Shown here piece after piece: positions 1 through 64,000 of a stretch of DNA of 64,000 nucleotides (position 1 is the first letter of the stretch; every line of letters starts with the position of its first letter). Source of the stretch: Bradyrhizobium sp. CB1650 (GTDB lineage Bacteria > Pseudomonadota > Alphaproteobacteria > Rhizobiales > Xanthobacteraceae); contig NZ_CP121695.1 of assembly GCF_029761915.1 (NCBI RefSeq), positions 6,415,501 through 6,479,500 of the forward strand, written 5' to 3'. The position numbers and the translations under genes are program-made. The notes beneath the pieces are model-generated. The model ran no database searches, was not told where the DNA came from, and worked only from the letters and a program-made list of their open reading frames with translations.

Positions 1-22
1 TTTGCCGGAATCCTATCGTTAC

Positions 23-229
23 TCATGACATGATCCTCTTCCTGGCGATGCACCTGAAGCCGACATGGCTTGAGGTGTCGAACGGCTCGGCATCACGCGC
101 GGCCGGGCGATAGCGGCGGCAATAGCCGGGATTGCAAAGGTGCCAGCCGCCTTTGAGCACCTCGCGCATCACCCCGGTAACGGGTCTTTTGGAAGCTCGG
201 GCAAAAAAAGCCGGGGGTTGCACTTCCAA
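23..229 (-). pseudogene. C-terminal remnant of a formylglycine-generating (SUMF1/FGE-sulfatase) enzyme
   Basis: The 68-codon reading frame ends with the stretch [20 protein letters not shown] followed by [11 protein letters not shown], which matches the very C-terminus of formylglycine-generating enzymes. That part of the family carries the paired active-site cysteines and the closing GFRC motif. Members of the family are about 300 residues long, so only the last 45 or so codons remain. The first 20 codons do not look like the family and mark the break. Nothing resembling the rest of the gene is seen upstream on this strand. I read it as a decayed fragment. It could be a translated exon-like leftover of a rearrangement, but a working enzyme is not possible from this piece. 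Confidence 0.7.
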
Positions 230-230
230 C

Positions 231-244
231 TTGATCTAGATCAA
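231..244. promoter_or_regulatory. FixK/FNR-type binding site
   Basis: TTGATCTAGATCAA is a perfect palindrome fitting the TTGA-N6-TCAA anaerobox bound by FixK2/FnrN/FNR regulators in rhizobia. It sits 2 bp from the start of the enzyme remnant on the minus strand and 450 bp ahead of the transporter on the plus strand, so its present target is unclear. The stretch 245-693 holds no gene, only this site and an AT-rich operator region. Confidence 0.65.
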
Positions 245-565
245 AGGATGTCCGAGTGAGGTCGCGGGCTGACGTGAACCAAACAGCGGCGCCGCCGCGG
301 CTTTGAATCGGTTGTGTTGAAAAGTCTTCGGTTTGCGCGGGCTGACGTTTGCTGATTCAGTCGTTGCGAGAGGGACTGAATCACATTGCGTAGGCCGCGT
401 TGTTCACGAGTTTCACGCGATAGGCATGCATTGCTGCCCCTCCTGCAAAGGCGGATCGGAATTCCAAGCCGTTGCCGTGGCTACAGGTAAATTCGCGCTT
501 CGAACTGGGCGCGATGAGCGCTCCTATGAAACACAATAATATATTATATATCAATGTGTTATATG

Positions 566-588
566 AAATTGCATGCAATATGCAATTT
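566..588. promoter_or_regulatory. Inverted-repeat operator candidate for the GntR regulator
   Basis: Positions 566-574 (AAATTGCAT) and 580-588 (ATGCAATTT) form a perfect 9-bp inverted repeat around a 5-bp spacer. Inside it, 568-579 (ATTGCATGCAAT) is a second perfect palindrome of 12 bp. The block lies in an AT-rich island (about 535-600) that stands out from the GC-rich surroundings, 106 bp ahead of the transporter start. FadR-type GntR proteins bind short palindromes of this kind, and such a regulator is encoded at 2865-3656 in the same operon. The link is inference. Confidence 0.55.
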
Positions 589-693
589 TTCGATTGTATC
601 CGTCTTGCGGTTGCCCTAGACGAGAAAGGGGCCCACGCCTCCCGCCACAGAGCGGTCACGAGAAGGATGGGAGCAAACCGACGGAGGATGCGA

Positions 694-1998
694 ATGGACG
701 GGCGTACGACGACGGCAAATGGTGTTTTGGCGCTGAGGCGGACCAACGTCCGCTGGAAGATTTTCTTCCTGATGTTGTTCCTGATCGCGATCAACTACAT
801 CGATCGCGCCTCGCTCTCGGTGGCGATGCCGCTGATCGCGAAGGAGTTCAATCTCGATCCTGCGACGCAGGGTTTGATCCTCAGCTCGTTCTTCTGGACC
901 TACGCCTTCATGCAGGTCCCCGGCGGCATGCTCGCGGACAAGTTCAAGCCGCGCATCGTCATCGCCGCCGCGACCATCGGCTGGGGCTTCTTCCAGGCGA
1001 TCGCCGCTGCGTCCACGAGCTGGGTGATGCTGCTCCTGACGCGGCTCGGCCTCGGCGCCACCGAGGCGCCGATCTATCCGGCGGGCGGCAAGCTCAACGC
1101 GATCTGGATGACGCAGAACGAGCGCGCCCGCGGCGCCACGCTGCTGGACGGCGGCGCGCCGCTTGGCGCAGCGCTCGGCGCAATCGTCATCGCCTGGCTG
1201 ATCGCAGCATTCGAATCGTGGCGCGCGGCCTTCCTCGTCGCCGGTGTCGGCACCATCCTGTGCGGCCTCGCGGCCTGGTGGTACATCCGCAATGCGCCGA
1301 GCGAACATCCCTCCGTCGACGAGAGCGAGGCGCGCTTCATCGAGGCGGCGCATGCCGAGGAAGACGCCCGGGCGCCGGCCTCGCGCGGCGGCGGCTGGAG
1401 CGCCTATTTCCGCTTCCGCTCGGTCTGGTTGATGTGCTGCGGCTGGATGTTCTTCAACACCGTGTTCTACGGGCTCTTGACCTGGATGCCGACCTATCTG
1501 TTCAAGGTGCACGGCTTCGACATCAAGACGCTGGGCGGCGCTTCCTTCATCATCTTCTTCGCCGGGTTCATCGGCGAGCTGGTCGGCGGTCTGATCGGCG
1601 ATGCCTGGCGGTCGCGCGGTGCCGCGCCCAACCTCGTGTTCCGTTCACTGTTCGGCTTCGCGGCATTGATCGCGACCGTCTCGGTGTTCGCCGTGGCTTA
1701 TGTCCGCGATCCCGTCATCGTCGTCGTGCTGCTGTCGACCACGCTGTTCTTCCTGCGCTGGTGCGGCATGTACTGGGCGATCCCCTCGATGCTGGCGACA
1801 CGCGACCGCGCCGGCTTCCTCGGCGGGTGCATGAATCTCGGCGGCAACATCGCCGGCATCACGGTGCCGATCATCGTCGGCTTCATCGTGCAGATCACCG
1901 GATCGTACTTCCTGGCATTGATGTTCTTCGCCGCGGCCGGTGTCGCTCTGTTCGCTTGCTCGACCGCGATCGACTACAGCCGCAAACTGCCGGTCTGA
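694..1998 (+). CDS. MFS transporter, anion:cation symporter type
   Basis: The 434-residue product has about 12 hydrophobic segments and the layout of the ACS family of the major facilitator superfamily, which imports organic anions such as glucarate, galactonate and phthalate. Recognisable pieces are the NYIDRASLSVAMPLI segment in helix 1, the GGMLADKF loop between helices 2 and 3, and GLGATEAPIYP in helix 4. The start at 694 is chosen because GGAGG at 683-687 lies 6 nt ahead; the open frame extends further upstream without such a site. It is the first gene of the hydantoinase operon and probably brings in the operon's substrate, an organic acid or a cyclic ureide. The substrate cannot be read from the sequence. 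Confidence 0.85.
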   Translation: MDGRTTTANGVLALRRTNVRWKIFFLMLFLIAINYIDRASLSVAMPLIAKEFNLDPATQGLILSSFFWTYAFMQVPGGMLADKFKPRIVIAAATIGWGFFQAIAAASTSWVMLLLTRLGLGATEAPIYPAGGKLNAIWMTQNERARGATLLDGGAPLGAALGAIVIAWLIAAFESWRAAFLVAGVGTILCGLAAWWYIRNAPSEHPSVDESEARFIEAAHAEEDARAPASRGGGWSAYFRFRSVWLMCCGWMFFNTVFYGLLTWMPTYLFKVHGFDIKTLGGASFIIFFAGFIGELVGGLIGDAWRSRGAAPNLVFRSLFGFAALIATVSVFAVAYVRDPVIVVVLLSTTLFFLRWCGMYWAIPSMLATRDRAGFLGGCMNLGGNIAGITVPIIVGFIVQITGSYFLALMFFAAAGVALFACSTAIDYSRKLPV

Positions 1999-2009
1999 CG
2001 ACGCCGTCA

Positions 2010-2037
2010 CCGGCTCCCCGGCAGTCCGGGGAGCCGG
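2010..2037 (+). other. Perfect 12-bp intercistronic hairpin
   Basis: CCGGCTCCCCGG at 2010-2021 pairs perfectly with 2026-2037 around a CAGT loop. No T-tract follows, so a normal intrinsic terminator is unlikely. It sits between the transporter stop and the next start, where it could protect the upstream message from decay or set the ratio of the two products. Confidence 0.6.
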
Positions 2038-2063
2038 CGGCAAGGACCTGAGGGAGCACGACG

Positions 2064-2843
2064 ATGACACGACGCGTTCGCCTGGGCATGCTGACACCAT
2101 CGTCCAACACTGTGCTCGAGCCGGTGACGATGGCGATGTTGGCCGGCTTGCCGGATGTCTCCGCGCATTTCTCGCGTTTCAAGGTCACGGAGATCGCGCT
2201 GTCGGAGCAGGCACTCGGTCAGTTCGACGACAGCGAGATTCTCCGCGCGGCCGAACTGCTCGCACACGCCAAGGTGGATGTGATCGCCTGGAACGGTACC
2301 TCGGCAAGCTGGCTCGGCTTCGACCGCGACGAGCGCCTGTGCGAACGGATCCGCGAGGCGACCGGGATCGCCGCCTGTACCTCCGTGCTGGCGTTCCGCG
2401 AGATCTTCGAGCGGACGGCGGTTCGGCGCGTCGGTCTCGTCACGCCCTATCGCAGCGACGTCCAGTCGAAGATCATGGCGAACTGGCAGGCCTCGGGATT
2501 TCGCTGCAGCAGCGAGCGGCATGTCGACCTGCAGGACAATTTCTCCTTCGCGGAAGTGACCGATCAGGAGATCGCCGATCTGGTGCAAGCGGTGGTGCAG
2601 GAAGGGTGCGACGCGGTCGCAATCGTCTGCACCAACATGCGAGGTGCCGGCCTTGCCGCGCCGCTGGAGCGGGAGCTCGGCATCCCCATCTATGATTCGA
2701 TCGCGACGACGCTCTGGAAGAGCCTCGACGTCGCGGGCGTTGCGCCGGCGCGCATCGAGGGATGGGGCCGCCTGTTTCAGGACGATCGGCTGCTTCCGCG
2801 CCGGCATACGATTTCGATACAGGCTCCGGGCGCGGCGTTATAA
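2064..2843 (+). CDS. Asp/Glu racemase superfamily enzyme, arylmalonate-decarboxylase/maleate-isomerase type
   Basis: A cytosolic protein of 259 residues. The N-terminal LTPSSNTVLEP is the signature of maleate isomerases and arylmalonate decarboxylases. Maleate isomerases use two cysteines. Here the first position is replaced by the loop NGTSAS (77-82), which resembles the dioxyanion-hole loop of arylmalonate decarboxylase, while the second cysteine is kept (C189, in VCTNMRG). A single cysteine fits decarboxylase-like or other one-base chemistry better than racemisation or cis-trans isomerisation. A GAGGGAG stretch just upstream acts as ribosome binding site. It lies between the importer and the GntR gene of the same operon, so it probably acts on an acid taken up or formed there. 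The substrate is unknown. Confidence 0.75.
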   Translation: MTRRVRLGMLTPSSNTVLEPVTMAMLAGLPDVSAHFSRFKVTEIALSEQALGQFDDSEILRAAELLAHAKVDVIAWNGTSASWLGFDRDERLCERIREATGIAACTSVLAFREIFERTAVRRVGLVTPYRSDVQSKIMANWQASGFRCSSERHVDLQDNFSFAEVTDQEIADLVQAVVQEGCDAVAIVCTNMRGAGLAAPLERELGIPIYDSIATTLWKSLDVAGVAPARIEGWGRLFQDDRLLPRRHTISIQAPGAAL

Positions 2844-2864
2844 GTGCCCCTCGGGAGGGACGAG

Positions 2865-3656
2865 ATGGCGGAACGTAAGAAGGCAAGGACGGATGGCAAG
2901 CGCGGTCGTTCGACGGTCGCGAAGCGACGTTTGCGGCTGCAGCGCACGGGCCTGCACGAGGATGCCACCGCGCGGCTGCGCAGCCTGATCGTTCGCGGCG
3001 ACCTTGCGCCCGGCGAACCCGTGATCGAGGCCGATCTCTCCGATGCGCTCGGCATTTCCCGCACGCCCCTGCGTGAGGCGCTGAAACTCCTGGCGTCCGA
3101 AGGGCTGGTCGAGCTTCGCCTCAATCGCAGCGCGATCATCGCGCCGATCCGCCAGGACGAAGTCGAGGAATTGTTCGAGGCGGTCAGCGGCATCGAGCGG
3201 GTTGCGGCCGAGCTTGCCGCGCTGCGCATGACCGAGCGCGACCTCGAAAAGCTCGATCAACTGCAGGAGAGAATGGAACGGTTGCACGACACCGGCAAGC
3301 TCCGCGACTATTTCGAGCTGAACCAGCAGATCCACAGCTTCATCGTCGCCTGCTCGCGCAACCGAGCGCTGAAGGCCACCCACGACTGGCTGCTCGGCCG
3401 GGTCGAGCGCGCGCGCCTGTTCGCCCTGTCGTCGCAGGAGCGATGGGATGAATCCGTGCAGGAGCATCGTGCGCTGCTTGCCGCGTTGAAACAGCGCGAC
3501 GCCGATCTCGCCGGGCGGGTCCTGGCGCAGCACGTGGTACGGACCGGCGTCGTGGTCCGGGAAATTCTCGACAGCCGTCGCGACGGCGTGGGGCAGCCTG
3601 GCGACGACGCGGCCGCGCATGACGACCTCGTGACCCAACAAGAGGACCATGTATGA
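2865..3656 (+). CDS. GntR-family regulator, FadR/FCD type
   Basis: A 263-residue regulator. Residues from about 30 to 95 form the winged helix of the family, with RSLIVRGDLAPGEPV and ISRTPLREALKLLASEGLV as typical segments. The C-terminal half is an all-helical FCD ligand-binding domain with the expected metal-ligand pattern (N and H in ELNQQIHSF, later H in EHRALLAAL and QHVVR). ATG at 2865 has GGGAGGG at 2853-2859; a GTG at 2844 directly after the previous stop is the alternative. The gene ends in an ATGA overlap with the next gene, so it is co-expressed with the pathway it probably controls. The palindrome at 566-588 is its likely operator. The ligand is probably a pathway substrate or product. 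Confidence 0.85.
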   Translation: MAERKKARTDGKRGRSTVAKRRLRLQRTGLHEDATARLRSLIVRGDLAPGEPVIEADLSDALGISRTPLREALKLLASEGLVELRLNRSAIIAPIRQDEVEELFEAVSGIERVAAELAALRMTERDLEKLDQLQERMERLHDTGKLRDYFELNQQIHSFIVACSRNRALKATHDWLLGRVERARLFALSSQERWDESVQEHRALLAALKQRDADLAGRVLAQHVVRTGVVVREILDSRRDGVGQPGDDAAAHDDLVTQQEDHV

Positions 3657-4438
3657 GGATCCTGCTGCTCAATCCGAACACCAGCAAGGACATCACCGAC
3701 CTCCTGCTATCGGCCGGCCGCGAGGCGGCTTCGGCGGGCACCGAGATCGTTCCTCTCACTGCACCGCGCGGCGTGCCCTATATCGCGACCCGCGCCGAGG
3801 CGCAGATCGGCGGGGCGGTCGCGCTGGAAATGCTTGCCGAGCACAGCCGCGATGTCGACGCGGCGATCATCGCAGCGTTCGGCGACCCTGGCCTGTTCGG
3901 CGCGCGCGAACTGTTCGATATCCCTGTTGTCGGGATGGCGGAAGCCGCGATGCTGACCGCGTGCATGCTGGGCCGGCGCTTCTCGATCGTGACCTTCGCG
4001 CGCGCGCTCGGTCCCTGGTATCAGGAATGTGTAGAGTTGCACGGGTTGCGCGAGCGCTGCGCCGGCATTCGCATGCTCGACGGCACGTTCCGGTCGATCT
4101 CGAACGTGCAGGACGAAAAGGAAGCATTGCTGGTCGAGCTCGCCAACCGTGCCGTGCGCGAGGACGAGGCCGACGTGATCATCCTGGCCGGCGCGCCGCT
4201 CGCCGGCCTCGCGGCCAAGGTCAAGGCGAAGATCCCGGTTCCGGTGGTCGATCAGGCTGCGGCGGCCGTCAAGCAGGCGGAGGCGCTCGTGGCGCTCGCG
4301 CCCAGGAAGGCGACAGCGGGAACGTTCCGCCGGCCCGATCCCAAGCCGACCGTCGGTCTGCCGGACGCGCTGGGCCGTCACATCGAGCATCGCGACGGAA
4401 GCGAGGCGGAAACATCACGCAAGGAGAAGCGGCTATGA
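3653..4438 (+). CDS. Hydantoin/allantoin-racemase-like protein without catalytic cysteines
   Basis: A 261-residue member of the Asp/Glu/hydantoin racemase family, starting with the family motif NPNTS (7-11). Hydantoin racemases use two cysteines, in segments of the type ACFDDPG and LGCAGM. The matching places here read AAFGDPG (A75) and LAGAPLAG (G180), so both acid/base cysteines are missing, although the surrounding glycine-rich loops remain. Other cysteines (C104, C126, C136) lie elsewhere in the chain. It may bind a cyclic ureide without racemising it, or use other residues. The start overlaps the GntR stop (ATGA) and the end overlaps the hydantoinase start (ATGA), so the three genes are translationally coupled. 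Racemase activity should not be assumed. Confidence 0.75.
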   Translation: MRILLLNPNTSKDITDLLLSAGREAASAGTEIVPLTAPRGVPYIATRAEAQIGGAVALEMLAEHSRDVDAAIIAAFGDPGLFGARELFDIPVVGMAEAAMLTACMLGRRFSIVTFARALGPWYQECVELHGLRERCAGIRMLDGTFRSISNVQDEKEALLVELANRAVREDEADVIILAGAPLAGLAAKVKAKIPVPVVDQAAAAVKQAEALVALAPRKATAGTFRRPDPKPTVGLPDALGRHIEHRDGSEAETSRKEKRL

Positions 4439-5835
4439 GCGGACTCGACGTCATCATCCGTGGGGGCACCGTCGCCACCGCCTCCGATACGTTTCAGTGC
4501 GACGTCGGCATCCGCGGCGGACGCGTCGCGGTGTTGGGCCATGAGCTCGGCCCGGCGGGAAACGTGATCGATGCAACCGGCAAGCTCGTCCTGCCGGGTG
4601 GCATCGACAGCCATGTCCATTTCTCCCAGCCCTCCGGCCCCGATATCGTCATGGCGGACGATTTCGAAAGCGGCACGCGGTCCGCCGCGTTCGGCGGCAA
4701 CACGACGGTGCTGCCCTTCTGCCTTCAGGAGAAGGGCTCTTCGCTGCGGGAGGCCGTGAATCGGTACCACAAGCTGGCCGACGGCAATTGCTACGTTGAC
4801 GTTTCATTTCACCTGATCATTTCGGATCCGACCGAGCAGGTGCTCGGGCAGGAGCTGCCGGCTCTGATCGAGGATGGCTACACCTCCTTCAAAGTGTTCA
4901 TGACCTATGAGGATCTCGCATTGTCCGATCGCGAGATCCTCGAGGTGATGTCGGTGGCGCGCGAGACCGGCGCGCTGGTGATGGTGCATGCCGAGAATTA
5001 CGACGCCATCCGCTTTCTGACCGATCGTCTCGAACGCGCCTCGAAGACCGCGCCTTATTATCACGCGGTCTCGCGCCCCGTCGTGGTCGAGCGCGAGGCG
5101 ACGCACCGCGCGATCTCGCTCGCGGAACTGGTCGACGTGCCGGTCATGATCGTCCACGTGTCGAACCGCGAGTCGATGGAGGAAATCCGACGTGCCCAGC
5201 AGAAGGGCCTGAAGGTCTATGGGGAGACGTGTCCCCAGTATCTCGTGCTCACAGCGGACGACCTTCAGGGGCTCAACATGGAGGGCGCCAAATATGTCTG
5301 CTCGCCGCCGCCGCGCGATGCGGCCAGCCAGGCCGCCTGCTGGGAGGGCATTCAGACGGGCGTGTTCTCGGTGTTTTCGTCCGACCATTGCCCATTCCGC
5401 TATGACGATCCGCAAGGCAAGCTCGCACCCAAGGGACGCACCAGCTTCCGCTGGGTGCCGAACGGCATTCCGGGCGTCGCCACGCGGCTCCCGATCCTGT
5501 TCTCCGAAGGCGTCGCGAAGGGCCGCATCGACATCAATCGCTTTGTTGCCCTCACGTCCACCAACCACGCCAAGACCTATGGTCTCTACCCGCGGAAGGG
5601 CACGATCGCGGTGGGCGCTGACGCCGACATCGCGATCTGGGATCCGGACAAGCGCGTCGTGATCACCCACGACCTGCTGCGCGATGGCTCCGACTACACT
5701 CCCTATGAAGGGCGCGAAGTCACCGGCTGGCCCATCATCACGATGGTGAGGGGACAGGTCGTGGTCAGCCACGGCGAGCTTCTCGGCACGCGGGGCCATG
5801 GCTCGTATCTGTCGCGCAACAAATCTTCCATGTGA
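4435..5835 (+). CDS. hydA: D-hydantoinase / dihydropyrimidinase
   Basis: A 466-residue cyclic amidase of the amidohydrolase superfamily, which opens hydantoin or dihydropyrimidine rings to N-carbamoyl amino acids in the cytosol. All metal ligands of the binuclear zinc centre are visible: H60 and H62 (HVHF), the carboxylated lysine K153 (SFKVFMTY), H185 (VHAEN), H241 (VHVSN) and D317 (SSDHCPF). Length and order match the family. The start overlaps the stop of the racemase-like gene by ATGA. No N-carbamoylase gene follows, so the product must be handled by genes outside the window or released. Closely related allantoinases are possible, but the motif spacing favours hydantoinase/dihydropyrimidinase. 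Confidence 0.88.
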   Translation: MSGLDVIIRGGTVATASDTFQCDVGIRGGRVAVLGHELGPAGNVIDATGKLVLPGGIDSHVHFSQPSGPDIVMADDFESGTRSAAFGGNTTVLPFCLQEKGSSLREAVNRYHKLADGNCYVDVSFHLIISDPTEQVLGQELPALIEDGYTSFKVFMTYEDLALSDREILEVMSVARETGALVMVHAENYDAIRFLTDRLERASKTAPYYHAVSRPVVVEREATHRAISLAELVDVPVMIVHVSNRESMEEIRRAQQKGLKVYGETCPQYLVLTADDLQGLNMEGAKYVCSPPPRDAASQAACWEGIQTGVFSVFSSDHCPFRYDDPQGKLAPKGRTSFRWVPNGIPGVATRLPILFSEGVAKGRIDINRFVALTSTNHAKTYGLYPRKGTIAVGADADIAIWDPDKRVVITHDLLRDGSDYTPYEGREVTGWPIITMVRGQVVVSHGELLGTRGHGSYLSRNKSSM

Positions 5836-6109
5836 CCACCTCGGACCGTTCTCGCGCCTGAGAGGTCCCCCGCTTCCGGCACCGGCAGCGGCGGTCAAGG
5901 CAAGCGCCGCCCAAATTCCGGTTTACCGAACCCTGCCGCGCGACTCGAGTTGCGCGGCACTTCATTCGGCCGGCTTTGTGAACCACATCACATGTCCGAC
6001 CAACGTTCGAATGTAACGTGGGGTGGAACAGGCTGAACTCGATCGACAACGCTAGCGCACGGGGCGCACCAACGGCACCCTCGGCGGTCCGTCCATCATG
6101 GAGAGGGGC

Positions 6110-7123
6110 ATGGTCGATGCATCAGTAGCAAAGCAGCTCGTCGAGGCCATCATTGCCAATTTGCCGGCTCCAGTCCCCGGGAGGAGGCCGGTTCACACCA
6201 TCGGCGTTGGCGTGAAGGGTAAGTTCGTGGCGTCGGACGTGGCGCGCACCTATTGCATCGCAGAGCACTTCAACGGACAGCCCGTCGACGTGTCCGTGAG
6301 ATTCTCCAATGGATTGGGAGGGCTCGAGCAGCACGATGGATGGTCCGATGTCCGGGGAATGGCGACACGCTTCCACCTTTCGGACGGGAGCGGAAGCGAT
6401 CTCATCGCCACGACGCTCGGCGAATTCTTCGTCCGCAATGTCGAGGACTTTTTCGAGTTCGCCAAGGTCGCGAAGCTCGAGCCGTATCGAAGACGACCCT
6501 GGTGGCTGAAGCTTTGGGACATTCTGCGGCTCAAGGTGCCTCCTCGCAACCCGTACCCGAACGAAACCAGGAATGTCGATGCGGGAGCGCTTCGTTATGC
6601 CAATCGGCACCGGTTCGCCCAGTTGGGAGTATTCCAGGTCGGTCTCATCGGCGCACCGGTGAGCTATGCCCGCGCGAGCTATCACGCCGTCCATACCTTC
6701 ATGGTGACAGATCCTAATGGAGTTCGCCGCCCGGTTCGCTTTTCCTGGCAGCCGGTCGCAGGCGTTCGCAACACCGATCCCGCTGCCGTGCCGCGCGACA
6801 AATATCTGCGCGAGGAGCTTGAAAACCGCCTGCGGCGCTGGCCGGCCCGATTCATGCTGATGATGACAATCGGCGAAGCGGGCGATGCACTCGACGATCC
6901 TACAAAGCCCTGGCCGGCGACGCGTGTCCGGGTCGTCATGGGGACCCTTACACTCACCGAGGTTCCCGAGGATCAGGAAGCGGCTGGCGAGCGCATCAGT
7001 TTCAATCCCTGCCGTCTCGCGCCGGGCATCGAAGTCTCCGGGGATCCCATCCTCGAAGCTCGCCTGGGCGCCTATGAAGTCTCGCGTGAAATGCGCGGCG
7101 GGTGTCCCTTCAGGTGGAGGTAG
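6110..7123 (+). CDS. Catalase-related heme peroxidase (SrpA-like mini-catalase)
   Basis: A 337-residue protein with the catalase core but about half the length of a full monofunctional catalase. The distal histidine is H29 in RRPVHTIGVG. The segment VSVRFSNGLG followed by DVRGMATRF corresponds to the catalase VRFS...RGFA block, and Y322 in LGAYEVSREMRGG sits where the heme-ligating tyrosine is expected. Such mini-catalases act mostly as organic peroxidases. ATG at 6110 is preferred over 6098 because GAGAGG lies 3 nt upstream of it and inside the longer form. No signal peptide is seen. It is first of a three-gene unit with an unknown protein and a DyP peroxidase, suggesting a shared role in peroxide use or detoxification. 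Confidence 0.8.
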   Translation: MVDASVAKQLVEAIIANLPAPVPGRRPVHTIGVGVKGKFVASDVARTYCIAEHFNGQPVDVSVRFSNGLGGLEQHDGWSDVRGMATRFHLSDGSGSDLIATTLGEFFVRNVEDFFEFAKVAKLEPYRRRPWWLKLWDILRLKVPPRNPYPNETRNVDAGALRYANRHRFAQLGVFQVGLIGAPVSYARASYHAVHTFMVTDPNGVRRPVRFSWQPVAGVRNTDPAAVPRDKYLREELENRLRRWPARFMLMMTIGEAGDALDDPTKPWPATRVRVVMGTLTLTEVPEDQEAAGERISFNPCRLAPGIEVSGDPILEARLGAYEVSREMRGGCPFRWR

Positions 7124-7127
7124 GTCG

Positions 7128-7844
7128 ATGCCGACGGACGAAGGTTTGCTCGATCGTTTTGTGGACTGGTTGCCCAAGACCCTCGTGTTCAAGCGCGTCG
7201 CGTCATGGACGCTGGTGCCGCTCTGGGCGCGGTTGACGCCGGTGAGGCCCTTGCCCGGTGGTCCCCACGCATCGTTCCAGCACGGTGACAATGTCCAGGG
7301 CATGATGAACCTGATCATGCCGCTCAAGATCAAGTCGCCGATCGGACGAGCGGAAGCCGCGCTGGCGATCGCGCAAAACAAGGATGCGATATACGCCGGA
7401 TTGAACAATGTCGGCACGGTGCACTTCGCGCGCTTCGTCATCGTCGGCGACAATATTTGCATGTTTTCCGTCTATGACGGGGATTTCACCAATTACATTC
7501 GTGACTTCATCGCCACAATCGGCGGCGTTTTCAACGCCGTGGTCGAACTCGTCGAAGGCGGGGACGACGTGATCCCTTGCGAGGAGAATGTGGAAGCGTT
7601 CATCCAATGGGTGCACGAGCGCGACCTGTACCAGGTGCCGGACACCGCCACGGATTTTTTGAGAGACCAGGAAGCCTTGGATGGAGACAGGGCCGCATCC
7701 GGCAACGACGATCTGACCCTGCTTCCGCGCAAAATGGTCCTGCAGCTTCGCGCCAACGCGAACGTTTCGCTCGGCAGCGGCTACCGGGCTTATCCCGGAT
7801 TTTCGGTGGCTCAGGTCCGCAAACAACTGGGGCTAGGCTGGTGA
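7128..7844 (+). CDS. Unknown protein of a peroxidase cassette
   Basis: A 238-residue protein that I do not recognise by name. GGAGG at 7116-7120 supports ATG at 7128, four bases after the upstream stop codon. The middle part, with VHFARFVIVGDNICMFSVYDGDF followed by a predicted helix, reads like a ferredoxin-like alpha/beta half of the type seen in Dabb and DyP proteins. It has no catalase or DyP heme motif, no signal peptide and no clear membrane segment. Its placement between two heme peroxidases, 5 bp from the next start, suggests a partner or substrate-handling role. This is inference from context. Confidence 0.75.
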   Translation: MPTDEGLLDRFVDWLPKTLVFKRVASWTLVPLWARLTPVRPLPGGPHASFQHGDNVQGMMNLIMPLKIKSPIGRAEAALAIAQNKDAIYAGLNNVGTVHFARFVIVGDNICMFSVYDGDFTNYIRDFIATIGGVFNAVVELVEGGDDVIPCEENVEAFIQWVHERDLYQVPDTATDFLRDQEALDGDRAASGNDDLTLLPRKMVLQLRANANVSLGSGYRAYPGFSVAQVRKQLGLGW

Positions 7845-7849
7845 GCGCC

Positions 7850-9262
7850 ATGTTCGACCTCGCTGAACTGCAGGGCAACATCTTGCGCGGCTACACCAAG
7901 AAGCCGCATGTGCGCTACCTCATCATGGAAGTTGTCAATCCCATCGCGGCCCGGCGCTGGCTCGCCGCCTCCATATCCGGCCGCGACCACGGCGTTCCGC
8001 AGATCACGACAGGGAATTGGGGGGCAGCCAAGCCGGACACCTGCTTCAACATTGGCCTGACCTACGAGGGACTGCGCGCCCTCGGCACGCCGAGTTCTTC
8101 GCTTGACATGTTCCCCAACGAATTCATCGAGGGGATGACCGCCCGCGCCTTGAAGCTCGGGGACGTCGGGCCGAGCGCGCCGGAAACCTGGCCAGAGCCC
8201 TTCAATGAGCCCAAGCGGATCCACCTCATCGCGACGATCTACGCCGAAAAGATCGAGCAGCTCGACCAAGTCCAGCAGCACGCCCTCGATCGAAACGCCC
8301 TGACGCTGCTCGGCACGCGGGAGGGCCACAATTTCCGAGACGACTTCGTTCACTTCGGCTATCGCGACAACATCATGCAACCGAGGTTTGAGGGAGTTCA
8401 CGACCCGAAGCGCCATGCCGACGGACAACCCATGGCCCCGCTCGGCACCGTGTTGCTGGGACATCCGACCAACCTGGAAGGCTTGATGTGGCGCGTTCCC
8501 CAACCCGCAGCGCTGGGACACAACGGCACCTTCAACGCCTTTCGCGTGCTGAAGCAGGATGTGGCGGCCTTCGAGGAGTATCTCGATCAGGCCGCATCCG
8601 ATTTGCTCGACCACCCGCAAGTCGACGAATTGCTATCGCCTGATGCTGAAGCGAAAGTCTGCCAAGTCCTGTCAGTCGAAGGCCGTCACGGTGCCTTGCG
8701 CGAGATCGTCGCCGCCAATCTATGCGGCCGATGGCGCGATGGCACTCCGCTGGCGTTGTCGGCGGATGCACCTGATCCCAACGTCAATAAGTCGAATTTC
8801 GACTATGTTGGCGAGTCGCGCTGCCCCTACGGCGCCCATATCCGCCGGTGCAACCCGCGGGGTGGGCAGATCGTGCAACGCGTAGCGAACAACAGCCGGC
8901 GCCTCGTTCGGCGTGGCATGCCCTATGGCCCGGCCTATGATCCGGCAAAGCGTGATCGGGACAAGCCCGAGCCGGAACGGGGCCTGCTCGGCAACTTCAT
9001 AGGGGCCAGCCTCGGCGCCCAGTTCGAGGCCATGTCCTGCGACTGGCTGAACCTTGGCCTGCAGGACCCGCGCATCACCGGCTCCAACGATCCGATCCTT
9101 GGCGCCAACGATCCCGAGACGAGCTGGTTCGACTTGCCGCTGAAATCCGGCCGCACGATCCGGCTGCGGGGATTGCCGCGAGTTGTCTGGACGCGGGGCG
9201 GCGCCTATACGTTCCTGCCGAGCCTCTCGGCGATCCGCTTTTTGGGATCGCTGACAACGTGA
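7850..9262 (+). CDS. DyP-type heme peroxidase
   Basis: A 470-residue dye-decolorizing peroxidase. The distal loop GYRDNIMQP carries the catalytic aspartate D173 but has N174 where the family GxxDG motif has glycine. The proximal heme ligand is H330 (CPYGAHIRR) and the distal arginine is R355 (RRGMPYG). The length matches the long bacterial and fungal class rather than the 300-residue forms. GTG at 7841, overlapping the previous stop, is an alternative start. No Tat signal is visible, so it is probably cytoplasmic or packaged. It closes the mini-catalase cassette. Confidence 0.85.
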   Translation: MFDLAELQGNILRGYTKKPHVRYLIMEVVNPIAARRWLAASISGRDHGVPQITTGNWGAAKPDTCFNIGLTYEGLRALGTPSSSLDMFPNEFIEGMTARALKLGDVGPSAPETWPEPFNEPKRIHLIATIYAEKIEQLDQVQQHALDRNALTLLGTREGHNFRDDFVHFGYRDNIMQPRFEGVHDPKRHADGQPMAPLGTVLLGHPTNLEGLMWRVPQPAALGHNGTFNAFRVLKQDVAAFEEYLDQAASDLLDHPQVDELLSPDAEAKVCQVLSVEGRHGALREIVAANLCGRWRDGTPLALSADAPDPNVNKSNFDYVGESRCPYGAHIRRCNPRGGQIVQRVANNSRRLVRRGMPYGPAYDPAKRDRDKPEPERGLLGNFIGASLGAQFEAMSCDWLNLGLQDPRITGSNDPILGANDPETSWFDLPLKSGRTIRLRGLPRVVWTRGGAYTFLPSLSAIRFLGSLTT

Positions 9263-9330
9263 GTCGAAACGTCTGTTCACTCCCGAGAAGCGGGCATATC
9301 TGGTCTGCCTTGATTCACTACGTGGACTCA

Positions 9331-9399
9331 TTAGCGCGTAGCCAGCCATAACCGGATGGATGCAAGCTGGACGAAGGCTTGAATCACAGGCGTCCGGCC
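9331..9399 (-). mobile_element. Possible IS5-type transposase C-terminus, remnant
   Basis: The minus-strand frame ends GRTPVIQAFVQLASIRLWLA plus two residues and a stop, which resembles the closing AFLRLASIRLML segment of IS5-group transposases. Only about 20 codons remain and no terminal repeats were found. It lies in the gap 9263-9591, which holds no gene; around 9437-9460 there is also a short stretch (TTTGGGACGAAGCGGACAA) like the degenerate repeat at 10547-10635. Short similarity only. Confidence 0.35.
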
Positions 9400-9591
9400 A
9401 AACACAATGCGCCTGGCTTGATCCCGGCACCGCTGCTTTTGGGACGAAGCGGACAACAGCCAACCGGCAATCGCGGCTGAATCGGTCGAGAATGACCCAT
9501 CGGGAACCTCACGCCGCCCTCAAGGCTTCAAAAGCCAAAGTGGTGGCAATACTGCCAATTGATCGGATCATGCAGCCGATTTGGACGTTCG

Positions 9592-10026
9592 TCACATCGT
9601 TATGGTGACCTTGGCCAGATTGACTGACAGGCCCACCCCCATCTTGGGACCGCGAAGCGCCAGGGTCACCCCTTTCGCGTTGCGCAAGCGCGCGACGCCT
9701 GCCCCTCCGACGATGGCCCCGCCGACCCCAACCGCGATATAGTTGCCAGCGAGGTCCTCGGGACGACGTAGATTCCGGACCTCCCCATCCAGCTCACTGA
9801 CGGCCTGCGTCAGGGTCGCACCAAAGCTCGCACCTGAAACCTGGAACGAATAGGTTTTCCCTTCGAAGGTCAGCGTGCCCGTACCGTTTCCAACGCCAAC
9901 GACAACGGCCGCTGTCCCTAAGAGAATGCGCACGGTACCGGTGCCCGCGTGCGCCGGGCTGCTCAAGGTCACGCAGGCCGCAAGCACCCACAACATGAGC
10001 GCAACCGAATTGCGAAGAGGACGCAT
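9592..10026 (-). CDS. Small exported protein of unknown function
   Basis: A 144-residue protein that I cannot name. The first 27 residues form a clear Sec signal peptide (basic start, hydrophobic LMLWVLAACVTLSSPAHA, cleavage after AHA). The mature part is rich in glycine and small residues, with a predicted beta structure and a closing pattern of LRNAKGVTLALRG and VNLAKVTI seen in several short alphaproteobacterial periplasmic proteins. It is divergent from the potassium channel gene, and the FixK-type box at 10086-10099 lies in their shared 157-bp gap. Low-oxygen control of both is possible. Confidence 0.65.
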   Translation of the reverse strand: MRPLRNSVALMLWVLAACVTLSSPAHAGTGTVRILLGTAAVVVGVGNGTGTLTFEGKTYSFQVSGASFGATLTQAVSELDGEVRNLRRPEDLAGNYIAVGVGGAIVGGAGVARLRNAKGVTLALRGPKMGVGLSVNLAKVTITM

Positions 10027-10085
10027 AACTCCCGCCCCTTTTTTGATGACGCCGCCAAAGTGCGAACGAATTGCGCGGGCGTATG

Positions 10086-10099
10086 TTGAGATAGATCAA
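10086..10099. promoter_or_regulatory. FixK/FNR-type binding site
   Basis: TTGAGATAGATCAA fits the TTGA-N6-TCAA consensus exactly. It lies 85 bp ahead of the potassium channel start at 10184 and 60 bp ahead of the divergent exported-protein gene, within reach of either promoter. Confidence 0.6.
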
Positions 10100-10183
10100 A
10101 GAAGCACGACGAGTTTCTATGGACGCTTCGGGCCTCATCGGACCTGCACCGATGCGCGTGAGCAGGCGTGTTGGGAGCGAGAC

Positions 10184-10507
10184 ATGGCAACCAATGCGGA
10201 GCTGAGACGGCGCTTCTTCCGGCATTTTTGGAAGCACTTCCGCGTCGTTTGGCCAATCATGTCGGGGCTGGTTGTGCTCCAGATGACGCTTGGCGCAGTG
10301 ATCGGATTTCTCGAACGTTGGTCAGTGAGCGAGATGATCTATTTCACGTTCGTCACCGCACTCACCATCGGTTATGGGGATCTGGCCCCGAAGCGCGTTA
10401 GCTCGCGGATGATTGCTTTGGCAATCGGCTTCTCCGGGATACTGCTGACGGGCCTTGTCGCTGCGCTCGGCGTGCGCTCGCTCCAAGACACGGCTAGCGA
10501 CGAATAA
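10184..10507 (+). CDS. Two-helix potassium channel, pore domain only
   Basis: A 107-residue inner-membrane protein with a cytoplasmic basic head, two hydrophobic helices (about 23-42 and 75-96) and between them a pore helix with the potassium selectivity filter TIGYGD (61-66). This is the minimal KcsA-like plan. There is no voltage sensor and no RCK/NAD-binding domain, so any gating must come from the short tails. GGGAG at 10173-10177 supports the start. The upstream FixK-type box suggests expression under low oxygen. A longer in-frame opening upstream has no ribosome binding site and was not used. Confidence 0.85.
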   Translation: MATNAELRRRFFRHFWKHFRVVWPIMSGLVVLQMTLGAVIGFLERWSVSEMIYFTFVTALTIGYGDLAPKRVSSRMIALAIGFSGILLTGLVAALGVRSLQDTASDE

Positions 10508-10546
10508 CGTCTTGAATTGAAGCAGATATCGAATGCGGCTGATCTC

Positions 10547-10635
10547 CGAGCAATGTCGGCTGTTGGCCCATCGCGTCATTTCGGGCGACGCAGCAGTTCG
10601 GTCTCTTTTAGATCGAAGCGGACATTCTGCGAACG
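10547..10635 (+). repeat. Degenerate interspersed repeat (ATGTCGGCT...GAAGCGGACATT type)
   Basis: The stretch begins ATGTCGGCTGTTGGCCCATC and ends near GATCGAAGCGGACATTC. Elements with this head and tail recur in noncoding DNA of Bradyrhizobium and Rhodopseudomonas, where they give spurious short reading frames. A shorter relative of the tail is at 9437-9460. Identification is from memory of such elements, not from a search. Confidence 0.45.
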
Positions 10636-10664
10636 CTGCAGAAGCGCGTTTGTGAGTACGCGCC

Positions 10665-13600
10665 CTAGTTCAGCACTCTTACCAGGTCATCAGCCTCGCG
10701 CAGATCGCGGGACGTTTCCGCGGATGCGAATTTCGCTCGCGTCGATATCAGCAGGTCCCGCGCTTCGGCGCGTCCGGATGCGCTCTCGCCGGCGCCGACC
10801 AAGCGAGCGATGCTGATCGCCGTGCGCAATTCCCAACCGACCGCCCCGAGCTTCCTGGCAGAGGCAAGCGAGCGCTTGAACAAGCGCATTGCAGCCCGAT
10901 CGTCCCGCAACGATTCGCGACACAGCAGCGAGCCGTGGATCCGATAAATCTCGGGAGCAGCCCAGCGCTCGCCGGTTCGCTTCACCAGAGACTCAGCCGA
11001 AGCAGCGAAGCTTCGAGCCCTTTCGATCTGCCCGATCCGCCCGAATTCCGTGGCGAGCAGAATTCGATAGAGCGGCATCTGAATGCACCGGTTCTCGGCG
11101 GGCAGCTTATCGAGCAAGCCGCATAATTGTTCGAGCACTTCCGGCGCGGGGCCTCGTGCCGCCAAGGCAGCGGTCGCCCACAATGGGCCGATGACCCGGT
11201 ACATCGGATAGCCATACTCCTCTGCGACCTTCAGACCACGCTTTACGCTGGCAAGGTTAGCCGCGAGATCGCCCTCATACCAATGATCGGCGACGCCGAG
11301 AATGGAGACAAAAGCCAGCATGAACGGATGCCCGACCTCGTTCGCGAGCTGCCGCGCCGTCACGCAGCATTCTCTGGCCCGGCCCGGCCGGCCCAACAAC
11401 CATTCGATGTGTCCGGAATAGACGAGCGATACGATCAACGGATCATGCTGATAGATCTGGACCAGCTTGCCGTGCTCACGCGGATTGTAGCGGGCGCTGA
11501 CCAGAGCCGCGAGCTCGCTTGCCTGCTCCAGACGACCGAGAAAGAAATTGGCGATGACGGCGGCGGTGTAGGCCATGAGGGCAGCCTCGTCGTCGCGCCA
11601 CTCTTCTGCCCGCCGGACGAAATCCTGCGCGTGTTCGAGGCCCTTGGTAAGCTCGCAGTTGACCAGCTTGGCTATGGTACTTCCCCACAGGACCGTCGCC
11701 TTCTCGCGAATGGTGCCATGGCTCGCGCAGAGCTTGAGTGCACGACTGTAGGGGCCATAGACGTTCGGATCGGACCAGCCCGCGTTGGCCGTGTACGCCA
11801 TCGCCAAATTGGATTGCAGTGCGATTTCAGCCTCGAAGCGCCGCGGAGATGCCGGCATCTTGGGTATCAGCGAGAGGCCTTCGCGAAGATGAGCCACGGC
11901 TTCCTTGGTGGCAGAGCTGCGGAGCGCGGACTTGCCCGCCTGAAGCCAGGCCTCGATCGCTTCCGGAATGTTGCCTGCACGCGCATAGTGATAGCCTAGC
12001 ACCGCCGGCTGGCTGCTTTCTCCAATGGCGGCTTCCTGGAGCAGCCACGATGCGACGCGCGCATGGAGCTCACGCCTTTCCTCCTTGAGCAACGAGGAGT
12101 AGGCGACTTCCTGTATCATCGCGTGCTTGAACGTGAAGACCGCGCCTTGAGACTCCTCGCTGCGATATACAATCCCGGCTCTCTCGAGCGCCTGCAACGC
12201 GTCTTTCAGCGTTTCACCTCTACCTGGAAGCACGCTGAAAATACCTTCATAGTTGAAGCGCCTTCCGAAAACGGAGGCGATCTGGGCGACGCGCTTGGCA
12301 GGACCGAGACGATCAAGGCGCTCCATCAGTGAATCGTGAATACTTGCCGGCACCAGAGGTTCCGGCAACTTGCTGCTCGGCGCAGAGCTCTCGGCGTCCA
12401 GCGGGACCGCACCGGAATCGACCACGGCCCGCGTAAACTCCTCGACGAAGAGCGGCACGCCGTCGGTTCTTTCCACGATCTGGCTGGTAATCCGGCGCGG
12501 TACGATGTCGCTGCCCGCGACGGCTGCGACCATCTGCTCGCATTCATGCGCCGCCAGCTTTTGCAGAGCAATCCGTCGAACCGCCGGGCCTGACAACCAG
12601 TCGGCCCTGTAATCATCGCGATGCGTGATCAGGACCATAATCCGCTCGCCCGGACAGTGAGCAACCACGCGTACCAGCAGTTCGACGGTGGTCGGGTCCA
12701 TCCACTGGACGTCCTCGACGATTCCGAGGATCGGCCGTTTGCGCGAGGCGGCGAGAAGGGCATCGACGAACACCTGAAGGGCACGCTCGCGTTCCGAGGG
12801 CGATCCGAGATCCGCGGGCTCGTATCCCGGGCATGCAGGTATCGAGAGCACCGCTCCATAGTAACGAAGCGCCTGCTCGACATCGGTGACGGCTCTCGCC
12901 AGAAGCGACCGTAATTTTGCCAATGCGATTTCCGCGTCGTCGATCTCCTGGATGCCGGTCGCGCGCCTGAGCCGCTCGATTTCCGGGGCAAGCGGCGTGT
13001 TGACGTGGAACGGCGAACCTTGCAGCGACAGAACATCACGTGGAGACGCATCAAGGGAGCTGCGAAACTGTCGGATCAAGCGGGACTTGCCGATGCCGGG
13101 TTCACCGGAAATGACGCCAACCTGCCCCGAGCCGGCGAGACTCTGCTGCCACATCTCGGCAAGCAATGCGCTTTCGCTGGTTCGGTTTATCATCGGGGCA
13201 AGAGGCGACCTCCGCGCGCGGTCGAACCTGCTTTCGCTGGACGCAAGCGCATCTGCGCGCCAGGCCTCGACCGGCTCCTCCACGCCCTTGAGAGATCGCC
13301 GGCCAAGCGGCGCATAGCTGAACGTTCCGCGGGTCAGCTCGTAAGTGCTCGCACCGACCACGACACCGTTCTCACTGGCGAGTCCTTGCAGGCGGGCCGC
13401 GATATGCGCCGAGCTGCCGAACACTTCCCGTCGATCGGGGGGCTCGCCGGGTACGCTGCCGACGACGACCACGCCGGTGTTGACCCCGATACGTACGGCC
13501 AGGCGAACGAAGCCACCGTCCGACAGCAGGAACTTGTGTTCCTTGATCGCCGCGGCAATCGCCAGAGAGGCGCGGACCGCGCGTTCAGGATCGTTTTCAT

Positions 13601-13886
13601 GGGCTTGCGGGACGCCAAAATATGCGAGCAACCCGTCACCAATCATTCTGGCGATATGACCGCCGTAGTGTCGAATCTGCTCGTCGCAGATATCGCGGTA
13701 AGTACTGATAACCGCGAAAAACTCCTCGGGATCGATCCGCTCACTCAGTGGTGTCGAGCCAACGATGTCGATGAATACGACGGTGAGTTGCCGGCGTTCG
13801 GCATGCAGAGCTTCATTCTCGAGATTCGGCGGCGCTTGCGTCCGCTGAAGTCCGCCCGAACGACCGGGCTTCGGCTGGCTGCTCAT
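10665..13886 (-). CDS. Class III nucleotide cyclase domain fused to AAA ATPase and TPR repeats
   Basis: A 1073-residue soluble signalling protein. Residues 30-210 are a class III adenylate/guanylate cyclase homology domain with both metal aspartates (D40 in FIDIVGST, D84 in GDGLLAYF). Residues 235-480 are a STAND-like ATPase with Walker A GEPGIGKS (261-268) and a Walker B-like segment IVEDVQWMD. The rest is helical TPR-like repeats. The usual substrate-binding lysine three residues before the GD pair appears as R80, and the late asparagine site reads SSAHIAARLQ, so cyclase activity may be altered. The protein could act as a nucleotide-dependent sensor. It stands alone, with decayed genes upstream. 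Confidence 0.88.
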   Translation of the reverse strand: MSSQPKPGRSGGLQRTQAPPNLENEALHAERRQLTVVFIDIVGSTPLSERIDPEEFFAVISTYRDICDEQIRHYGGHIARMIGDGLLAYFGVPQAHENDPERAVRASLAIAAAIKEHKFLLSDGGFVRLAVRIGVNTGVVVVGSVPGEPPDRREVFGSSAHIAARLQGLASENGVVVGASTYELTRGTFSYAPLGRRSLKGVEEPVEAWRADALASSESRFDRARRSPLAPMINRTSESALLAEMWQQSLAGSGQVGVISGEPGIGKSRLIRQFRSSLDASPRDVLSLQGSPFHVNTPLAPEIERLRRATGIQEIDDAEIALAKLRSLLARAVTDVEQALRYYGAVLSIPACPGYEPADLGSPSERERALQVFVDALLAASRKRPILGIVEDVQWMDPTTVELLVRVVAHCPGERIMVLITHRDDYRADWLSGPAVRRIALQKLAAHECEQMVAAVAGSDIVPRRITSQIVERTDGVPLFVEEFTRAVVDSGAVPLDAESSAPSSKLPEPLVPASIHDSLMERLDRLGPAKRVAQIASVFGRRFNYEGIFSVLPGRGETLKDALQALERAGIVYRSEESQGAVFTFKHAMIQEVAYSSLLKEERRELHARVASWLLQEAAIGESSQPAVLGYHYARAGNIPEAIEAWLQAGKSALRSSATKEAVAHLREGLSLIPKMPASPRRFEAEIALQSNLAMAYTANAGWSDPNVYGPYSRALKLCASHGTIREKATVLWGSTIAKLVNCELTKGLEHAQDFVRRAEEWRDDEAALMAYTAAVIANFFLGRLEQASELAALVSARYNPREHGKLVQIYQHDPLIVSLVYSGHIEWLLGRPGRARECCVTARQLANEVGHPFMLAFVSILGVADHWYEGDLAANLASVKRGLKVAEEYGYPMYRVIGPLWATAALAARGPAPEVLEQLCGLLDKLPAENRCIQMPLYRILLATEFGRIGQIERARSFAASAESLVKRTGERWAAPEIYRIHGSLLCRESLRDDRAAMRLFKRSLASARKLGAVGWELRTAISIARLVGAGESASGRAEARDLLISTRAKFASAETSRDLREADDLVRVLN

Positions 13887-14031
13887 GACCCACTGTGTCC
13901 AATTTCAGCCGTTCTTGCCGCAAGGCAAGATAGACGGCGAGCCGCATCGGGTTGACGCTGCCGAGCGGCCTCTGCCCGGGCAGACAGTTCCAGGGATTGA
14001 ACACCATGCGCTGGCAGTCGTACAGCGCATT
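13885..14031 (-). pseudogene. Remnant of a catalase-like gene (C-terminal end)
   Basis: A minus-strand frame contains RMVFNPWNCLPGQRPLGSVN followed by MRLAVYLALRQER, which matches the C-terminal block of catalase-family proteins (FNPWxxLPxHRPLGxINRxR). The rest of the protein is not visible in this or neighbouring frames, and the frame runs across the start of the cyclase gene. It is a decayed end of a catalase-like gene. Confidence 0.6.
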
Positions 14032-14210
14032 CTGCGTCCGGGGGCACCATCCGCCGAATAGATCCAAAATCTGCCAACGGTGGACGGCCAATTTGGGCAA
14101 ATCGACCTCGGAGATGGCCAAGAGCGGTCCTCGCCGGAAGGCGTTTGGCAGATCAGCTAAGGTCCCAGACGCGGACATTGACTGATAGCGCGCACTTGGC
14201 CGTTGGAAGC

Positions 14211-14626
14211 TTATCTGTCGCGCTTTGCGGTATCCAAGATCTTCATTTGCTTTTGTAAGAATTCCTTGGACCACGCCCGCATGTTAGCCCCTTCAACTGC
14301 TGCTAACATAACCCCGCGCTGAGGATCGTCTCGAAGCTCTCCGAGAACGATACCTTGCCCGATGCCAACGCGGGTGCAGCCTCCGATGTAAACAAATATC
14401 TTCAACATCTTGGTATCGATTGATCCTTAATCACTCGATCAACCCGCGCGCTCATTACCACCATCTGATTGCCAGCGGCGTCGCCCACTTGCGTCTCGTC
14501 ATAGATCGTCGCTTCGATGATGACCGGTGCGTCGATGTCGGCCGGGACATGCTCGAATAAGATGCCTCGTCCTGTGCTCGGGCTACATGCCACTGCGCCA
14601 GTGCAAGCAATACAACAAATGGCCAA
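14211..14626 (-). pseudogene. Frameshifted small lipoprotein-like gene
   Basis: Two adjoining minus-strand frames appear to be one broken gene. The first (from TTG at 14626) has a hydrophobic head ending in a possible lipobox (GAVAC) and runs to VDRVIKD; it then meets a stop at about 14402. The second continues in another frame as IDTKMLKIFVYIGGCTRVGIG to 14211. Joining them at about 14415 needs a change of one or two bases and gives a protein of about 137 residues. No family was recognised. It directly follows the serine hydrolase gene. A sequencing error is possible, but the neighbouring decay makes a pseudogene likely. Confidence 0.5.
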
Positions 14627-14644
14627 ACAAAGGCCTCGTCCCGG

Positions 14645-16591
14645 TCACTTGATCCGCCGGCCTGTGATCTGCCATGGCCCGGGATTGAGCACCAGGCCTG
14701 TCGCCTTACCGACCTCACCGTGCAAGAACGCAAGGCGCGTATGGTCGCCGCCATCGACAAAAAACTCATCGCTCGACATGGGAACGACCGCGACCGGCGT
14801 GCCCTTCTCAAAATCGAGGATCGGCAGCGCTCCACTGGCCTCGACCTGGAGCTTGCCATTCTTGGCGGTAACCTGGAGATCGACTCCTGGCGATCGGATC
14901 GAGGCACGAACGACCGCCAACTCGAACGGCTCGTTCCGTCCCTTGCGCACGATCCTGAGGCGGATCGCGGAATTGACGGGTCCGCGCATCTTGTCGAGCA
15001 CCTGATTGAGAGGCTTGCCTTGCATCGCCTCGCCGTCCAGATGCGTGATGATGTCATTGGCCACGACGCCAGCCTTGGCGGCAGGCGCGTCCTGGATCGG
15101 AGACACCACCTTGACGGAGCCACCCTGCATCATGATCTCGACGCCGACGCCACCGAATTCGTGGGACTCTTGCTTGTCGCGCGCGTTAGACGATGCGAAC
15201 CTGTATGTTCCGGCGTAGGCGGCAAGCGCATCCGCGTCGATTTGCAAAGGGCTCGCGGCTGCGTCCGGGGCGCCCTGATCGGGAACGCGGAAGGCTCCGT
15301 AGATGAGATCGCGAAGCGTGCGCTGGAAAGGACCGCTCCCGCCAAGCGCATGGATCATCTGCACGGCAATCAGGTGCTCTGCCGGGTCAATCCAGAAATA
15401 GGTACCTGATGCGCCCATCCAGCTAAAGCTGCCAACCGATCCTGGCACCACGCTCGACGCGGCATCGCTGCGCACGGCAAGGCCGAGACCCCAGGTCGAG
15501 CCAGCCCGGGGGCCAACGAAACCACCGGCAAAGCCGGCGAAGCGGACGTCAGGTGGAAGCGCGTTCGTTGTCATTCGCCTGACAGTTGCGGGCGAGAGGA
15601 TGCGGACACCGTCGAGCTCGCCGCCGTTGAGCAGCATCTGACAGAAGCGCAAATAGTCAGCGGCCGTCGACGCCAGTCCACCACCACCCGAAAATAGTTT
15701 GGTCGGCTTGGTGACATCCGCCAACACGCTGTCCGGCGGACCGCCCCAGCCATTGGCGGGCGGATCGACGAGGCGGGACAGCTTGGCTTCAGGCACGTAA
15801 AAGCCGGTGTCGACCATGCCCAGCGGATTGAATAAACGTGCCTCGATGAATTGGTCGAACGGTTGACCGGAAGCAACCTCTATAACCCGCGTGAGTATAT
15901 CGACAGAGAGACCGTAGTCCCAGACCTCGCCCGGTTGATGAGCAAGCGGAAGCTTGGCGAGTTCGGAGACGAAGTCGGCAAGGGTTCTGTCCCGGCGCCA
16001 AACGCCAGCATTGCCATAGAGGCTTTTGTTGTAGAGATGCTCCACCTTTGTGCCACCGACGCCATAGACCAATCCGGCGGTGTGGCGCATCAGATCCTCA
16101 ACCGTCATCGGATGCTTCTGCGGCTCGTATGCGATATCGGTCTTGCCGGTCACCGGGTCCTTCATCTCGACGGCGACCATCATGTCCTTGAGCTCGGGAA
16201 GATACCGATGGACCGGAGCCGCGAGATCGAGCTTTCCCTCCTCGGCCAACATCATGGCGGCCACGCTGGTGACCGGCTTGGTCATCGAGGCAATCCAGAA
16301 GATCGCATCGCCCTGCAGCGGGCTGGTCTTTGCCTGATCGCGAAAGCCGACCGCTCGCAGATATGCCACCCTGCCGTTACGCGCGATGGCCGTGACGGCG
16401 CCCGAGAAGGCTCCAGCATCGACCTGCCTCTGCTGCCAGGCGGCGATCCGCGCCAGCCGCGACGACGAGAAGCCGAGCGATTCAGGGTCGCTCACCGGCG
16501 CGACGTCGTACGCGCGGGCACCGGTGGCCAGGCAGAGAGTCACTAGCCAGGGGATCGACAATGCGGCGAGACGGCGATGCAGGCGCTTCAT
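14645..16591 (-). CDS. Exported serine hydrolase (beta-lactamase fold) fused to a PDZ domain
   Basis: A 648-residue protein with a Sec signal peptide (1-27, ending ATGARA). Residues 35-450 are a class C beta-lactamase/penicillin-binding-type hydrolase with the nucleophile motif SMTK (S102, K105), tyrosine Y226 in WDYGLSVDIL and a late WMGASGTYFWID segment corresponding to the third motif. Residues about 515-600 form a PDZ domain (SPIQDAPAAKAGVVANDIIT). PDZ domains are common on S41 and Deg proteases but unusual on this fold. The start was set at M29 of the long open frame because the signal peptide begins there. Likely a periplasmic esterase or peptidase; true beta-lactamase activity is doubtful. 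Confidence 0.82.
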   Translation of the reverse strand: MKRLHRRLAALSIPWLVTLCLATGARAYDVAPVSDPESLGFSSSRLARIAAWQQRQVDAGAFSGAVTAIARNGRVAYLRAVGFRDQAKTSPLQGDAIFWIASMTKPVTSVAAMMLAEEGKLDLAAPVHRYLPELKDMMVAVEMKDPVTGKTDIAYEPQKHPMTVEDLMRHTAGLVYGVGGTKVEHLYNKSLYGNAGVWRRDRTLADFVSELAKLPLAHQPGEVWDYGLSVDILTRVIEVASGQPFDQFIEARLFNPLGMVDTGFYVPEAKLSRLVDPPANGWGGPPDSVLADVTKPTKLFSGGGGLASTAADYLRFCQMLLNGGELDGVRILSPATVRRMTTNALPPDVRFAGFAGGFVGPRAGSTWGLGLAVRSDAASSVVPGSVGSFSWMGASGTYFWIDPAEHLIAVQMIHALGGSGPFQRTLRDLIYGAFRVPDQGAPDAAASPLQIDADALAAYAGTYRFASSNARDKQESHEFGGVGVEIMMQGGSVKVVSPIQDAPAAKAGVVANDIITHLDGEAMQGKPLNQVLDKMRGPVNSAIRLRIVRKGRNEPFELAVVRASIRSPGVDLQVTAKNGKLQVEASGALPILDFEKGTPVAVVPMSSDEFFVDGGDHTRLAFLHGEVGKATGLVLNPGPWQITGRRIK

Positions 16592-16795
16592 CCGGACGTC
16601 ACTTCCAGCTTGGCGAGAGCGATGGGCGCAAAGGTCTACGTCGTCGTGCCGTTCGGAAAGCAGATACAGTTGCACGATATGCTACAGACCGTAACATTTG
16701 AAAGGTGAAAAGTCAATCATCAAACTTCTGGTTGCGGCCTCCCGACCTCCAGGGATGTCCGCTATTCGCGCAGAAGCTGACGCTCAGGCGTGCGC

Positions 16796-16936
16796 AACCC
16801 GCGCACTCGATTCATGAGCACACGCCCTGGTCTTCGCCCGGACCCCCGCCACGATAGCATCGTGCTGGTGTTTTGCCCGACGTGTCAACGTCGTCGCGGC
16901 GTAAAATGTCATAGCTGCGCGCCGCCTCGCGGCAGC
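16796..16936. repeat. Interspersed repeat, copy A, with a 25-bp piece matching the 20.6-kb dehydrogenase gene
   Basis: Positions 16819-16905 are identical over 87 bp to 20409-20495. Inside are two hairpins, CACGAT-AGC-ATCGTG and CGACGT-GTCA-ACGTCG. Directly after the repeat, 16911-16935 is identical over 25 bp to 21057-21081, inside the dehydrogenase gene, so this copy looks like a duplicate of the 20.4-21.1 kb region with the middle deleted. The gap 16592-17034 holds only this element and the upstream region of the efflux gene. Confidence 0.8.
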
Positions 16937-17034
16937 TTGAAGAGGAGATCCCGGTCGGCTATTGGGCGAGACCGGTTGGAACCAGCGGGCGGGAGCGAGC
17001 TTGACCGATCACGATCGTCGTTCTCGAGCACACA

Positions 17035-18585
17035 ATGGTTGGGTTCACACGGCCGCCCTGCGACGCGGGCGTCATCCAGGCGGCAATTTGTTCTGACACG
17101 ACACTGCCGCAACGACGCAAGCGGCTGACGCTGGCGGCGAGCATTGTCGGATCCAGCATGGCGTTCCTCGACGGCTCGGTCGTGAATATCGCGCTACCCG
17201 CAATCCAAGAGGCGCTGCATTCGGATGCGGCAGCAACGCAGTGGATCGTCAACGCCTACATGCTGCTGCTGGGTTCGCTCGTGCTGATCGGTGGCTCGGC
17301 CGCCGATCTTTACGGTCGGCGCCGGATCTTTGTTCTTGGCCTTACCGTCTTCACCGCTGCCTCCGTCGTTTGCGGGCTCTCGCCAAATATTGCGGCGCTC
17401 ATCGTCAGCCGCGCGGTTCAAGGCTTGGGCGCGGCGCTGTTGATGCCGGCTAGTCTCGCAATGTTGGGGGCAAGTTTCGACGAGCGCGAGCGGAACCAGG
17501 CAATCGGGACATGGGCAGGCGCAGGTGCACTGATGTTGGCGGCAGGCCCGCCGCTCGGTGGCTGGCTGGTCGATCAGGTCTCGTGGCGGGCGATCTTCCT
17601 CCTCAATGTCCCGCTCGCCATTGCCGCGGCTGGACTTGCGCTTCGCTTCGCCTGCGAGAGCAGCGATCCCCACGCGAAGCAACTCGACTGGAGCGGCGCT
17701 GTCACAGTCGCAATTGGCCTCGCTGCGATCACGTGGGGTCTCAGTGCCGTTCCGGCGGCGGGATTTCGCGACAAGGCAGTGCTGGCCGTCCTCGGCGTGG
17801 GAACTGGATTCCTTGCTTTGTTCGTCGCGATCGAAGCCCGACTCCGCGAATGGGCGATGATGCCGCTGTCGCTTTATCGATCTCGCAATTTCTCCGCAAT
17901 GAATGCCCTGACGTTGTTGCTCTACTTTGCCCTCGGAGGTGCGCTCTATTATCTGCCGTTCGGCCTGATCCGTCTCGGCGGCTACTCCGCGACGCAAGCC
18001 GGCGCGGCGTTGTTGCCGTTTGCCTTGATCATGGGTTTCGGCGCGTCATTCGCCGGCACTCTCACCGATCGTTTGGGACCGCGGTCGCTGCTCACGACCG
18101 GGCCCATCATCGCGGCGTGCGGCTTGGCGATGCTCGCTTCGGCCGATTTCAGGCAGTCATTTTGGGTTGGCGTGTTTCCGCCGATGGTCCTGTTGGGTGT
18201 CGGCATGGCAATCACGGTTCCGCCGCTGACCTCGACCGTGATGGGAGCCGCCGGCAAAGCTCACGCCGGCATTGCTTCGGGCATCAATAACGCAGTCGCG
18301 CGAATAGCTGGCCTGCTCGCGGTCGCAGCGCTGGGGGCAGCGCTGTTTGCAAGCTTTTCATATCATCTTGTCGGACCGACGCTCGCACAGACCAACGAAG
18401 CCATGACTGCCGTCATGTCCGGACGGCCCGGTGTTGATGAAGCGGCGATCGCCGCCTTTGCACGAGCGCTGCGCGCCATCATGCTGGTGACCGCAATTTG
18501 CGCCGCACTCGCCGGTCTCATTGGCTGGCTCTGGACCGAGCCGAAGGGCGCCCATGCGAGTGTCCGAAATGCTGCCGCCAAGTGA
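17035..18585 (+). CDS. MFS drug efflux pump, DHA2 (14-helix) type
   Basis: A 516-residue inner-membrane protein with about 14 hydrophobic segments, the plan of EmrB/QacA-type proton-coupled exporters. Visible motifs are FLDGSVVNIALP in helix 1, GSAADLYGRRRIF (the DxxGRR loop), RAVQGLGAALLMP in helix 4 and AGPPLGGWLV in helix 5 (motif C, characteristic of exporters). No membrane-fusion partner is encoded next to it. The start is uncertain: ATG at 17035 lacks a ribosome binding site, and the first certain residues are around RKRLTLAAS. Substrate unknown. Confidence 0.82.
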   Translation: MVGFTRPPCDAGVIQAAICSDTTLPQRRKRLTLAASIVGSSMAFLDGSVVNIALPAIQEALHSDAAATQWIVNAYMLLLGSLVLIGGSAADLYGRRRIFVLGLTVFTAASVVCGLSPNIAALIVSRAVQGLGAALLMPASLAMLGASFDERERNQAIGTWAGAGALMLAAGPPLGGWLVDQVSWRAIFLLNVPLAIAAAGLALRFACESSDPHAKQLDWSGAVTVAIGLAAITWGLSAVPAAGFRDKAVLAVLGVGTGFLALFVAIEARLREWAMMPLSLYRSRNFSAMNALTLLLYFALGGALYYLPFGLIRLGGYSATQAGAALLPFALIMGFGASFAGTLTDRLGPRSLLTTGPIIAACGLAMLASADFRQSFWVGVFPPMVLLGVGMAITVPPLTSTVMGAAGKAHAGIASGINNAVARIAGLLAVAALGAALFASFSYHLVGPTLAQTNEAMTAVMSGRPGVDEAAIAAFARALRAIMLVTAICAALAGLIGWLWTEPKGAHASVRNAAAK

Positions 18586-18744
18586 CGCAGTGGCAGGGCC
18601 ACTACCGTCGCGCGCCTTTTCCATTGTCTCGTCGACCCGTACGCCGAGATCAGCTTATGTAAGCTTGAAGGCCCGCGCCGATGTTCAGCGAGCGGCTGCA
18701 CTGTTCGATGGCTTCTTCATATTGGCGGAGATGCAGGTGGGCTC

Positions 18745-18832
18745 AAAAGGCGAAATGCCGGAGTTGCCTGCGTAAGTCTGCCTTATCCTAGAGGCGGATA
18801 TCGCGCATTCATGAGCACACGCTCTGGTTTTG
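18745..18832. repeat. Interspersed repeat, copy B
   Basis: The block AAAAGGCGAAATGCCGGAGT through TAAGTCTGCC at 18745-18782 matches 20349-20386 with a single change, and TCGCGCATTCATGAGCACAC (18801-18820) matches the join into copies A and C. This copy stops soon after CACACGCTCTGG, so it carries the left part of the element only. It fills most of the gap after the efflux gene (18586-18846). Confidence 0.7.
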
Positions 18833-18846
18833 CGGCACCCGCGAAT

Positions 18847-19293
18847 CTATTCTCTAACGAAGATATGAGACTTTATCTTCCACTGTCCGTCGGGTTGGCG
18901 TTCAAGGAGTCTCACAGTGCTGCCAGAAATTGGCGCCGCCTTCTCATTCGCCACTAACGTGGCCGTGAAATGGGAGGTGGTATAGGCGTAATCCCCGATG
19001 GGCAACACGTCGACCAGCTCAACCTTGTGATTTCTGACGCTTCTTCCCCGCCCAGCAAAGAAATCACGGATTGCCAAAGGGCCGGTGACGGGCTGCGCAC
19101 CAGGCGGCATCAATCTGCCGTCAGCGGTATACAATGGAAGTAGGGCATCGAAGTCTGCGTTGTTGATGGCGGCATCCCACTTGGCAGCCGCCGAGGAAAT
19201 TTCGTCGGCAAGTGGGTCTGCCCCCGCATGACCAACGCAGGCACAAGCAAAGATCAACAGCATGACGTATGAACGAAGAGAAGGGCGGCTCAT
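18847..19293 (-). CDS. Exported NTF2-like (SgcJ/DUF4440-type) protein
   Basis: A 148-residue protein with a signal peptide (1-25, ending GHAGA) and one cone-shaped NTF2-like domain. Typical pieces are AAKWDAAINNADFDALLPLYTADGRLMPPG, followed by the GPLAIRDFF helix and the closing strand DGQWKIKSHIF. Members of this group are small ligand-binding or isomerase-like proteins in the periplasm. No catalytic residue pattern can be assigned. It stands alone, tail to tail with the efflux gene. Confidence 0.8.
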   Translation of the reverse strand: MSRPSLRSYVMLLIFACACVGHAGADPLADEISSAAAKWDAAINNADFDALLPLYTADGRLMPPGAQPVTGPLAIRDFFAGRGRSVRNHKVELVDVLPIGDYAYTTSHFTATLVANEKAAPISGSTVRLLERQPDGQWKIKSHIFVRE

Positions 19294-19418
19294 CTTTGCC
19301 TCCTTTGGCTGAGATGCTTGGGTTTAGCCGAGGTGCTTAGCGCATGAGCGCATTCGCAAACGGTACCGCTGAGGGAAGCTGAGCCACTAGTGCAAAAAGT
19401 GGACTGGAGAAAATGTCG

Positions 19419-20111
19419 TTAGCCGGCTGAGACTTGATTTGCTACCGCAGGCGCCTCATTGGCATATTTGCTGCGTGGGAACCAAGTGCGCATGCTGTTC
19501 ACAAGATGCTTGGAACCGTCGATCTCGATTTTGCCGAGCTCACGCGCCCGTAGCAGCGGCATCTCGCCTATGAAAATCTGCACAAGCGTCAGCAGACTCG
19601 CGTAGAGGCTGATGTCGACCTCGAAGCCGGGATCTTCCCAGCAGAGATCGGCTTCCTCCTTGTTCACAACAAACCACCAGCGCTTTGGCCGAGCGTCCGC
19701 AATCTCGATGTACAGCACGAAGGCGCATGGAATGTGTTTTAGATCGAACGAACGGCGCATATTCCACATGAGCCGGCCCGCGTGGAGTTCGTTGGGCGTG
19801 AGCTGGCTGCGCGCCCACCTGTGGCCCCAATGGCCCAATGCATCGATAATTGGCCGGGCTTCTCTGGCGGCTTGGGTTGGATGGTACTCCCAATGCCCAT
19901 TGTCGCCTGATTGGCGTGAGATTAGCCCGGCTTCTTCTAGCGTTTGAAGGCGCTTGGAGAGGAGGGTCGGCGACATCTGGGGGATGCCCCGGCGAAGCTG
20001 GTTGAAGTGGCAGGACCCTAGCAACAACTCGCGGAGCACGAGCGGAGTCCACCGCTCCGTGAGAATTTCCGCAGCTTTGGCTACGGGGCAAAATGATCCA
20101 TAGCCTTTCAT
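19419..20111 (-). CDS. HxlR-type regulator with a C-terminal SCP2-like domain
   Basis: A 230-residue protein. Residues 1-105 are an HxlR winged helix (FCPVAKAAEILTERWTPLVLRELL, then LLSKRLQTLEEAGLI). Residues 120-225 form a second domain with the pattern of SCP2-like ligand-binding domains often fused to HxlR regulators. Such proteins respond to small hydrophobic or oxidised ligands, often through a cysteine near the N-terminus; C8 is in that place. ATG at 20111 was preferred because the family begins with this FCPVA segment, though its ribosome binding site is poor and the open frame extends to 20252. The target genes are not evident. Confidence 0.78.
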   Translation of the reverse strand: MKGYGSFCPVAKAAEILTERWTPLVLRELLLGSCHFNQLRRGIPQMSPTLLSKRLQTLEEAGLISRQSGDNGHWEYHPTQAAREARPIIDALGHWGHRWARSQLTPNELHAGRLMWNMRRSFDLKHIPCAFVLYIEIADARPKRWWFVVNKEEADLCWEDPGFEVDISLYASLLTLVQIFIGEMPLLRARELGKIEIDGSKHLVNSMRTWFPRSKYANEAPAVANQVSAG

Positions 20112-20348
20112 GGCGAGAACTTTAGCATCACGAGAGCCACCAAGGTAGTCCAGTTTCTGAACTAGGGGCGGCACCAGTATCGAGGCTCTCCCGCTGCGCG
20201 CGAGTTCTTGGGACGGGTGCAAAATGCCGCACTTTGAGGGCCGGCCACCCACCCCAGCGCTGATCGCCTGCGGTTCCTGGTCATCTGCAAAAGCAGTCAG
20301 TGCCGCATCAAAGCTAAATGCTCATGCAGTTGGTCGGGGTTGGGGTCC

Positions 20349-20510
20349 AAAAGGCGAAACGCCGGAGTTGCCTGCGTAAGTCTGCCTCACCCATCGCGCA
20401 TTCATGCGCACACGCCCTGGTCTTCGCCCGGACCCCCGCCACGATAGCATCGTGCTGGTGTTTTGCCCGACGTGTCAACGTCGTCGCGGCGTAAATGTCG
20501 TCGCGACGCA
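20349..20510. repeat. Interspersed repeat, copy C (most complete)
   Basis: This copy joins the left block shared with copy B (20349-20386) and the right block shared with copy A (20409-20495). The following stretch, about 20510-20600, with CTACTTTGCATGGGGTTGTT, also belongs to repeats common in Bradyrhizobium as far as I recall. The gap 20112-20609 has no other content. Confidence 0.75.
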
Positions 20511-20609
20511 GCTCGAAAAACCCCTGCCCGGCCAAGGCCATTTCTACTTTGCATGGGGTTGTTTTCGCGTTTTTGTTCTGAGCTCCCATGGGCGAGCCGA
20601 GGAAACCGC

Positions 20610-21671
20610 TCAACTCCCCTGCAATATCTCCGCGATCGCGGCCCCCGCCGCGATCGTGCCGAGCTTGCCGCCGAGATCGCGCGTGGCCTTGCCGGCCGCG
20701 ATTGACTTCGCCACTGCAGCCTCGATCGCGCTTGCCGCCTCCTCGTAGCGCACCGCACCGCTCTTCTCGCCGTGCCAGGCCAGCAGCAGCGCGGTCGACA
20801 GGATCAGCGAGACCGGATTGGCGACGTCCTGCCCGGCAATGTCGGGCGCCGAGCCGTGCGCGGCCTGCGCCATGGCGTGACGGGCGCCGACATTGAGCGA
20901 GCCGCCGAGACCGAGGCTGCCGGACAATTCCGCGGTGAGGTCGGAGAGAATGTCGCCGAACATGTTGGTGGCGACGATGACGTCGAAACGCTCAGGGTTG
21001 CGCACGACATGCGCCATCATGGCATCGACCAGGATGTCGTCGACCGCAAGACCCGGATAGCTGCGCGCCGCCTCGCGGCAGATCTCCAAAAACATCCCGT
21101 CGCCGATCTTGAGCACATTGGCCTTGTGCACGATGGTGAGATGCTTCCGCCGCTTCATCGCCAGCCGGCAGGCCGCGTGCGCGATGCGCTCGCAGCACAT
21201 GCGCGTGATCCGGCGCAGCGAGATCACTACGTCGGGCGTGACCAGCATCTCGCCATTGCCCTCTTCCATGTTGCGATCGGCGTAAAACCCTTCGGTGTTC
21301 TCCCGCACCACGACGAGATCGAATTCGCCGAGCCGACCGGGCCGGCCGGGATAGGTGCGCGCGGGCCGGACATTGGCGAAGAGGTCGAGGCTCTTGCGGA
21401 AGTAGCGTGACGGGTTGATCTCGCCGCGCGCCTCGTCCTTGAAGTCGAAGGTCGCGGTGGGACCGAGGATCAAGCCGTCGGCCGCGCGCACCACGTCCAG
21501 CAGCCCGCCCTGCACGGTCGTGCCGAACTCTTTGAGGCTGGCGTGACCGATCGGGTGCTCTTCCAACCGCAGATCGAGCTGGAAACGTTCGGACGCCACG
21601 CGCAGCACGCCGGTGGTCGCGGCGGTGATCTCGGGTCCAATGCCGTCACCCGGCAGCACGACAATATGCAT
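20610..21671 (-). CDS. Isocitrate/isopropylmalate dehydrogenase family protein
   Basis: A 353-residue NAD(P)-dependent beta-decarboxylating dehydrogenase. The N-terminal VVLPGDGIGPEIT, the substrate loop NVRPARTYPG, the RENTEGFYADRN segment, the active-site lysine in VHKANVLKIGDG, and the metal-binding aspartates in VDAMMAHVVRNPERFDVIVATNMFGDILSD are all present. The serine-containing helix typical of NADP isocitrate dehydrogenase is not matched exactly, so tartrate/malate or homoisocitrate-type substrates remain possible. It is divergent from a DHA2 efflux gene. Confidence 0.82.
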   Translation of the reverse strand: MHIVVLPGDGIGPEITAATTGVLRVASERFQLDLRLEEHPIGHASLKEFGTTVQGGLLDVVRAADGLILGPTATFDFKDEARGEINPSRYFRKSLDLFANVRPARTYPGRPGRLGEFDLVVVRENTEGFYADRNMEEGNGEMLVTPDVVISLRRITRMCCERIAHAACRLAMKRRKHLTIVHKANVLKIGDGMFLEICREAARSYPGLAVDDILVDAMMAHVVRNPERFDVIVATNMFGDILSDLTAELSGSLGLGGSLNVGARHAMAQAAHGSAPDIAGQDVANPVSLILSTALLLAWHGEKSGAVRYEEAASAIEAAVAKSIAAGKATRDLGGKLGTIAAGAAIAEILQGS

Positions 21672-21747
21672 CGATCATCCCCTAAGGTCCGCCGATCGGA
21701 TCATACGCCATGACGCGCGATCATCGCCCGATCTTCGCGCATACACC

Positions 21748-21757
21748 GCATGCATGC
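21748..21757. promoter_or_regulatory. Short palindrome between divergent genes
   Basis: GCATGCATGC is a perfect 10-bp palindrome, followed by ATATGC, in the 167-bp gap between the dehydrogenase and the efflux pump. It could be an operator for either. Short palindromes arise by chance, so support is weak. Confidence 0.25.
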
Positions 21758-21838
21758 ATATGCCTGTGGCAGGCCATCCAGCCGTAGTACATGCCGGAAA
21801 CACCATTGACGCCATGCCGCCGGAGAAAGCGCGAGGCA

Positions 21839-23227
21839 ATGACAATCACGTTACCCGCGGCTGCGCGCGAACCCGCCCAGCCCATTGCCGACGGCCTGCC
21901 GGCCGAGCGCCGGCGCTGGGCGATTGCCGCGATCTTCACCGCGCTGGCGATGGCTTCGCTCGACACCGCGATTGCCAACATCGCCCTGCCCGCCATCGCC
22001 GCCGATCTGCATGTCAGCCCGGAGCAGTCGGTCTGGGTGGTCAATGTCTACCAGATCGCACTGGTGGCGACGCTGCTGCCGCTCGGCGCACTCGGCGAGA
22101 TCGTCGGCCATCAGCGCATCTATCTCGGCGGCCTCGTGCTGTTCACCATCGCCTCGCTGTTCTGCGCGGTAGCATGGTCGCTGCCGAGCCTGTTGGTGGC
22201 GCGCACACTGCAAGGGCTCGGCGCGAGCGGCATCATGAGCGTCAACACGGCGCTGGTGCGCTACGTCTACCCCGGCCGGATGCAGGGCCGCGGCTTCGGC
22301 CACAACGCGCTCGTGGTCGCGACCGCCTTCACCTTCGGGCCGTCGATCGCGTCCGCCATCCTCGCCATCGGCCCGTGGCCGTGGCTGTTCGCGGTCAACA
22401 TTCCCTTCGGCCTCGTCGCGATCGGCATCGGCTTCACGATGCTGCCGAAGACGCCGCGGGCGGACCACGGCTTCGACTTTCTCGGCGCGCTTCTTGCCGC
22501 GATCTGCCTCGGCCTGTTCATCACCGGGATCGGCAGCGCGGCGCACAACCTCTCGCCCGCCCTCGTCGTGGCCGAGTTGGTCACCGCTCTCGTGCTCGGC
22601 GTGATCCTGACGCGCCGTCATGTCGACCATCCCGCGCCGATGCTGCCGATCGACCTGTTCAGCCGGCCGATGTTCGCGCTGTCCGCGGCAACCGCGGTCT
22701 GCTCCTTCGCCGTGCAAGGCCTCGCCTTCGTCTCCCTGCCGTTCTATTTCGAGGACGTGCTCGGCCGCTCGCAGGTCGAGACCGGCTTCTTCATGACGCC
22801 ATGGCCGCTGGTGGTCGGCATCATGGCGCCGATCGCCGGCCGCCTCTCCGATCGCCACGCGGTCGGGCTGTTAGGGGGCATCGGCCTCGTGCTGCTCGGC
22901 ATCGGCATGGCACTGCTTGCCCTGCTGCCGGCCAATCCGAGCATCCCCGACATCATCTGGCGGATGGTGATCTGCGGCATGGGCTTCGGGTTCTTCCAGG
23001 CGCCCAACATGAAGGCGGTGATGGGGAGCGCGCCGCCGCACCGGAGCGGCAGCGCTTCCGGCATTGTCGCCACCGCACGCCTGACCGGCCAGACCACCGG
23101 CGCAGCGCTCGCCGCGCTCTGCTTCGAGCTCGCCGGCCACAACGGGGCGACGATGGCGCTGGCGCTCGGCGCAGGCTTTGCCGCGCTCGGCAGCGTCATG
23201 AGCTTCCTGCGCCTCGCGGTGAAATAG
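21839..23227 (+). CDS. MFS transporter, DHA2 (14-helix) efflux type
   Basis: A 462-residue inner-membrane exporter. Helix 1 has SLDTAIANIALPAIAADL, helix 4 RTLQGLGASGIMSVN, and a late GRLSDRHAVGLLGG loop. The DxxGRR loop after helix 2 is altered to GEIVGHQRIYLGG, unlike the pump at 17035. GGAGAAA about 11 nt upstream supports the start. No fusion-protein gene is nearby. The two DHA2 proteins in the window are clearly different, not recent duplicates. Confidence 0.82.
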   Translation: MTITLPAAAREPAQPIADGLPAERRRWAIAAIFTALAMASLDTAIANIALPAIAADLHVSPEQSVWVVNVYQIALVATLLPLGALGEIVGHQRIYLGGLVLFTIASLFCAVAWSLPSLLVARTLQGLGASGIMSVNTALVRYVYPGRMQGRGFGHNALVVATAFTFGPSIASAILAIGPWPWLFAVNIPFGLVAIGIGFTMLPKTPRADHGFDFLGALLAAICLGLFITGIGSAAHNLSPALVVAELVTALVLGVILTRRHVDHPAPMLPIDLFSRPMFALSAATAVCSFAVQGLAFVSLPFYFEDVLGRSQVETGFFMTPWPLVVGIMAPIAGRLSDRHAVGLLGGIGLVLLGIGMALLALLPANPSIPDIIWRMVICGMGFGFFQAPNMKAVMGSAPPHRSGSASGIVATARLTGQTTGAALAALCFELAGHNGATMALALGAGFAALGSVMSFLRLAVK

Positions 23228-23281
23228 AGCGGCCAGCAGCGCGAGAAGCGCCCGCGGTTGTCTGGAGATCAGGCCAGATTT

Positions 23282-24886
23282 TCAGGCCGTTCTCGCGTCA
23301 GCGATCACGGCATTTGCTATCGGGTCGTCCAGCGCGGCCAGACGGGTATCGATGGCTTCGATGACCTTGCGCGAGAATGGTCCGAGATGCGCATAGGCCG
23401 CGATCATCTGCACGGCGATGCGCGCCGATGACGTGTCGCGCTTGGCGCAGTTCAGAAACGTCTGCCAGAGCGGTCCGCGCGCCTCCGGAATTGCCGTGAC
23501 CACACGGTGCACGGTCTCCATCGCCCCAATCTTTGCACGGATATCGCCCTCGGCCAGTTCGTGGCGCTGTTTCGATCGGTCGAGCAGTGTCATCAGGCGA
23601 TCGACACGCCTCGCATAGGCCGCGGGGCTGTAGACGTGCTCCAGCACCCGCTTGTAGTCCGTCAGGATCTCGCGCAGCGGGCGGACCGGATCGAAGTTGA
23701 TTCCGCTCGTGCACTGATCGGCGCCGATGGTCGGCGCCACATCGTGGCCCGGATGCAGCCGGCCTTCGCGCTCCAGGCGGCGCGTGAGCTGCGTGTTCGG
23801 CAAGGCGTAGAGCAGGCCGACCATGCAGACGGGAATGGCGGCCTCCTCGATGAAGTCGATCATGGCCTCCGCCATCGAGACCTTCTCGTTGTCGAAGCCG
23901 ACGATGAAGCCCGCGGTGACCAGCATGCCGGCGGCGTAGATCTTGTGGATGCTCTCGGCGATGTTGCGCCTCGTGTTCTGCTTCTTCCGCATCGCGACGA
24001 GCGTCGCGGGATCCGGGCTCTCGATGCCGACGAAGATACCGAAGAAATTGGCCGCACCCATCAGGTCCAGCAGTTCCTGGTCGTCGGCCAGGTTGACCGA
24101 GGCTTCGGTGGAAAACTCAAAGGGATAGCCGTGGGCGCGCTGCCATTCGGCGAGTTGGGGAAGGAACTGCCTGAGCGACTTCTTGTTGCCGATGAAGTTG
24201 TCGTCGACGAAGTCGAGATGGCCGCGATAGCCCATCTGGTAGAGCGTCTCGAGCTCGACGAACATCTGCGCGTTCGTCTTGGTGCGCGGGACGCGCCCGT
24301 AGAGCTCGATGATGTCGCAGAACTCGCAGGTGAACGGACATCCGCGCGAGTACTGCACACCGAGATAGAGATAGTCTTCGAATTTGAGCAGGTCGAAACG
24401 AGGCACCGGCGTCTTGGTGACGTCGGCCTGGAATTTCGGTGCCGTGAAGACGCCGGAGCGCGCGCCGCTGTCCCAGGCCTCGATGAACGCGTCGATCACG
24501 CTCTCGGCTTCGCCGAGCACCTGAAAGTCGGCGCGCTCGTAAATGTGCGGACTCGACGTCGGATCGGGACCGCCGACGACGACCGGCTTGCCGGCGGCGC
24601 GGCACAGCTCGATCAGGCGCAACGTGTCGGCCTGTTGCGGCATCATTCCGCCCGTGAAGACGACGTCGGCCCAGGCAAGATCGTCATCACCGAAGTCCGC
24701 CGTGTTGCAGTCGATCAGACGGACCGTCCAGCTCTTCGGCAACATTGCGGCGACGGTGATCAGGCCCAGGGGCGCCGCGGGACGTCGCACCCCCATGAGC
24801 TTGCAGGATTCGCCAAAACTCCAGAAGGACTCCGCGCTGAAGAGCGGATAGAGCATCAGCACGTTGCAAGGGCGCGACACGTTCAT
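23282..24886 (-). CDS. B12-binding radical SAM protein, hopanoid C-2 methylase (HpnP)-like
   Basis: A 534-residue protein. Residues 5-150 are a cobalamin-binding domain (VVVGGPDPTS), followed by a radical SAM core with the cluster motif C183-x3-C187-x2-C190 (GCPFTCEFCDIIELYGR) and a C-terminal DUF4070-type helical region. This is the arrangement of HpnP, which methylates hopanoids at C-2, and of several paralogous methylases. No hopanoid gene is adjacent, so the substrate is not proven. The upstream gap 24887-25211 is a divergent promoter region shared with the molybdenum hydroxylase operon. Confidence 0.75.
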   Translation of the reverse strand: MNVSRPCNVLMLYPLFSAESFWSFGESCKLMGVRRPAAPLGLITVAAMLPKSWTVRLIDCNTADFGDDDLAWADVVFTGGMMPQQADTLRLIELCRAAGKPVVVGGPDPTSSPHIYERADFQVLGEAESVIDAFIEAWDSGARSGVFTAPKFQADVTKTPVPRFDLLKFEDYLYLGVQYSRGCPFTCEFCDIIELYGRVPRTKTNAQMFVELETLYQMGYRGHLDFVDDNFIGNKKSLRQFLPQLAEWQRAHGYPFEFSTEASVNLADDQELLDLMGAANFFGIFVGIESPDPATLVAMRKKQNTRRNIAESIHKIYAAGMLVTAGFIVGFDNEKVSMAEAMIDFIEEAAIPVCMVGLLYALPNTQLTRRLEREGRLHPGHDVAPTIGADQCTSGINFDPVRPLREILTDYKRVLEHVYSPAAYARRVDRLMTLLDRSKQRHELAEGDIRAKIGAMETVHRVVTAIPEARGPLWQTFLNCAKRDTSSARIAVQMIAAYAHLGPFSRKVIEAIDTRLAALDDPIANAVIADARTA

Positions 24887-25186
24887 GGAACTCCATTTTG
24901 CTTCGCCTCACTTTATCAAAGCCGCGCCATCTTGCACCCCCACAAAAGGGACAAACTGTCGCCCATTCCAATCGCGTCCGCCCAAACGTTGCCACAAATG
25001 GTGTAGTGCGTTCACAGACGGTCGGTCTGGTCAGGCAGCGTTTCCGGCAGCGACCGAGGAGGTCGCAACACCGCCCGATCCACAATCTTCCCATGCCCGC
25101 GAGAATCTTCGGCAGCTCACCCTCAGACTGTTGATTTGAACGGGTCCAATTTGCCGGACACAGTCTTCCCTGAGTCCAAATCGGTG

Positions 25187-25199
25187 GATTGGGCCAATC
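25187..25199. promoter_or_regulatory. Inverted repeat just ahead of the molybdenum hydroxylase-sox operon
   Basis: GATTGG and CCAATC flank one base, 12 bp before the first start codon of the operon. A site this close would overlap the 5-prime untranslated region and could bind a repressor. The rest of the gap 24887-25211 shows no gene; AGGGGA at 25200-25205 is the ribosome binding site. Confidence 0.3.
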
Positions 25200-25211
25200 A
25201 GGGGACTTGCG

Positions 25212-25661
25212 ATGGCAAACCTAACAATTAACGGAAAAACCTTCACGCTTGACGTCGAGCCGGATACGCCGCTGCTTTGGGCAATCCGCGAGAATGCCGG
25301 CCTGACCGGCACGAAATATGGCTGCGGCATTGCACAATGCGGCTCCTGCACCGTTCACATCGACGGCGTCGCCACCCGTTCCTGCGGCGTCTCGGTCAGC
25401 GAGGCCGAGGGCAAGGGTGTCACCACCATCGAGGGGCTTGCGAGCGGTGGCATCCTGCACAAGGTGCAGGAAGCCTGGATCGCCCAGGATGTTCCGCAAT
25501 GCGGCTATTGCCAGAGCGGCATGATCATGGCGGTGGCGGCGCTCCTGAACGAGAAGCCAAAGCCGACCGACGCCGACATCGACGAGGCCATCACCAATAT
25601 CTGCCGCTGCGGCACCTTCCAGCAGGTGCGCGAGGCGATCCACACGATCGCAAGCGCTTAA
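25212..25661 (+). CDS. (2Fe-2S) small subunit of a molybdenum hydroxylase (isoquinoline 1-oxidoreductase alpha type)
   Basis: A 149-residue electron-transfer subunit of the xanthine dehydrogenase superfamily. The plant-type cluster is bound by C38, C43, C46 and C58 ([10 protein letters not shown]...C) and the second cluster by C97, C100, C131 and C133 (CGYC and CRCG). It passes electrons from the molybdenum site to a cytochrome or other acceptor. It has no signal peptide; in this two-subunit class the small subunit is exported together with the Tat-tagged large subunit. First gene of a seven-gene unit that continues with soxF and soxXYZA. Confidence 0.88.
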
Positions 25662-25673
25662 AGGAGCCGCCCC

Positions 25674-27857
25674 ATGAACAAGCACGTTTCGCCCCAGATG
25701 AACCGTCGCGCCTTCGTCATCGGCACTGCGGCTGCCGGCGCCGGCCTTGCGCTCGGCCTCGACATTCCCTTCGGCGGCCCGGCCGTTGGCCGCGCGGCCG
25801 ACGGCTCGCCCGAGATCAATGCCTGGGTCGTGGTCAGGCCCGACGATACCGTCGTGATTCGCGTTGCCCGCTCCGAGATGGGCCAGGGCTCGCTGACCGG
25901 CCTCGCCCAGCTCGTCGCCGAGGAGCTGGAATGCGACTGGACCAAAGTCACGACCGAATTCCCCTCGCCCGGACAGAACGTCGCCCGCAAGCGCGTGTGG
26001 GGCGACTATTCGACCGGCGGCAGCCGCGGCATCCGTAGCTCGCAGGACTATGTCCGCAAGGGCGGCGCCACCGCGCGCATGATGCTGATCCAGGCCGCGG
26101 CCAACGAATGGAAGGTGCCCGCCTCCGAATGTACGGCGGATAACAGCGTCATTACACATAAGCCATCCGGCAGGACCACGACCTACGGCAAGGTTGCCGA
26201 GGCGGCAGCAAAGCTGACGCCCCCGGCCGACGTGAAGCTGAAGGACCCCAAGGACTGGCGGCTGGTCGGCAAGGGCGTCAAGCGGCTCGACACGCCGGAC
26301 AAGGTCACCGGCACAACCGTCTACGGCATCGACGTCAAGCTGCCCGGCATGCTCAACGCGGCGATCAAGGACTGCCCGGTCACCGGCGGCAAGCTCAAGA
26401 GCTATGACGAAGCCAAGATCGCCGGCATGAAGGGCGTCAAGAAGGTCGTGAAGGTCGGCGACAGCGCGGTTGCGGTCGTGGCCGACACCTTCTGGCACGC
26501 CAAGTCCGCGCTCGATGCGCTGCCGATCGTCTGGGACGAAGGCGAGAACGCGAAGGTGTCGAGCGCCTCGATCGCGAAATGGCTGGCGGAAGGCCTCGAC
26601 AGCGGCCCGGCCTATGTCGGCAACGCGAATGGCGATGCCAAGGCCGCGCTCGCCGGCGCGGCGAAGACGATCGAGGCCGTCTACAACTATCCCTACCAGA
26701 ATCATGCCACCATGGAGCCGATGAACGCGACCGCGCTCTACACGACGGACAAATGCGAGGTCTGGTGCGGAACGCAGAATGGCGAGGCGGCCCTCGCCGC
26801 CGTGCTGGAAGCGTCAGAACTTCCGGCCGACAAATGCGACGTCCACAAGCTGATGCTCGGCGGCGGCTTCGGCCGGCGCGGCCAGACCGACTATGTCCGC
26901 CAGGCCGTGCTGATCGCCAAGCAGATGCCGGGCACACCGGTCAAGCTCCTATGGACGCGCGAAGAGGACATGGCGCACGGCCGCTACCATCCGATCACGC
27001 AATGCAAGCTGACCGCCGGCTTCGATGCCGCCGATAACCTGACGTCGCTGCACATCCGGATCTCCGGCCAGTCGATCCTCGCAAGCCTCAGGCCGGAGGC
27101 GCTGGTCAACGGCATGGACACGGCGACCTTCGCCGGCCTCAATGCCAAGGGCGACGCACCGTTCGGGTACTCGGTGCCCAACCTTCTGATCGAGCATTCG
27201 ATGCGCAACCCGCACATCATTCCGGGCTTCTGGCGCGGCGTGAACGTGAATCAGAATGCGATCTATGTCGAATGCTTCATGGACGAGCTGGCGCACGCGG
27301 TGAAGCAGGATCCGCTGGAGTTCAGGCGCAAGCTGATGAAGGACCACCCCAAACATCTGGCGGTGCTGGAGGCGGTGGCCGAGAAGATCGGCTGGGACAA
27401 GCCGGCGCCGCAGGGCATTTTCCGCGGGCTCGCTCACTTCGCGTCCTACGGCAGCTATGTCGCGGCGGCCGCGGAAATCTCCGTGACCGAGGGCACCAAG
27501 ATCAAGGTGCATCGAATCGTCGCGGCGACCGATCCCGGCTATGCCGTCAACCCGGCGCAGATCGAGCGCCAGATCGCGGGCTCCTTCGTCTACGGCCTGA
27601 GCGGATTGTTCTATGGCGGCTGCACCGTGAAGGACGGCGCGATCGTCGAGACCAACTTCGACACCTACGACTCGATGCGCATCGCTGCGATGCCCAAGGT
27701 CGAATCGATCGTGATGCCGAGCGGCGGCTTCTGGGGCGGCGTCGGCGAGCCGACCATCGGCGTTGCCGGACCTGCGGTGCTCAACGCCTATTTCGCGGCG
27801 ACGGGCAAGCGCATCCGCTCGGTGCCGCTGCGCGACCAGAACATCACCTTCGCCTGA
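25674..27857 (+). CDS. Molybdopterin-binding large subunit of a molybdenum hydroxylase (isoquinoline 1-oxidoreductase beta type)
   Basis: A 727-residue periplasmic enzyme with a Tat signal (MNRRAFVIG, then an alanine-glycine-rich helix). The molybdopterin cytosine dinucleotide-binding segments are visible (SEMGQGSLTGLAQLVAEEL; GGGFGRRGQTDYVRQAV) and the catalytic glutamate of the family is E692 (GGVGEPTIG). It lacks an FAD subunit, as expected of the IorAB/aldehyde dehydrogenase group whose electrons go to cytochrome c. It starts 12 bp after the small subunit. Known members oxidise aldehydes or N-heterocycles. The substrate here cannot be read, but coupling to sox genes suggests an organosulfur or related compound. 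Confidence 0.86.
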   Translation: MNKHVSPQMNRRAFVIGTAAAGAGLALGLDIPFGGPAVGRAADGSPEINAWVVVRPDDTVVIRVARSEMGQGSLTGLAQLVAEELECDWTKVTTEFPSPGQNVARKRVWGDYSTGGSRGIRSSQDYVRKGGATARMMLIQAAANEWKVPASECTADNSVITHKPSGRTTTYGKVAEAAAKLTPPADVKLKDPKDWRLVGKGVKRLDTPDKVTGTTVYGIDVKLPGMLNAAIKDCPVTGGKLKSYDEAKIAGMKGVKKVVKVGDSAVAVVADTFWHAKSALDALPIVWDEGENAKVSSASIAKWLAEGLDSGPAYVGNANGDAKAALAGAAKTIEAVYNYPYQNHATMEPMNATALYTTDKCEVWCGTQNGEAALAAVLEASELPADKCDVHKLMLGGGFGRRGQTDYVRQAVLIAKQMPGTPVKLLWTREEDMAHGRYHPITQCKLTAGFDAADNLTSLHIRISGQSILASLRPEALVNGMDTATFAGLNAKGDAPFGYSVPNLLIEHSMRNPHIIPGFWRGVNVNQNAIYVECFMDELAHAVKQDPLEFRRKLMKDHPKHLAVLEAVAEKIGWDKPAPQGIFRGLAHFASYGSYVAAAAEISVTEGTKIKVHRIVAATDPGYAVNPAQIERQIAGSFVYGLSGLFYGGCTVKDGAIVETNFDTYDSMRIAAMPKVESIVMPSGGFWGGVGEPTIGVAGPAVLNAYFAATGKRIRSVPLRDQNITFA

Positions 27858-27863
27858 GAAAAC

Positions 27864-27891
27864 GGCTGCGGCGGCCCGGGCTGCCGCAGCC
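27864..27891 (+). other. Intercistronic hairpin between the hydroxylase and sox genes
   Basis: GGCTGCGGC at 27864-27872 pairs perfectly with GCCGCAGCC at 27883-27891. The ten bases between can extend the stem. There is no T-tract. It ends 8 bp before the next start and could separate expression of the two halves of the operon. Confidence 0.55.
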
Positions 27892-27899
27892 ACTTCCGG

Positions 27900-29183
27900 A
27901 TGACGCTCATGACGACGCGCCCGGTGACACGGCGGAATGCCGTGGTCGGCATCGCCGCGGCGGCCGCAGCGCTGGCGCGGCCGTCGATTTCGCGCGCGCA
28001 GTCCGCGGCCCGCGTGGTCGTGGTCGGTGGCGGCTTTGGCGGCGCGGCCTGCGCCCGCGCGCTGAAGCGGACCAATGCAGCGCTTCAGGTCACGCTGATC
28101 GAACCGAACAAGATCTTCACCGCCTGCCCGTTCAGCAACGAGGTGATCGCGGGCCTGCGCGGGATCGAGCTGCAGCAATTCGGTTATGACAGGCTTGCCG
28201 CCGAAGGCATTGCTGTCATCCATCAGGCCGCAGCCAAGATCGACGCGCAGCAACGAACGGTCGCGGTGGCCGATGGCACCTCGTTTCCTTACAATCGCCT
28301 GGTGCTCTCGCCCGGCATCGACTTCCACTTCGAGGGCCTGCCCGGCTATGACGAAGCCGCGTCGGAAAAGATGCCGCACGCCTGGAAGGCCGGCGCACAG
28401 ACGCTTCTGCTGCGCAAGCAATTGGAAGCGATGGAGGATGGCGGCCTCGTCGCCATCGCAATCCCGGCCAATCCGTCGCGCTGCCCGCCGGCTCCTTACG
28501 AGCGCGCCAGCCTGATCGCGCATTACCTGAAGGCGAAGAAGCCGCGCTCGAAAGTCCTGATCCTCGATGCCAAGGACAATTTCACCCAGCAGCGGCTGTT
28601 CGAGCAGGCATGGAAGGAGCTCTACGGTGAGATGATCGAGCGCGTCGCGCTGTCGCAAGGCGGCCGCGTCACGTCAGTCGATCCGTCGACCGGGACCATC
28701 GTTACCGAGTTCGGCAATTACAGCCCCGAGGTCGCCAACGTCATTCCGCCGCAGCGCGCGGGGCGCATCGCCGAGATCGCGGGTGCGGCGGACGCAACCG
28801 GGTGGTGCCCGATCGATGCCGTGACCCTTGAATCGAAGCTCGCACCTGGCATTCACGTCATCGGCGACGCGTGCCTTGGCGGCGGCATTCCCAAATCGGC
28901 GTCCGCCGCCAGCGCGCAAGGCAAGGCTTGCGCAGCCGCCATCGTCAATTTGCTTGCAGGCCGTGCACCGGAATCGCCGCGGTTGACCGGCGTCTGCTAC
29001 AACACCGTCGCACCCGCTTACAGCTTCTCGCTTGCCGGCAACTACCAGCCGAAGGGCGAGATCTATGCCGAGGTCGAGGGCGGCACCACGAGCCCCATCG
29101 ATGCGCCACGCGAGCTGCGCGCCCGCGAGGCCGCCGACGCGGAACGCTGGTACCAAACCATCACGGCGGACAGCTTTGGCTAG
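27900..29183 (+). CDS. soxF: Sulfide dehydrogenase flavoprotein (SoxF/FccB type)
   Basis: A 427-residue exported flavoprotein with a Tat-type leader (TRRNAVVGIAAAAAA). The FAD-binding fold starts at VVVVGGGFGGAACARAL. The two cysteines that form the active-site disulfide of flavocytochrome c sulfide dehydrogenase are present: C195 (SRCPPAPYER) and C303 (GWCPID). Its usual heme partner FccA is not adjacent; SoxX, encoded 4 bp downstream, may take the electrons. An ATG at 27909 is an alternative start. It probably oxidises sulfide or a polysulfide-level intermediate. Confidence 0.83.
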   Translation: MTLMTTRPVTRRNAVVGIAAAAAALARPSISRAQSAARVVVVGGGFGGAACARALKRTNAALQVTLIEPNKIFTACPFSNEVIAGLRGIELQQFGYDRLAAEGIAVIHQAAAKIDAQQRTVAVADGTSFPYNRLVLSPGIDFHFEGLPGYDEAASEKMPHAWKAGAQTLLLRKQLEAMEDGGLVAIAIPANPSRCPPAPYERASLIAHYLKAKKPRSKVLILDAKDNFTQQRLFEQAWKELYGEMIERVALSQGGRVTSVDPSTGTIVTEFGNYSPEVANVIPPQRAGRIAEIAGAADATGWCPIDAVTLESKLAPGIHVIGDACLGGGIPKSASAASAQGKACAAAIVNLLAGRAPESPRLTGVCYNTVAPAYSFSLAGNYQPKGEIYAEVEGGTTSPIDAPRELRAREAADAERWYQTITADSFG

Positions 29184-29187
29184 ATCG

Positions 29188-29628
29188 ATGATCCATATCG
29201 CTGCTCTGGTCGCCGCAGGCCTCGTGTTCGCCACAGGCGCGAAGGCCGAGGGACTCGTGCCCTACAGGATCGTCGGCGACGGAATTCCGGAGCCGCTCAC
29301 CGGTGCGCCGGGCGATGCGGCGCGCGGACGCGCGCTTGTGCTCGCGCGCGGCACGACCTGCATCCTCTGCCATTCCGGGCCCTTCCCGGAGACGCGGTTC
29401 CAGGGCGATCTCGCTCCTGACCTCACAGGCGCGGGGAACCGGTGGTCGGTGAGCCAGTTGCGGCTTCGCCTGGTCGACGCGTCGCACTTCAACCCGCAGA
29501 CCATCATGCCGTCATACTATCGCATTGACGGCCTCGCGCGCGTTGGACGCAACTTCGCCGGCAAGCCGATCCTGTCAGCCGCAGAGATCGAGGATATCGT
29601 GGCCTTTCTTGCAACGCTTCGGGACTAG
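29188..29628 (+). CDS. soxX: Sulfur-oxidation cytochrome c SoxX
   Basis: A 146-residue periplasmic monoheme cytochrome. The Sec signal ends about residue 20 (GAKA). The heme motif is C58-I-L-C61-H62 and the distal ligand is probably M107 (TIMPSY). SoxX pairs with SoxA to attach thiosulfate to the SoxY cysteine and takes up the two electrons. Start at 29188 lies 4 bp after the soxF stop. Confidence 0.87.
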   Translation: MIHIAALVAAGLVFATGAKAEGLVPYRIVGDGIPEPLTGAPGDAARGRALVLARGTTCILCHSGPFPETRFQGDLAPDLTGAGNRWSVSQLRLRLVDASHFNPQTIMPSYYRIDGLARVGRNFAGKPILSAAEIEDIVAFLATLRD

Positions 29629-29636
29629 CACCATCC

Positions 29637-30104
29637 ATGCGAACCACGCGACGACAATTCCTCAGCCTTGCCGGAAGCGTCACAGCGGCCGGGACGATTC
29701 CCATCGTCACGCTGCGGCCGGTCGAGGCGACACCCGCGATGCTCAGCACGGCGATCCGCAACGTCGTCGGCGAAGCGCCGATACACATCGGCAAGGTGAA
29801 ACTCGATATTCCGCCGCTGGTCGAGAACGGCAACACGGTGCCGATCACGGTCAGCGTCGCAAGCCCGATGACGGCCACCGATTACGTCAAGAGCATCCAC
29901 GTCTTCAACGAGAAGAACCCGCAGCCGAACATCGGCAATTTCCATCTCGGTCCCTCGTCCGGGCGCGCCCAGGTCTCGACCCGGATTCGGCTCGCCGACA
30001 GCCAGAAGGTGGTCGCGATCGCCCGCCTCTCCGATGATTCCTTCTGGCAGGTGAGCGCTGACGTGGTCGTGACGCTGGCCGCCTGCACCGAGGAGGTGAA
30101 CTGA
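29637..30104 (+). CDS. soxY: Sulfur carrier SoxY with a non-standard C-terminus
   Basis: A 155-residue exported carrier with a Tat signal (TRRQFLSLAG). In SoxY the sulfur intermediate is carried on the cysteine of a C-terminal GGCGG arm. Here the chain ends TLAACTEEVN, so C150 is followed by four more residues after threonine and the glycines are replaced. The cysteine itself is retained. The last codon overlaps soxZ by one base. The changed arm may alter which partner can reach the sulfur, which matters because no SoxB gene is present. Confidence 0.82.
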   Translation: MRTTRRQFLSLAGSVTAAGTIPIVTLRPVEATPAMLSTAIRNVVGEAPIHIGKVKLDIPPLVENGNTVPITVSVASPMTATDYVKSIHVFNEKNPQPNIGNFHLGPSSGRAQVSTRIRLADSQKVVAIARLSDDSFWQVSADVVVTLAACTEEVN

Positions 30105-30424
30105 TGGCCGCAGCCCTGATCAACGTTCCGGCACGAGCCAAACGCGGCGACGTCATCGAGATCCGCACCCTGACCTCGCACATCATGGAGACCGGCTTTC
30201 GCCACATCGCGACCGGCGATCTCGTGCCCCGCGACATCATCACCAGCTTCACCTGCCGCTACAACGGCACCGAGATCTTTCGCGCCGATCTTTATCCAGC
30301 TATCGCCGCCAATCCATACCTGTCTTTCTTCACTGTCGCGAAGGAGAGCGGCAAGTTCGAGTTCGAATGGATCGGCGACAACGGCTACTCGTCCACCGCG
30401 TCGGCATCGATCACGGTCGAATGA
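30104..30424 (+). CDS. soxZ: Sulfur carrier partner SoxZ
   Basis: A 106-residue immunoglobulin-like protein with the expected segments ARAKRGDVIEIRTLTSHIMETG and a late FEFEWIGDNG strand. SoxZ forms the stable SoxYZ dimer and travels to the periplasm bound to Tat-exported SoxY, which explains the lack of its own signal. Start overlaps the soxY stop (TGATG) and its end overlaps soxA (ATGA). Confidence 0.88.
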   Translation: MAAALINVPARAKRGDVIEIRTLTSHIMETGFRHIATGDLVPRDIITSFTCRYNGTEIFRADLYPAIAANPYLSFFTVAKESGKFEFEWIGDNGYSSTASASITVE

Positions 30425-31200
30425 CCCATTGGCGTGCGATAGCGGTGGCGGTGCTGTGTGCTGCGACCCCTGCCCTGCTTGCTGGTGAAATTCCGCAAGA
30501 GACGCGCCGCTCCGGCTATTCCTTCATGGGACCCGAGACGCGCGCCATGCAGGACGATGACACCGCCAATCCCGGCATGCTGTTCGTGCTCGACGGCGAG
30601 GCGCTCTGGACCAAGAAGACTGGCCGTGCCGACAAGGCCTGCGCGGACTGCCACGGCGATGCACGTAGCAGCATGAAGGGTGTCGCGGCGCGCTATCCCG
30701 CTTTCGACAAGGCGCAGGGGCGCCCTGTTACCATCGAGCAGCGCATCAACCTCTGCCGCGCCGATCACCAACAGGCAACACCACTGGCTTACGAGAGCCA
30801 CGACCTCTTGGCATTGGCCGCCTTCGTCGCCCGCCAGTCCCGCGGCGTCGCGATCACGGCCGGCGACGATCCGGAGCTGAAGCCCTTCGTTGCGCAGGGC
30901 CGCGAGCTCTTCATGCGGCGCGAGGGCCAGCTCAACCTCGCCTGCACCAACTGCCACGACGACAATTTCGACAAGCGCCTCGCGGGTGCGCCGATCACGC
31001 AAGCGCAGCCGACCGGCTATCCGCTCTATCGCCTGGAATGGCAGACGCTGGGATCGCTGGAGCGCCGGCTGCGAAGCTGCATGACCGGCGTGCGCGCGCA
31101 GGCCTATGATTACGGGTCGCCCGAGCTGGTCGCGCTCGAACTCTATCTGATGTCGCGGGCGCGCGGCCTGCCGATGGAGGCGCCGGCCGTGCGGCCGTGA
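30421..31200 (+). CDS. soxA: Diheme cytochrome SoxA
   Basis: A 259-residue periplasmic protein with a Sec signal ending near residue 21. Two heme motifs are present, C74-A-D-C-H78 and C175-T-N-C-H179, giving the diheme form. The active-site cysteine that carries the persulfide ligand is C220 (LRSCMTGVRAQ). With SoxX it forms the SoxAX enzyme that loads sulfur on SoxYZ. It is the last gene of the unit; soxB, soxC and soxD do not follow. Confidence 0.87.
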   Translation: MTHWRAIAVAVLCAATPALLAGEIPQETRRSGYSFMGPETRAMQDDDTANPGMLFVLDGEALWTKKTGRADKACADCHGDARSSMKGVAARYPAFDKAQGRPVTIEQRINLCRADHQQATPLAYESHDLLALAAFVARQSRGVAITAGDDPELKPFVAQGRELFMRREGQLNLACTNCHDDNFDKRLAGAPITQAQPTGYPLYRLEWQTLGSLERRLRSCMTGVRAQAYDYGSPELVALELYLMSRARGLPMEAPAVRP

Positions 31201-31278
31201 TCCATAGATTGGGACTAGGCAGGCGTGGCACGGTCGCTAGTATCCCTCCCAAAGATATGAGTCACAGGGAGGACTAAC

Positions 31279-32604
31279 GTGGCCAACCACAACATCTCGC
31301 GCCGCACGCTTTTGACGGGCACCGCCGCGGCAGGCGCGCTCAGCCTGACCGGTTTTCCGGCCCACGCCGACGTCAACTGGAAGAAATATGCCGGGACCAA
31401 GCTCGAGGTGATCCTCGCCAAGGGTCCGCGCGGCGACAACCTGCAAAAGAACATCAAGGAGTTCACCGACCTCACCGGCATCCAGGTCGAATCCGAGCAG
31501 ATCCCGGAGCAGCAGCAGCGCCAAAAAGTCGTGATCGAGCTCACCTCCGGACGGCCGAGCTTCGACGTCGTGCATCTCAGCTATCACGTGCAGAAGCGGC
31601 AGTTCGAGAAAGCCGGCTGGCTCGCCGACATGACTCCCTTCATGAAGGATCCGACGCTGACCGCGCCCGATCTCGTGGAGAGCGATTTCTCGGCCGCCGG
31701 CCTGCAATACGCCAAGAACGACAAGGGTCAGATGCTGTCGCTGCCGTGGTCGGTCGACTATTTCATTCTCTATTACAACAAGGAGCTGTTCCAGAAGAAG
31801 GGCGTCGCGGTGCCGAAGACCTTCGATGAGATGGTCGCGGCCGCCGAGAAGCTGACCGATCCGAAGGAAGGGACCTACGGCTTCGTCGGACGCGGCTTGC
31901 GCAACGCCAACATGACGTTGTGGACCAACTTCTTCCTCAACTATGGCGGTGAATTCCTCGACGCCAAGGGCAACATCCTGACCGACGGGCCGGAGGCGAT
32001 TGAGGCGACAAAACTCTACCAGACGCTGCTGACGAAGGTCGCCCCGCCCGGCGTTGCCGGCTTCAACTGGATGGAGTCGATGGCCTCGTTCACGCAAGGA
32101 CGCTCGGCGATGTGGATCGACGGCGTCGGCTGGGCGCCGCCGCTGGAGGATCCGGCCGCCTCACGCGTGGTCGGCAAGGTGGGCTACACCGTCGTGCCCG
32201 CCGGACCGAAGGGACAATATTCGGCCACCTATGGCGACGGCGTCGGCATTGCGGCCGCCAGCAAGAACAAGGAAGCCGCCTATCTGCTCTGCCAATGGGT
32301 GGTCTCCAAGCAACAGGGCGCAAGGCTGTTGCAGGCCGGCGGCGGCGTGCCGCTCCGCAACTCGATCCTGAACGATCCCGAGATCCAGAAGGGCGTGAAG
32401 ATGCCGAAGGAGTGGCTGCAATCGGTGATCGATTCCGCCAAGATCAGCAAGCTGGGCCTGCCGGTGGTCATCCCGGTCGCCGAATTTCGCGATCTCGTTG
32501 GCGCAGCGATCACCGCGACCCTTGCCGGTGCCGATCCCGCGACTGAGCTGAAGAAGGCGCACGAGCAGTACCGGCCGATCCTGGAGCGCAGCGAAAAGGC
32601 GTGA
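31279..32604 (+). CDS. ABC importer substrate-binding protein, carbohydrate (family 1) type
   Basis: A 441-residue periplasmic binding protein with a Tat-like leader (SRRTLLTGTAAAGAL, cleavage near AHA). The body matches sugar-binding proteins, with NIKEFTDLTGIQVESEQIPEQQ and PWSVDYFILYYNKELFQKKGV as typical segments. It overlaps the next gene by GTGA. The sugar or polyol is unknown. Confidence 0.86.
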   Translation: MANHNISRRTLLTGTAAAGALSLTGFPAHADVNWKKYAGTKLEVILAKGPRGDNLQKNIKEFTDLTGIQVESEQIPEQQQRQKVVIELTSGRPSFDVVHLSYHVQKRQFEKAGWLADMTPFMKDPTLTAPDLVESDFSAAGLQYAKNDKGQMLSLPWSVDYFILYYNKELFQKKGVAVPKTFDEMVAAAEKLTDPKEGTYGFVGRGLRNANMTLWTNFFLNYGGEFLDAKGNILTDGPEAIEATKLYQTLLTKVAPPGVAGFNWMESMASFTQGRSAMWIDGVGWAPPLEDPAASRVVGKVGYTVVPAGPKGQYSATYGDGVGIAAASKNKEAAYLLCQWVVSKQQGARLLQAGGGVPLRNSILNDPEIQKGVKMPKEWLQSVIDSAKISKLGLPVVIPVAEFRDLVGAAITATLAGADPATELKKAHEQYRPILERSEKA

Positions 32605-33538
32605 GTGCGTTGACACAAGCTAGTCCGGCCGCGGCTCAATCGGATGCCGCGCCGGAGAAGGAGTTGCGGCCACCGTCCTACTGGCCGTTCGTGGTGCCGG
32701 CGCTGGTCGTCGTGCTCGCCATCATCATCTTCCCGTGGGTCTTCACCATCTGGATGAGCCTGAACGAGTGGAAGGTCGGCTCGCCGACCACCTTCGTCGG
32801 GCTTTCCAATTATCTGCGGCTGACGAGCGATCCGCGCTTCCTCGAGGCGGTGGGCCACACGATGGTCTATACCGTGCTGTCAGTGTTGCTGCCGCTGGTC
32901 CTCGGCACGCTCGCGGCCGTGGTGTTTCACCAGAAATTCGCCGGACGCGGTTTCCTGCGCGGCGTCTTCATCATGCCGATGATGGCAACGCCCGTGGCGA
33001 TCGCGCTGGTCTGGACCATGATGTTCCATCCGCAGCTCGGGGGCTCAACTATCTCTTGTCGCTGGTCGGCATTCCGCCGCAGCTCTGGGTGTTTCACCCC
33101 GCGACCGTGATCCCCTCGCTGGTGCTGGTCGAGACCTGGCAATGGACGCCGCTCGTGATGCTCATCGTGCTGGGCGGCCTCGCCGCGATCCCGACCGAGC
33201 CGTATGAGAGCGCACAGATCGACGGTGCCAGTTTCTGGCAGGCGTTCCGCTTCATTACCCTGCCGCTGATCATGCCGTTCCTGTTTATCGCGGGCATGAT
33301 CCGCATGATCGATGCGGTGAAGAGCTTCGATATCATCTTCGCGATCACGCAAGGGGGACCGGGCTCGGCGTCCGAGACGATCAACATCTATCTCTACAGC
33401 GTCGCCTTCACCTATTACGACCTTGGTTATGGCTCGGCGATCGCAGTGGTGTTCTTCCTGCTGATCGTGTTGCTGGCGGCCGTCATGCTCTATTTCCGCC
33501 AGCGCATGCTGTGGACTGAAATCGGGAGCGGTGCATGA
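32601..33538 (+). pseudogene. ABC sugar permease gene broken by a frameshift
   Basis: The first frame (GTG at 32601) encodes the N-terminal half of a MalF/UgpA-type permease up to MMFHPQLG and then runs into a stop at 33110. The rest, starting LNYLLSLVGIPPQLWVF and including an EAA loop (SAQIDGASFWQAFRFITLPLIMP), lies in another frame to 33538. The break is at a run of five G at 33039-33043, where one base is missing relative to an intact gene. It could be a real mutation or a homopolymer sequencing error; if real, the importer is inactive. Start overlaps the binding-protein stop; end overlaps the second permease (ATGA). Confidence 0.8.
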
Positions 33539-34359
33539 ACCTGCGCAGCATCCTCGGCAGGATCGGGCTGTGGTTCGCGGTGTTCGTCATCGTCTCGCCG
33601 GCAATCCTGTTCTTCCTCTGGATGGCTTCGCTGTCCCTCAAATTCGAAGTCGACAACGCCGCCTACCCGCCCGTGTTCATTCCCGAGCACTTTGCCTGGA
33701 AGAATTATGCCGACGTACTCGCCTCCAACCGCTTCCTGACCTATTTCATCAACAGCCTGATCGTGACCGGCAGCGCAACCGCACTCGCGCTGCTCGTCGG
33801 CGTTCCCGCCGGCTATGGCATCGCGCGGATGGCCGCGCACAAATCCGCGATCGTGATCCTGATCGCCCGCATCACGCCGGGCTTGTCCTATCTGATCCCG
33901 CTGTTCCTCCTGTTTCAGTGGCTGGGATTGCTCGGCACGCTGGTGCCGCAGATCATCATCCACCTCGTGGTGACGGTGCCGATCGTGATCTGGATCATGA
34001 TCGGCTATTTCGAGACCACGCCGCTGGAGCTGGAGGAAGCAGCACTCATCGACGGCGCCACGCGCTGGCAGGTCTTCCGTCACGTCGCCTTGCCGATCGC
34101 TCGTCCTGGAATCGCGGTCGCCTTCATCCTGGCCGTGATCTTCTCCTGGAACAATTTCGTTTTCGGCATCGTGCTGGCGGGACGAGAGACGCGCACGCTG
34201 CCCGTTGCGGTCTACAACATGATCTCGTTCGACCAGCTTAGCTGGGGGCCGCTGGCCGCCGCCGCGCTGATTGTGACCTTCCCGGTGCTGCTGCTCACGG
34301 TGCTCGCCCAGCGGCAGATCGTCGCCGGGCTCACTGCGGGCGCGGTGAAGGGCGGGTAG
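33535..34359 (+). CDS. ABC sugar permease, MalG type
   Basis: A 274-residue inner-membrane protein with about six hydrophobic segments and the ATPase-contacting EAA loop (EEAALIDGATRWQVFRHVAL followed by PIARPG). It is the second permease of the importer. No ATP-binding subunit is encoded nearby, so a shared ATPase such as an MsmK/UgpC-like protein elsewhere would be needed. It overlaps the preceding gene by ATGA. Confidence 0.85.
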   Translation: MNLRSILGRIGLWFAVFVIVSPAILFFLWMASLSLKFEVDNAAYPPVFIPEHFAWKNYADVLASNRFLTYFINSLIVTGSATALALLVGVPAGYGIARMAAHKSAIVILIARITPGLSYLIPLFLLFQWLGLLGTLVPQIIIHLVVTVPIVIWIMIGYFETTPLELEEAALIDGATRWQVFRHVALPIARPGIAVAFILAVIFSWNNFVFGIVLAGRETRTLPVAVYNMISFDQLSWGPLAAAALIVTFPVLLLTVLAQRQIVAGLTAGAVKGG

Positions 34360-34375
34360 TTACACCGTTCTCAAT

Positions 34376-34401
34376 CCTCATCCTCGGGCTGAGGAGTGAG
34401 G
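34376..34401. terminator. Hairpin between convergent genes
   Basis: CCTCATCCTC can pair with GAGGAGTGAGG with one bulged base around GGGCT. It sits between the stops of the convergent permease and hydrolase genes. No T-run follows on either side, so it is a weak terminator candidate or a decayed palindromic repeat. Confidence 0.4.
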
Positions 34402-34421
34402 GTGTTCATGCCGCAGCAAGG

Positions 34422-35126
34422 CTAAGGTGACACGTTCGCCGTCTTCAACGCCTCCAGCAGTGTGGCGGAGTCCGTGACCCAACCGAAGATGCCGCCCTGG
34501 GCCTTGATCATCTTCAAACCCGTCTCGTGAAATTCGGGGAAGTAGGATGCGCAGCCATCCGAGATGACAACGCAGCGATAGCCGCGGTCATTGGCCTCGC
34601 GCACCGTCGTGTTCACGCACACCTCCGTGGTGACGCCGCACACCAGGAGAGCCTCGATACCGTATTTCTCCAGGACGTCACCGAGCTCGGTGGCGTAGAA
34701 CGCACCCTTGCCGGGCTTGTCGATCACGACCTCGCTGTCGTGCGGATAGAGCTCGGGGATGATGTCGTGGCCGGACTCGCCGCGGATCAGGATGCGGCCC
34801 ATCGGCCCGGGATCGCCGATGCGCAAGGACGGCGCTCCACGCTCGATCTTCGCAGGCGGCGCGTCGGAAAGATCCGGCAAGTGCCCTTCGCGGGTGTGGA
34901 TCACCAGCATGCCGGCGTCGCGCGCCGCCTTGAGCACGGCACCGACCGGCTTCACCGCGCGCGCGAGCTGGCTAACATCGTTGCCGAGCGTCTCGCCGAA
35001 GCCGCCGGGCTCGAGAAAATCGCGCTGCATGTCGATGATGATGAGCGCGGTTGTCGTCCAGTCGAGCTTGATCGGCCCGGGCTCGGCGTTGACGACGCCC
35101 AAAGTCGGCTTGCTTGAGTTCAACAT
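34422..35126 (-). CDS. Isochorismatase-fold cysteine hydrolase, biuret-hydrolase-like
   Basis: A 234-residue cytosolic amidohydrolase of the isochorismatase fold. The catalytic triad is visible: D32 (IIIDMQRDF), K137 (VIDKPGKG) and C170 ([20 protein letters not shown]). The run [19 protein letters not shown] and the ending [10 protein letters not shown] are close to biuret amidohydrolase (BiuH) as I recall it. Biuret, ureidoacrylate or other carbamoyl-type substrates are plausible; nicotinamidase is less likely. It stands alone. Confidence 0.75.
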
Positions 35127-35346
35127 GACGCTAGGCCCCCCGCGAGAACTCTCTCTACCACGATTTCTGCAAGCGCCGTGCCATTGTGTACAATGGCCGG
35201 CGGCACAGGGACGCGGAGGAATTCATCGCGCGTTCAGCGCGTTACGCTGAGGCCGAGAGCTGCTTTTGTCTGCGCAACGGCTCCACGACGGGCATTTTGC
35301 TCAAACGTTGGTCGGCGGCCGACACTCTCATTCTGCGGCGACGCGA

Positions 35347-35425
35347 CCCGGAATCCATTTCACCGCTTGCGCTGCGGCTCGATGGAGTCCGGGCTCGCGA
35401 CTTTCGTCGCGCCCCGGAATGACGA
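35347..35425. repeat. Palindromic intergenic repeat
   Basis: The stretch from ACCCGGAATCCATTTC to CCCCGGAATGACGAG contains CGCGAC-TTTC-GTCGCG and opposed GGAATCC/GGAGTCC pieces. Elements of this look are frequent in Bradyrhizobium noncoding DNA. The gap 35127-35578 contains nothing else that I can name. Confidence 0.55.
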
Positions 35426-35578
35426 GCGGTAGCCATGACCAGCAGGAGCGCCACGGATGCGGCCAGCGATATTGACTTCGCCCGCGCATGCTTTTGACTG
35501 TCACAATTCGCTTCGCGCAGCCGCAATCCCTCCCGCAGCGCAAAACCCCACGCCGGAACAAGAGATAAGGACTCCCGA

Positions 35579-38500
35579 ATGACGCTGTTGCAGGTCGAGC
35601 TGGAGGACAAATACCGGCTCGAATCGAAGCGGATCTACCTCTCCGGCACGCAGGCGCTGGTTCGATTGCCGATGTTGCAGCGCGAACGCGACCGGCTTCA
35701 GGGACTCAACACCGGCGGGTTCATCTCAGGCTATCGCGGCTCGCCACTCGGCATGTACGACCATGCGCTGTGGCGCGCAAAGTCGTTCCTGCAAGCGCAC
35801 GACGTCGCCTTCGTGCCCGGCCTCAACGAGGACCTGGCTGCGACCGCGGTGTGGGGCAGCCAGCAGGTCGGCCTGTTCCCCGGCGCCAAGGTCGATGGCG
35901 TGTTCGGCATCTGGTACGGCAAAGGCCCCGGCGTCGACCGTTCCGTCGATGCGCTCAAGCATGCGAACTCGGCCGGCACCTCGCGCCACGGCGGCGTGCT
36001 GGCGCTCGCAGGCGACGATCACGGCTGCCAGTCTTCGACGCTCGCCCATCAGAGCGAGCAGGTGTTCGCCGCGGCGCTGATCCCCGTGATCAACCCGTCG
36101 ACACTGCAGGATTATCTCGATCTCGGCCTCTACGGCTTCGCGCTCTCGCGCTTCTCCGGCTGCTGGGTCGGCTTCAAGGCGATCGGCGAGACCGTAGAGA
36201 GCTCGGCGTCGATCTACAGCGATCCCGCCCGCATCCAGATCAAGCTCCCCGACGATTTCGAGATGCCGCCTGATGGTCTCAACATCCGTTGGCCGGATCC
36301 GCCGCTGGAGGCCGAGAAGCGCCTGTTCGGCCCGAAGATGGCCGCGGTGCAGGCCTTTGCCCGCGCCAACCAGCTCGACCGCATCGTGCTTGATTCAAAA
36401 CCCGCACGCCTCGGCATCCTCGCCACCGGCAAGGCCTATCTCGATCTTCGCCAGGCGCTCGCCGATCTCGGCATCAGCGACAAGGACGCGCAGGATCTCG
36501 GCCTGCGCATCTACAAGGTCGCGATGACCTGGCCGCTCGAGGAAAGCGGCGCGAGGCGCTTTGCCGAAGGTCTTCAGGACGTGCTCGTCGTCGAGGAGAA
36601 GCGCGGCTTCATCGAAGATCAGCTCATGCGCATTCTCTACAATGTGGATGCCTCAAAGCGCCCGACCGTCACAGGCAAGCGCGACGAGCGCGGCGCGCCG
36701 CTGTTGCCGAGCGAGGGCGAGCTGACCCCGACCATCGTTGCCTCTGCGCTCGTGGCACGTCTGCGCCGGCTCGGCCACCAGAGCCCGGTGCTAGAGCAGA
36801 GGCTGGCGCGACTAGAAGCCTTCGAGAATCCCGTCACCGCCAGCGCGCCGATCAAGCTGGCGCGAACGCCGTTCTTCTGCTCCGGATGCCCGCACAACTC
36901 CTCGACCAAGGTGCCCGAGGGCAGCCGCGCCATGGCCGGCATCGGCTGCCACGGCATGGCCCTCAGCATGCCGAGCCGCCGTACCGACCTGATCTCGCAT
37001 ATGGGCGCCGAAGGCGTTAACTGGATCGGACAGGCGCCCTTCACCACCGAGCAGCACATCTTCCAGAACCTCGGCGACGGCACCTACACGCATTCCGGCC
37101 TGCTTGCACTGCGCGCGGCGTCCGCTGCCGGCATCAGCATCACCTACAAGATCCTCTACAACGACGCGGTTGCGATGACCGGCGGCCAGCCGGCCGAGGG
37201 CAGCTTCAACGTCGCACAGATCGCGCACCAGGTCTGGGCCGAGGGCGTCAAGCGGCTTGCCATCGTCTCCGACGATCCGGGCAAGTATCCGCAAGGCAAT
37301 TACTTCCCGCAAGGCGCGACCATCCATCACCGCCGCGAGCTCGACCAGGTGCAGCGCGAATTGCGCGACATCAAGGGCCTCACCGTCATCATCTACGACC
37401 AGACCTGTGCGGCGGAGAAGCGCCGCCGCCGCAAGCGCGGGCTCTACCCCGATCCGCAGAAGCGCGCCTTCATCAACGAGCTGGTCTGCGAGGGCTGCGG
37501 CGATTGCTCGCAGGCCTCCAACTGCGTCTCGGTGCAGCCGCTGGAGACCGAGTTCGGCCGCAAGCGCCAGATCGACCAGTCGAACTGCAACAAGGACTAT
37601 TCTTGCGTCGAGGGCTTTTGCCCGAGTTTTGTGACCGTGCATGGCGGCAAGCTCAAGCGGATCAAGACGTCGACGGTCGACTCCGGGCAATTGTTCGCCG
37701 ACCTGCCGCTGCCGCCAGCGCGCGAGCTCGACGGTCCCTACAACATTCTCGTCACCGGCATCGGCGGCACCGGCGTCATCACCATCGGCGCGCTGCTCGG
37801 CATGGCCGCCCATGTCGACGGCCGCGGCTGCTCGGCGCTCGACTTCACCGGCCTGTCGCAGAAGAACGGCGCGGTGATGAGCCATGTGCGCATCGCGCCG
37901 ATGCCGGAGGACATCTCCGCGGTCCGCATCGCCACCGGCGGGGCCGACGTCATCCTCGGCTGCGACATGATCGTCTCGGCAGGCCCCACCGCGCTCAGCC
38001 GTGCCGAACGCGGGGTGACGAAGGCTTACATTAACGCCGACCTGCAGCCGACTGCGAGCTTCGTCCAAAACCCCGATCTCGATTTCGAGATGGGCGCGAT
38101 GCAGACCGTGCTGCGCGACGCGGTCGGCGACAAGAACCTCGACATCGTCGACGCCACCGGCATTGCCGCGGCACTGATGGGCGACTCGATCGCCACCAAC
38201 CCGTTCATGCTCGGCTTCGCCTTCCAGAAGGGCTCGATCCCGCTGTCGCTGGAGGCGCTCTTGCGCGCCATCGAGATCAACGGCGCCGCGGTCGAGATGA
38301 ACAAGCTCGCCTTCACCTGGGGCCGCCTCGCCGCGCACGACATGTCGCGGGTGCGCAGCGTGCTCCAGTTCAAGAGCCGGGCGTCCGCACCGACGAAATC
38401 GCTCGATGATATCATCGCGACGCGCGCAGGGTTTTTGACCGGCTATCAGGACAAGGCATACGCCGACCGCTATCTTGCGACTGTGGCCAAGGTGCACAAG

Positions 38501-39055
38501 GCGGAGACCGCTGCTTCGCCGGCCTCCACCGAGCTGACCGAGGCCGTGGCCAAAAACCTGTTCAAGCTGATGGCCTACAAGGACGAATACGAGGTTGCGC
38601 GGCTCTATACCGACGGCAGCTTCGCCAAGAAGCTGTCGGAGAAGTTCGACGGCGATTTCAGCCTGAAGTTCTATCTCGCCCCGCCGATCTTCGCGCGACG
38701 CGACAAGGCCACCGGGCGCTTGCAGAAGCAGGAGTTCGGCGGCTGGATGATCCACGCCTTCCGCATCCTCGCGAAGCTGAAGTTCTTGCGCGGCACCGCA
38801 CTCGACCCGTTCGGCCGCACCGACGAGCGCCGGACCGAGCGGAGGCTGATCGAGGATTATCTTACGATGATCGATCAGCGGATTTCGGGGCTGCAGGCGG
38901 AGCAGATTCCGCTGTTGGCGAGGCTGGCGCGGGTGCCAGAAACGATCCGCGGTTATGGTCACGTCAAGGAAGCCAACATCAAGCAGGCAGAAGCCGAGAA
39001 GGCGCGGCTGGAAGCGGAGCTGGAGAACAGCCGCTTTGCGGCTGCGGCGGAATAG
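35579..39055 (+). CDS. Indolepyruvate:ferredoxin oxidoreductase, fused form
   Basis: An 1158-residue cytosolic enzyme that oxidatively decarboxylates aryl 2-oxo acids to acyl-CoA with ferredoxin as acceptor. The N-terminal ThDP-binding half has GLNTGGFISGYRGSPLG and a later FFCSGCPHNSSTKVPEGS; residues 640-680 hold a cysteine cluster (CEGCGDCSQASNC, CNKDYSC, CPSF) for a 4Fe-4S centre; the C-terminal part begins with ILVTGIGGTGVITIGALL, the gamma-type domain. All parts are in one chain, as usual in proteobacteria. AAGGA about 10 nt upstream is the ribosome binding site. Confidence 0.9.
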   Translation: MTLLQVELEDKYRLESKRIYLSGTQALVRLPMLQRERDRLQGLNTGGFISGYRGSPLGMYDHALWRAKSFLQAHDVAFVPGLNEDLAATAVWGSQQVGLFPGAKVDGVFGIWYGKGPGVDRSVDALKHANSAGTSRHGGVLALAGDDHGCQSSTLAHQSEQVFAAALIPVINPSTLQDYLDLGLYGFALSRFSGCWVGFKAIGETVESSASIYSDPARIQIKLPDDFEMPPDGLNIRWPDPPLEAEKRLFGPKMAAVQAFARANQLDRIVLDSKPARLGILATGKAYLDLRQALADLGISDKDAQDLGLRIYKVAMTWPLEESGARRFAEGLQDVLVVEEKRGFIEDQLMRILYNVDASKRPTVTGKRDERGAPLLPSEGELTPTIVASALVARLRRLGHQSPVLEQRLARLEAFENPVTASAPIKLARTPFFCSGCPHNSSTKVPEGSRAMAGIGCHGMALSMPSRRTDLISHMGAEGVNWIGQAPFTTEQHIFQNLGDGTYTHSGLLALRAASAAGISITYKILYNDAVAMTGGQPAEGSFNVAQIAHQVWAEGVKRLAIVSDDPGKYPQGNYFPQGATIHHRRELDQVQRELRDIKGLTVIIYDQTCAAEKRRRRKRGLYPDPQKRAFINELVCEGCGDCSQASNCVSVQPLETEFGRKRQIDQSNCNKDYSCVEGFCPSFVTVHGGKLKRIKTSTVDSGQLFADLPLPPARELDGPYNILVTGIGGTGVITIGALLGMAAHVDGRGCSALDFTGLSQKNGAVMSHVRIAPMPEDISAVRIATGGADVILGCDMIVSAGPTALSRAERGVTKAYINADLQPTASFVQNPDLDFEMGAMQTVLRDAVGDKNLDIVDATGIAAALMGDSIATNPFMLGFAFQKGSIPLSLEALLRAIEINGAAVEMNKLAFTWGRLAAHDMSRVRSVLQFKSRASAPTKSLDDIIATRAGFLTGYQDKAYADRYLATVAKVHKAETAASPASTELTEAVAKNLFKLMAYKDEYEVARLYTDGSFAKKLSEKFDGDFSLKFYLAPPIFARRDKATGRLQKQEFGGWMIHAFRILAKLKFLRGTALDPFGRTDERRTERRLIEDYLTMIDQRISGLQAEQIPLLARLARVPETIRGYGHVKEANIKQAEAEKARLEAELENSRFAAAAE

Positions 39056-39077
39056 CGGTCAGGCGCGAGAGCTCTCT

Positions 39078-39206
39078 CCACACGTCATTGCGAAGAGCTC
39101 TTGCGACGAAGCAATCCAGACTGCCTCCGCGGAAAGATTCCTGGATTGCTTCGCTTCCGCTTTCGCTCTCCGAGCTTCGGCGGACAAGGCGCTCGCCGTG
39201 ACGAGA
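39078..39206. repeat. Interspersed inverted repeat (GAAGCAATCCAG type)
   Basis: GAAGCAATCCAG at 39108-39119 is perfectly inverted at 39141-39152 (CTGGATTGCTTC), with CGTCATTGCGA ahead. The CGTCATTGCGAGCGAAGCAATCCAG repeat is one of the commonest in Bradyrhizobium. The rest of the gap 39056-39366 shows no gene. Confidence 0.7.
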
Positions 39207-39366
39207 TTGCGGAATGGCCGCGCCACACTCTCAGTCGTCATCGCCCACGAAATGTTCAGCCCGACACATAGCTTACACCTGTTCGGGGACATGGTTGACA
39301 CTTTTGGGGTTACGTAAATCGATCGTTTCGAGCCGGGTCGCGGGGGGCATGACGGCGGAGAAACAG

Positions 39367-41097
39367 CTAAACGCGAGTCGTTGCTGCGGTTGGCGCCAAC
39401 GTCGTCACGCCGCCCTCTGCCAGATGCCGCCCCGCGATATACCCGAACGTCAGCGCTGGCCCGAGTGTAATCCCCGGGCCCGGATAGTTGCCGTTCATGA
39501 TCGAACCCATGTCGTTGCCACAGGCGTAAAGGCCGGCGATCGGCGAGCCGTCCTCGCGCAGCACGCGGGCCTGGGCATCCACCTTCATGCCGATCGCCGT
39601 GCCGAGATCGGCCGGATAGATGCGCATCGCGAAGAACGGCGCACGGACGATCGCCGCAACGCAGGGGTTGGGCTTGTGAGCGGCATCGCCGAGGTGGCGC
39701 TGATAGATGGTGCTGCCGCGGCCGAATTCGGGATCGCGGCCGTCCTTGGCGTCGGCGTTGTAATTCGCGACCGTGGCCGCGAGTGCGGACGGTTTGATGC
39801 CAAGTTTCGCGGCGAGCTGCTCGATCTCCGCGGCCTCGATCAATTCGCCGCTCGCCACATAGCGCCGATAGTTGCGCGTAAACGGTTTGATGCGGCCGAG
39901 GCCATAGGTCCAGAGGAACTGGCGGTCGCAGATCAAATAGAACGGGCGATCAGGCTCGCCGTTGCCATCGCGCAGCATGGCGAGCACGAATTCGTGGTAG
40001 GATAGCGCCTCGTTGAGGAAACGCCGGCCGGCCGCGTTCACCGCGATCACGCCGGGCTTGGCCCGGTCGGTCACCGTGTGCGGAAAGACGCCGCGGCTGC
40101 CGTCGGCGCGGCGGAACAGCGAGGCCGGCACCCAATAGGCCGGGCTGGTCGCCTCGGTGTTCAGCGCGGCGCCGGTTGCGCTCGCAAGGCGAAGCCCGTC
40201 CCCGGTGCCCGAGGTGTTGGTCGCCGAGACAAATCCCGCAGCCGCCGGGAAGAAGCGCTTGCGCAAGCTTGGGTCGTGCGAGAAGCCGCCGGTCGCCAGC
40301 ACCACGCCTCGGCGCGCGGCGATCAGGCGGTCGCGGGAGCCATGACGGATGACCACGCCACCGACGCGATCGCCCTGCATCGACAGGTCCTCAACGTCGG
40401 TGCTGAAGAGGATCTCGACCTGGCGCTCCAACAGCGAGGCGTACAGCCGTGCGGCGAGCGCATTGCCGAGATGCAGCGTCGTGCCTCGGGGGCTGCGCAG
40501 CCGCTGCAGCGCGTACTCCGAGACGAGCCGCGCTGTGCGCAATGTCGAATGCAGCGACTGGCCGACCCGGCGCAGATGCGGGATGTCGAGGCGGTTGACC
40601 ATCATACCGCCGAACAGCGTGAACTCCGGCAGCGGCGGCCGCAGCCGGGCGAAGTTCGCCCCTAGTCTCGTACCATCGAAGGCGACCGGCTCGAGCACGC
40701 GGCCACCCGGCGTGGCGCCGAGCCGCTCTGGATAATAATCCGGATACGTCTTCACCGGCTGGAGCCGCACCTCGGTGTTGGCCTCGAGATAGGCGACCGC
40801 CTCCGGCCCACGCGCGAGGAAGGCGGCGCGCAAGCCGGCATTGGCGGCTTCAGGCACCGTGCTCGACAGATACAGGACTGCATCCGTGATGCTGTCGGAC
40901 AGCCCCGCCTCTTTCATCTTGGGATTGGCGGGGATCCAGACCATGCCACCGGACCAGGCGGTGGTGCCACCGATGAAGGCCGTCTTCTCGATCACCAGCA
41001 CGCGCAAGCCTTCGGCAGCGGCAACGGCCGCGGCCGTCATGCCGCCCGCACCGGCGCCAATCACGATGACGTCGTAGGTCTCATGCGCCGGCATCAT
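39367..41097 (-). CDS. FAD-dependent oxidoreductase, fumarate reductase/ketosteroid dehydrogenase type
   Basis: A 576-residue flavoprotein. The dinucleotide fold begins VIVIGAGAGGMTAAAVAAAEGLRVLVIEK and is followed by GGTTAWSGGMVWIP, the pattern of fumarate reductase-like and 3-ketosteroid 1-dehydrogenases. The C-terminal FAD contact reads GLYACGNDMGSIMNGNYPGPGITLGPALTFG. No signal peptide or heme motif is present. The substrate is probably a steroid-like or unsaturated acid compound. A second ATG directly follows the first. Confidence 0.83.
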   Translation of the reverse strand: MMPAHETYDVIVIGAGAGGMTAAAVAAAEGLRVLVIEKTAFIGGTTAWSGGMVWIPANPKMKEAGLSDSITDAVLYLSSTVPEAANAGLRAAFLARGPEAVAYLEANTEVRLQPVKTYPDYYPERLGATPGGRVLEPVAFDGTRLGANFARLRPPLPEFTLFGGMMVNRLDIPHLRRVGQSLHSTLRTARLVSEYALQRLRSPRGTTLHLGNALAARLYASLLERQVEILFSTDVEDLSMQGDRVGGVVIRHGSRDRLIAARRGVVLATGGFSHDPSLRKRFFPAAAGFVSATNTSGTGDGLRLASATGAALNTEATSPAYWVPASLFRRADGSRGVFPHTVTDRAKPGVIAVNAAGRRFLNEALSYHEFVLAMLRDGNGEPDRPFYLICDRQFLWTYGLGRIKPFTRNYRRYVASGELIEAAEIEQLAAKLGIKPSALAATVANYNADAKDGRDPEFGRGSTIYQRHLGDAAHKPNPCVAAIVRAPFFAMRIYPADLGTAIGMKVDAQARVLREDGSPIAGLYACGNDMGSIMNGNYPGPGITLGPALTFGYIAGRHLAEGGVTTLAPTAATTRV

Positions 41098-41156
41098 GCG
41101 GTGGGTTTCCCGGGACGAAGCATGACATCGTCATACCCCGCCCGGGCCATTGGACG

Positions 41157-42176
41157 CTAGCGCGCCGGCTTGCGCTCGCCGGGATCGATATCGAGCGCCC
41201 GCAGGCGGCCGAGCCGCAGCACGTCCATGGCAAGACGCCGGCCGATCCGGTCGCGATCGAGCACGCGGATCAGATCGTCGACGCCGTTGATCTCGACGCC
41301 GTCGAGCCTGATGACGACGTCGCCGGGCAGCAGGCCCGCCTTCGCCGCCGGGCCGTCCGGCTCGATCTGCATCAAGAGCGCGCCCATCTTGTTCTCGACG
41401 CCGGCCAGCACCGCGTGCCGCCGCGGGATCGGCGCAGTCTGCCCGGCCACGCCGATATAGGCGCGGCGCACGTAGCCATGGCGGATGATCTCCGACAGCA
41501 CGAATTGCGCGGTGTTGCTGGCGACCGCGAAGCAGATTCCCTGCGCGCCGCTGATGATGGCGGTGTTGATGCCGATCACCTCGGAATTCGACGATACCAG
41601 CGGCCCGCCGGAGTTGCCCGGGTTCAGCGCGGCATCGGTCTGGATCACGTCCTCGATGGTGCGGCCGCTGACCGAGCGGATCGATCGTCCGAGCGCCGAG
41701 ACCACACCGGCCGTCACGGTCGACTCGAAGCCGAGCGGATTGCCGATGGCGATCACGAGCTGGCCGCGCCGCAACGTCTTGGAGTTGCCGAGCGCGGCAT
41801 AGCGCAGGTCGCGCACGCCATTGGCGCGCAGCAATGCGAGGTCGGTGTCGGGGTCGACGCCGAGCACCTGGGCGTCGCCGACATGGCCCTCGACGTCGCG
41901 CAGCCGGATCTCCTTGGAGGAGCCGACCACGTGGCTGTTGGTGAGGACCAGTCCGTCCGGCGAGATCACGATGCCCGAGCCGAGCCCGCCGCGCTCGCGG
42001 CCGTTCGGCACTTTCGGTCCGGTCTCGACGCGCACGACGGCTGGGCCGACGCGCTCGGTCACGGCGATCACGGCATTGGAATAGGCGTCCAGCAGAACCC
42101 GGTCGTTGTCGGGCGCAGCCGCGATGGTTTGCGATGACAGACCGTCATCGGCGATATCTGAGGTAAAATCCAACAT
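41157..42176 (-). CDS. Deg/HtrA-type serine protease with one PDZ domain
   Basis: A 339-residue S1C protease. The triad is H82 (TNSHVV), D112 (DTDLAL) and S189 (NPGNSGGPL). Residues about 235-330 form one PDZ domain (GPAAKAGLLPGDVVIRLDG). Unlike DegP, it has no signal peptide or N-terminal membrane helix, so it seems to be cytoplasmic or exported in an unknown way. It lies downstream of the GMC dehydrogenase genes on the same strand. Confidence 0.86.
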   Translation of the reverse strand: MLDFTSDIADDGLSSQTIAAAPDNDRVLLDAYSNAVIAVTERVGPAVVRVETGPKVPNGRERGGLGSGIVISPDGLVLTNSHVVGSSKEIRLRDVEGHVGDAQVLGVDPDTDLALLRANGVRDLRYAALGNSKTLRRGQLVIAIGNPLGFESTVTAGVVSALGRSIRSVSGRTIEDVIQTDAALNPGNSGGPLVSSNSEVIGINTAIISGAQGICFAVASNTAQFVLSEIIRHGYVRRAYIGVAGQTAPIPRRHAVLAGVENKMGALLMQIEPDGPAAKAGLLPGDVVIRLDGVEINGVDDLIRVLDRDRIGRRLAMDVLRLGRLRALDIDPGERKPAR

Positions 42177-42258
42177 GGCGAGAGTCCTTGAGGCTCACAC
42201 AGATGGTGGCCTGTTCCCTCTCGCGCAAGTGGCCCGCTTCGGGCGCAGGGGTGGGCTG

Positions 42259-42705
42259 CTACGCTCGCCTGAGGCTGGCCGGCCTTGCCTTGACCGGGTC
42301 GAGCAGCGACCAGTCCCCATCCTCCAGCACATGGCCCTTGGGGAACGGCGCGCGCGGCTCCAGCCCCAGCGAGCGCAGCACGCGGTCGTCGCGGTAGTAG
42401 CACTGCAGGACGACGCGGACGAGCGTTGCGGCCGCCACGCCGCCGGAGCTGCGAAACTCCTGCGCCACCGCATCGCGCTTGGCTGCATCGAGCTCGGCGA
42501 GCGGCCCGCCGGCCAGCCGCCGCAGATGGTCCAACGCCTGGCGCACCAGAGCCGTGTCACGCCCGAGCGTCGCCAGCATGTCGGCCTGGATCGCGGGGTC
42601 GTCGGCGCCGGGCACGTTGTATTCGTCGCTGGCGGGAATGATCATCGCGGCGATGGCGCTGAGATCGTCGCGTTGAGCGCGCGTGAGTTGATTGTCTGCG
42701 GACAT
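42259..42705 (-). CDS. Gluconate 2-dehydrogenase subunit 3-like protein
   Basis: A 148-residue helical protein like the small subunit of membrane gluconate dehydrogenases (LTRAQRDDLSAIAAMIIPASDEYNVPG is the typical opening). Usual members carry a Tat signal that exports the large subunit with them; none is seen here. The start lies 7 bp after the GMC subunit stop, so the two are made together. Confidence 0.75.
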   Translation of the reverse strand: MSADNQLTRAQRDDLSAIAAMIIPASDEYNVPGADDPAIQADMLATLGRDTALVRQALDHLRRLAGGPLAELDAAKRDAVAQEFRSSGGVAAATLVRVVLQCYYRDDRVLRSLGLEPRAPFPKGHVLEDGDWSLLDPVKARPASLRRA

Positions 42706-42712
42706 GGCGGCC

Positions 42713-44311
42713 TCAGTCGAACAAATTGGCAAGGCGCTGCTTCATCTGGTCGGCGACGTAGAGCGCAATGGCCTGGATGGTCGAGGTCGGGTTGACCCCG
42801 CCCGAGGTGACGAAGACGCTGCCGTCGACGATGAAGAGGTTTTTCACGTCGTGCGAGCGGCCCCATTCGTTGACCACGGAGCGCTCGGGATCGATGCCCA
42901 TCCGCGCCGTGCCGAGCAGATGCCAGCCACCCCAGGGGATCGGCGAATTGATGCAGATGTCGGTTGCGCCGGCGGTTTCGAGAATCTCCCGGCCGCGGGC
43001 GAGCGCATGCTCCATCATCTTCCGGCTGTTCTCGCTGATGGTGTAGTCGATCCGGGGCGCGGGAATGCAGTTGCCGTCCTTCAGGACCGGATCGAGTGTG
43101 ACGCGGTTGTGCTCCTCGGGCAAGTCCTCGCAGATTGCCGAGACGCCCAGCCGATGACCGTTGAGCTTGCGGAAGACGCGGTGATGATCGGCGCCCCACG
43201 GCAATATGCCCTTCTGCTCGCTCACGACCGCCTCGAACACCGGCCCTGCGCCGCGCACGAACTGGATGCCATAGCCACGCACGAAGCCGCGCGACAAATC
43301 GGTGTCGTAGAATTCCTTGCTCCACAGGCAGGTCGGCGGCGCACGGTTGGAGTCGGTCGGCTCCTTCACGTAGCCGTAGATCTGCGCATAGGGATGGAAC
43401 ATCAGGTTCTTGCCGACGAGGCCGGACGAATTGGCGAGGCCGTTCGGGAAACGCGCCGAGGCCGAGTTGAGCAAGAGCCGCGGCGTGCCGACGCCGTTGC
43501 AGGCGATGACAACGACATGCGCGGGCTGAAACTGCTCGATACCGTCCTTATCGTAGTAGACTACACCCGAGGCCATGCCGTTCTCGTCGGTCGTGATCTC
43601 GCGCACCCGGCAGTGGGTACGCAGCTCGACGCCGGCGCGGATCGCCTGCGGCCAGTAGGTGATGTCGGTGGAGGATTTTGCGCCTTGCGCGCAGGCCGGC
43701 GTGCAATGGCCGAGGTTGATACAGCGTGCCCGGCCCTCATAGTCCGTTGTCGCAACCGTCGTATCCGACGGCCACCAGTGCCAACCGAGCTGGTTCATGG
43801 CCTTCCCGATCAGCGGCCCGGACCGGCCGAGCGGCTGTGGCGGCATCGGCGGATGCGTCAGCGGCGACAGCGGATCGCCCGACAGGCCGGATGTGCCCAT
43901 GATGCGGTCGTTCTCCTCGAAGAACGGCTCCAGCATGTCGTAGTCGATCGGCCAGTCGTCGGCGACGCCGTCGAGCGTCTTCACCTTGAAATCGGAAGGG
44001 TGCAGCCGCGGCCAATGGGCCGTGTACATCACGGTCGAGCCGCCGACCGCGTTGTAGTTGACGACCTTGATCGGTGAATTGTCGTCGTTGATGGGATAGT
44101 CCTCGGGCCTGCCGCGAACGTTCGGGCTGCTCGACCATTCGCCGTAGAACTTGGCTTCCCAGTCCCGGCCCGTGCTCGGATATTCCGCGGGGTTCATCCA
44201 GCCGCCCTGCTCCAGGCAGAGAATGTGCATCTTGGTCTCGGCCAGCGACCAGGCGACGGCGGCGCCCGAAGCGCCCGCGCCGATGATCAGGACGTCCACG
44301 GGGTCTTTCAT
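42713..44311 (-). CDS. GMC-family dehydrogenase large subunit
   Basis: A 532-residue flavoprotein of the glucose-methanol-choline group. FAD binding is at VLIIGAGASGAAVAWSLAE, the flavin loop at NYNAVGGSTVMYTA, and the catalytic His/Asn region at GGWHLLGTARMG and SGGVNPTSTIQAIA. MKDPVDV was chosen as start: it lies directly before the FAD fold and has GAGGAAGAAG upstream; the open frame continues to 44671. It pairs with the subunit-3-like protein, but the usual cytochrome c subunit is missing next to it. Substrate is a sugar or polyol. Confidence 0.84.
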   Translation of the reverse strand: MKDPVDVLIIGAGASGAAVAWSLAETKMHILCLEQGGWMNPAEYPSTGRDWEAKFYGEWSSSPNVRGRPEDYPINDDNSPIKVVNYNAVGGSTVMYTAHWPRLHPSDFKVKTLDGVADDWPIDYDMLEPFFEENDRIMGTSGLSGDPLSPLTHPPMPPQPLGRSGPLIGKAMNQLGWHWWPSDTTVATTDYEGRARCINLGHCTPACAQGAKSSTDITYWPQAIRAGVELRTHCRVREITTDENGMASGVVYYDKDGIEQFQPAHVVVIACNGVGTPRLLLNSASARFPNGLANSSGLVGKNLMFHPYAQIYGYVKEPTDSNRAPPTCLWSKEFYDTDLSRGFVRGYGIQFVRGAGPVFEAVVSEQKGILPWGADHHRVFRKLNGHRLGVSAICEDLPEEHNRVTLDPVLKDGNCIPAPRIDYTISENSRKMMEHALARGREILETAGATDICINSPIPWGGWHLLGTARMGIDPERSVVNEWGRSHDVKNLFIVDGSVFVTSGGVNPTSTIQAIALYVADQMKQRLANLFD

Positions 44312-44516
44312 CAAAGCATCTTCTTCCTCTCGCCCTCGCCGCTTCACGGGCGATTCGGCCATTCGCAGCTTGGCTCCAGCACAAACGATAGGGGCAGACT
44401 GGCCGGCGAGTAAAGGCACGGTGCGCGAATGTCGCACTTCGCACAGCGCAGACCATTGGTGTTGCCATGACCGGATGCTAGGAACGAGGGGCAAGAGCAA
44501 TCGATAGTGAGATCGT

Positions 44517-45305
44517 ATGTCCTTCAAGAATTCCTTTGCCGCCGCCCGCGCTATCGCGCTTGTTTTGTTTTTCGCTCTGTCCGGCCTTCTGATCACCTCA
44601 GGACCCGGCTTCGCGCTGACCGCAGCCGCGACCGCACGGGATGCCAATTCAATCCAGCTCGGCGATACCACCTATCGGCTCGACGGCGTCGACGCACCGG
44701 AACTGGACCAGGTCTGCATCGACGATCACGCCGATCCCTGGACCTGCGGGCTGGAAGCTCGCGACCAGCTAGCGAAGTTGATCGGCGGCCGGACCGTTCG
44801 CTGCGACGATGTCGGACCAGAGAAGAACTTCGGCAAGCGGCACCGCGCGATCTGCACTGCGGAGGGCGACAAGGTCACGTTGAACGAGCAACTGGTCAAG
44901 CTCGGCTTTGCCCTCGCGCGCGAACCCGTCAAGGCAAACGTCAAGCCGGCGGCAGCCGAAGCCAAGGCGGCCTCGGCCGGCATCTGGAAGGGCTGCTTTG
45001 CTGCACCGCAAGAATTCCGTAGCGGCAAGAAGGATGGCGCACTTCTTGGGGCGGCCTGCCGCCCCGATCGCGACAAGGAGATTCGCGCGGTGCTGTTCCC
45101 GGAAGATCTGACGATGCCGCCGAGCTGCAGCATCAAGGGCAAGCTCGCCGTGCGCGCCCGCGTCACCGGCAATATCGGCATCTATCATTTGCGGGGCTGC
45201 CCGAGCTATCCGGCGACGACGAAACCAGACCGCTGGTTCTGCTCGGAGGACGACGCGCAGGCTGCCGGCTTCCGCAAGGCGTACAATTGTCGTCGGCCGA
45301 AATGA
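44517..45305 (+). CDS. Exported thermonuclease-like (SNase) protein
   Basis: A 262-residue protein with an N-terminal hydrophobic leader ([15 protein letters not shown], cleavage near GFA). Residues 40-155 follow the staphylococcal nuclease OB fold: [18 protein letters not shown], then [12 protein letters not shown] and [13 protein letters not shown]. The C-terminal part (about 200-262, with [25 protein letters not shown]) resembles the DNA-entry-type tail often attached to such nucleases. It may cut DNA or RNA in the periplasm. It is divergent from the GMC gene. Confidence 0.8.
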
Positions 45306-45480
45306 GAGAGGTCGGTTCACGCAACTGTGAGCGGTAGCCGGAGACAGTATTGATCCGGAATTGAACTCTATCGGGAGTTGTTGCATCTCATATATGTGCG
45401 CCGGCACCTGGTGCTGGCGCCTCCTTGGCAGCAATCCGGCTCCGGCCCGATTGTCCTTGCTTGGGCGTTTCCTCCCTAGA

Positions 45481-45527
45481 CTTGGGCCGCTTGTTCATCG
45501 CAAGCGGCTCTTTTTCTTTGGCCCAAG
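45481..45527. terminator. Bidirectional terminator between convergent nuclease and cyoD
   Basis: On the plus strand GCCGCTTG (45486-45493) and CAAGCGGC (45501-45508) form an 8-bp stem followed by TCTTTTTCTTT. An outer pair, CTTGGGCC (45481-45488) and GGCCCAAG (45520-45527), can form instead on either strand. The structure ends at the cyoD stop and closes both units. Confidence 0.7.
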
Positions 45528-45917
45528 CTAGCTGCGCATCTGCATGATCTGGTCCATCGGCGGCATGTTCTGATTGAGGTGCGCCATGATCCAGACCGTT
45601 CCGCCAACGACCAGGAAGACGACCAGGAGGCCGAAGGCGAGTGCCAGCACGTTGTTGGTGTTGTCCGGGCCCGTCGTGATGTGCAGGAAGAATACCAGAT
45701 GCACGCCCATCTGCGCGATCGCGAGCACGATCAGCGCGACGGGAATCGAAGGCTGCCAGACCAGATCCGTGCCGGCGATGAAGAACGACGTCGCGGTCAG
45801 GAGCAGCGCCAGGACGAGGCCGACGACATAGCCTAGGATTCGCTCGCCGACGCTGTGTTGTTCTTCCTCGCCCGGTGCAAGGTCGTGCCCAACCGGCACA
45901 TGCGTTAGATCGCTCAT
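45528..45917 (-). CDS. cyoD: Quinol oxidase subunit IV (CyoD)
   Basis: A 129-residue inner-membrane protein with three hydrophobic helices and the family opening VGHDLAPGEEEQHSVGERILGYVVGL. It assists assembly of the copper site of the heme-copper quinol oxidase. The start overlaps the cyoC stop by ATGA. Last gene of the cyoABCD unit; no cyoE (heme O synthase) follows. Confidence 0.87.
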   Translation of the reverse strand: MSDLTHVPVGHDLAPGEEEQHSVGERILGYVVGLVLALLLTATSFFIAGTDLVWQPSIPVALIVLAIAQMGVHLVFFLHITTGPDNTNNVLALAFGLLVVFLVVGGTVWIMAHLNQNMPPMDQIMQMRS

Positions 45918-46555
45918 GGCGCGCCTCCAAGCAGGTAGACGACGGAAAAGACTGCGACCCAGATGATGTCGAGCGCGTGCCAGAACAGCGCGAAGCACAT
46001 CATGCGGCGCAGGATATCGGCGCGAAAGCCCTTGGCAAAGACCTGGGCCATCATGGTGAGGAGCCACAGCACGCCGGCAGACACATGCAGGCCGTGGCAC
46101 CCGACGAGCGAGAAGAACGCGGTCAGGAACGCGCTGCGCGACGGTCCGTAGCCGCGGGACACCAGATCGGCGAATTCGCGAAATTCGATGCTGAGGAACG
46201 CAAGCCCGAGCACGCAGGTCACGGCCATGCCGAGATAGAACCAGAACCGGTTGCGCACGTCGGCGGCAATGCTCGCCATGCCGCAGGTGAAGCTCGACAG
46301 TAGCAGGCAGACCGTCTCGATCGCCACGTTCCTCTGCTCGAAAATCTCCGAGCCCTTCGGGCCATCGGCGGTCTGGCTGACCAGCACCGCATAGGCCGCG
46401 AAAAAGCAGGAGAACATCACGATGTCGGAGAGCAGGAAGACCCAGAAGCCATAGGCCGTGACGATGCGTTTCGGCGCCGGCCCGGCATGCTCGGCGACCC
46501 GGCCGATATGGTGCGGGTCGGTACGCGCGTGGCCATAGGTTGCTGTCATCGCCAT
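45914..46555 (-). CDS. cyoC: Quinol oxidase subunit III (CyoC)
   Basis: A 213-residue inner-membrane protein with five helices (GFWVFLLSDIVMFSCFFAAY as the first) and the conserved ending HALDIIWVAVFSVVYL. It supports subunit I. The start overlaps the cyoB stop by one base; a second ATG two codons later could also be used. Confidence 0.88.
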   Translation of the reverse strand: MAMTATYGHARTDPHHIGRVAEHAGPAPKRIVTAYGFWVFLLSDIVMFSCFFAAYAVLVSQTADGPKGSEIFEQRNVAIETVCLLLSSFTCGMASIAADVRNRFWFYLGMAVTCVLGLAFLSIEFREFADLVSRGYGPSRSAFLTAFFSLVGCHGLHVSAGVLWLLTMMAQVFAKGFRADILRRMMCFALFWHALDIIWVAVFSVVYLLGGAP

Positions 46556-48558
46556 CAGATGGCTCCCGCCATGCTGACAAGGCTGCGACGCTCCTCGATA
46601 TTGACGCGATCGATCCGCGCGACCTCGGCCGCGGGTATGACGTATTCGTCATGGTCGCGCCAGGCGAACACGACGAAGGTCGCGAACGCGCCGAGGACGC
46701 CCAGGATCACCATCCACCAGATGTGCCAGATCAGCGCAAAGCCCGTGATCGTGGCGAAGAAAGCGCAGACGAATCCGGTCGGTGAGTTCCGCGGCATCTC
46801 GATATCCTCGTATTCGGGCTCGGCATGATGAGCGAGCTGCTGCTCCTTGGCGTGCTGCTTCATCGCCCAATAGGCATCCTCGCCGCGTACATCGGGATGG
46901 AAGGCGAAGTTGAACACCGGCGGCGGCGACGAGGTCGCCCACTCCAGCGAGCGGCCGTCCCAGGGGTCGCCGGTGCGGTCGCGCAGGGCCGCGCGGTTGC
47001 GGATACTGACCACGAGCTGCATGACCTGGCAGACGACGCCGATCGTCAGCACCGCCATGCCGATCGCCGCCACCAGCATCCAGGGCCGCCAGGCCGCGAC
47101 GTCGTAATGCTGCATGCGCCGCGTCATGCCCAGCATGCCCACGACATAGAGCGGCATGAAGGTGATCCAGAAGCCGGTGAAGGTGAACCAGAACCCCGCC
47201 TTGCCCCAGCGCTCGTCGAGACGGAAGCCGAACGCCTTCGGGAACCAGTATTCGAAGCCGGCGAAGGCGCCGAACAGCACGCCGCCGATGATGACGTTGT
47301 GGAAGTGCGCGACCAGGAACATGCTGTTGTGGAGCACGAAGTCGGCTGGCGGCACCGCCACGAGGACGCCGGTCAGCCCGCCGATGATGAACGTCACCAT
47401 GAAGCCGACGGACCACAGCATCGGCGTCGCGAAGCGGATGCGGCCGCCATACATCGTGAACAGCCAGTTGTAGATCTTCACCCCCGTCGGCACCGCGATG
47501 ATCATGCTGGCGATGCCGAAGATGGCGTTGACGTCGGGCCCCGCGCCCATCGTGAAGAAGTGATGCAGCCAGACCATGAAGGAGATGACGCAGATCGCCA
47601 TGGTAGCGAGGACCATCGAGCGGTAGCCGAACAGCGGCTTGCCGGAGAAGGTCGACACCACCTCCGAGTAGATGCCGAAGGCCGGCAACACGAGGATGTA
47701 GACCTCCGGATGGCCCCAGGCCCAGATCAGGTTCATGAACATCATGACGTTGCCGCCGGCCTCGTTGGTGAAGAAGTGGAAGCCGAGATAGCGATCGAGC
47801 AGCAGCATCGCGAGGGTCGCGGTGAGGATCGGGAAGGCCGCGACAATGAGCAAGTTCGAGGCCAGCGTCGTCCAGCAGAACATCGGCATGCGCAGATAGT
47901 TCATGCCCCTGGTGCGCAGCTTCAGCACGGTGGTCACGAGGTTGATGCCGGCCACCAGCGTGCCGACGCCTGAGATCTGCAGCGACCAGGCATAGTAGTC
48001 GACACCAACGCCCGGCGAATAGGACAATTCCGACAGCGGCGGAAAGGCGAGCCAGCCGGTGCGCGCGAACTCGCCGACCACGAGCGAGACGTTGACCAGC
48101 AGCGCGCCGGTCGCGGTCAGCCAGAAGCCGACCGAATTCAGCGTCGGAAAGGCGACGTCGCGCACGCCGAGCTGAAGCGGCACGACCAGGTTCATCAATC
48201 CGATCACGAACGGCATCGCCACGAAGAAGATCATGATGGTGCCGTGGGCCGAGAATATCTGGTTGTAATGCTCCGGCGGCAGATAGCCCTGCGACTGGTA
48301 GGCGATCGCCTGCTGGATCCGCATCATGATGGCGTCGCTGCCGCCGCGCAGCAGCATCACGGAGGCCAGCAGCACGTACATAACGCCGATGCGCTTGTGA
48401 TCGACGCTGGTGATCCATTCGTGCCAGAGATAGGGCAGATGCCCCTTCACCACGACCCAGATCAGGACACCCAGGATCGCGACCAGCACGACCGCGCCCG
48501 CGACGAGAGGAATCGGCTGGCCGAACGGGATCGCCGACCAATCGAGCTTACCGAGCAT
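46555..48558 (-). CDS. cyoB: Quinol oxidase subunit I (CyoB)
   Basis: A 667-residue heme-copper oxidase subunit I. The heme and copper ligands are recognisable: AHGTIMIFF for the low-spin heme, [21 protein letters not shown] for CuB with the histidine-tyrosine cross-link, the HHFF pair and VAHFHNVI. The extra C-terminal helices and [16 protein letters not shown] start are those of quinol oxidases rather than cytochrome c oxidases. GGAGG lies 5 nt ahead of the chosen ATG (the second of two), and the start overlaps cyoA by 11 bp. Confidence 0.9.
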
Positions 48559-49381
48559 CATGGCCTCCACTGTGTGGCTGGCCCGCCTCGGAGGCCACTT
48601 GCGGGCCGGGCCCAGGCGGAATGTGCTGGGTTGCGATGAGGTCAAAGAGCCGGGGATCTTCGAGCCGGTACGTCGGCCTGCCTCGCTCGATGCCCTGCTG
48701 CATCAGTTTCTTGTAGCTGTCCTCGTTCAGCACGGAATTGGTCTTCGCCGTGCGCGCCACCCAGTCGGGAAAGGCGAGCGGCGAGATCACGTTGACGTCG
48801 AACATCATGTCCGGGAAGCCATCACCGGAAAAATGGGCCGACAGCCCCTGAAGCTTGCCCTCGTTGTCGGCGCGCAGGTTGAGCCGTGTCACCATGCCGT
48901 TCATCGTGTAGATCATGCTGCCGAGCTGCGGGATGAAGAACACGTTCATCACGCTCGACGAGGTGAGCTGGAAATTCAGCTCGGCGCCGGCCGGCACCGT
49001 CAGCGTGTTGACCGTGGCGATGCGCTGGTCCGGATAGATGAACAGCCATTTCCAGTCGAGCGAGACCGCCTGGATCCGCACCGGGCTGCCGGTCCCGGGC
49101 ACGGGTGCTGCGGGGTCGAGTTGATGCGAGCCGATCCAGGCAACACCGCCGAGCAAGATGACGGTCAGGGCGGGGATCGCCCACACCACCATTTCGACCC
49201 GGCCGGAATAGACGAAGTCGGGCTGGTAGTGCGCGCGCGGATTGGATGCACGAAACCAGAAGGCGAACGCCAGGATCGCGATGATGGTCGGCACCACGAT
49301 CGCAAGCATGATGAAAACGGAATCGACCAGGATGGTGCTGTTCGCAGCAGCAACGGGCCCTTGCGGATCGAGCAGATTCAT
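48548..49381 (-). CDS. cyoA: Quinol oxidase subunit II (CyoA)
   Basis: A 277-residue membrane-anchored protein with two helices and a periplasmic cupredoxin domain. As expected of a quinol oxidase, CuA ligands are lacking. CyoA usually starts with a lipoprotein signal and a modified cysteine; here the chain begins [20 protein letters not shown] with no lipobox, and the longer open frame upstream gives none either. First gene of the unit, divergent from an SDR gene across a 253-bp gap. Confidence 0.87.
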
Positions 49382-49634
49382 CGGCGAGCCAATGGTGGTT
49401 GGGAAGCCCCGAGGAAGAGCGTAGCGCGAAAAAGTCCCCGCAACAAACGCAGTTGTGTGAAGACAGTTCCGGCGCAGCGGCAAACCGCTGGGCGCCCGCG
49501 GCCTTTCATCGCGGCAAGGAGCCATGCATGTCCGGCGGGAAGGCGTGCGTCCGGCGCGACCGTCACCGCGCATGATCGATCTTCTGCCGCGATCTGCCCG
49601 TGCTATCGTGATGAAAAAGCAGGGAGAAAACGTC

Positions 49635-50435
49635 ATGCGCTTGAAGGACAAGATCGCCATCGTGGTCGGAGCCGGGCAGAGTCCCGGCGAAGGCATGGGC
49701 AACGGCCGCGCCACCGCACTCACCTTCGCGCGCGAGGGCGCGAAGGTGCTTTGCGTCGATCATCATCTGGAGTCGGCCGAGGAGACCGTCGCGATGATCG
49801 CGGCGAAGCAGGGCACCGCCGCGGCCTTCAAGGCCGACGTCACCAAGTCAGCCGACATCAAGGCGCTGGTGGCGGACGCGCAGTCGCGCTGGGGCCGGAT
49901 CGACGTGCTGCACAACAATGTCGGCGTCAGTCTTTCCGGCGGCGACGCCGAGCTGCTTCAGTTGACCGAGGCGGCGTTCGATCGTGTCGTCGCCATCAAC
50001 CTGAAGAGCTGCATTCTGACGGCGAAGGAGGTGATCCCGATCATGCGCGCCCAGAGAAACGGCGCCATCATCAACATCTCCTCGATGGCCGCGATCACCA
50101 CCTATCCTTACGTCGCCTACAAGGCGACGAAGTCGGCGATGATCGCCTTTACCGAACAGCTCGCCTACCAGAACGCCGAATACGGCATCCGCGCCAACGT
50201 CATCCTGCCGGGCCTGATGAACACGCCGATGGCCGTCGACACCCGCGCTCGCGAATGGCACAAGACCCGCGCCGAGGTCGAAGCGGAGCGTGACAGCAAG
50301 GTGCCGCTGCGGAAGAAGATGGGAACGGGGTGGGACGTGGCCAATGCCGCGCTGTTTCTGGCGTCGGACGAGGCGAACTTCATCACTGGCGTGACGCTGC
50401 CTGTGGACGGCGGGGCGAGTGTGCGGCGGGGGTAG
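49635..50435 (+). CDS. Short-chain dehydrogenase/reductase
   Basis: A 266-residue NAD(P)-dependent oxidoreductase. The cofactor loop is extended (VVGAGQSPGEGMGNGRATA), the NNVG and SS motifs are present and the active-site pair is Y-K-A-T-K. The end has the usual GVTLPVDGGASV. GGGAG at 49622-49626 sets the start 8 nt downstream. Substrate unknown. Confidence 0.85.
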   Translation: MRLKDKIAIVVGAGQSPGEGMGNGRATALTFAREGAKVLCVDHHLESAEETVAMIAAKQGTAAAFKADVTKSADIKALVADAQSRWGRIDVLHNNVGVSLSGGDAELLQLTEAAFDRVVAINLKSCILTAKEVIPIMRAQRNGAIINISSMAAITTYPYVAYKATKSAMIAFTEQLAYQNAEYGIRANVILPGLMNTPMAVDTRAREWHKTRAEVEAERDSKVPLRKKMGTGWDVANAALFLASDEANFITGVTLPVDGGASVRRG

Positions 50436-50453
50436 CGCTCAACTCCGGACGCA

Positions 50454-50777
50454 TCACGATGATAAATAGGCAAGGAAGCGTGGGGCCAACAATTTGCTTC
50501 CGATCAGGACGAGAGCATCGACAACTACGACCGTCACCTTGATATCCAACCCCTTAGTTGAAGCCGCGACCAAAAAAGAGAAGGCCACAAGATAGAAGAT
50601 GGTAGTCAGCAACAAGATAAGACCAAGAAATCCTTGATCGATCCCATACTCGGTGTCTCCCTTAAAAACAAAGAGCACAATGATGCCAATTGTGACTAGG
50701 AAAGCGACGCCCAGTCCAATGCTAAACCACTGCCAAGCCGCTGTAACCAACGGCTCCGCTGTCCCCAGACCTTCCAT
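50454..50777 (-). CDS. Small three-helix membrane protein, unknown
   Basis: A 107-residue protein I do not recognise. It has three hydrophobic segments (about 17-38, 50-71 and 79-97). A very strong ribosome binding site (GGGGGGAGGGCG) ends 2-3 nt before the ATG. Its codon use is visibly less GC-rich than that of its neighbours, which may indicate recent arrival. It lies tail to tail with the SDR gene. Confidence 0.7.
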   Translation of the reverse strand: MEGLGTAEPLVTAAWQWFSIGLGVAFLVTIGIIVLFVFKGDTEYGIDQGFLGLILLLTTIFYLVAFSFLVAASTKGLDIKVTVVVVDALVLIGSKLLAPRFLAYLSS

Positions 50778-50897
50778 TTCGCCCTCCCCCCAAAGCCCGC
50801 TCTACCTTGGCTAGTATCGCCTATTGTTGCAAGTAATTTCGGATCTCGACCCCTGTTGTTGCGGGGTCATGGCAAGATATCGATGCCATAGCCGAAC

Positions 50898-52235
50898 CTA
50901 TGGATGGCTTACCCGCCAGATCGTGCCGTTGCCGTCTTCCGAGATCAGCAGCGAGCCATCCTTCGCCACCGCAACACCAACGGGCCGGCCCCACACTTCG
51001 CGGTCGTTGACGACGAAGCCGGTGACGAAATCCTCGTATTCGCCCGTCGGCTTGTCGTCCTTCATCCGGACGCGGATCACCTTGTAGCCGGTGCGTTTCG
51101 ACCTGTTCCAGGAGCCGTGCTCGGCCGCGAAGGCGTCACCCCGATACTCGGCTGGAAACTGCGTGCCCTGGTAGAACGTCATGCCGAGCGAGGCCGAGTG
51201 CGGCTGCACCAGCACGTCGGGGACCGTCACCTTGTCCTTGAGGTCCGGCCGCGCGCCGGCGTGGCGCGGGTCCTCGTTGCCGCCGATATAGAACCACGGC
51301 CAGCCGTAGAAGGCGCCTTCCTTCACGCTGGTCACGTAGTCGGGCACGAGATCGTCGCCGAGACCGTCGCGCTCGTTGGTCGAGCACCACGGCAGCCCGG
51401 TCTGCGGCTGGATCGCCAGACCGACGCAGTTGCGGATGCCGGTGGCGTAAATCTTCCGCTCCTTGCCATCCGGATCGAAGGCAAGCACGGCGCCACGCTC
51501 GGTCTCGCTCGCCCAGGCCGCGCCCAGCGGCTGCGTGCGCGACCAGGCCGCCAATCCGCCCGGCGGATTGCCGATGCCTTCCGCGCGATTGCTGAGCGAT
51601 CCGACCGAGACCAGCATGCGCTTGTTGTCCGGCGTGAAGACAATGTCGCGGGTGGAATGGCCGCCATCATGCGGCAGGCTCGCCACGATCGTCTCCGGCT
51701 TGCCCCGCGCTTTCAGATCGCCCGCCTGGTAGGGAAAGCGGACGACGCTGTCGGTATTGGCGACATAGATCCATTGCGGATTGTCGCCAGTTGGAAAGAA
51801 CGCGATGCCGAATGGCTGTCTCAGGCCGCTGGCATAGACTTCGTTGGTGACGATGTTGCCACCGCCCTCGCCGGCGCGAAGCACGCGGACGGTCCCGGCA
51901 CGCGTCTCAGCGACGAAAATATCGCCGTTCGGCGCAACGCGCACGATGCGCGGACCGCGCAGCCCTTCCGCGAGCAGCTCGATCCTGAAGCCAGACGGCA
52001 CCTGCGGGTTCGCTTCCGGCGAGCGCGTCACCACGCGCGGAAAACTCGCGGCCGACGGTGTTGCGCCCGGCCTCGCAAGATCCTGCGGACGGATCAGCCT
52101 GACGGTGCCGGGCTTGTCGGATTGCCAATTGCCATAGGCGGCCTTGCCTTCCAGCACCGGCTCTGCCCGCGCACCGGCCGCGGCGGCGGTCAGCAACCAG
52201 GCGGACATCGCCACGGACCAGATGTTGTTCTTCAC
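50898..52235 (-). CDS. Exported sorbosone/aldose dehydrogenase-like beta-propeller
   Basis: A 445-residue periplasmic protein with a Sec signal (GTG start, KNNIWSVAMSAWLLTAAAAGARA) and a six-bladed propeller of the PQQ glucose/sorbosone dehydrogenase type. Segments such as VAPNGDIFVAETRAGTVRVL, GLRQPFGIAFFP, TNERDGLGDDLVPDY and GHSTRDIVFTPD fit the family. GGAAGG lies ahead of the GTG; an upstream ATG at 52325 would place the signal peptide inside the chain. PQQ genes are not nearby. Confidence 0.82.
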   Translation of the reverse strand: MKNNIWSVAMSAWLLTAAAAGARAEPVLEGKAAYGNWQSDKPGTVRLIRPQDLARPGATPSAASFPRVVTRSPEANPQVPSGFRIELLAEGLRGPRIVRVAPNGDIFVAETRAGTVRVLRAGEGGGNIVTNEVYASGLRQPFGIAFFPTGDNPQWIYVANTDSVVRFPYQAGDLKARGKPETIVASLPHDGGHSTRDIVFTPDNKRMLVSVGSLSNRAEGIGNPPGGLAAWSRTQPLGAAWASETERGAVLAFDPDGKERKIYATGIRNCVGLAIQPQTGLPWCSTNERDGLGDDLVPDYVTSVKEGAFYGWPWFYIGGNEDPRHAGARPDLKDKVTVPDVLVQPHSASLGMTFYQGTQFPAEYRGDAFAAEHGSWNRSKRTGYKVIRVRMKDDKPTGEYEDFVTGFVVNDREVWGRPVGVAVAKDGSLLISEDGNGTIWRVSHP

Positions 52236-52482
52236 GTCGCCTTCCTCCCGGCCTGTACCTGTCGAGCGTCGCCCCCGCTGCACAACGCCGATCGCACCAC
52301 CTGCGTTCTTCGGCGGGTCTTGCACCTGCCGACTCCCAGGTCAGCTCATGCCCGCACGATGTGCAACGACATGCATCCATCGTACTGGAAAATGCCGCCG
52401 ATCGGTGCGACACATTGTAAGGGCGCGGCCGTGTTGCGGTCATCAAAGCTGCGGCATCGGCGCCGCGACTGGCGGGGTGATC

Positions 52483-53676
52483 ATGTGGGGATCCATCGTA
52501 TCGGAATGGGCGAGCCTGCTCTTGCGCTGGCTGCACGTGGTGGCCGCGATCGCCTGGATCGGCAGTTCCTTCTACTTCATCCACCTCGATCTCAGCCTGA
52601 GGCCAACGCGTGATCTGCCGGATGGCGTGCAGGGCGAAGCCTGGCAGGTCCATGGCGGCGGCTTCTATCGGATCATGAAATATCTGGTGGCCCCTCACCA
52701 GATGCCGGAGGATCTCACCTGGTTCAAATGGGAAGCTTACACCACCTGGCTCTCCGGCTTCGCGCTGATGGTGGTGGTCTATTATCTCGATGCCGATCTG
52801 TTCCTGGTCGACAAGTCGATCCTCGACCTGACGCCGGTACAGGCCGGCCTGTTCAGCTTCTGCAGCCTGGCCCTGGCGTGGATCCTCTATGAGGTCGCCT
52901 GTCGCACCGGACTTGCGCAGCGCGAGCTCGGCTTTGCCATCGGCGGCTATGTGTTCCTGGTCGCGCTGACCTACGCCTTCACGCACGTCCTGAGCGGCCG
53001 CGGCGCCTTCAATCAGATCGGAGCGATCGTCGGCACCATCATGGTCGCCAACGTCTTTGCGGTGATCATCCCGAACCAGAAGAAGATCGTAGCTAGCCTG
53101 ATCGCGGGCCAGGCGCCCGATCCGAAGCTCGGCAAGACCAGCAAGGAGCGTTCGGTCCACAACAATTATCTGACGCTGCCCGTCGTCGTGCTGATGATCA
53201 GCAACCACTATCCCCTGCTGTACGCCACCCGCTTCAACTGGATCATCGTCGCGATCGTGCTGGCGCTGGGGCCGGTGATCCGCCACTTCTTCAACGCGCG
53301 GCATGCTGGACGCAAGTCGCCGTGGTGGGTGTGGGGCGTGGCGGCGGCCGGCGTGATCGCAATCGGCCTCCTCTCCGCGGCCGGACCGCGCGAGATCAAG
53401 ACAGGGGCGTCGGCGACGCAGCCGACGCTAGCCAATGTCGAGGAGATCGTGATGTCCCGCTGCAGCATGTGCCATGCCGCCGAGCCGGTCTGGGCCGGCA
53501 TCGTGACCGCGCCGAAAGGCATCCTGCTCGACGGCAGCGAGCACATCCGGCGCAACATCCGCCTGATCGGCCGCGTCGCGGCATGGTCCAACGCGATGCC
53601 GCCGGGCAACATCACCGACATGACCAGCGAAGAGCGCGCGATCCTCGCGGCCTATATAAGTGGCCAGGATCGCTGA
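52483..53676 (+). CDS. puuD: Urate hydroxylase PuuD (cytochrome c-fused)
   Basis: A 397-residue inner-membrane enzyme that oxidises urate to 5-hydroxyisourate in purine breakdown. The first 310 residues form about eight membrane helices (LLRWLHVVAAIAWIGSSFYF at the start). The C-terminal cytochrome c domain has C327-S-M-C330-H331 and PWRN-like NAMPPGNIT. ATG at 52483 was taken as start because it precedes the first helix and follows GGCGGGG; the open frame reaches back to 52144. The other urate-pathway enzymes are not adjacent. Confidence 0.86.
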   Translation: MWGSIVSEWASLLLRWLHVVAAIAWIGSSFYFIHLDLSLRPTRDLPDGVQGEAWQVHGGGFYRIMKYLVAPHQMPEDLTWFKWEAYTTWLSGFALMVVVYYLDADLFLVDKSILDLTPVQAGLFSFCSLALAWILYEVACRTGLAQRELGFAIGGYVFLVALTYAFTHVLSGRGAFNQIGAIVGTIMVANVFAVIIPNQKKIVASLIAGQAPDPKLGKTSKERSVHNNYLTLPVVVLMISNHYPLLYATRFNWIIVAIVLALGPVIRHFFNARHAGRKSPWWVWGVAAAGVIAIGLLSAAGPREIKTGASATQPTLANVEEIVMSRCSMCHAAEPVWAGIVTAPKGILLDGSEHIRRNIRLIGRVAAWSNAMPPGNITDMTSEERAILAAYISGQDR

Positions 53677-53830
53677 CGCCGTCGATTGCGGCACGTCGAC
53701 GCGGCGTTTCGCAGAAGGAAATTGCGCATCCACCGGCGATTTCAAAATGACTCGCGCGTCCATCCAGCGTAGACATGCTACGGCCGCTCATGCGGTCCGT
53801 CAGCCAATTTCATGCGCCGGGGAAATAGCA

Positions 53831-54688
53831 GTGGCCCTCAAGAACGTCATCGGTATCGACCACGCCGTGGTCATGGTGAAGGACCTCGACAAGGCAGCCG
53901 AGAATTACAAGCGACTCGGCTTCACAGTGTCACCGCGCGGCACCCACAGCGCGCATATGGGTACGGGCAACTACACCATCATGTTCGACCCCGACTATAT
54001 GGAGCTGCTCGGCGTGCTCGCGCCGACCGAACAGAACGCGCCGGCACGCGCCTTCCTCGATACGCGCGGCGAAGGCATCGAGCGCATCGCTTTCACCGCG
54101 GTCGATTCCGCCGCCGGTGCGGAGGAGATCCGCGTGCGCGGCCTCACGCCGATCGGTCCGACCGATTTCGAACGGCCGGTCACGCTGCCGAACGGCACGG
54201 TATCGGCGGCAAAATTCCGCACCTTCATGTGGCCGACCGAGGAAGCACCCGGGGGCGTGCGCATCTTCGCCTGTCAGCACAAGACCCGCGAGACCGTGTG
54301 GATCCCCGAACTGATGGCGCATGCCAATGCAGCGAAGCGCATCAAGCAGGCGCTGATCGCAACGCCCGATCCCGCGAAGGAGGCCTCGCATCTGTCACGG
54401 CTGATCGATCGGGCGCCGAAGACGGAAGCCGATGGCGCGGCGAGCGTGGCCTCCGGCGGCGATCGTGCCGATTTCGTCTATTTGACGCTGGATCAACTCA
54501 GCAGGCGCTATCCCGGTGTGACGCTGGCCGGTCTGTCCGAACGCGGCGGCGCGGCGCTGGTGCTCGTGAGCAGTGATCTCGCCGCGACCGAGAGAGCCCT
54601 GGGCTCGACCGGCCTGCGCAGCGGGCCTGCGATCTGCGTGCCGCCCGCCAAGGCCAACGGCACCCTGCTCGCCTTCGTTGCCGGCTGA
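53831..54688 (+). CDS. Glyoxalase-like (VOC fold) protein
   Basis: A 285-residue protein of the vicinal-oxygen-chelate fold, Glyoxalase_3 type. It opens VIGIDHAVVMVKDLDKAAENYKRLGF, the typical first strand and helix with a metal-type histidine, and has a second half ending in PPAKANGTLLAFV. GTG at 53831 has GGGGAA 8-10 nt ahead. It follows puuD in the same direction with a gap of 154 bp. Activity unknown. Confidence 0.78.
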   Translation: MALKNVIGIDHAVVMVKDLDKAAENYKRLGFTVSPRGTHSAHMGTGNYTIMFDPDYMELLGVLAPTEQNAPARAFLDTRGEGIERIAFTAVDSAAGAEEIRVRGLTPIGPTDFERPVTLPNGTVSAAKFRTFMWPTEEAPGGVRIFACQHKTRETVWIPELMAHANAAKRIKQALIATPDPAKEASHLSRLIDRAPKTEADGAASVASGGDRADFVYLTLDQLSRRYPGVTLAGLSERGGAALVLVSSDLAATERALGSTGLRSGPAICVPPAKANGTLLAFVAG

Positions 54689-54707
54689 TTTGAACCAATT
54701 CTTCAAC

Positions 54708-55040
54708 ATGCGTTTACCCGACGGCCCTATGATTTCCCGCTGTTCACGCCGCCTGGGGCCAAGCGTGTTTAGAGAAGGCTCGCCGATCGCCTATGACGCG
54801 CCGGCCGAACTGAAGAAGTGGCCGTCGCTGCGGGGAGAGCGCCTCAAGGACGGGGGCCCGCCCTATCTCGTCTACAACGGTACGCTCGCCGAATGCGTCC
54901 GCGAGCTCATGGCCAAGCCGATCAAGGGCATCTCGCTCTACGACATCATGACGAGGCCGCAAGCAGCGTTCGACCAGACGGTGCTATCGCCGGGCGACGC
55001 CGCCGAGATCGCGATGCGCAAGGATTTTCCGAAGAACTAG
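54708..55040 (+). CDS. Conserved-looking small protein, unknown
   Basis: A 110-residue soluble protein starting 19 bp after the preceding stop. I do not recognise a family. It has a basic head, a central LVYNGTLAECVRELMAKPI helix and a short acidic end. A second ATG at 54729 is an alternative start. Codon use is like the neighbours, so it is probably a real gene in one unit with the glyoxalase-like gene. Confidence 0.55.
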   Translation: MRLPDGPMISRCSRRLGPSVFREGSPIAYDAPAELKKWPSLRGERLKDGGPPYLVYNGTLAECVRELMAKPIKGISLYDIMTRPQAAFDQTVLSPGDAAEIAMRKDFPKN

Positions 55041-55481
55041 CCGGCCTCATCCGACACGCGCGGGCGGGCTGCTGCTTTCACGGCTCCGTCGTGACGTCGA
55101 GAAAAGACGACGGGCGTGCTGCGCGTGCGATCGCCTTATCGCGTCCATCTCGCATTGAGTTTGTCGGTTGCCGACAGCTTCGGACCTGCAGCTTCGTTCG
55201 TCACTGTTGCGTCAAGATTTCCCGCGACTGCCGAAATGGTCAGTCGCTGCGCACTACGGCGAACATCCATCGCATCATATCCGATGATCCCCATTGATGA
55301 AGTGCTCCACAAATCCGTGGAACAGATCCTCTTCGGGAACACGTAATGACGATTCGGGAACACCGTAGTAACACCGTCGGAACCGCTTAAATCGCAGCTT
55401 TGCCGCAATCAGCCGGTTAAGAATTCCTTATCGCCGGCGCATTGCCGGCCGTTCATCCCACAGTTCGAGGCTGCTCAGGAA
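55041..55481. other. Gene-free stretch
   Basis: I see no coding sequence here. It holds two copies of TTCGGGAACAC 21 bp apart (about 55331 and 55352) and the promoter region of the transglycosylase gene. Confidence 0.5.
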
Positions 55482-56438
55482 ATGCGATTTGTCATCGCGG
55501 CTTGCGCCGCGTTCCTGGTTCTGATGTGCGAATTCGATCCGTCGGCATCTCGGCAAACATCAACCTTCGCGTCCACTGTTCTCGAGGACGATCAAACCTC
55601 TCCACTTGTTCCGGCCGTCGAGCTCTTCCTCGCGAGCGTGCAGGCCATTGAGCTTGCGAATGCGCGCGCGGCATATGAGGAAACGCCGACGCAAAAGATC
55701 GAGCCTGTCGCGCCGGCGCCGACCTCACCGATGGATCAATTCTGCCGCGCGCTCAGCCAAGCCGCCGAGAGCAGCGGCATTCCGGTGCCGTTCTTCGCGC
55801 GCCTGATCTGGCAGGAGAGCCGCTTCCGCGCCAACGAGGTCAGCCATGCCGGCGCAAAGGGCGTCGCGCAATTCATGCCTGAAACAGCCGCGGAGGTCGG
55901 GCTCGACGATCCCTTCGATCCGATGAAGGCGTTGCCCGCATCGGCAAGGTTCCTGCGCAAGCTTCGCGACGATTTCGGCAATCTCGGTCTCGCCGCCGCC
56001 GCCTATAATGCGGGTCCGGGTCGCATCCAGAAGTGGCTGGCCAAGGAGAGCGAGCTGCCGCGCGAGACGCGCGACTACGTCCGCATCATCACCGGCACCA
56101 AGGCCGAAGACTGGATCGAGCGCTCCGAGGCCCTTGCGATCCGAATCGACCTGCCGCGCGAAGCGCCATGCGAAGGCGTCGGCAGCTTGTCCAAGTCCAA
56201 GGATGTTGCCTGGGTTCCGGTGAATCTGACACCTGCTGTCGCCACCATCATTCGCAAGGCTGAAGCCGCGCAGGTGGCGGCGCGGGAGATGGCGAGCCGT
56301 GCGCGCAAACGGTTTGCATCCCTCCTCAAGAAGAATGCCCCGGCCCACGGCAGGGCGCGCAGCATGATCGCGGCGCGTGCCAAGGCTGCGAAGACGCGCG
56401 CCATTCGCCTCGCATCGCGCGAACGACCCTCGAGCTGA
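55482..56438 (+). CDS. Lytic transglycosylase (SLT domain)
   Basis: A 318-residue exported muramidase-like enzyme that cuts peptidoglycan without hydrolysis. The signal segment is residues 1-23 (FVIAACAAFLVLMC). The SLT domain (about 85-205) has the catalytic glutamate E112 in WQESRFRAN, followed by GAKGVAQFMPETA and AYNAGPGRIQKWL. The tail is long, alanine- and arginine-rich, and probably helical. C16 may be a lipid-modified residue, but the lipobox is poor. Confidence 0.87.
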   Translation: MRFVIAACAAFLVLMCEFDPSASRQTSTFASTVLEDDQTSPLVPAVELFLASVQAIELANARAAYEETPTQKIEPVAPAPTSPMDQFCRALSQAAESSGIPVPFFARLIWQESRFRANEVSHAGAKGVAQFMPETAAEVGLDDPFDPMKALPASARFLRKLRDDFGNLGLAAAAYNAGPGRIQKWLAKESELPRETRDYVRIITGTKAEDWIERSEALAIRIDLPREAPCEGVGSLSKSKDVAWVPVNLTPAVATIIRKAEAAQVAAREMASRARKRFASLLKKNAPAHGRARSMIAARAKAAKTRAIRLASRERPSS

Positions 56439-56607
56439 TATGCAAATTGGCGAGCCGCCCTATGGAGCGGCTTCCCGACACCTCGCGGTCAGTGGATCTC
56501 CCCGATCACCCGAGACTTTCGTCCGGTTGTGCGTCGGACACGAACCTGAGCTAGAGTGCTCAGCCCTGTACCCGATCAATACTCGGCGAGACTGCACGGA
56601 AGCCGCG

Positions 56608-57072
56608 ATGCCATCGAACAGCGCTGGAATTATCGCCTATCGGATGCGACCGGATATCGAGGTCCTGCTCGTTCATCCCGGCGGGCCGTTCTGGCGCAAC
56701 AAGGATCTCGGCGCCTGGTCGATCCCGAAAGGCGAGTATGCGGACGGGGAAGACGCCGAGACCGCCGCGCGACGGGAATTTGCCGAAGAGCTCGGACTGG
56801 CGCTGACGGTGCCGCTGGTCGCGCTGGGTCAGGTCAGGCAACGCGGCGGCAAGATCGTTACCGCCTTCGCTGCCGAGATCGACATCGATACGCTCAGCAT
56901 TCGTAGCAACACCTTCCAGATCGAATGGCCGCCGCGCAGCGGCAAACGGCAAGACTTTCCCGAGGTCGACCGCGCCGACTTTTTCGCGCTTGATGAGGCA
57001 GGCAAGAAAATCAACGAAGGCCAACGCCCGCTGCTCGACCGGCTGGCGCAGCTCGTCGGCGGCCACGGCTAG
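56608..57072 (+). CDS. NUDIX hydrolase
   Basis: A 154-residue enzyme. The NUDIX box spans GEYADGEDAETAARREFAEE with LG after it. The opening SNSAGIIAYRMRPDIEVLLVHPGGPFW and WSIPKGE match the NTP-pyrophosphohydrolase/diadenosine polyphosphate hydrolase branch. ATG at 56608 begins the domain; the open frame extends upstream without support. Confidence 0.85.
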   Translation: MPSNSAGIIAYRMRPDIEVLLVHPGGPFWRNKDLGAWSIPKGEYADGEDAETAARREFAEELGLALTVPLVALGQVRQRGGKIVTAFAAEIDIDTLSIRSNTFQIEWPPRSGKRQDFPEVDRADFFALDEAGKKINEGQRPLLDRLAQLVGGHG

Positions 57073-57103
57073 ATTGCCGCGACCGCCACATGCGGCATAC
57101 CGC

Positions 57104-57487
57104 TCAGACCGGCTTCTCGTCGTCGGTCACTGGCGAGGTGACCACCAGGAACACGAGATCGGTCAGGCCTGAATTCGAGATCGCATGCTCGACGCCCGGC
57201 GGCAGGAAGATCACGTCGTGCTTGCGCACCACATGATTCTTGCCCGCAATCTCCATCAGACCCTCACCTTCGAGCACGTGATAGACCTGCTCCTGCACCT
57301 CGTGATGATGCCGCGCCACATAGGCCATCGGCTGGTACATCGATATGCGATAGTCGATGCGGCGCGAGCCTGCGGTCTCCGGCATCACCAGCGGCTTTGA
57401 CAGCGCGCCGCCGAAATGGTTCGGGAATTCGCGCCATGGCACCTCGGCGATGTTGCGAATGAAGGCGCCGTTGCTCTCCTCTGCCAT
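57104..57487 (-). CDS. Cupin-domain protein
   Basis: A 127-residue single-domain cupin. Metal-binding residues are in ARHHHEVQEQVYHVLEGEG (first motif) and FLPPGVEHAISN (second motif). It begins 22 bp after the stop of the upstream SDR gene on the same strand and may be a dioxygenase, isomerase or sugar-binding enzyme of the same pathway. Confidence 0.8.
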   Translation of the reverse strand: MAEESNGAFIRNIAEVPWREFPNHFGGALSKPLVMPETAGSRRIDYRISMYQPMAYVARHHHEVQEQVYHVLEGEGLMEIAGKNHVVRKHDVIFLPPGVEHAISNSGLTDLVFLVVTSPVTDDEKPV

Positions 57488-57509
57488 GATCGTGCTCCTT
57501 TCGCGCGCC

Positions 57510-58214
57510 TCAATTCACCAGCGCACCGCCGTCGATGTAAACGATCGAGCCCGTGGCGAAACCGTTCGCCATGAAGCTCATGATCTGGTGGGCGATGTCC
57601 TCCGCCATGCCGACGCGGCCGACCGGCAACGCAGCCGCCGTCTTCGCTAGCATCTCCTTCCGCGCCGCCTCCGGCATCGCGGCACGGATCGGCGTATCGA
57701 TCACGCCGGGCGATACCGCATTCACGCGCACTGGCGCAAGCTCGAGCGCAAGCGCGCGGGCCAGCGATTCCAACGCCCCGTTCGCGGCACTGATGATCGC
57801 CGAGTTCGGCCGTGGCCGGACGCTGAGAAAGCCGGTAACCAGCGTGAGCGAGCCGCCGGGCGGAATCTCGGCCTCGCGCGCCACGCGCCAGGCCCCCCAG
57901 AACTTGCCTTCCATCGTGGCGCGCACATCCTCCATCGCGACTGCCTTGAACGGCCCGGTACGAAGCTGCGCCGCGGTCAGCACGACGTGATCGACGGGTC
58001 CGGTGCGGCGGAAAAGTTCGGCAACGCTCTGGTCGCTGGTGACATCGGCCGGGATCGCCGTCACCCTCAGCCGCTCGGCGACCGGATCAAGCTTTGCGGC
58101 GCTACGCGAGGCGATGATGACCTCCGCGCCTTGCGTCTTGGCAAGTTCTGCTGTGGCGAGGCCGATGCCTGAGGAGCCGCCGACCACGACGACCTTCTTG
58201 CCTGCGAGCGTCAT
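57510..58214 (-). CDS. Atypical SDR-family protein without the YxxxK pair
   Basis: A 234-residue protein with the cofactor loop GGSSGIGLATA and the ending GFATGSIVYIDGGALV, so the NAD(P) fold is complete. Where the catalytic Y-x3-K should be, the chain reads I141-S-A-A-N145. The catalytic serine region (LVTGFLSVRPRPN) is also changed. Either a different acid/base set is used or it no longer reduces or oxidises. It lies 48 bp after the ThDP enzyme, on the same strand and ahead of the cupin. Confidence 0.78.
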   Translation of the reverse strand: MTLAGKKVVVVGGSSGIGLATAELAKTQGAEVIIASRSAAKLDPVAERLRVTAIPADVTSDQSVAELFRRTGPVDHVVLTAAQLRTGPFKAVAMEDVRATMEGKFWGAWRVAREAEIPPGGSLTLVTGFLSVRPRPNSAIISAANGALESLARALALELAPVRVNAVSPGVIDTPIRAAMPEAARKEMLAKTAAALPVGRVGMAEDIAHQIMSFMANGFATGSIVYIDGGALVN

Positions 58215-58262
58215 ACCTGTCTCCCCGATATCTTGTTGATTGGTGATTTGCCGACTGCCAGG

Positions 58263-60065
58263 TCAGCCCGGTTGGAAACGCGTGCCGATGCCCGCTTTGC
58301 TCTGACCAAGGCCCGGCAGTTCCCAAACGCCTGCGCCGGCCGGATTGACGTCGGCGGCGATGTCGACGTCGATCAGATACGGTTTATTGGCGGCGATGCC
58401 CCTGCGGATCGCTTCGCCGATGTCGCCGGGGCGATCGACCCGCACGCCTTCGACGCCGCACGAGCGCGCCATCGCGGCGAAATCGGGATTGTAGCGTTCG
58501 CCCGTCTCGGGATGCTTGAAGTCGGTCGCAAGCTCGCGCCCTCCCAGATAGCCGCGCTGCAGCCCTCGGATCGAAGCGTAGGCGTAATTGTTCCAGACCA
58601 GCCAGACCACGGGCAGATTGTACTCGACCGCCGTGCCCAGCACATTGGCGTGCATGAAGAAGGCACCATCGCCGCACACCGACACGCAGGGTCGATCGGG
58701 GGCCGCGAATTTCGCGCCCATCACGCCGGCGACGCCAAAGCCCATCGGGCCGAATCCCATCGAGCCGATCAGCGAGTCCGGTCGTTTCGGCTTGCAGAAG
58801 CCGAGCAGCCAGTTGTGGTGCACGCCGATGTCGGAGACGAGGATCGCATCCTGGGGCAGCGCCTTGTCGATTTCGGCGGCTGCACGCTGCGGATTGATCG
58901 GCGTGGTGTCGTCGGAGAAGCCGGGCGCGACGAACTTGTCCCACTCCTTGCGATATCCATCGATCTGCGCCAGCCATTTCTTGCGCGCATCGGACTTCTT
59001 GAAGAGGTTGTCGCGGCGATCGAGCTCGGCATGAACCTGGCGCAGGAACGTGCGAACGTCGGCCATCAGTCCGAGCGCGACGGGATAGTTGCGGCCGATC
59101 TCCTCGGGATCGATGTCGACATGGATCAGCTTCGTCGGCGGGATCGTGAAGGAATAGCCGGGGATCCACGAGCTCGAAGTACGGTCGTCGAAGCGGACGC
59201 CGAGCGCAAGCAGCACATCGGCCTGGCGTGTGGCGTGGTTGGCTTGGTAATGCCCGGCGCGCGCGACGAGGCCGAGCGCCAGCGGATGGTTGACGTCGAG
59301 CGCGCCGAGACCGCTGGCAGAGGCCGCGACCGGAATCTGAAGCCGCTCGGCGAGCTTGCGCAGCTCGTCGGCCGCGCCGCCATAGCGCACGCCCTGCCCG
59401 ACCAGCATCACCGGCCGTTCCGCCGAGAGCAGCATGTCGACCGCCTTCTCGACGCCGTCAGGATCGGCGCCGCAGCGGCTCGAGATGTTGGCGTTCCACT
59501 CGATCGCCCTTGGCGCCTCTTCGGCCGCCGATTCCATGAAGACGTCGAAGGGCACGTCCACAACAACAGGACCCGGACGTCCCGAGATCATGGTCTTCCA
59601 GGCCTGTCGCACCGCGAGCGGCACCATCTCGCCGCGCGTCGGCTGGAACACCTTCTTGCAGATCGAGCGCACGGTGGAAGGAAAGTCGGCCTGATAGTGC
59701 CGGTACATCTCCTGGAACGCGCCACGGTTGAACTGGCTGGTCGGCACGTTGCCAGTGATCGCCATGAACGGCACGGAGTCGAGGAAGGCGTTGGCGAGCG
59801 AGATCGGCAGGTTGGCCGAGCCCGGCCCGCAGGAGGTGAAAGTTGCGGTCGGCTTGCCCGAGACTCGGTAATAGACGTCGGCCATGAAGCCGGCGACGCT
59901 CTCGTGATGCACGGAGATCGTCTTGATCTCGGAGGATCGCTCGTACAGCGCGTCGATGAACTGGATGTTGCCATGGCCGCAAAGGCCGAACACCTGCGGC
60001 ACCTTCTCCTGGATCAGATAATCGACAATGACCTGGGCGCCATTGAGCATGTTTTTCGACATCAA
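58263..60065 (-). CDS. Thiamine diphosphate-dependent enzyme, acetolactate synthase-like
   Basis: A 600-residue enzyme with the three domains of the pyruvate oxidase/acetohydroxyacid synthase group. The cofactor-activating glutamate is E55 (HHESVAGF). The ThDP-Mg motif is GDGAFFMHANVLGTAVEYNL to WNN. No regulatory small subunit is adjacent, so a catabolic role (decarboxylase, carboligase or oxidase on a 2-oxo acid) is more likely than branched-chain synthesis. It is divergent from the IclR gene and heads a unit with the SDR and cupin genes. Confidence 0.83.
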   Translation of the reverse strand: MMSKNMLNGAQVIVDYLIQEKVPQVFGLCGHGNIQFIDALYERSSEIKTISVHHESVAGFMADVYYRVSGKPTATFTSCGPGSANLPISLANAFLDSVPFMAITGNVPTSQFNRGAFQEMYRHYQADFPSTVRSICKKVFQPTRGEMVPLAVRQAWKTMISGRPGPVVVDVPFDVFMESAAEEAPRAIEWNANISSRCGADPDGVEKAVDMLLSAERPVMLVGQGVRYGGAADELRKLAERLQIPVAASASGLGALDVNHPLALGLVARAGHYQANHATRQADVLLALGVRFDDRTSSSWIPGYSFTIPPTKLIHVDIDPEEIGRNYPVALGLMADVRTFLRQVHAELDRRDNLFKKSDARKKWLAQIDGYRKEWDKFVAPGFSDDTTPINPQRAAAEIDKALPQDAILVSDIGVHHNWLLGFCKPKRPDSLIGSMGFGPMGFGVAGVMGAKFAAPDRPCVSVCGDGAFFMHANVLGTAVEYNLPVVWLVWNNYAYASIRGLQRGYLGGRELATDFKHPETGERYNPDFAAMARSCGVEGVRVDRPGDIGEAIRRGIAANKPYLIDVDIAADVNPAGAGVWELPGLGQSKAGIGTRFQPG

Positions 60066-60258
60066 CCCGTCTCCCTCTCGGCCCGACGACTTCTTATGTA
60101 CCGATGCGGGGAAACGCGGCCGGTCATCACTGGGCCGCGCGCACCCTATTTCTCATAATGCTGTACGTCAATTTATATTGTGGTAGTCTTCGTCACGAGG
60201 AAACGTGGGCTCAGCGCCGACGCATGCGTCGTTGCGTGCTACTGTCGAGCACCGAGTC

Positions 60259-61200
60259 ATGACGGATTTGCCAGAGGGGGCCTCTTCCTTGAGATCGCGC
60301 ACCAAGCCCAGTACCAGCGAGAAGCCTGCGAGCCCGCGCAAGACTGCGATTGCCAAGCTGGTCCCCGCCCTCCAGGCCGAAGGCGATGATGAGGCCGACG
60401 ACAAGCAGCGCGGCGGCGGCGTCCAGTCGCTCGGCCGTGCTTTCTCGATCCTCGAAGAGGTGGCGCGCCACCGCGAGGGAATTGGGCTTGCGGAATTGAG
60501 CAAGCTCGTCGGGCTGCACAATTCGACCACCTTCCACCTTGCGAAGACGCTGGTCTCGCTCGGTTATCTCCGCCAGGAGAAGGACAACAAGCGCTACCGC
60601 ATCGGCCGTCCCTTGTTCGCGCTCGCCGCCAGCGCGCTCGACGAGATCGAGATGGTCAATGTCGCGACGCCCGTGCTCGAGGAGTTGTCGCGCCAGACCA
60701 GTGAAAGCAGCCATTTTGCCGTGCGCATGGGCGATGCCGTGGTCGTCATTGCCCGCACCAGCGGTCCCGGCGCGTTTCAACTGACCGACCGCGTCGGCGT
60801 GGTGCGGCCGGCCCATTGCACGGCGCTCGGCAAGATCATCCTGGCCTCGCTCCGGCCCGAGCAGCTCAAGCGGTTCCTCGATCGCGCCGAGTTGAAGCCG
60901 TCGACGCCCAAATCCATCACCGATGCCGGCGCGCTGATGCGCGAGATCGCCGAGGTGCAGCGCACCGGCGTTGCCTTTGATGACGGCGAGTTCAATCCGG
61001 AAGTGCGCTGCGTCGCCGTGCCCGTGACCGATTTCACCGGGCAGGTGATCGGTGCGCTCGGCATTTCCGGACCGATCTGGCGGCTCTCCAACCAGGCGCT
61101 GCACGCGAGTGCGCAGGTCGTGCAGGCCGCGGCCAACCGACTGTCCGCCGAATTCGGCGCCAAAGGCGCAGCGCACAGGGCGCTCACCCAAAAAGCCTGA
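60259..61200 (+). CDS. IclR-family regulator
   Basis: A 313-residue regulator. A disordered head of about 50 residues is followed by the IclR winged helix (QSLGRAFSILEEVARHREGIGLAELSKLVG, HNSTTFHLAKTLVSLGYL) and the ligand-binding domain. The start is uncertain: GTG at 60205 with AGGA close ahead is the other choice. It probably controls the divergent ThDP unit or the importer behind it; the palindrome at 61288-61301 is the likely site. Confidence 0.84.
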   Translation: MTDLPEGASSLRSRTKPSTSEKPASPRKTAIAKLVPALQAEGDDEADDKQRGGGVQSLGRAFSILEEVARHREGIGLAELSKLVGLHNSTTFHLAKTLVSLGYLRQEKDNKRYRIGRPLFALAASALDEIEMVNVATPVLEELSRQTSESSHFAVRMGDAVVVIARTSGPGAFQLTDRVGVVRPAHCTALGKIILASLRPEQLKRFLDRAELKPSTPKSITDAGALMREIAEVQRTGVAFDDGEFNPEVRCVAVPVTDFTGQVIGALGISGPIWRLSNQALHASAQVVQAAANRLSAEFGAKGAAHRALTQKA

Positions 61201-61287
61201 GGCGCGCGCAGGCAGCAATTTTGTCGGTTGACACCGGCGATGCCGTTCGGGATTATCCTCCAGCATTAGAAAAACGTCTCTCACAAT

Positions 61288-61301
61288 ATCGGATATCCGA
61301 T
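61288..61301. promoter_or_regulatory. Perfect 14-bp palindrome, IclR operator candidate
   Basis: ATCGGATATCCGAT reads the same on both strands and lies 41 bp ahead of the binding-protein start, between the IclR gene and the importer. IclR proteins bind palindromes of 12-15 bp close to promoters. Assignment to this regulator is inference. Confidence 0.55.
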
Positions 61302-61342
61302 TTTGAAGGGAGGCACGCGATGCACCCGGGGAGGAGACAGAC

Positions 61343-62587
61343 ATGATCCGCTACCGCCGACGGACGTTGTTACAGGCGGGCGCAGCCTTCGCAGGCGCGT
61401 CCGCGCTCGGGTTTCCGGCGATCGTGAGGGCGCAGGCCGAGAAGATCCGGATCGGGCATCTGACACCGCTGACCGGCTTTCTCGGCGTGATCGGCAGCTA
61501 CGCACAGTTGGGCGTGAAGCTTGCGGCGGAGGAGATCAACCAGTCCGGCGGCGTTCTCGGCAAGCAGATCGACCTGGTTTCGGAGGACTCGATCAACCCT
61601 GCGACGGCCGCCACCAAGGCGCAGCGCATGATGGAGCAGGACGGTGCGGTGGTGCTGCTCGGCGAGATCTCGTCGGCCTCCTCACTCACCATCATGCAGG
61701 TCGCCGAGCGCAACAAGAAGGTGTTCTTCTCGACCGGCGCGCGGTCGGACGCGCTGCGCGGCAAGAACTGCAACAAATATTCCTTCCACTGCGACATCCC
61801 CAACACCGTGATGGTCAACGCGGTCGGCACCGCGCTGTCGCAGAAGGGCATGGTGAAGGGCAAGAAATTCTTCACACTCACGGCCGACTACATCTTCGGC
61901 CACGACCTTTTGAAGGCGGCGAAAGTGTTCTTCGGCGCGCACGACGCCAACCTGATCGGCGACGAGCTGATCGCGACGGACGTCACCGACTTCAGCCCGT
62001 ATCTCCTGAAAGTGAGGCAGGCCAAGCCCGACGTGGTCTGCTGCAACCTCGCCGGTAACCAGGTCACCAATCTCGTCAAGCAATATGCCGAGTTCGGCCT
62101 GCCCTATCCGCTGGTCGGCTTCAACCTCAACACCGGCGATGCCTGGGCCGCGGGCGCCGGCAATCTCAGCGGCACCTGGCCGACGGTCTGGTATCACACG
62201 CTGAACAATCCGGCATCGCAGGCCTTCGTCGCGGCGTTCACCAAGAAGTACGGCAAGCCGCCGGAGAATCACGCCTGGATCGAATATGTGACGCTCAAGC
62301 TGCTGGCGGAGGCGATCAACACGACCAAGTCGACCGACAGCAATGAGCTGATCGCCTATTTCGAGAAGCAGACGCAGTTCGACGTCATGAAGGCGCGCAA
62401 GGCCTATTTCCGCTCCTGGGATCACCAGATGGTGCAGGAGGCCTATCCGTTCACCGTCAAGCCGAAGGACCAGATGAAGGACCAGTGGGACATGCTGGTG
62501 CTGGGCGAAGCGGTACCCGCAGCGAACGATCCGCTGGAACAGATCTATCCGACCAAGGAACAGAACCCCTGCGAGATGAAGGCCTGA
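61343..62587 (+). CDS. Branched-chain-type ABC substrate-binding protein
   Basis: A 414-residue periplasmic binding protein with a Tat signal (RYRRRTLLQAGAAFAGASALG, cleavage near VRA). The type I fold opens KIRIGHLTPLTGFLGVIGSYAQLG and has NQSGGVLGKQIDLVSED. GAGGAGA gives a good ribosome binding site. Ligands of this class include branched-chain amino acids, amides, urea and aromatic acids. It heads the importer unit. Confidence 0.87.
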   Translation: MIRYRRRTLLQAGAAFAGASALGFPAIVRAQAEKIRIGHLTPLTGFLGVIGSYAQLGVKLAAEEINQSGGVLGKQIDLVSEDSINPATAATKAQRMMEQDGAVVLLGEISSASSLTIMQVAERNKKVFFSTGARSDALRGKNCNKYSFHCDIPNTVMVNAVGTALSQKGMVKGKKFFTLTADYIFGHDLLKAAKVFFGAHDANLIGDELIATDVTDFSPYLLKVRQAKPDVVCCNLAGNQVTNLVKQYAEFGLPYPLVGFNLNTGDAWAAGAGNLSGTWPTVWYHTLNNPASQAFVAAFTKKYGKPPENHAWIEYVTLKLLAEAINTTKSTDSNELIAYFEKQTQFDVMKARKAYFRSWDHQMVQEAYPFTVKPKDQMKDQWDMLVLGEAVPAANDPLEQIYPTKEQNPCEMKA

Positions 62588-62619
62588 CGCGCCCCGCGCG
62601 CAAGGCCGATTGGCATCAG

Positions 62620-62649
62620 CGGCGCCGGCACGAACGCCGGCGCCGTTTT
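62620..62649 (+). terminator. Intrinsic terminator/attenuator after the binding-protein gene
   Basis: CGGCGCCGGC and GCCGGCGCCG form a perfect 10-bp stem around a 6-nt loop and are followed directly by TTTT. It lies between the binding protein and the permeases, so it would favour a surplus of binding protein, as is usual in such operons. Confidence 0.75.
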
Positions 62650-62669
62650 GCCAAAGCGATGGACGCAAC

Positions 62670-63545
62670 ATGCAGTTCGAGTTCTTGCTGGAACAGGTGG
62701 TGAATGGCCTCGTGCTCGGAGGCTATTACCTCCTCATCGCGCTCGGGCTGTCGCTGATCTTTTCCGTCGGCGGCATCGTCAACCTCGCGCATGGCGCCTT
62801 CTATGCGCTGGGCGCCTATGTCTTCGTCGAGCTGGTCAAGCATCTCGGCTTCGGCGCCTCCATCGTGATCTCGCCGCTCGCGGTCGCCCTGCTCGGCATC
62901 CTCTTTGAACGCTTCATCCTGCGCCGCTTCTACACGGCCGACCCGATCCTGAGCCTGCTCGTGACCTTCGGCTTGGCGATGGTCGCCGAACAGGCGATCC
63001 GCATGATCTGGGGCGCCGCGCCCGTCTCGACCGAGATCCCGCAGAGTTTTCGCGGCTCGGTGATCGTCGGCGATTTCCTGTTCTCGCGTTATCGCCTGCT
63101 GATCCTTGGCGTGGTCGCCGCCGTGCTGCTCGGGATCTGGCTTTTGCTGCACAAGACCTCGTTCGGGCGCGTGGTGCGCGCCGGCATCCAGCGGCCGGAC
63201 ATGGTCGCCGCGCTCGGCATCCGCCTGCAGCCCTACATGACTGCGATCGTCATGCTCGGCGTCGGCATGGCCGCGCTCGGCGGTGCCTTCTTCGCGCCGA
63301 TCACGACCGTGCATCCGGCGATGGGCGCCGAGATCATGACGGTGGCCTTCGTCGTCGTCGTGATCGGCGGGCTCGGCAGCTTCTGGGGCGTCGTCATCGC
63401 CGCCCTCCTCGTCGGCGTCGTGCGCGGCATCGCGATTCATTTCGAGCCGGCCGCCGGCGAGGCCTCGATCTACATCCTGATGTTCCTGGTGCTGCTGGTG
63501 CGCCCGCGCGGCCTGCTCGGCGAACGCATCGAGAAGTTCGAATGA
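62670..63545 (+). CDS. Branched-chain-type ABC permease, LivH family
   Basis: A 291-residue inner-membrane protein with about eight helices. It opens FLLEQVVNGLVLGGYYLLIALGLSLIFSVGGIVNLAHG, the LivH signature, and has the late GGLGSFWGVVIAALLVGVV segment. ATG at 62670 starts this pattern. The stop overlaps the next start (ATGA). Confidence 0.88.
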   Translation: MQFEFLLEQVVNGLVLGGYYLLIALGLSLIFSVGGIVNLAHGAFYALGAYVFVELVKHLGFGASIVISPLAVALLGILFERFILRRFYTADPILSLLVTFGLAMVAEQAIRMIWGAAPVSTEIPQSFRGSVIVGDFLFSRYRLLILGVVAAVLLGIWLLLHKTSFGRVVRAGIQRPDMVAALGIRLQPYMTAIVMLGVGMAALGGAFFAPITTVHPAMGAEIMTVAFVVVVIGGLGSFWGVVIAALLVGVVRGIAIHFEPAAGEASIYILMFLVLLVRPRGLLGERIEKFE

Positions 63546-64000
63546 CCCGCACCTCTGCCATCGACAGACTCAAGCCGCTGCTGATCGCGACGGTCGCGGT
63601 GATCGCCCTGCCTTTCGTGCTGAAAGCGCTCGGCTTGTCGGTGAACACCGGCACCTGGATCGTCGGGCTTGCGATCGCCACCATGGGGCTCAACCTCTGC
63701 ATCGGCTATACCGGCCTCGTCTCGTTCGGCCACAGCGCCTGGTTCGGCATCGGTGCCTACGCCGCCGGCCTGATCCAGCTTCGCTTCTTCCCCGGCGAGA
63801 TCTGGCTGCCGCTGCTTTTCTCGATGATCGTGGTCGCGATCGCATCGACCGTGATCGGCGTGCTGATCCTGCGCCGGCGCGGCGTGTACTTCTCGCTGCT
63901 GACGCTCGCGCTGGCCGCGCTCGTCTACACCACCGCCTTCCGCTGGACGAGCCTGACCGGCGGCGAGGACGGGCTGGGCGGACTGAAGCGCGGCGATATC
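63542..64000 (+). CDS. Branched-chain-type ABC permease, LivM family (partial)
   Basis: The first 153 residues of a LivM-type permease, cut by the window end. The segment MGLNLCIGYTGLVSFGHSAWFGIGAYAAGL is characteristic. It is translationally coupled to the LivH-type gene. The ATPase genes (LivG, LivF) presumably follow outside the window. Confidence 0.87.
   Translation, partial: MTRTSAIDRLKPLLIATVAVIALPFVLKALGLSVNTGTWIVGLAIATMGLNLCIGYTGLVSFGHSAWFGIGAYAAGLIQLRFFPGEIWLPLLFSMIVVAIASTVIGVLILRRRGVYFSLLTLALAALVYTTAFRWTSLTGGEDGLGGLKRGDI

What the first reader, a model, noticed from the sequence alone, without database searches (positions are those of the whole stretch)
25212..31200. Molybdenum hydroxylase genes joined to soxF-soxXYZA without soxB or soxCD
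Seven genes on one strand, with gaps of 42 bp or less or overlaps, link a Tat-exported two-subunit molybdenum hydroxylase to a sulfide dehydrogenase flavoprotein and the SoxAX/SoxYZ carrier set. Known Sox pathways need SoxB to release sulfate, and often SoxCD. The gene set here suggests a sulfur pathway in which an organosulfur or other compound is hydroxylated in the periplasm and the sulfur is loaded on SoxYZ, or in which both parts share cytochrome acceptors. The link in function is inference; the gene order is seen directly.
Basis: partly seen in the sequence, partly recalled or inferred. Interest (0 to 1): 0.72.

Follow-up and report, generated by a model that had tools for sequence, protein, structure and literature searches.

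The report
Molybdenum hydroxylase wired to Sox carriers
A block of seven bacterial genes joins a molybdenum enzyme to part of the classic sulfur-oxidation machinery, with an altered sulfur-carrying arm and without its usual sulfate-releasing enzyme, and it recurs as a unit in many bacteria, so it probably does an undescribed kind of sulfur chemistry.

Summary
The gene order is real: iorA-iorB-soxF-soxX-soxY-soxZ-soxA, window 25212-31200, + strand. Its arm ends LAACTEE instead of GGCGG, and it matches NCBIfam TIGR04487 above cut-off and the true-SoxY model below cut-off. The window's genome has soxB and a GGCGG SoxY elsewhere, so 'no soxB' fails for this strain. In the three genome samples, however, the hydroxylase adjoins this SoxY type in 38 of 41 carriers over cut-off, and 21 of those 41 genomes have no SoxB over its cut-off. 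None of 24 GGCGG SoxY loci and none of 21 more distant IorB loci show the pairing. Cofactor and catalytic residues are invariant. IorB trees place SoxYZ-linked enzymes in at least three places. One complete genome keeps IorAB-SoxX-SoxA with no SoxY. I conclude that this is a conserved periplasmic unit that can do without SoxB, with the hydroxylase as its most constant partner. That the hydroxylase acts on a sulfur compound handled by SoxYZ is favoured but unproven; the substrate is unknown. The searches run found no paper describing the pairing.

The parts
25212..25661 (+). IorA: [2Fe-2S] small subunit of a xanthine-oxidase-family molybdenum hydroxylase
   Evidence: Pfam Fer2_2 98 bits, Fer2 41 bits; nearest solved chain 8gy3_B, small subunit of aldehyde dehydrogenase; its 8 cysteines invariant in 43 of 43 rows
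25674..27857 (+). IorB: molybdenum-binding large subunit; twin-arginine stretch (NRRAFV) near the N-terminus read by eye
   Evidence: MoCoBD_1 111 bits, MoCoBD_2 100 bits; nearest solved chain 8gy3_C, E 4e-78; Glu692 of GVGE in 84 of 84 IorB rows
27900..29183 (+). SoxF: flavoprotein of flavocytochrome c sulfide dehydrogenase
   Evidence: FCSD_central 157 bits, FCSD flavin-binding 70 bits; 5n1t_A E 1e-122; C195 and C366 invariant in 28 of 28 rows
29188..29628 (+). SoxX: monohaem cytochrome c
   Evidence: TIGR04485 over cut-off (longer ORF); 2c1d_B E 1e-23; CxxCH cysteines invariant in 43 of 43 rows
29637..30104 (+). SoxY-related carrier with AACTE arm (TIGR04487)
   Evidence: 226.6 bits, cut-off 172; true SoxY TIGR04488 107.2, below cut-off 125; arm alignments
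30104..30424 (+). SoxZ carrier partner
   Evidence: TIGR04490 82.4 bits, cut-off 76
30421..31200 (+). SoxA: dihaem cytochrome with active-site cysteine C220
   Evidence: TIGR04484 236 bits, cut-off 110 (longer ORF); 1h31_A E 4e-54 with the cysteine aligned; C74, C77, C112, C175, C178, C220 invariant in 43 of 43 rows

Best explanation
The cluster encodes one periplasmic redox unit. Shown: it is conserved as a block, its cofactor residues are intact, and about half of the carriers have no SoxB over cut-off. Inferred from the families: SoxAX (haem with cysteine ligand) couples a sulfur compound oxidatively to the cysteine of the AC-x-E/D arm of SoxYZ. The molybdenum hydroxylase IorAB then works on that carrier-bound compound, or on the same compound just before loading, so that no SoxB is needed to free sulfate. 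SoxF, with a small cytochrome in many relatives, deals with released sulfide or persulfide, and electrons go to c-type cytochromes. Confidence by step: one functional unit 0.85; independent of SoxB 0.85; IorAB acts on a sulfur compound bound or about to be bound to SoxYZ 0.4; the compound is organic (a thiol or thione carbon) rather than inorganic 0.3.
For: IorB adjoins SoxXYZA in 38 of 41 carriers with TIGR04487 over cut-off (2 of the other 3 are split by contig ends), and in 22 of 23 below-cut-off loci with an AC-type arm; 10 of those 22 came from a late check of loci whose neighbours I had not seen. Controls: 0 of 24 GGCGG SoxY loci have IorA or IorB, nor do 6 of 7 further GGC-arm loci, the seventh having a 56-bit hit on the other strand; 0 of 21 IorB loci of about 40-44% identity have SoxXYZA within 6 kb (one, L199, is cut by a contig end downstream). 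SoxB over cut-off in only 20 of 41 carriers; in 9 of 14 genomes that I chose, the only SoxY is the cluster's. Cofactor residues invariant. SoxYZ linkage lies in at least three places of the IorB tree; one clade for all is rejected, AU p 2e-74. Distances of IorB and SoxY correlate, r 0.82. Of 26 positions that mark the sox-linked IorBs, 4 lie in residues 694-698, right after Glu692.
Against: No substrate, activity or expression data. XO-family enzymes are known on aldehydes and N-heterocycles, and an IorAB relative oxidises deoxyribose (PMC6365646, passages); no paper passage that I saw gives one a sulfur substrate. Four sox-clade IorBs have no sox genes beside them (G662, G585, G422, G386), and in G422 and G386 the SoxXYZA genes lie on another contig without IorB. 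One complete genome keeps IorAB-SoxX-SoxA without any SoxY (G362). The SoxY of one SoxB-free carrier, G247, has an in-frame TGA and lacks its signal part. SoxF is missing from many clusters, and in the window no small cytochrome accompanies it. About half of the carriers, the window's genome included, do have SoxB.
Confidence: 0.42

Rival explanations
1. IorAB oxidises an ordinary aldehyde or heterocycle in the periplasm, and SoxXA (plus SoxYZ) is only its cytochrome acceptor or electron relay.
For: An IorAB relative has an operon cytochrome c that might accept its electrons (PMC6365646, passages); the nearest solved relative is an aldehyde dehydrogenase. G362 keeps IorAB-SoxX-SoxA and no SoxY.
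Against: In every other fetched locus where IorB stands beside SoxX or SoxA, SoxYZ is there too; the arm cysteine and SoxA C220 are kept. Two other IorB lineages pair with SoxYZ, one of them with no SoxAX in the stretch. Only 1 of 20 control IorB loci had a triheme cytochrome beside it on the same strand, so 'SoxX replaces the usual cytochrome' is weakly based.
Confidence: 0.22
2. SoxAX/SoxYZ maintain or protect IorAB (keep the molybdenum sulfido ligand, remove sulfur adducts, or keep disulfides), as proposed for the SoxYZ-like proteins beside PQQ dehydrogenases.
For: A fused SoxYZ-like protein accompanies PQQ alcohol dehydrogenases, with such roles suggested (PMC12997753, passages); the window's genome has a fused SoxYZ of that family (TIGR04557). 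It would explain SoxYZ with different dehydrogenases and no SoxB.
Against: XdhC-family proteins, the usual sulfurating chaperones (recalled), are present in 29 of 29 genomes tested; the 21 control IorB loci have no SoxYZ beside them; SoxF and SoxAX are much machinery for maintenance.
Confidence: 0.18
3. A second feeder module for the canonical Sox pathway, using SoxB and SoxCD encoded elsewhere in the genome.
For: SoxB is present in the window's genome and in 20 of 41 carriers.
Against: 21 of 41 carriers, 17 of them at least 90% complete and at most 5% contaminated, have no SoxB over cut-off.
Confidence: 0.08
4. A decaying remnant of a sox operon beside an unrelated hydroxylase.
For: soxB and soxCD are missing from the cluster; one relative has lost soxYZ; single broken genes occur (SoxY in G247; IorB in G307; IorA in two ORFs in G356).
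Against: The cofactor residues checked are invariant in 43 of 43 rows (28 of 28 for SoxF); same order in 70 of 80 Bradyrhizobium-type loci and, with or without SoxF, in many other families and outside the class.
Confidence: 0.02

Closest known systems
Canonical Sox system (SoxXA, SoxYZ with GGCGG arm, SoxB, often SoxCD)
   Same: SoxX, SoxZ and SoxA over NCBIfam cut-offs; arm cysteine and SoxA active-site cysteine kept
   Different: SoxY arm AC-x-E/D and true-SoxY model below cut-off; no SoxB/SoxCD in the cluster; no SoxB over cut-off in 21 of 41 genomes; IorAB is the constant partner
NCBIfam TIGR04487 'SoxY-related AACIE arm protein'
   Same: The SoxY is a member (226.6 bits, cut-off 172)
   Different: The model names a protein without a function; its steady link to IorAB and SoxXZA was found in no paper seen here
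Quinoprotein-dehydrogenase-associated SoxYZ-like carrier (TIGR04557; PP_2677 in Pseudomonas putida)
   Same: SoxYZ relative tied to a periplasmic dehydrogenase rather than to SoxB
   Different: SoxY and SoxZ fused there; PQQ enzyme instead of molybdenum; no SoxAX named in the passages read
IorAB-type periplasmic dehydrogenases (isoquinoline 1-oxidoreductase, deoxyribose dehydrogenase, aldehyde dehydrogenase 8gy3)
   Same: Same two-subunit architecture, GVGE Glu, 8 cysteines
   Different: Separate clade, with marker residues clustered after the Glu, and a sox operon beside it
Flavocytochrome c sulfide dehydrogenase (FccAB/SoxEF)
   Same: SoxF with both expected cysteines; a small cytochrome sits between IorB and SoxF in many relatives
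   Different: The small cytochrome gene is missing from the window and its closest relatives; SoxF is absent from many clusters

Membership tests
Canonical thiosulfate-oxidising Sox system | SoxY with GGCGG arm (TIGR04488) | tested here: not met
   107.2 bits, below cut-off 125; arm AACTEE
Canonical thiosulfate-oxidising Sox system | SoxB in the cluster or genome | tested here: not met
   not in the cluster; present elsewhere in this genome; over cut-off in 20 of 41 carriers
Canonical thiosulfate-oxidising Sox system | SoxXA with cysteine-ligated haem in SoxA | tested here: met
   TIGR04484 and TIGR04485 over cut-off; C220 aligned to 1h31 and invariant; haem ligation itself is inferred from the family
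Canonical thiosulfate-oxidising Sox system | SoxCD | not tested
   none in the cluster; no genome-wide search made
TIGR04487 AACIE-arm SoxY | score over curated cut-off | tested here: met
   226.6 against 172
Xanthine-oxidase-family hydroxylase (IorAB type) | two [2Fe-2S] domains with 8 Cys; MoCo domains; catalytic Glu | tested here: met
   that the GVGE Glu is catalytic is recalled
Xanthine-oxidase-family hydroxylase (IorAB type) | substrate and activity | not testable with these tools
   needs biochemistry
Flavocytochrome c sulfide dehydrogenase | flavoprotein with both redox cysteines | tested here: met
   the role of the two cysteines is recalled
Flavocytochrome c sulfide dehydrogenase | partner small cytochrome encoded beside it | tested here: not met
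   42-bp gap in the window; present in relatives such as L045, L049, L136
Quinoprotein-associated SoxYZ (TIGR04557) | fused SoxYZ over cut-off | tested here: not met
   64.7 and 33.9 bits against cut-off 140

The most novel reading that the evidence does not exclude
A Sox-type pathway for organic sulfur: SoxAX fixes an organic thiol or thione on the AC-x-E arm of SoxYZ, and a molybdenum hydroxylase hydroxylates the carbon next to that sulfur while it sits on the carrier, cutting the C-S bond. This would be carrier-bound organosulfur chemistry that needs no SoxB, arisen or kept in at least three hydroxylase lineages.
Probability: 0.22. Interest if true: 0.85.

Novelty: new variant of a known kind. 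Interest (0 to 1): 0.62.

Why it matters
Genome surveys may take soxA, soxX, soxY and soxZ as signs of thiosulfate oxidation. Here these genes, in many genomes without SoxB, belong to a different unit, so such predictions could be wrong. A published SoxY survey removed sequences without the GGC motif (PMC11237559, passages and section 19), so this group should be missing from it. If the carrier mechanism holds, the SoxYZ arm is a general periplasmic sulfur handle that can be paired with different redox enzymes, and an orphan molybdenum enzyme clade found in many Bradyrhizobium records gets a testable role.

Tried and rejected
Absence of soxB in this genome: rejected, soxB is present. SoxYZ as stand-in for the Moco-sulfurating chaperone: weakened, XdhC family found in 29 of 29 genomes. 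SoxX as replacement of a usual triheme cytochrome: weak, only 1 of 20 control IorB loci had one on the same strand. A conserved extra neighbour that might name the substrate: none; besides the core genes no family was seen in more than 8 of 43 loci (an ABC ATPase). Equating the window's SoxY with soxY2 of B. diazoefficiens, reported as not essential for thiosulfate oxidation (PMC5748708, passages): not possible, since the passages do not say which gene it is; from a recalled abstract (Masuda 2010, not held) soxY2 is of the green-sulfur-bacterium type, which fits the other locus (L055) better. Promoter and terminator scan: nothing above shuffles.

Rows dropped or mislabelled: L188 (same place as L160), L190, L142 and ORFs under 650 aa left out of the IorB tree; L198 and L210 left out of the reduced tree (long or odd rows); 16 named loci, and those failing score limits, left out of the distance comparison. 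In some searches, L187 was labelled 'sox' by score though no sox genes lie in its 12 kb, L185 and L186 were so labelled though their SoxXYZA is on another contig, and L177 was put with its family's sox type though its contig ends before any sox gene. The clade tested was named after the first tree was seen and includes 2 IorBs without sox neighbours. The below-cut-off loci were chosen, not drawn: the first 12 partly for long matches or for an IorB seen nearby; 11 more were fetched as a check. No structure prediction and no search of the large protein database was made.
Full report
WHAT IS THERE. Seven + strand genes run from 25212 to 31200: iorA, iorB, soxF, soxX, soxY, soxZ, soxA. Gaps are 12, 42, 4 and 8 bp, then overlaps of 1 and 4 bp, so one transcript is likely but not shown; a promoter scan found nothing above shuffles. 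Pfam and NCBIfam support the assignments. IorB, SoxF and SoxY carry twin-arginine stretches near their N-termini, seen by eye and not tested with a predictor.

THE CARRIER IS NOT SOXY PROPER. The SoxY scores 226.6 bits with TIGR04487, 'SoxY-related AACIE arm protein' (cut-off 172), and 107.2 with true SoxY (cut-off 125). Its arm reads LAACTEE. In the 18 relatives plus the window the motif is [A, P or S]-A-C-x-[E or D], against GGC in the two other SoxY-type proteins of the same genome. Over the wider set it is mostly [A, S, P or G]-A-C-x-[E or D], with exceptions AACVI (2 loci), AACLI, GACIV and GACAY; in the two loci of family f176 no such motif was found. Nine loci of family f20 end GACVDGG.

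THE WINDOW'S GENOME. The window lies in a 9.43-Mb single-contig genome, by its relatives a Bradyrhizobium (inference: 77 of the 80 best loci bear that name in their titles; the other three are titled Frankia, Bradyrhizobiaceae and Alphaproteobacteria). It has three SoxY-type proteins: this one; a GGCGG SoxY beside SoxX, SoxZ, SoxA and SoxB; and a fused SoxYZ of the quinoprotein-associated family. So 'without soxB' is true of the cluster, not of the genome.

THE UNIT RECURS. TIGR04487 passes its cut-off in 17 of 297 genomes of the order, 21 of 385 of the class (2 shared with the order sample) and 15 of 398 of the phylum (10 shared with the order sample, 4 outside the class, and G987). These are 41 genomes, and the loci of all were read (the window for its own). 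IorB adjoins SoxXYZA in 38 of 41, with IorA too unless a contig end cuts it (G274, G417, G442). In 2 (G388, G366) the cluster is cut by contig ends, with IorAB-cytochrome-SoxF at the end of another contig. In 1 (G386) the two halves are on different contigs, well inside them. Of 23 loci below the cut-off with an AC-type arm, 22 have IorB beside SoxXYZA; in one of these (G307) IorB holds a stop codon. The exception, G422, has SoxXYZA with 1.8 kb of contig upstream and its IorB on another contig. These 23 were chosen, not drawn; 11 of them were fetched at the end as a check on loci whose neighbours I had not seen, and 10 of the 11 agreed. Among the 80 best loci, 70 have all seven genes in order, 7 are cut off upstream by contig ends, and 3 miss one gene in the search. 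Besides the core, no gene family appears in more than 8 of 43 loci.

CONTROLS. 24 GGCGG SoxY loci (20, L161-L163 and the genome's own L055): 0 have IorA or IorB in the stretch, while SoxF is near in many. Seven more loci with GGC arms of other endings (GGCLT, GGCIT, GGCAS, GGCVG): none has IorA, and one has a 56-bit IorB hit on the other strand; an eighth, L249, shows no clear arm. 21 IorB loci of roughly 40-44% identity to the window's (L191 and the 20): 0 have SoxXYZA within 6 kb; one of them, L199, has only 0.3 kb downstream. Seen from IorB: of 29 class genomes whose best IorB scores 960 bits or more, 22 have the SoxXYZA genes beside it, 2 are cut by contig ends, 1 has SoxX-SoxA only, and 4 have no sox genes beside it.

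SOXB IS NOT NEEDED BY ALL. SoxB over its curated cut-off occurs in 14 of 17 carriers of the order sample, 1 of the 19 further class carriers, 4 of 4 phylum carriers outside the class, and G987: 20 of 41. Of the 21 without it, 17 genomes are at least 90% complete and at most 5% contaminated. Among the 23 below-cut-off carriers SoxB is over cut-off in 12. In 9 of 14 genomes that I chose, the only SoxY is the cluster's. SoxCD, Dsr and sHdr were not searched.

PARTS ARE INTACT. Across 42 relatives plus the window, IorA's 8 cysteines, the SoxX and SoxA haem cysteines and SoxA C220 are invariant; SoxF C195 and C366 are invariant in 28 of 28; IorB Glu692 in 84 of 84, non-sox rows included. Against this, a few single genes look broken: SoxY of G247 (in-frame TGA), IorB of G307, IorA of G356 (two ORFs). 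SoxF aligns to solved sulfide dehydrogenases, SoxA to 1h31 and SoxX to 2c1d. IorAB is nearest to the aldehyde dehydrogenase 8gy3. Sox-linked IorBs (48 rows, one of them L187 mislabelled) differ from 23 others at 26 positions, 4 of them within residues 694-698, just after Glu692; that this Glu is catalytic is recalled family knowledge.

EVOLUTION. In the IorB tree the window's type groups with a second type (family f138) that has SoxYZ and SoxA; support for the joint group is 98 and 93 in the reduced tree. Two more SoxYZ-linked types (f129, f176) lie apart from it; the exact place of f176, a long branch, is unsure. Forcing all into one clade costs 98 log-likelihood units, AU p 2e-74, although the group was named after the first tree and ancestral linkage with many losses is possible. 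Distances of IorB and SoxY correlate at r 0.82, within the 0.71-0.86 seen among SoxX, Y, Z and A; shared descent alone can give this. A telling oddity: G362, a complete single-contig genome, keeps IorA-IorB-SoxX-SoxA, SoxA cysteine included, with no room for SoxYZ in the gap and no SoxY found anywhere. SoxF and its small cytochrome are variable; the window and its closest relatives lack the small cytochrome.

HOW IT MAY WORK. By family knowledge SoxAX makes a disulfide between a sulfur compound and SoxY's cysteine, and XO-type enzymes hydroxylate a carbon (aldehyde or aromatic C-H) and pass electrons on by [2Fe-2S] clusters. An IorAB relative oxidises deoxyribose, with a cytochrome c in the operon that might take the electrons (PMC6365646, passages). 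The favoured reading is that IorAB acts on the compound that SoxAX and SoxYZ handle. Rivals are a pure electron-relay role, and a maintenance role as suggested for SoxYZ-like proteins near PQQ dehydrogenases (PMC12997753, passages). Choosing needs biochemistry.

KNOWN OR NEW. Paper searches for the AACIE protein and for SoxY, SoxA and isoquinoline 1-oxidoreductase together gave no paper, as did isoquinoline 1-oxidoreductase with thiosulfate oxidation. Broader searches listed 20 of 57, 30 of 202, 15 of 49 and 30 of 100 papers; in the listings and the passages opened I saw no description of the pairing. The library holds open-licence papers only. The Polynucleobacter genome paper compares its sox clusters with B. 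japonicum and notes genes shared with it (PMC3308952, passages); its figure, not held, may show this cluster. The four phylum carriers with about 2-Mb genomes could be that genus (inference). The protein family has a name but no function; the system is best called a new variant of a known kind.

Noticed in passing
window 32601-33538, +: The first ABC permease gene downstream of soxA appears as two overlapping ORFs in different frames (32601-33110 and 32735-33538), while relatives L041 and L043 show one longer ORF: a frameshift or a sequencing error.
   Followed up: no
window 31279-34359, +: A sugar-type ABC solute-binding protein and permeases follow soxA on the same strand after 78 bp; the binding protein is found in 48 of the 80 loci and was not seen as a conserved neighbour elsewhere.
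   Followed up: partly
L171 8783-12916: IorA-IorB-SoxX-SoxA without SoxY or SoxZ in a complete genome in which no SoxY was found.
   Followed up: partly
L178 5445-6296, L179 5424-6347, L180 5409-6275, L181 55-1002: A protein resembling formylglycine-generating enzymes (recalled look, not tested) sits near SoxYZ/IorAB clusters of two other families.
   Followed up: no
L245-L248, L251, L252: Another recurring group: small cytochrome-SoxF-SoxY-SoxZ with arms such as GGCLT or GGCIT, without IorAB, SoxX or SoxA hits in the stretch except a 56-bit IorB-like hit in L248.
   Followed up: no
L055 9381-15517: The genome's other sox locus (soxXYZAB) has a SoxA without its first CxxCH, and an MBL-fold protein with distant likeness to persulfide dioxygenases close to soxB.
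   Followed up: partly
L054 9478-10530, -: A fused SoxYZ of the quinoprotein-associated family, the third SoxY-type protein of this genome.
   Followed up: partly
L156 and L047 (G478:C4:133318, G285:C33:137349): An XdhC-family domain lies within 0.9 kb downstream of soxA in two SoxB-free carriers.
   Followed up: no
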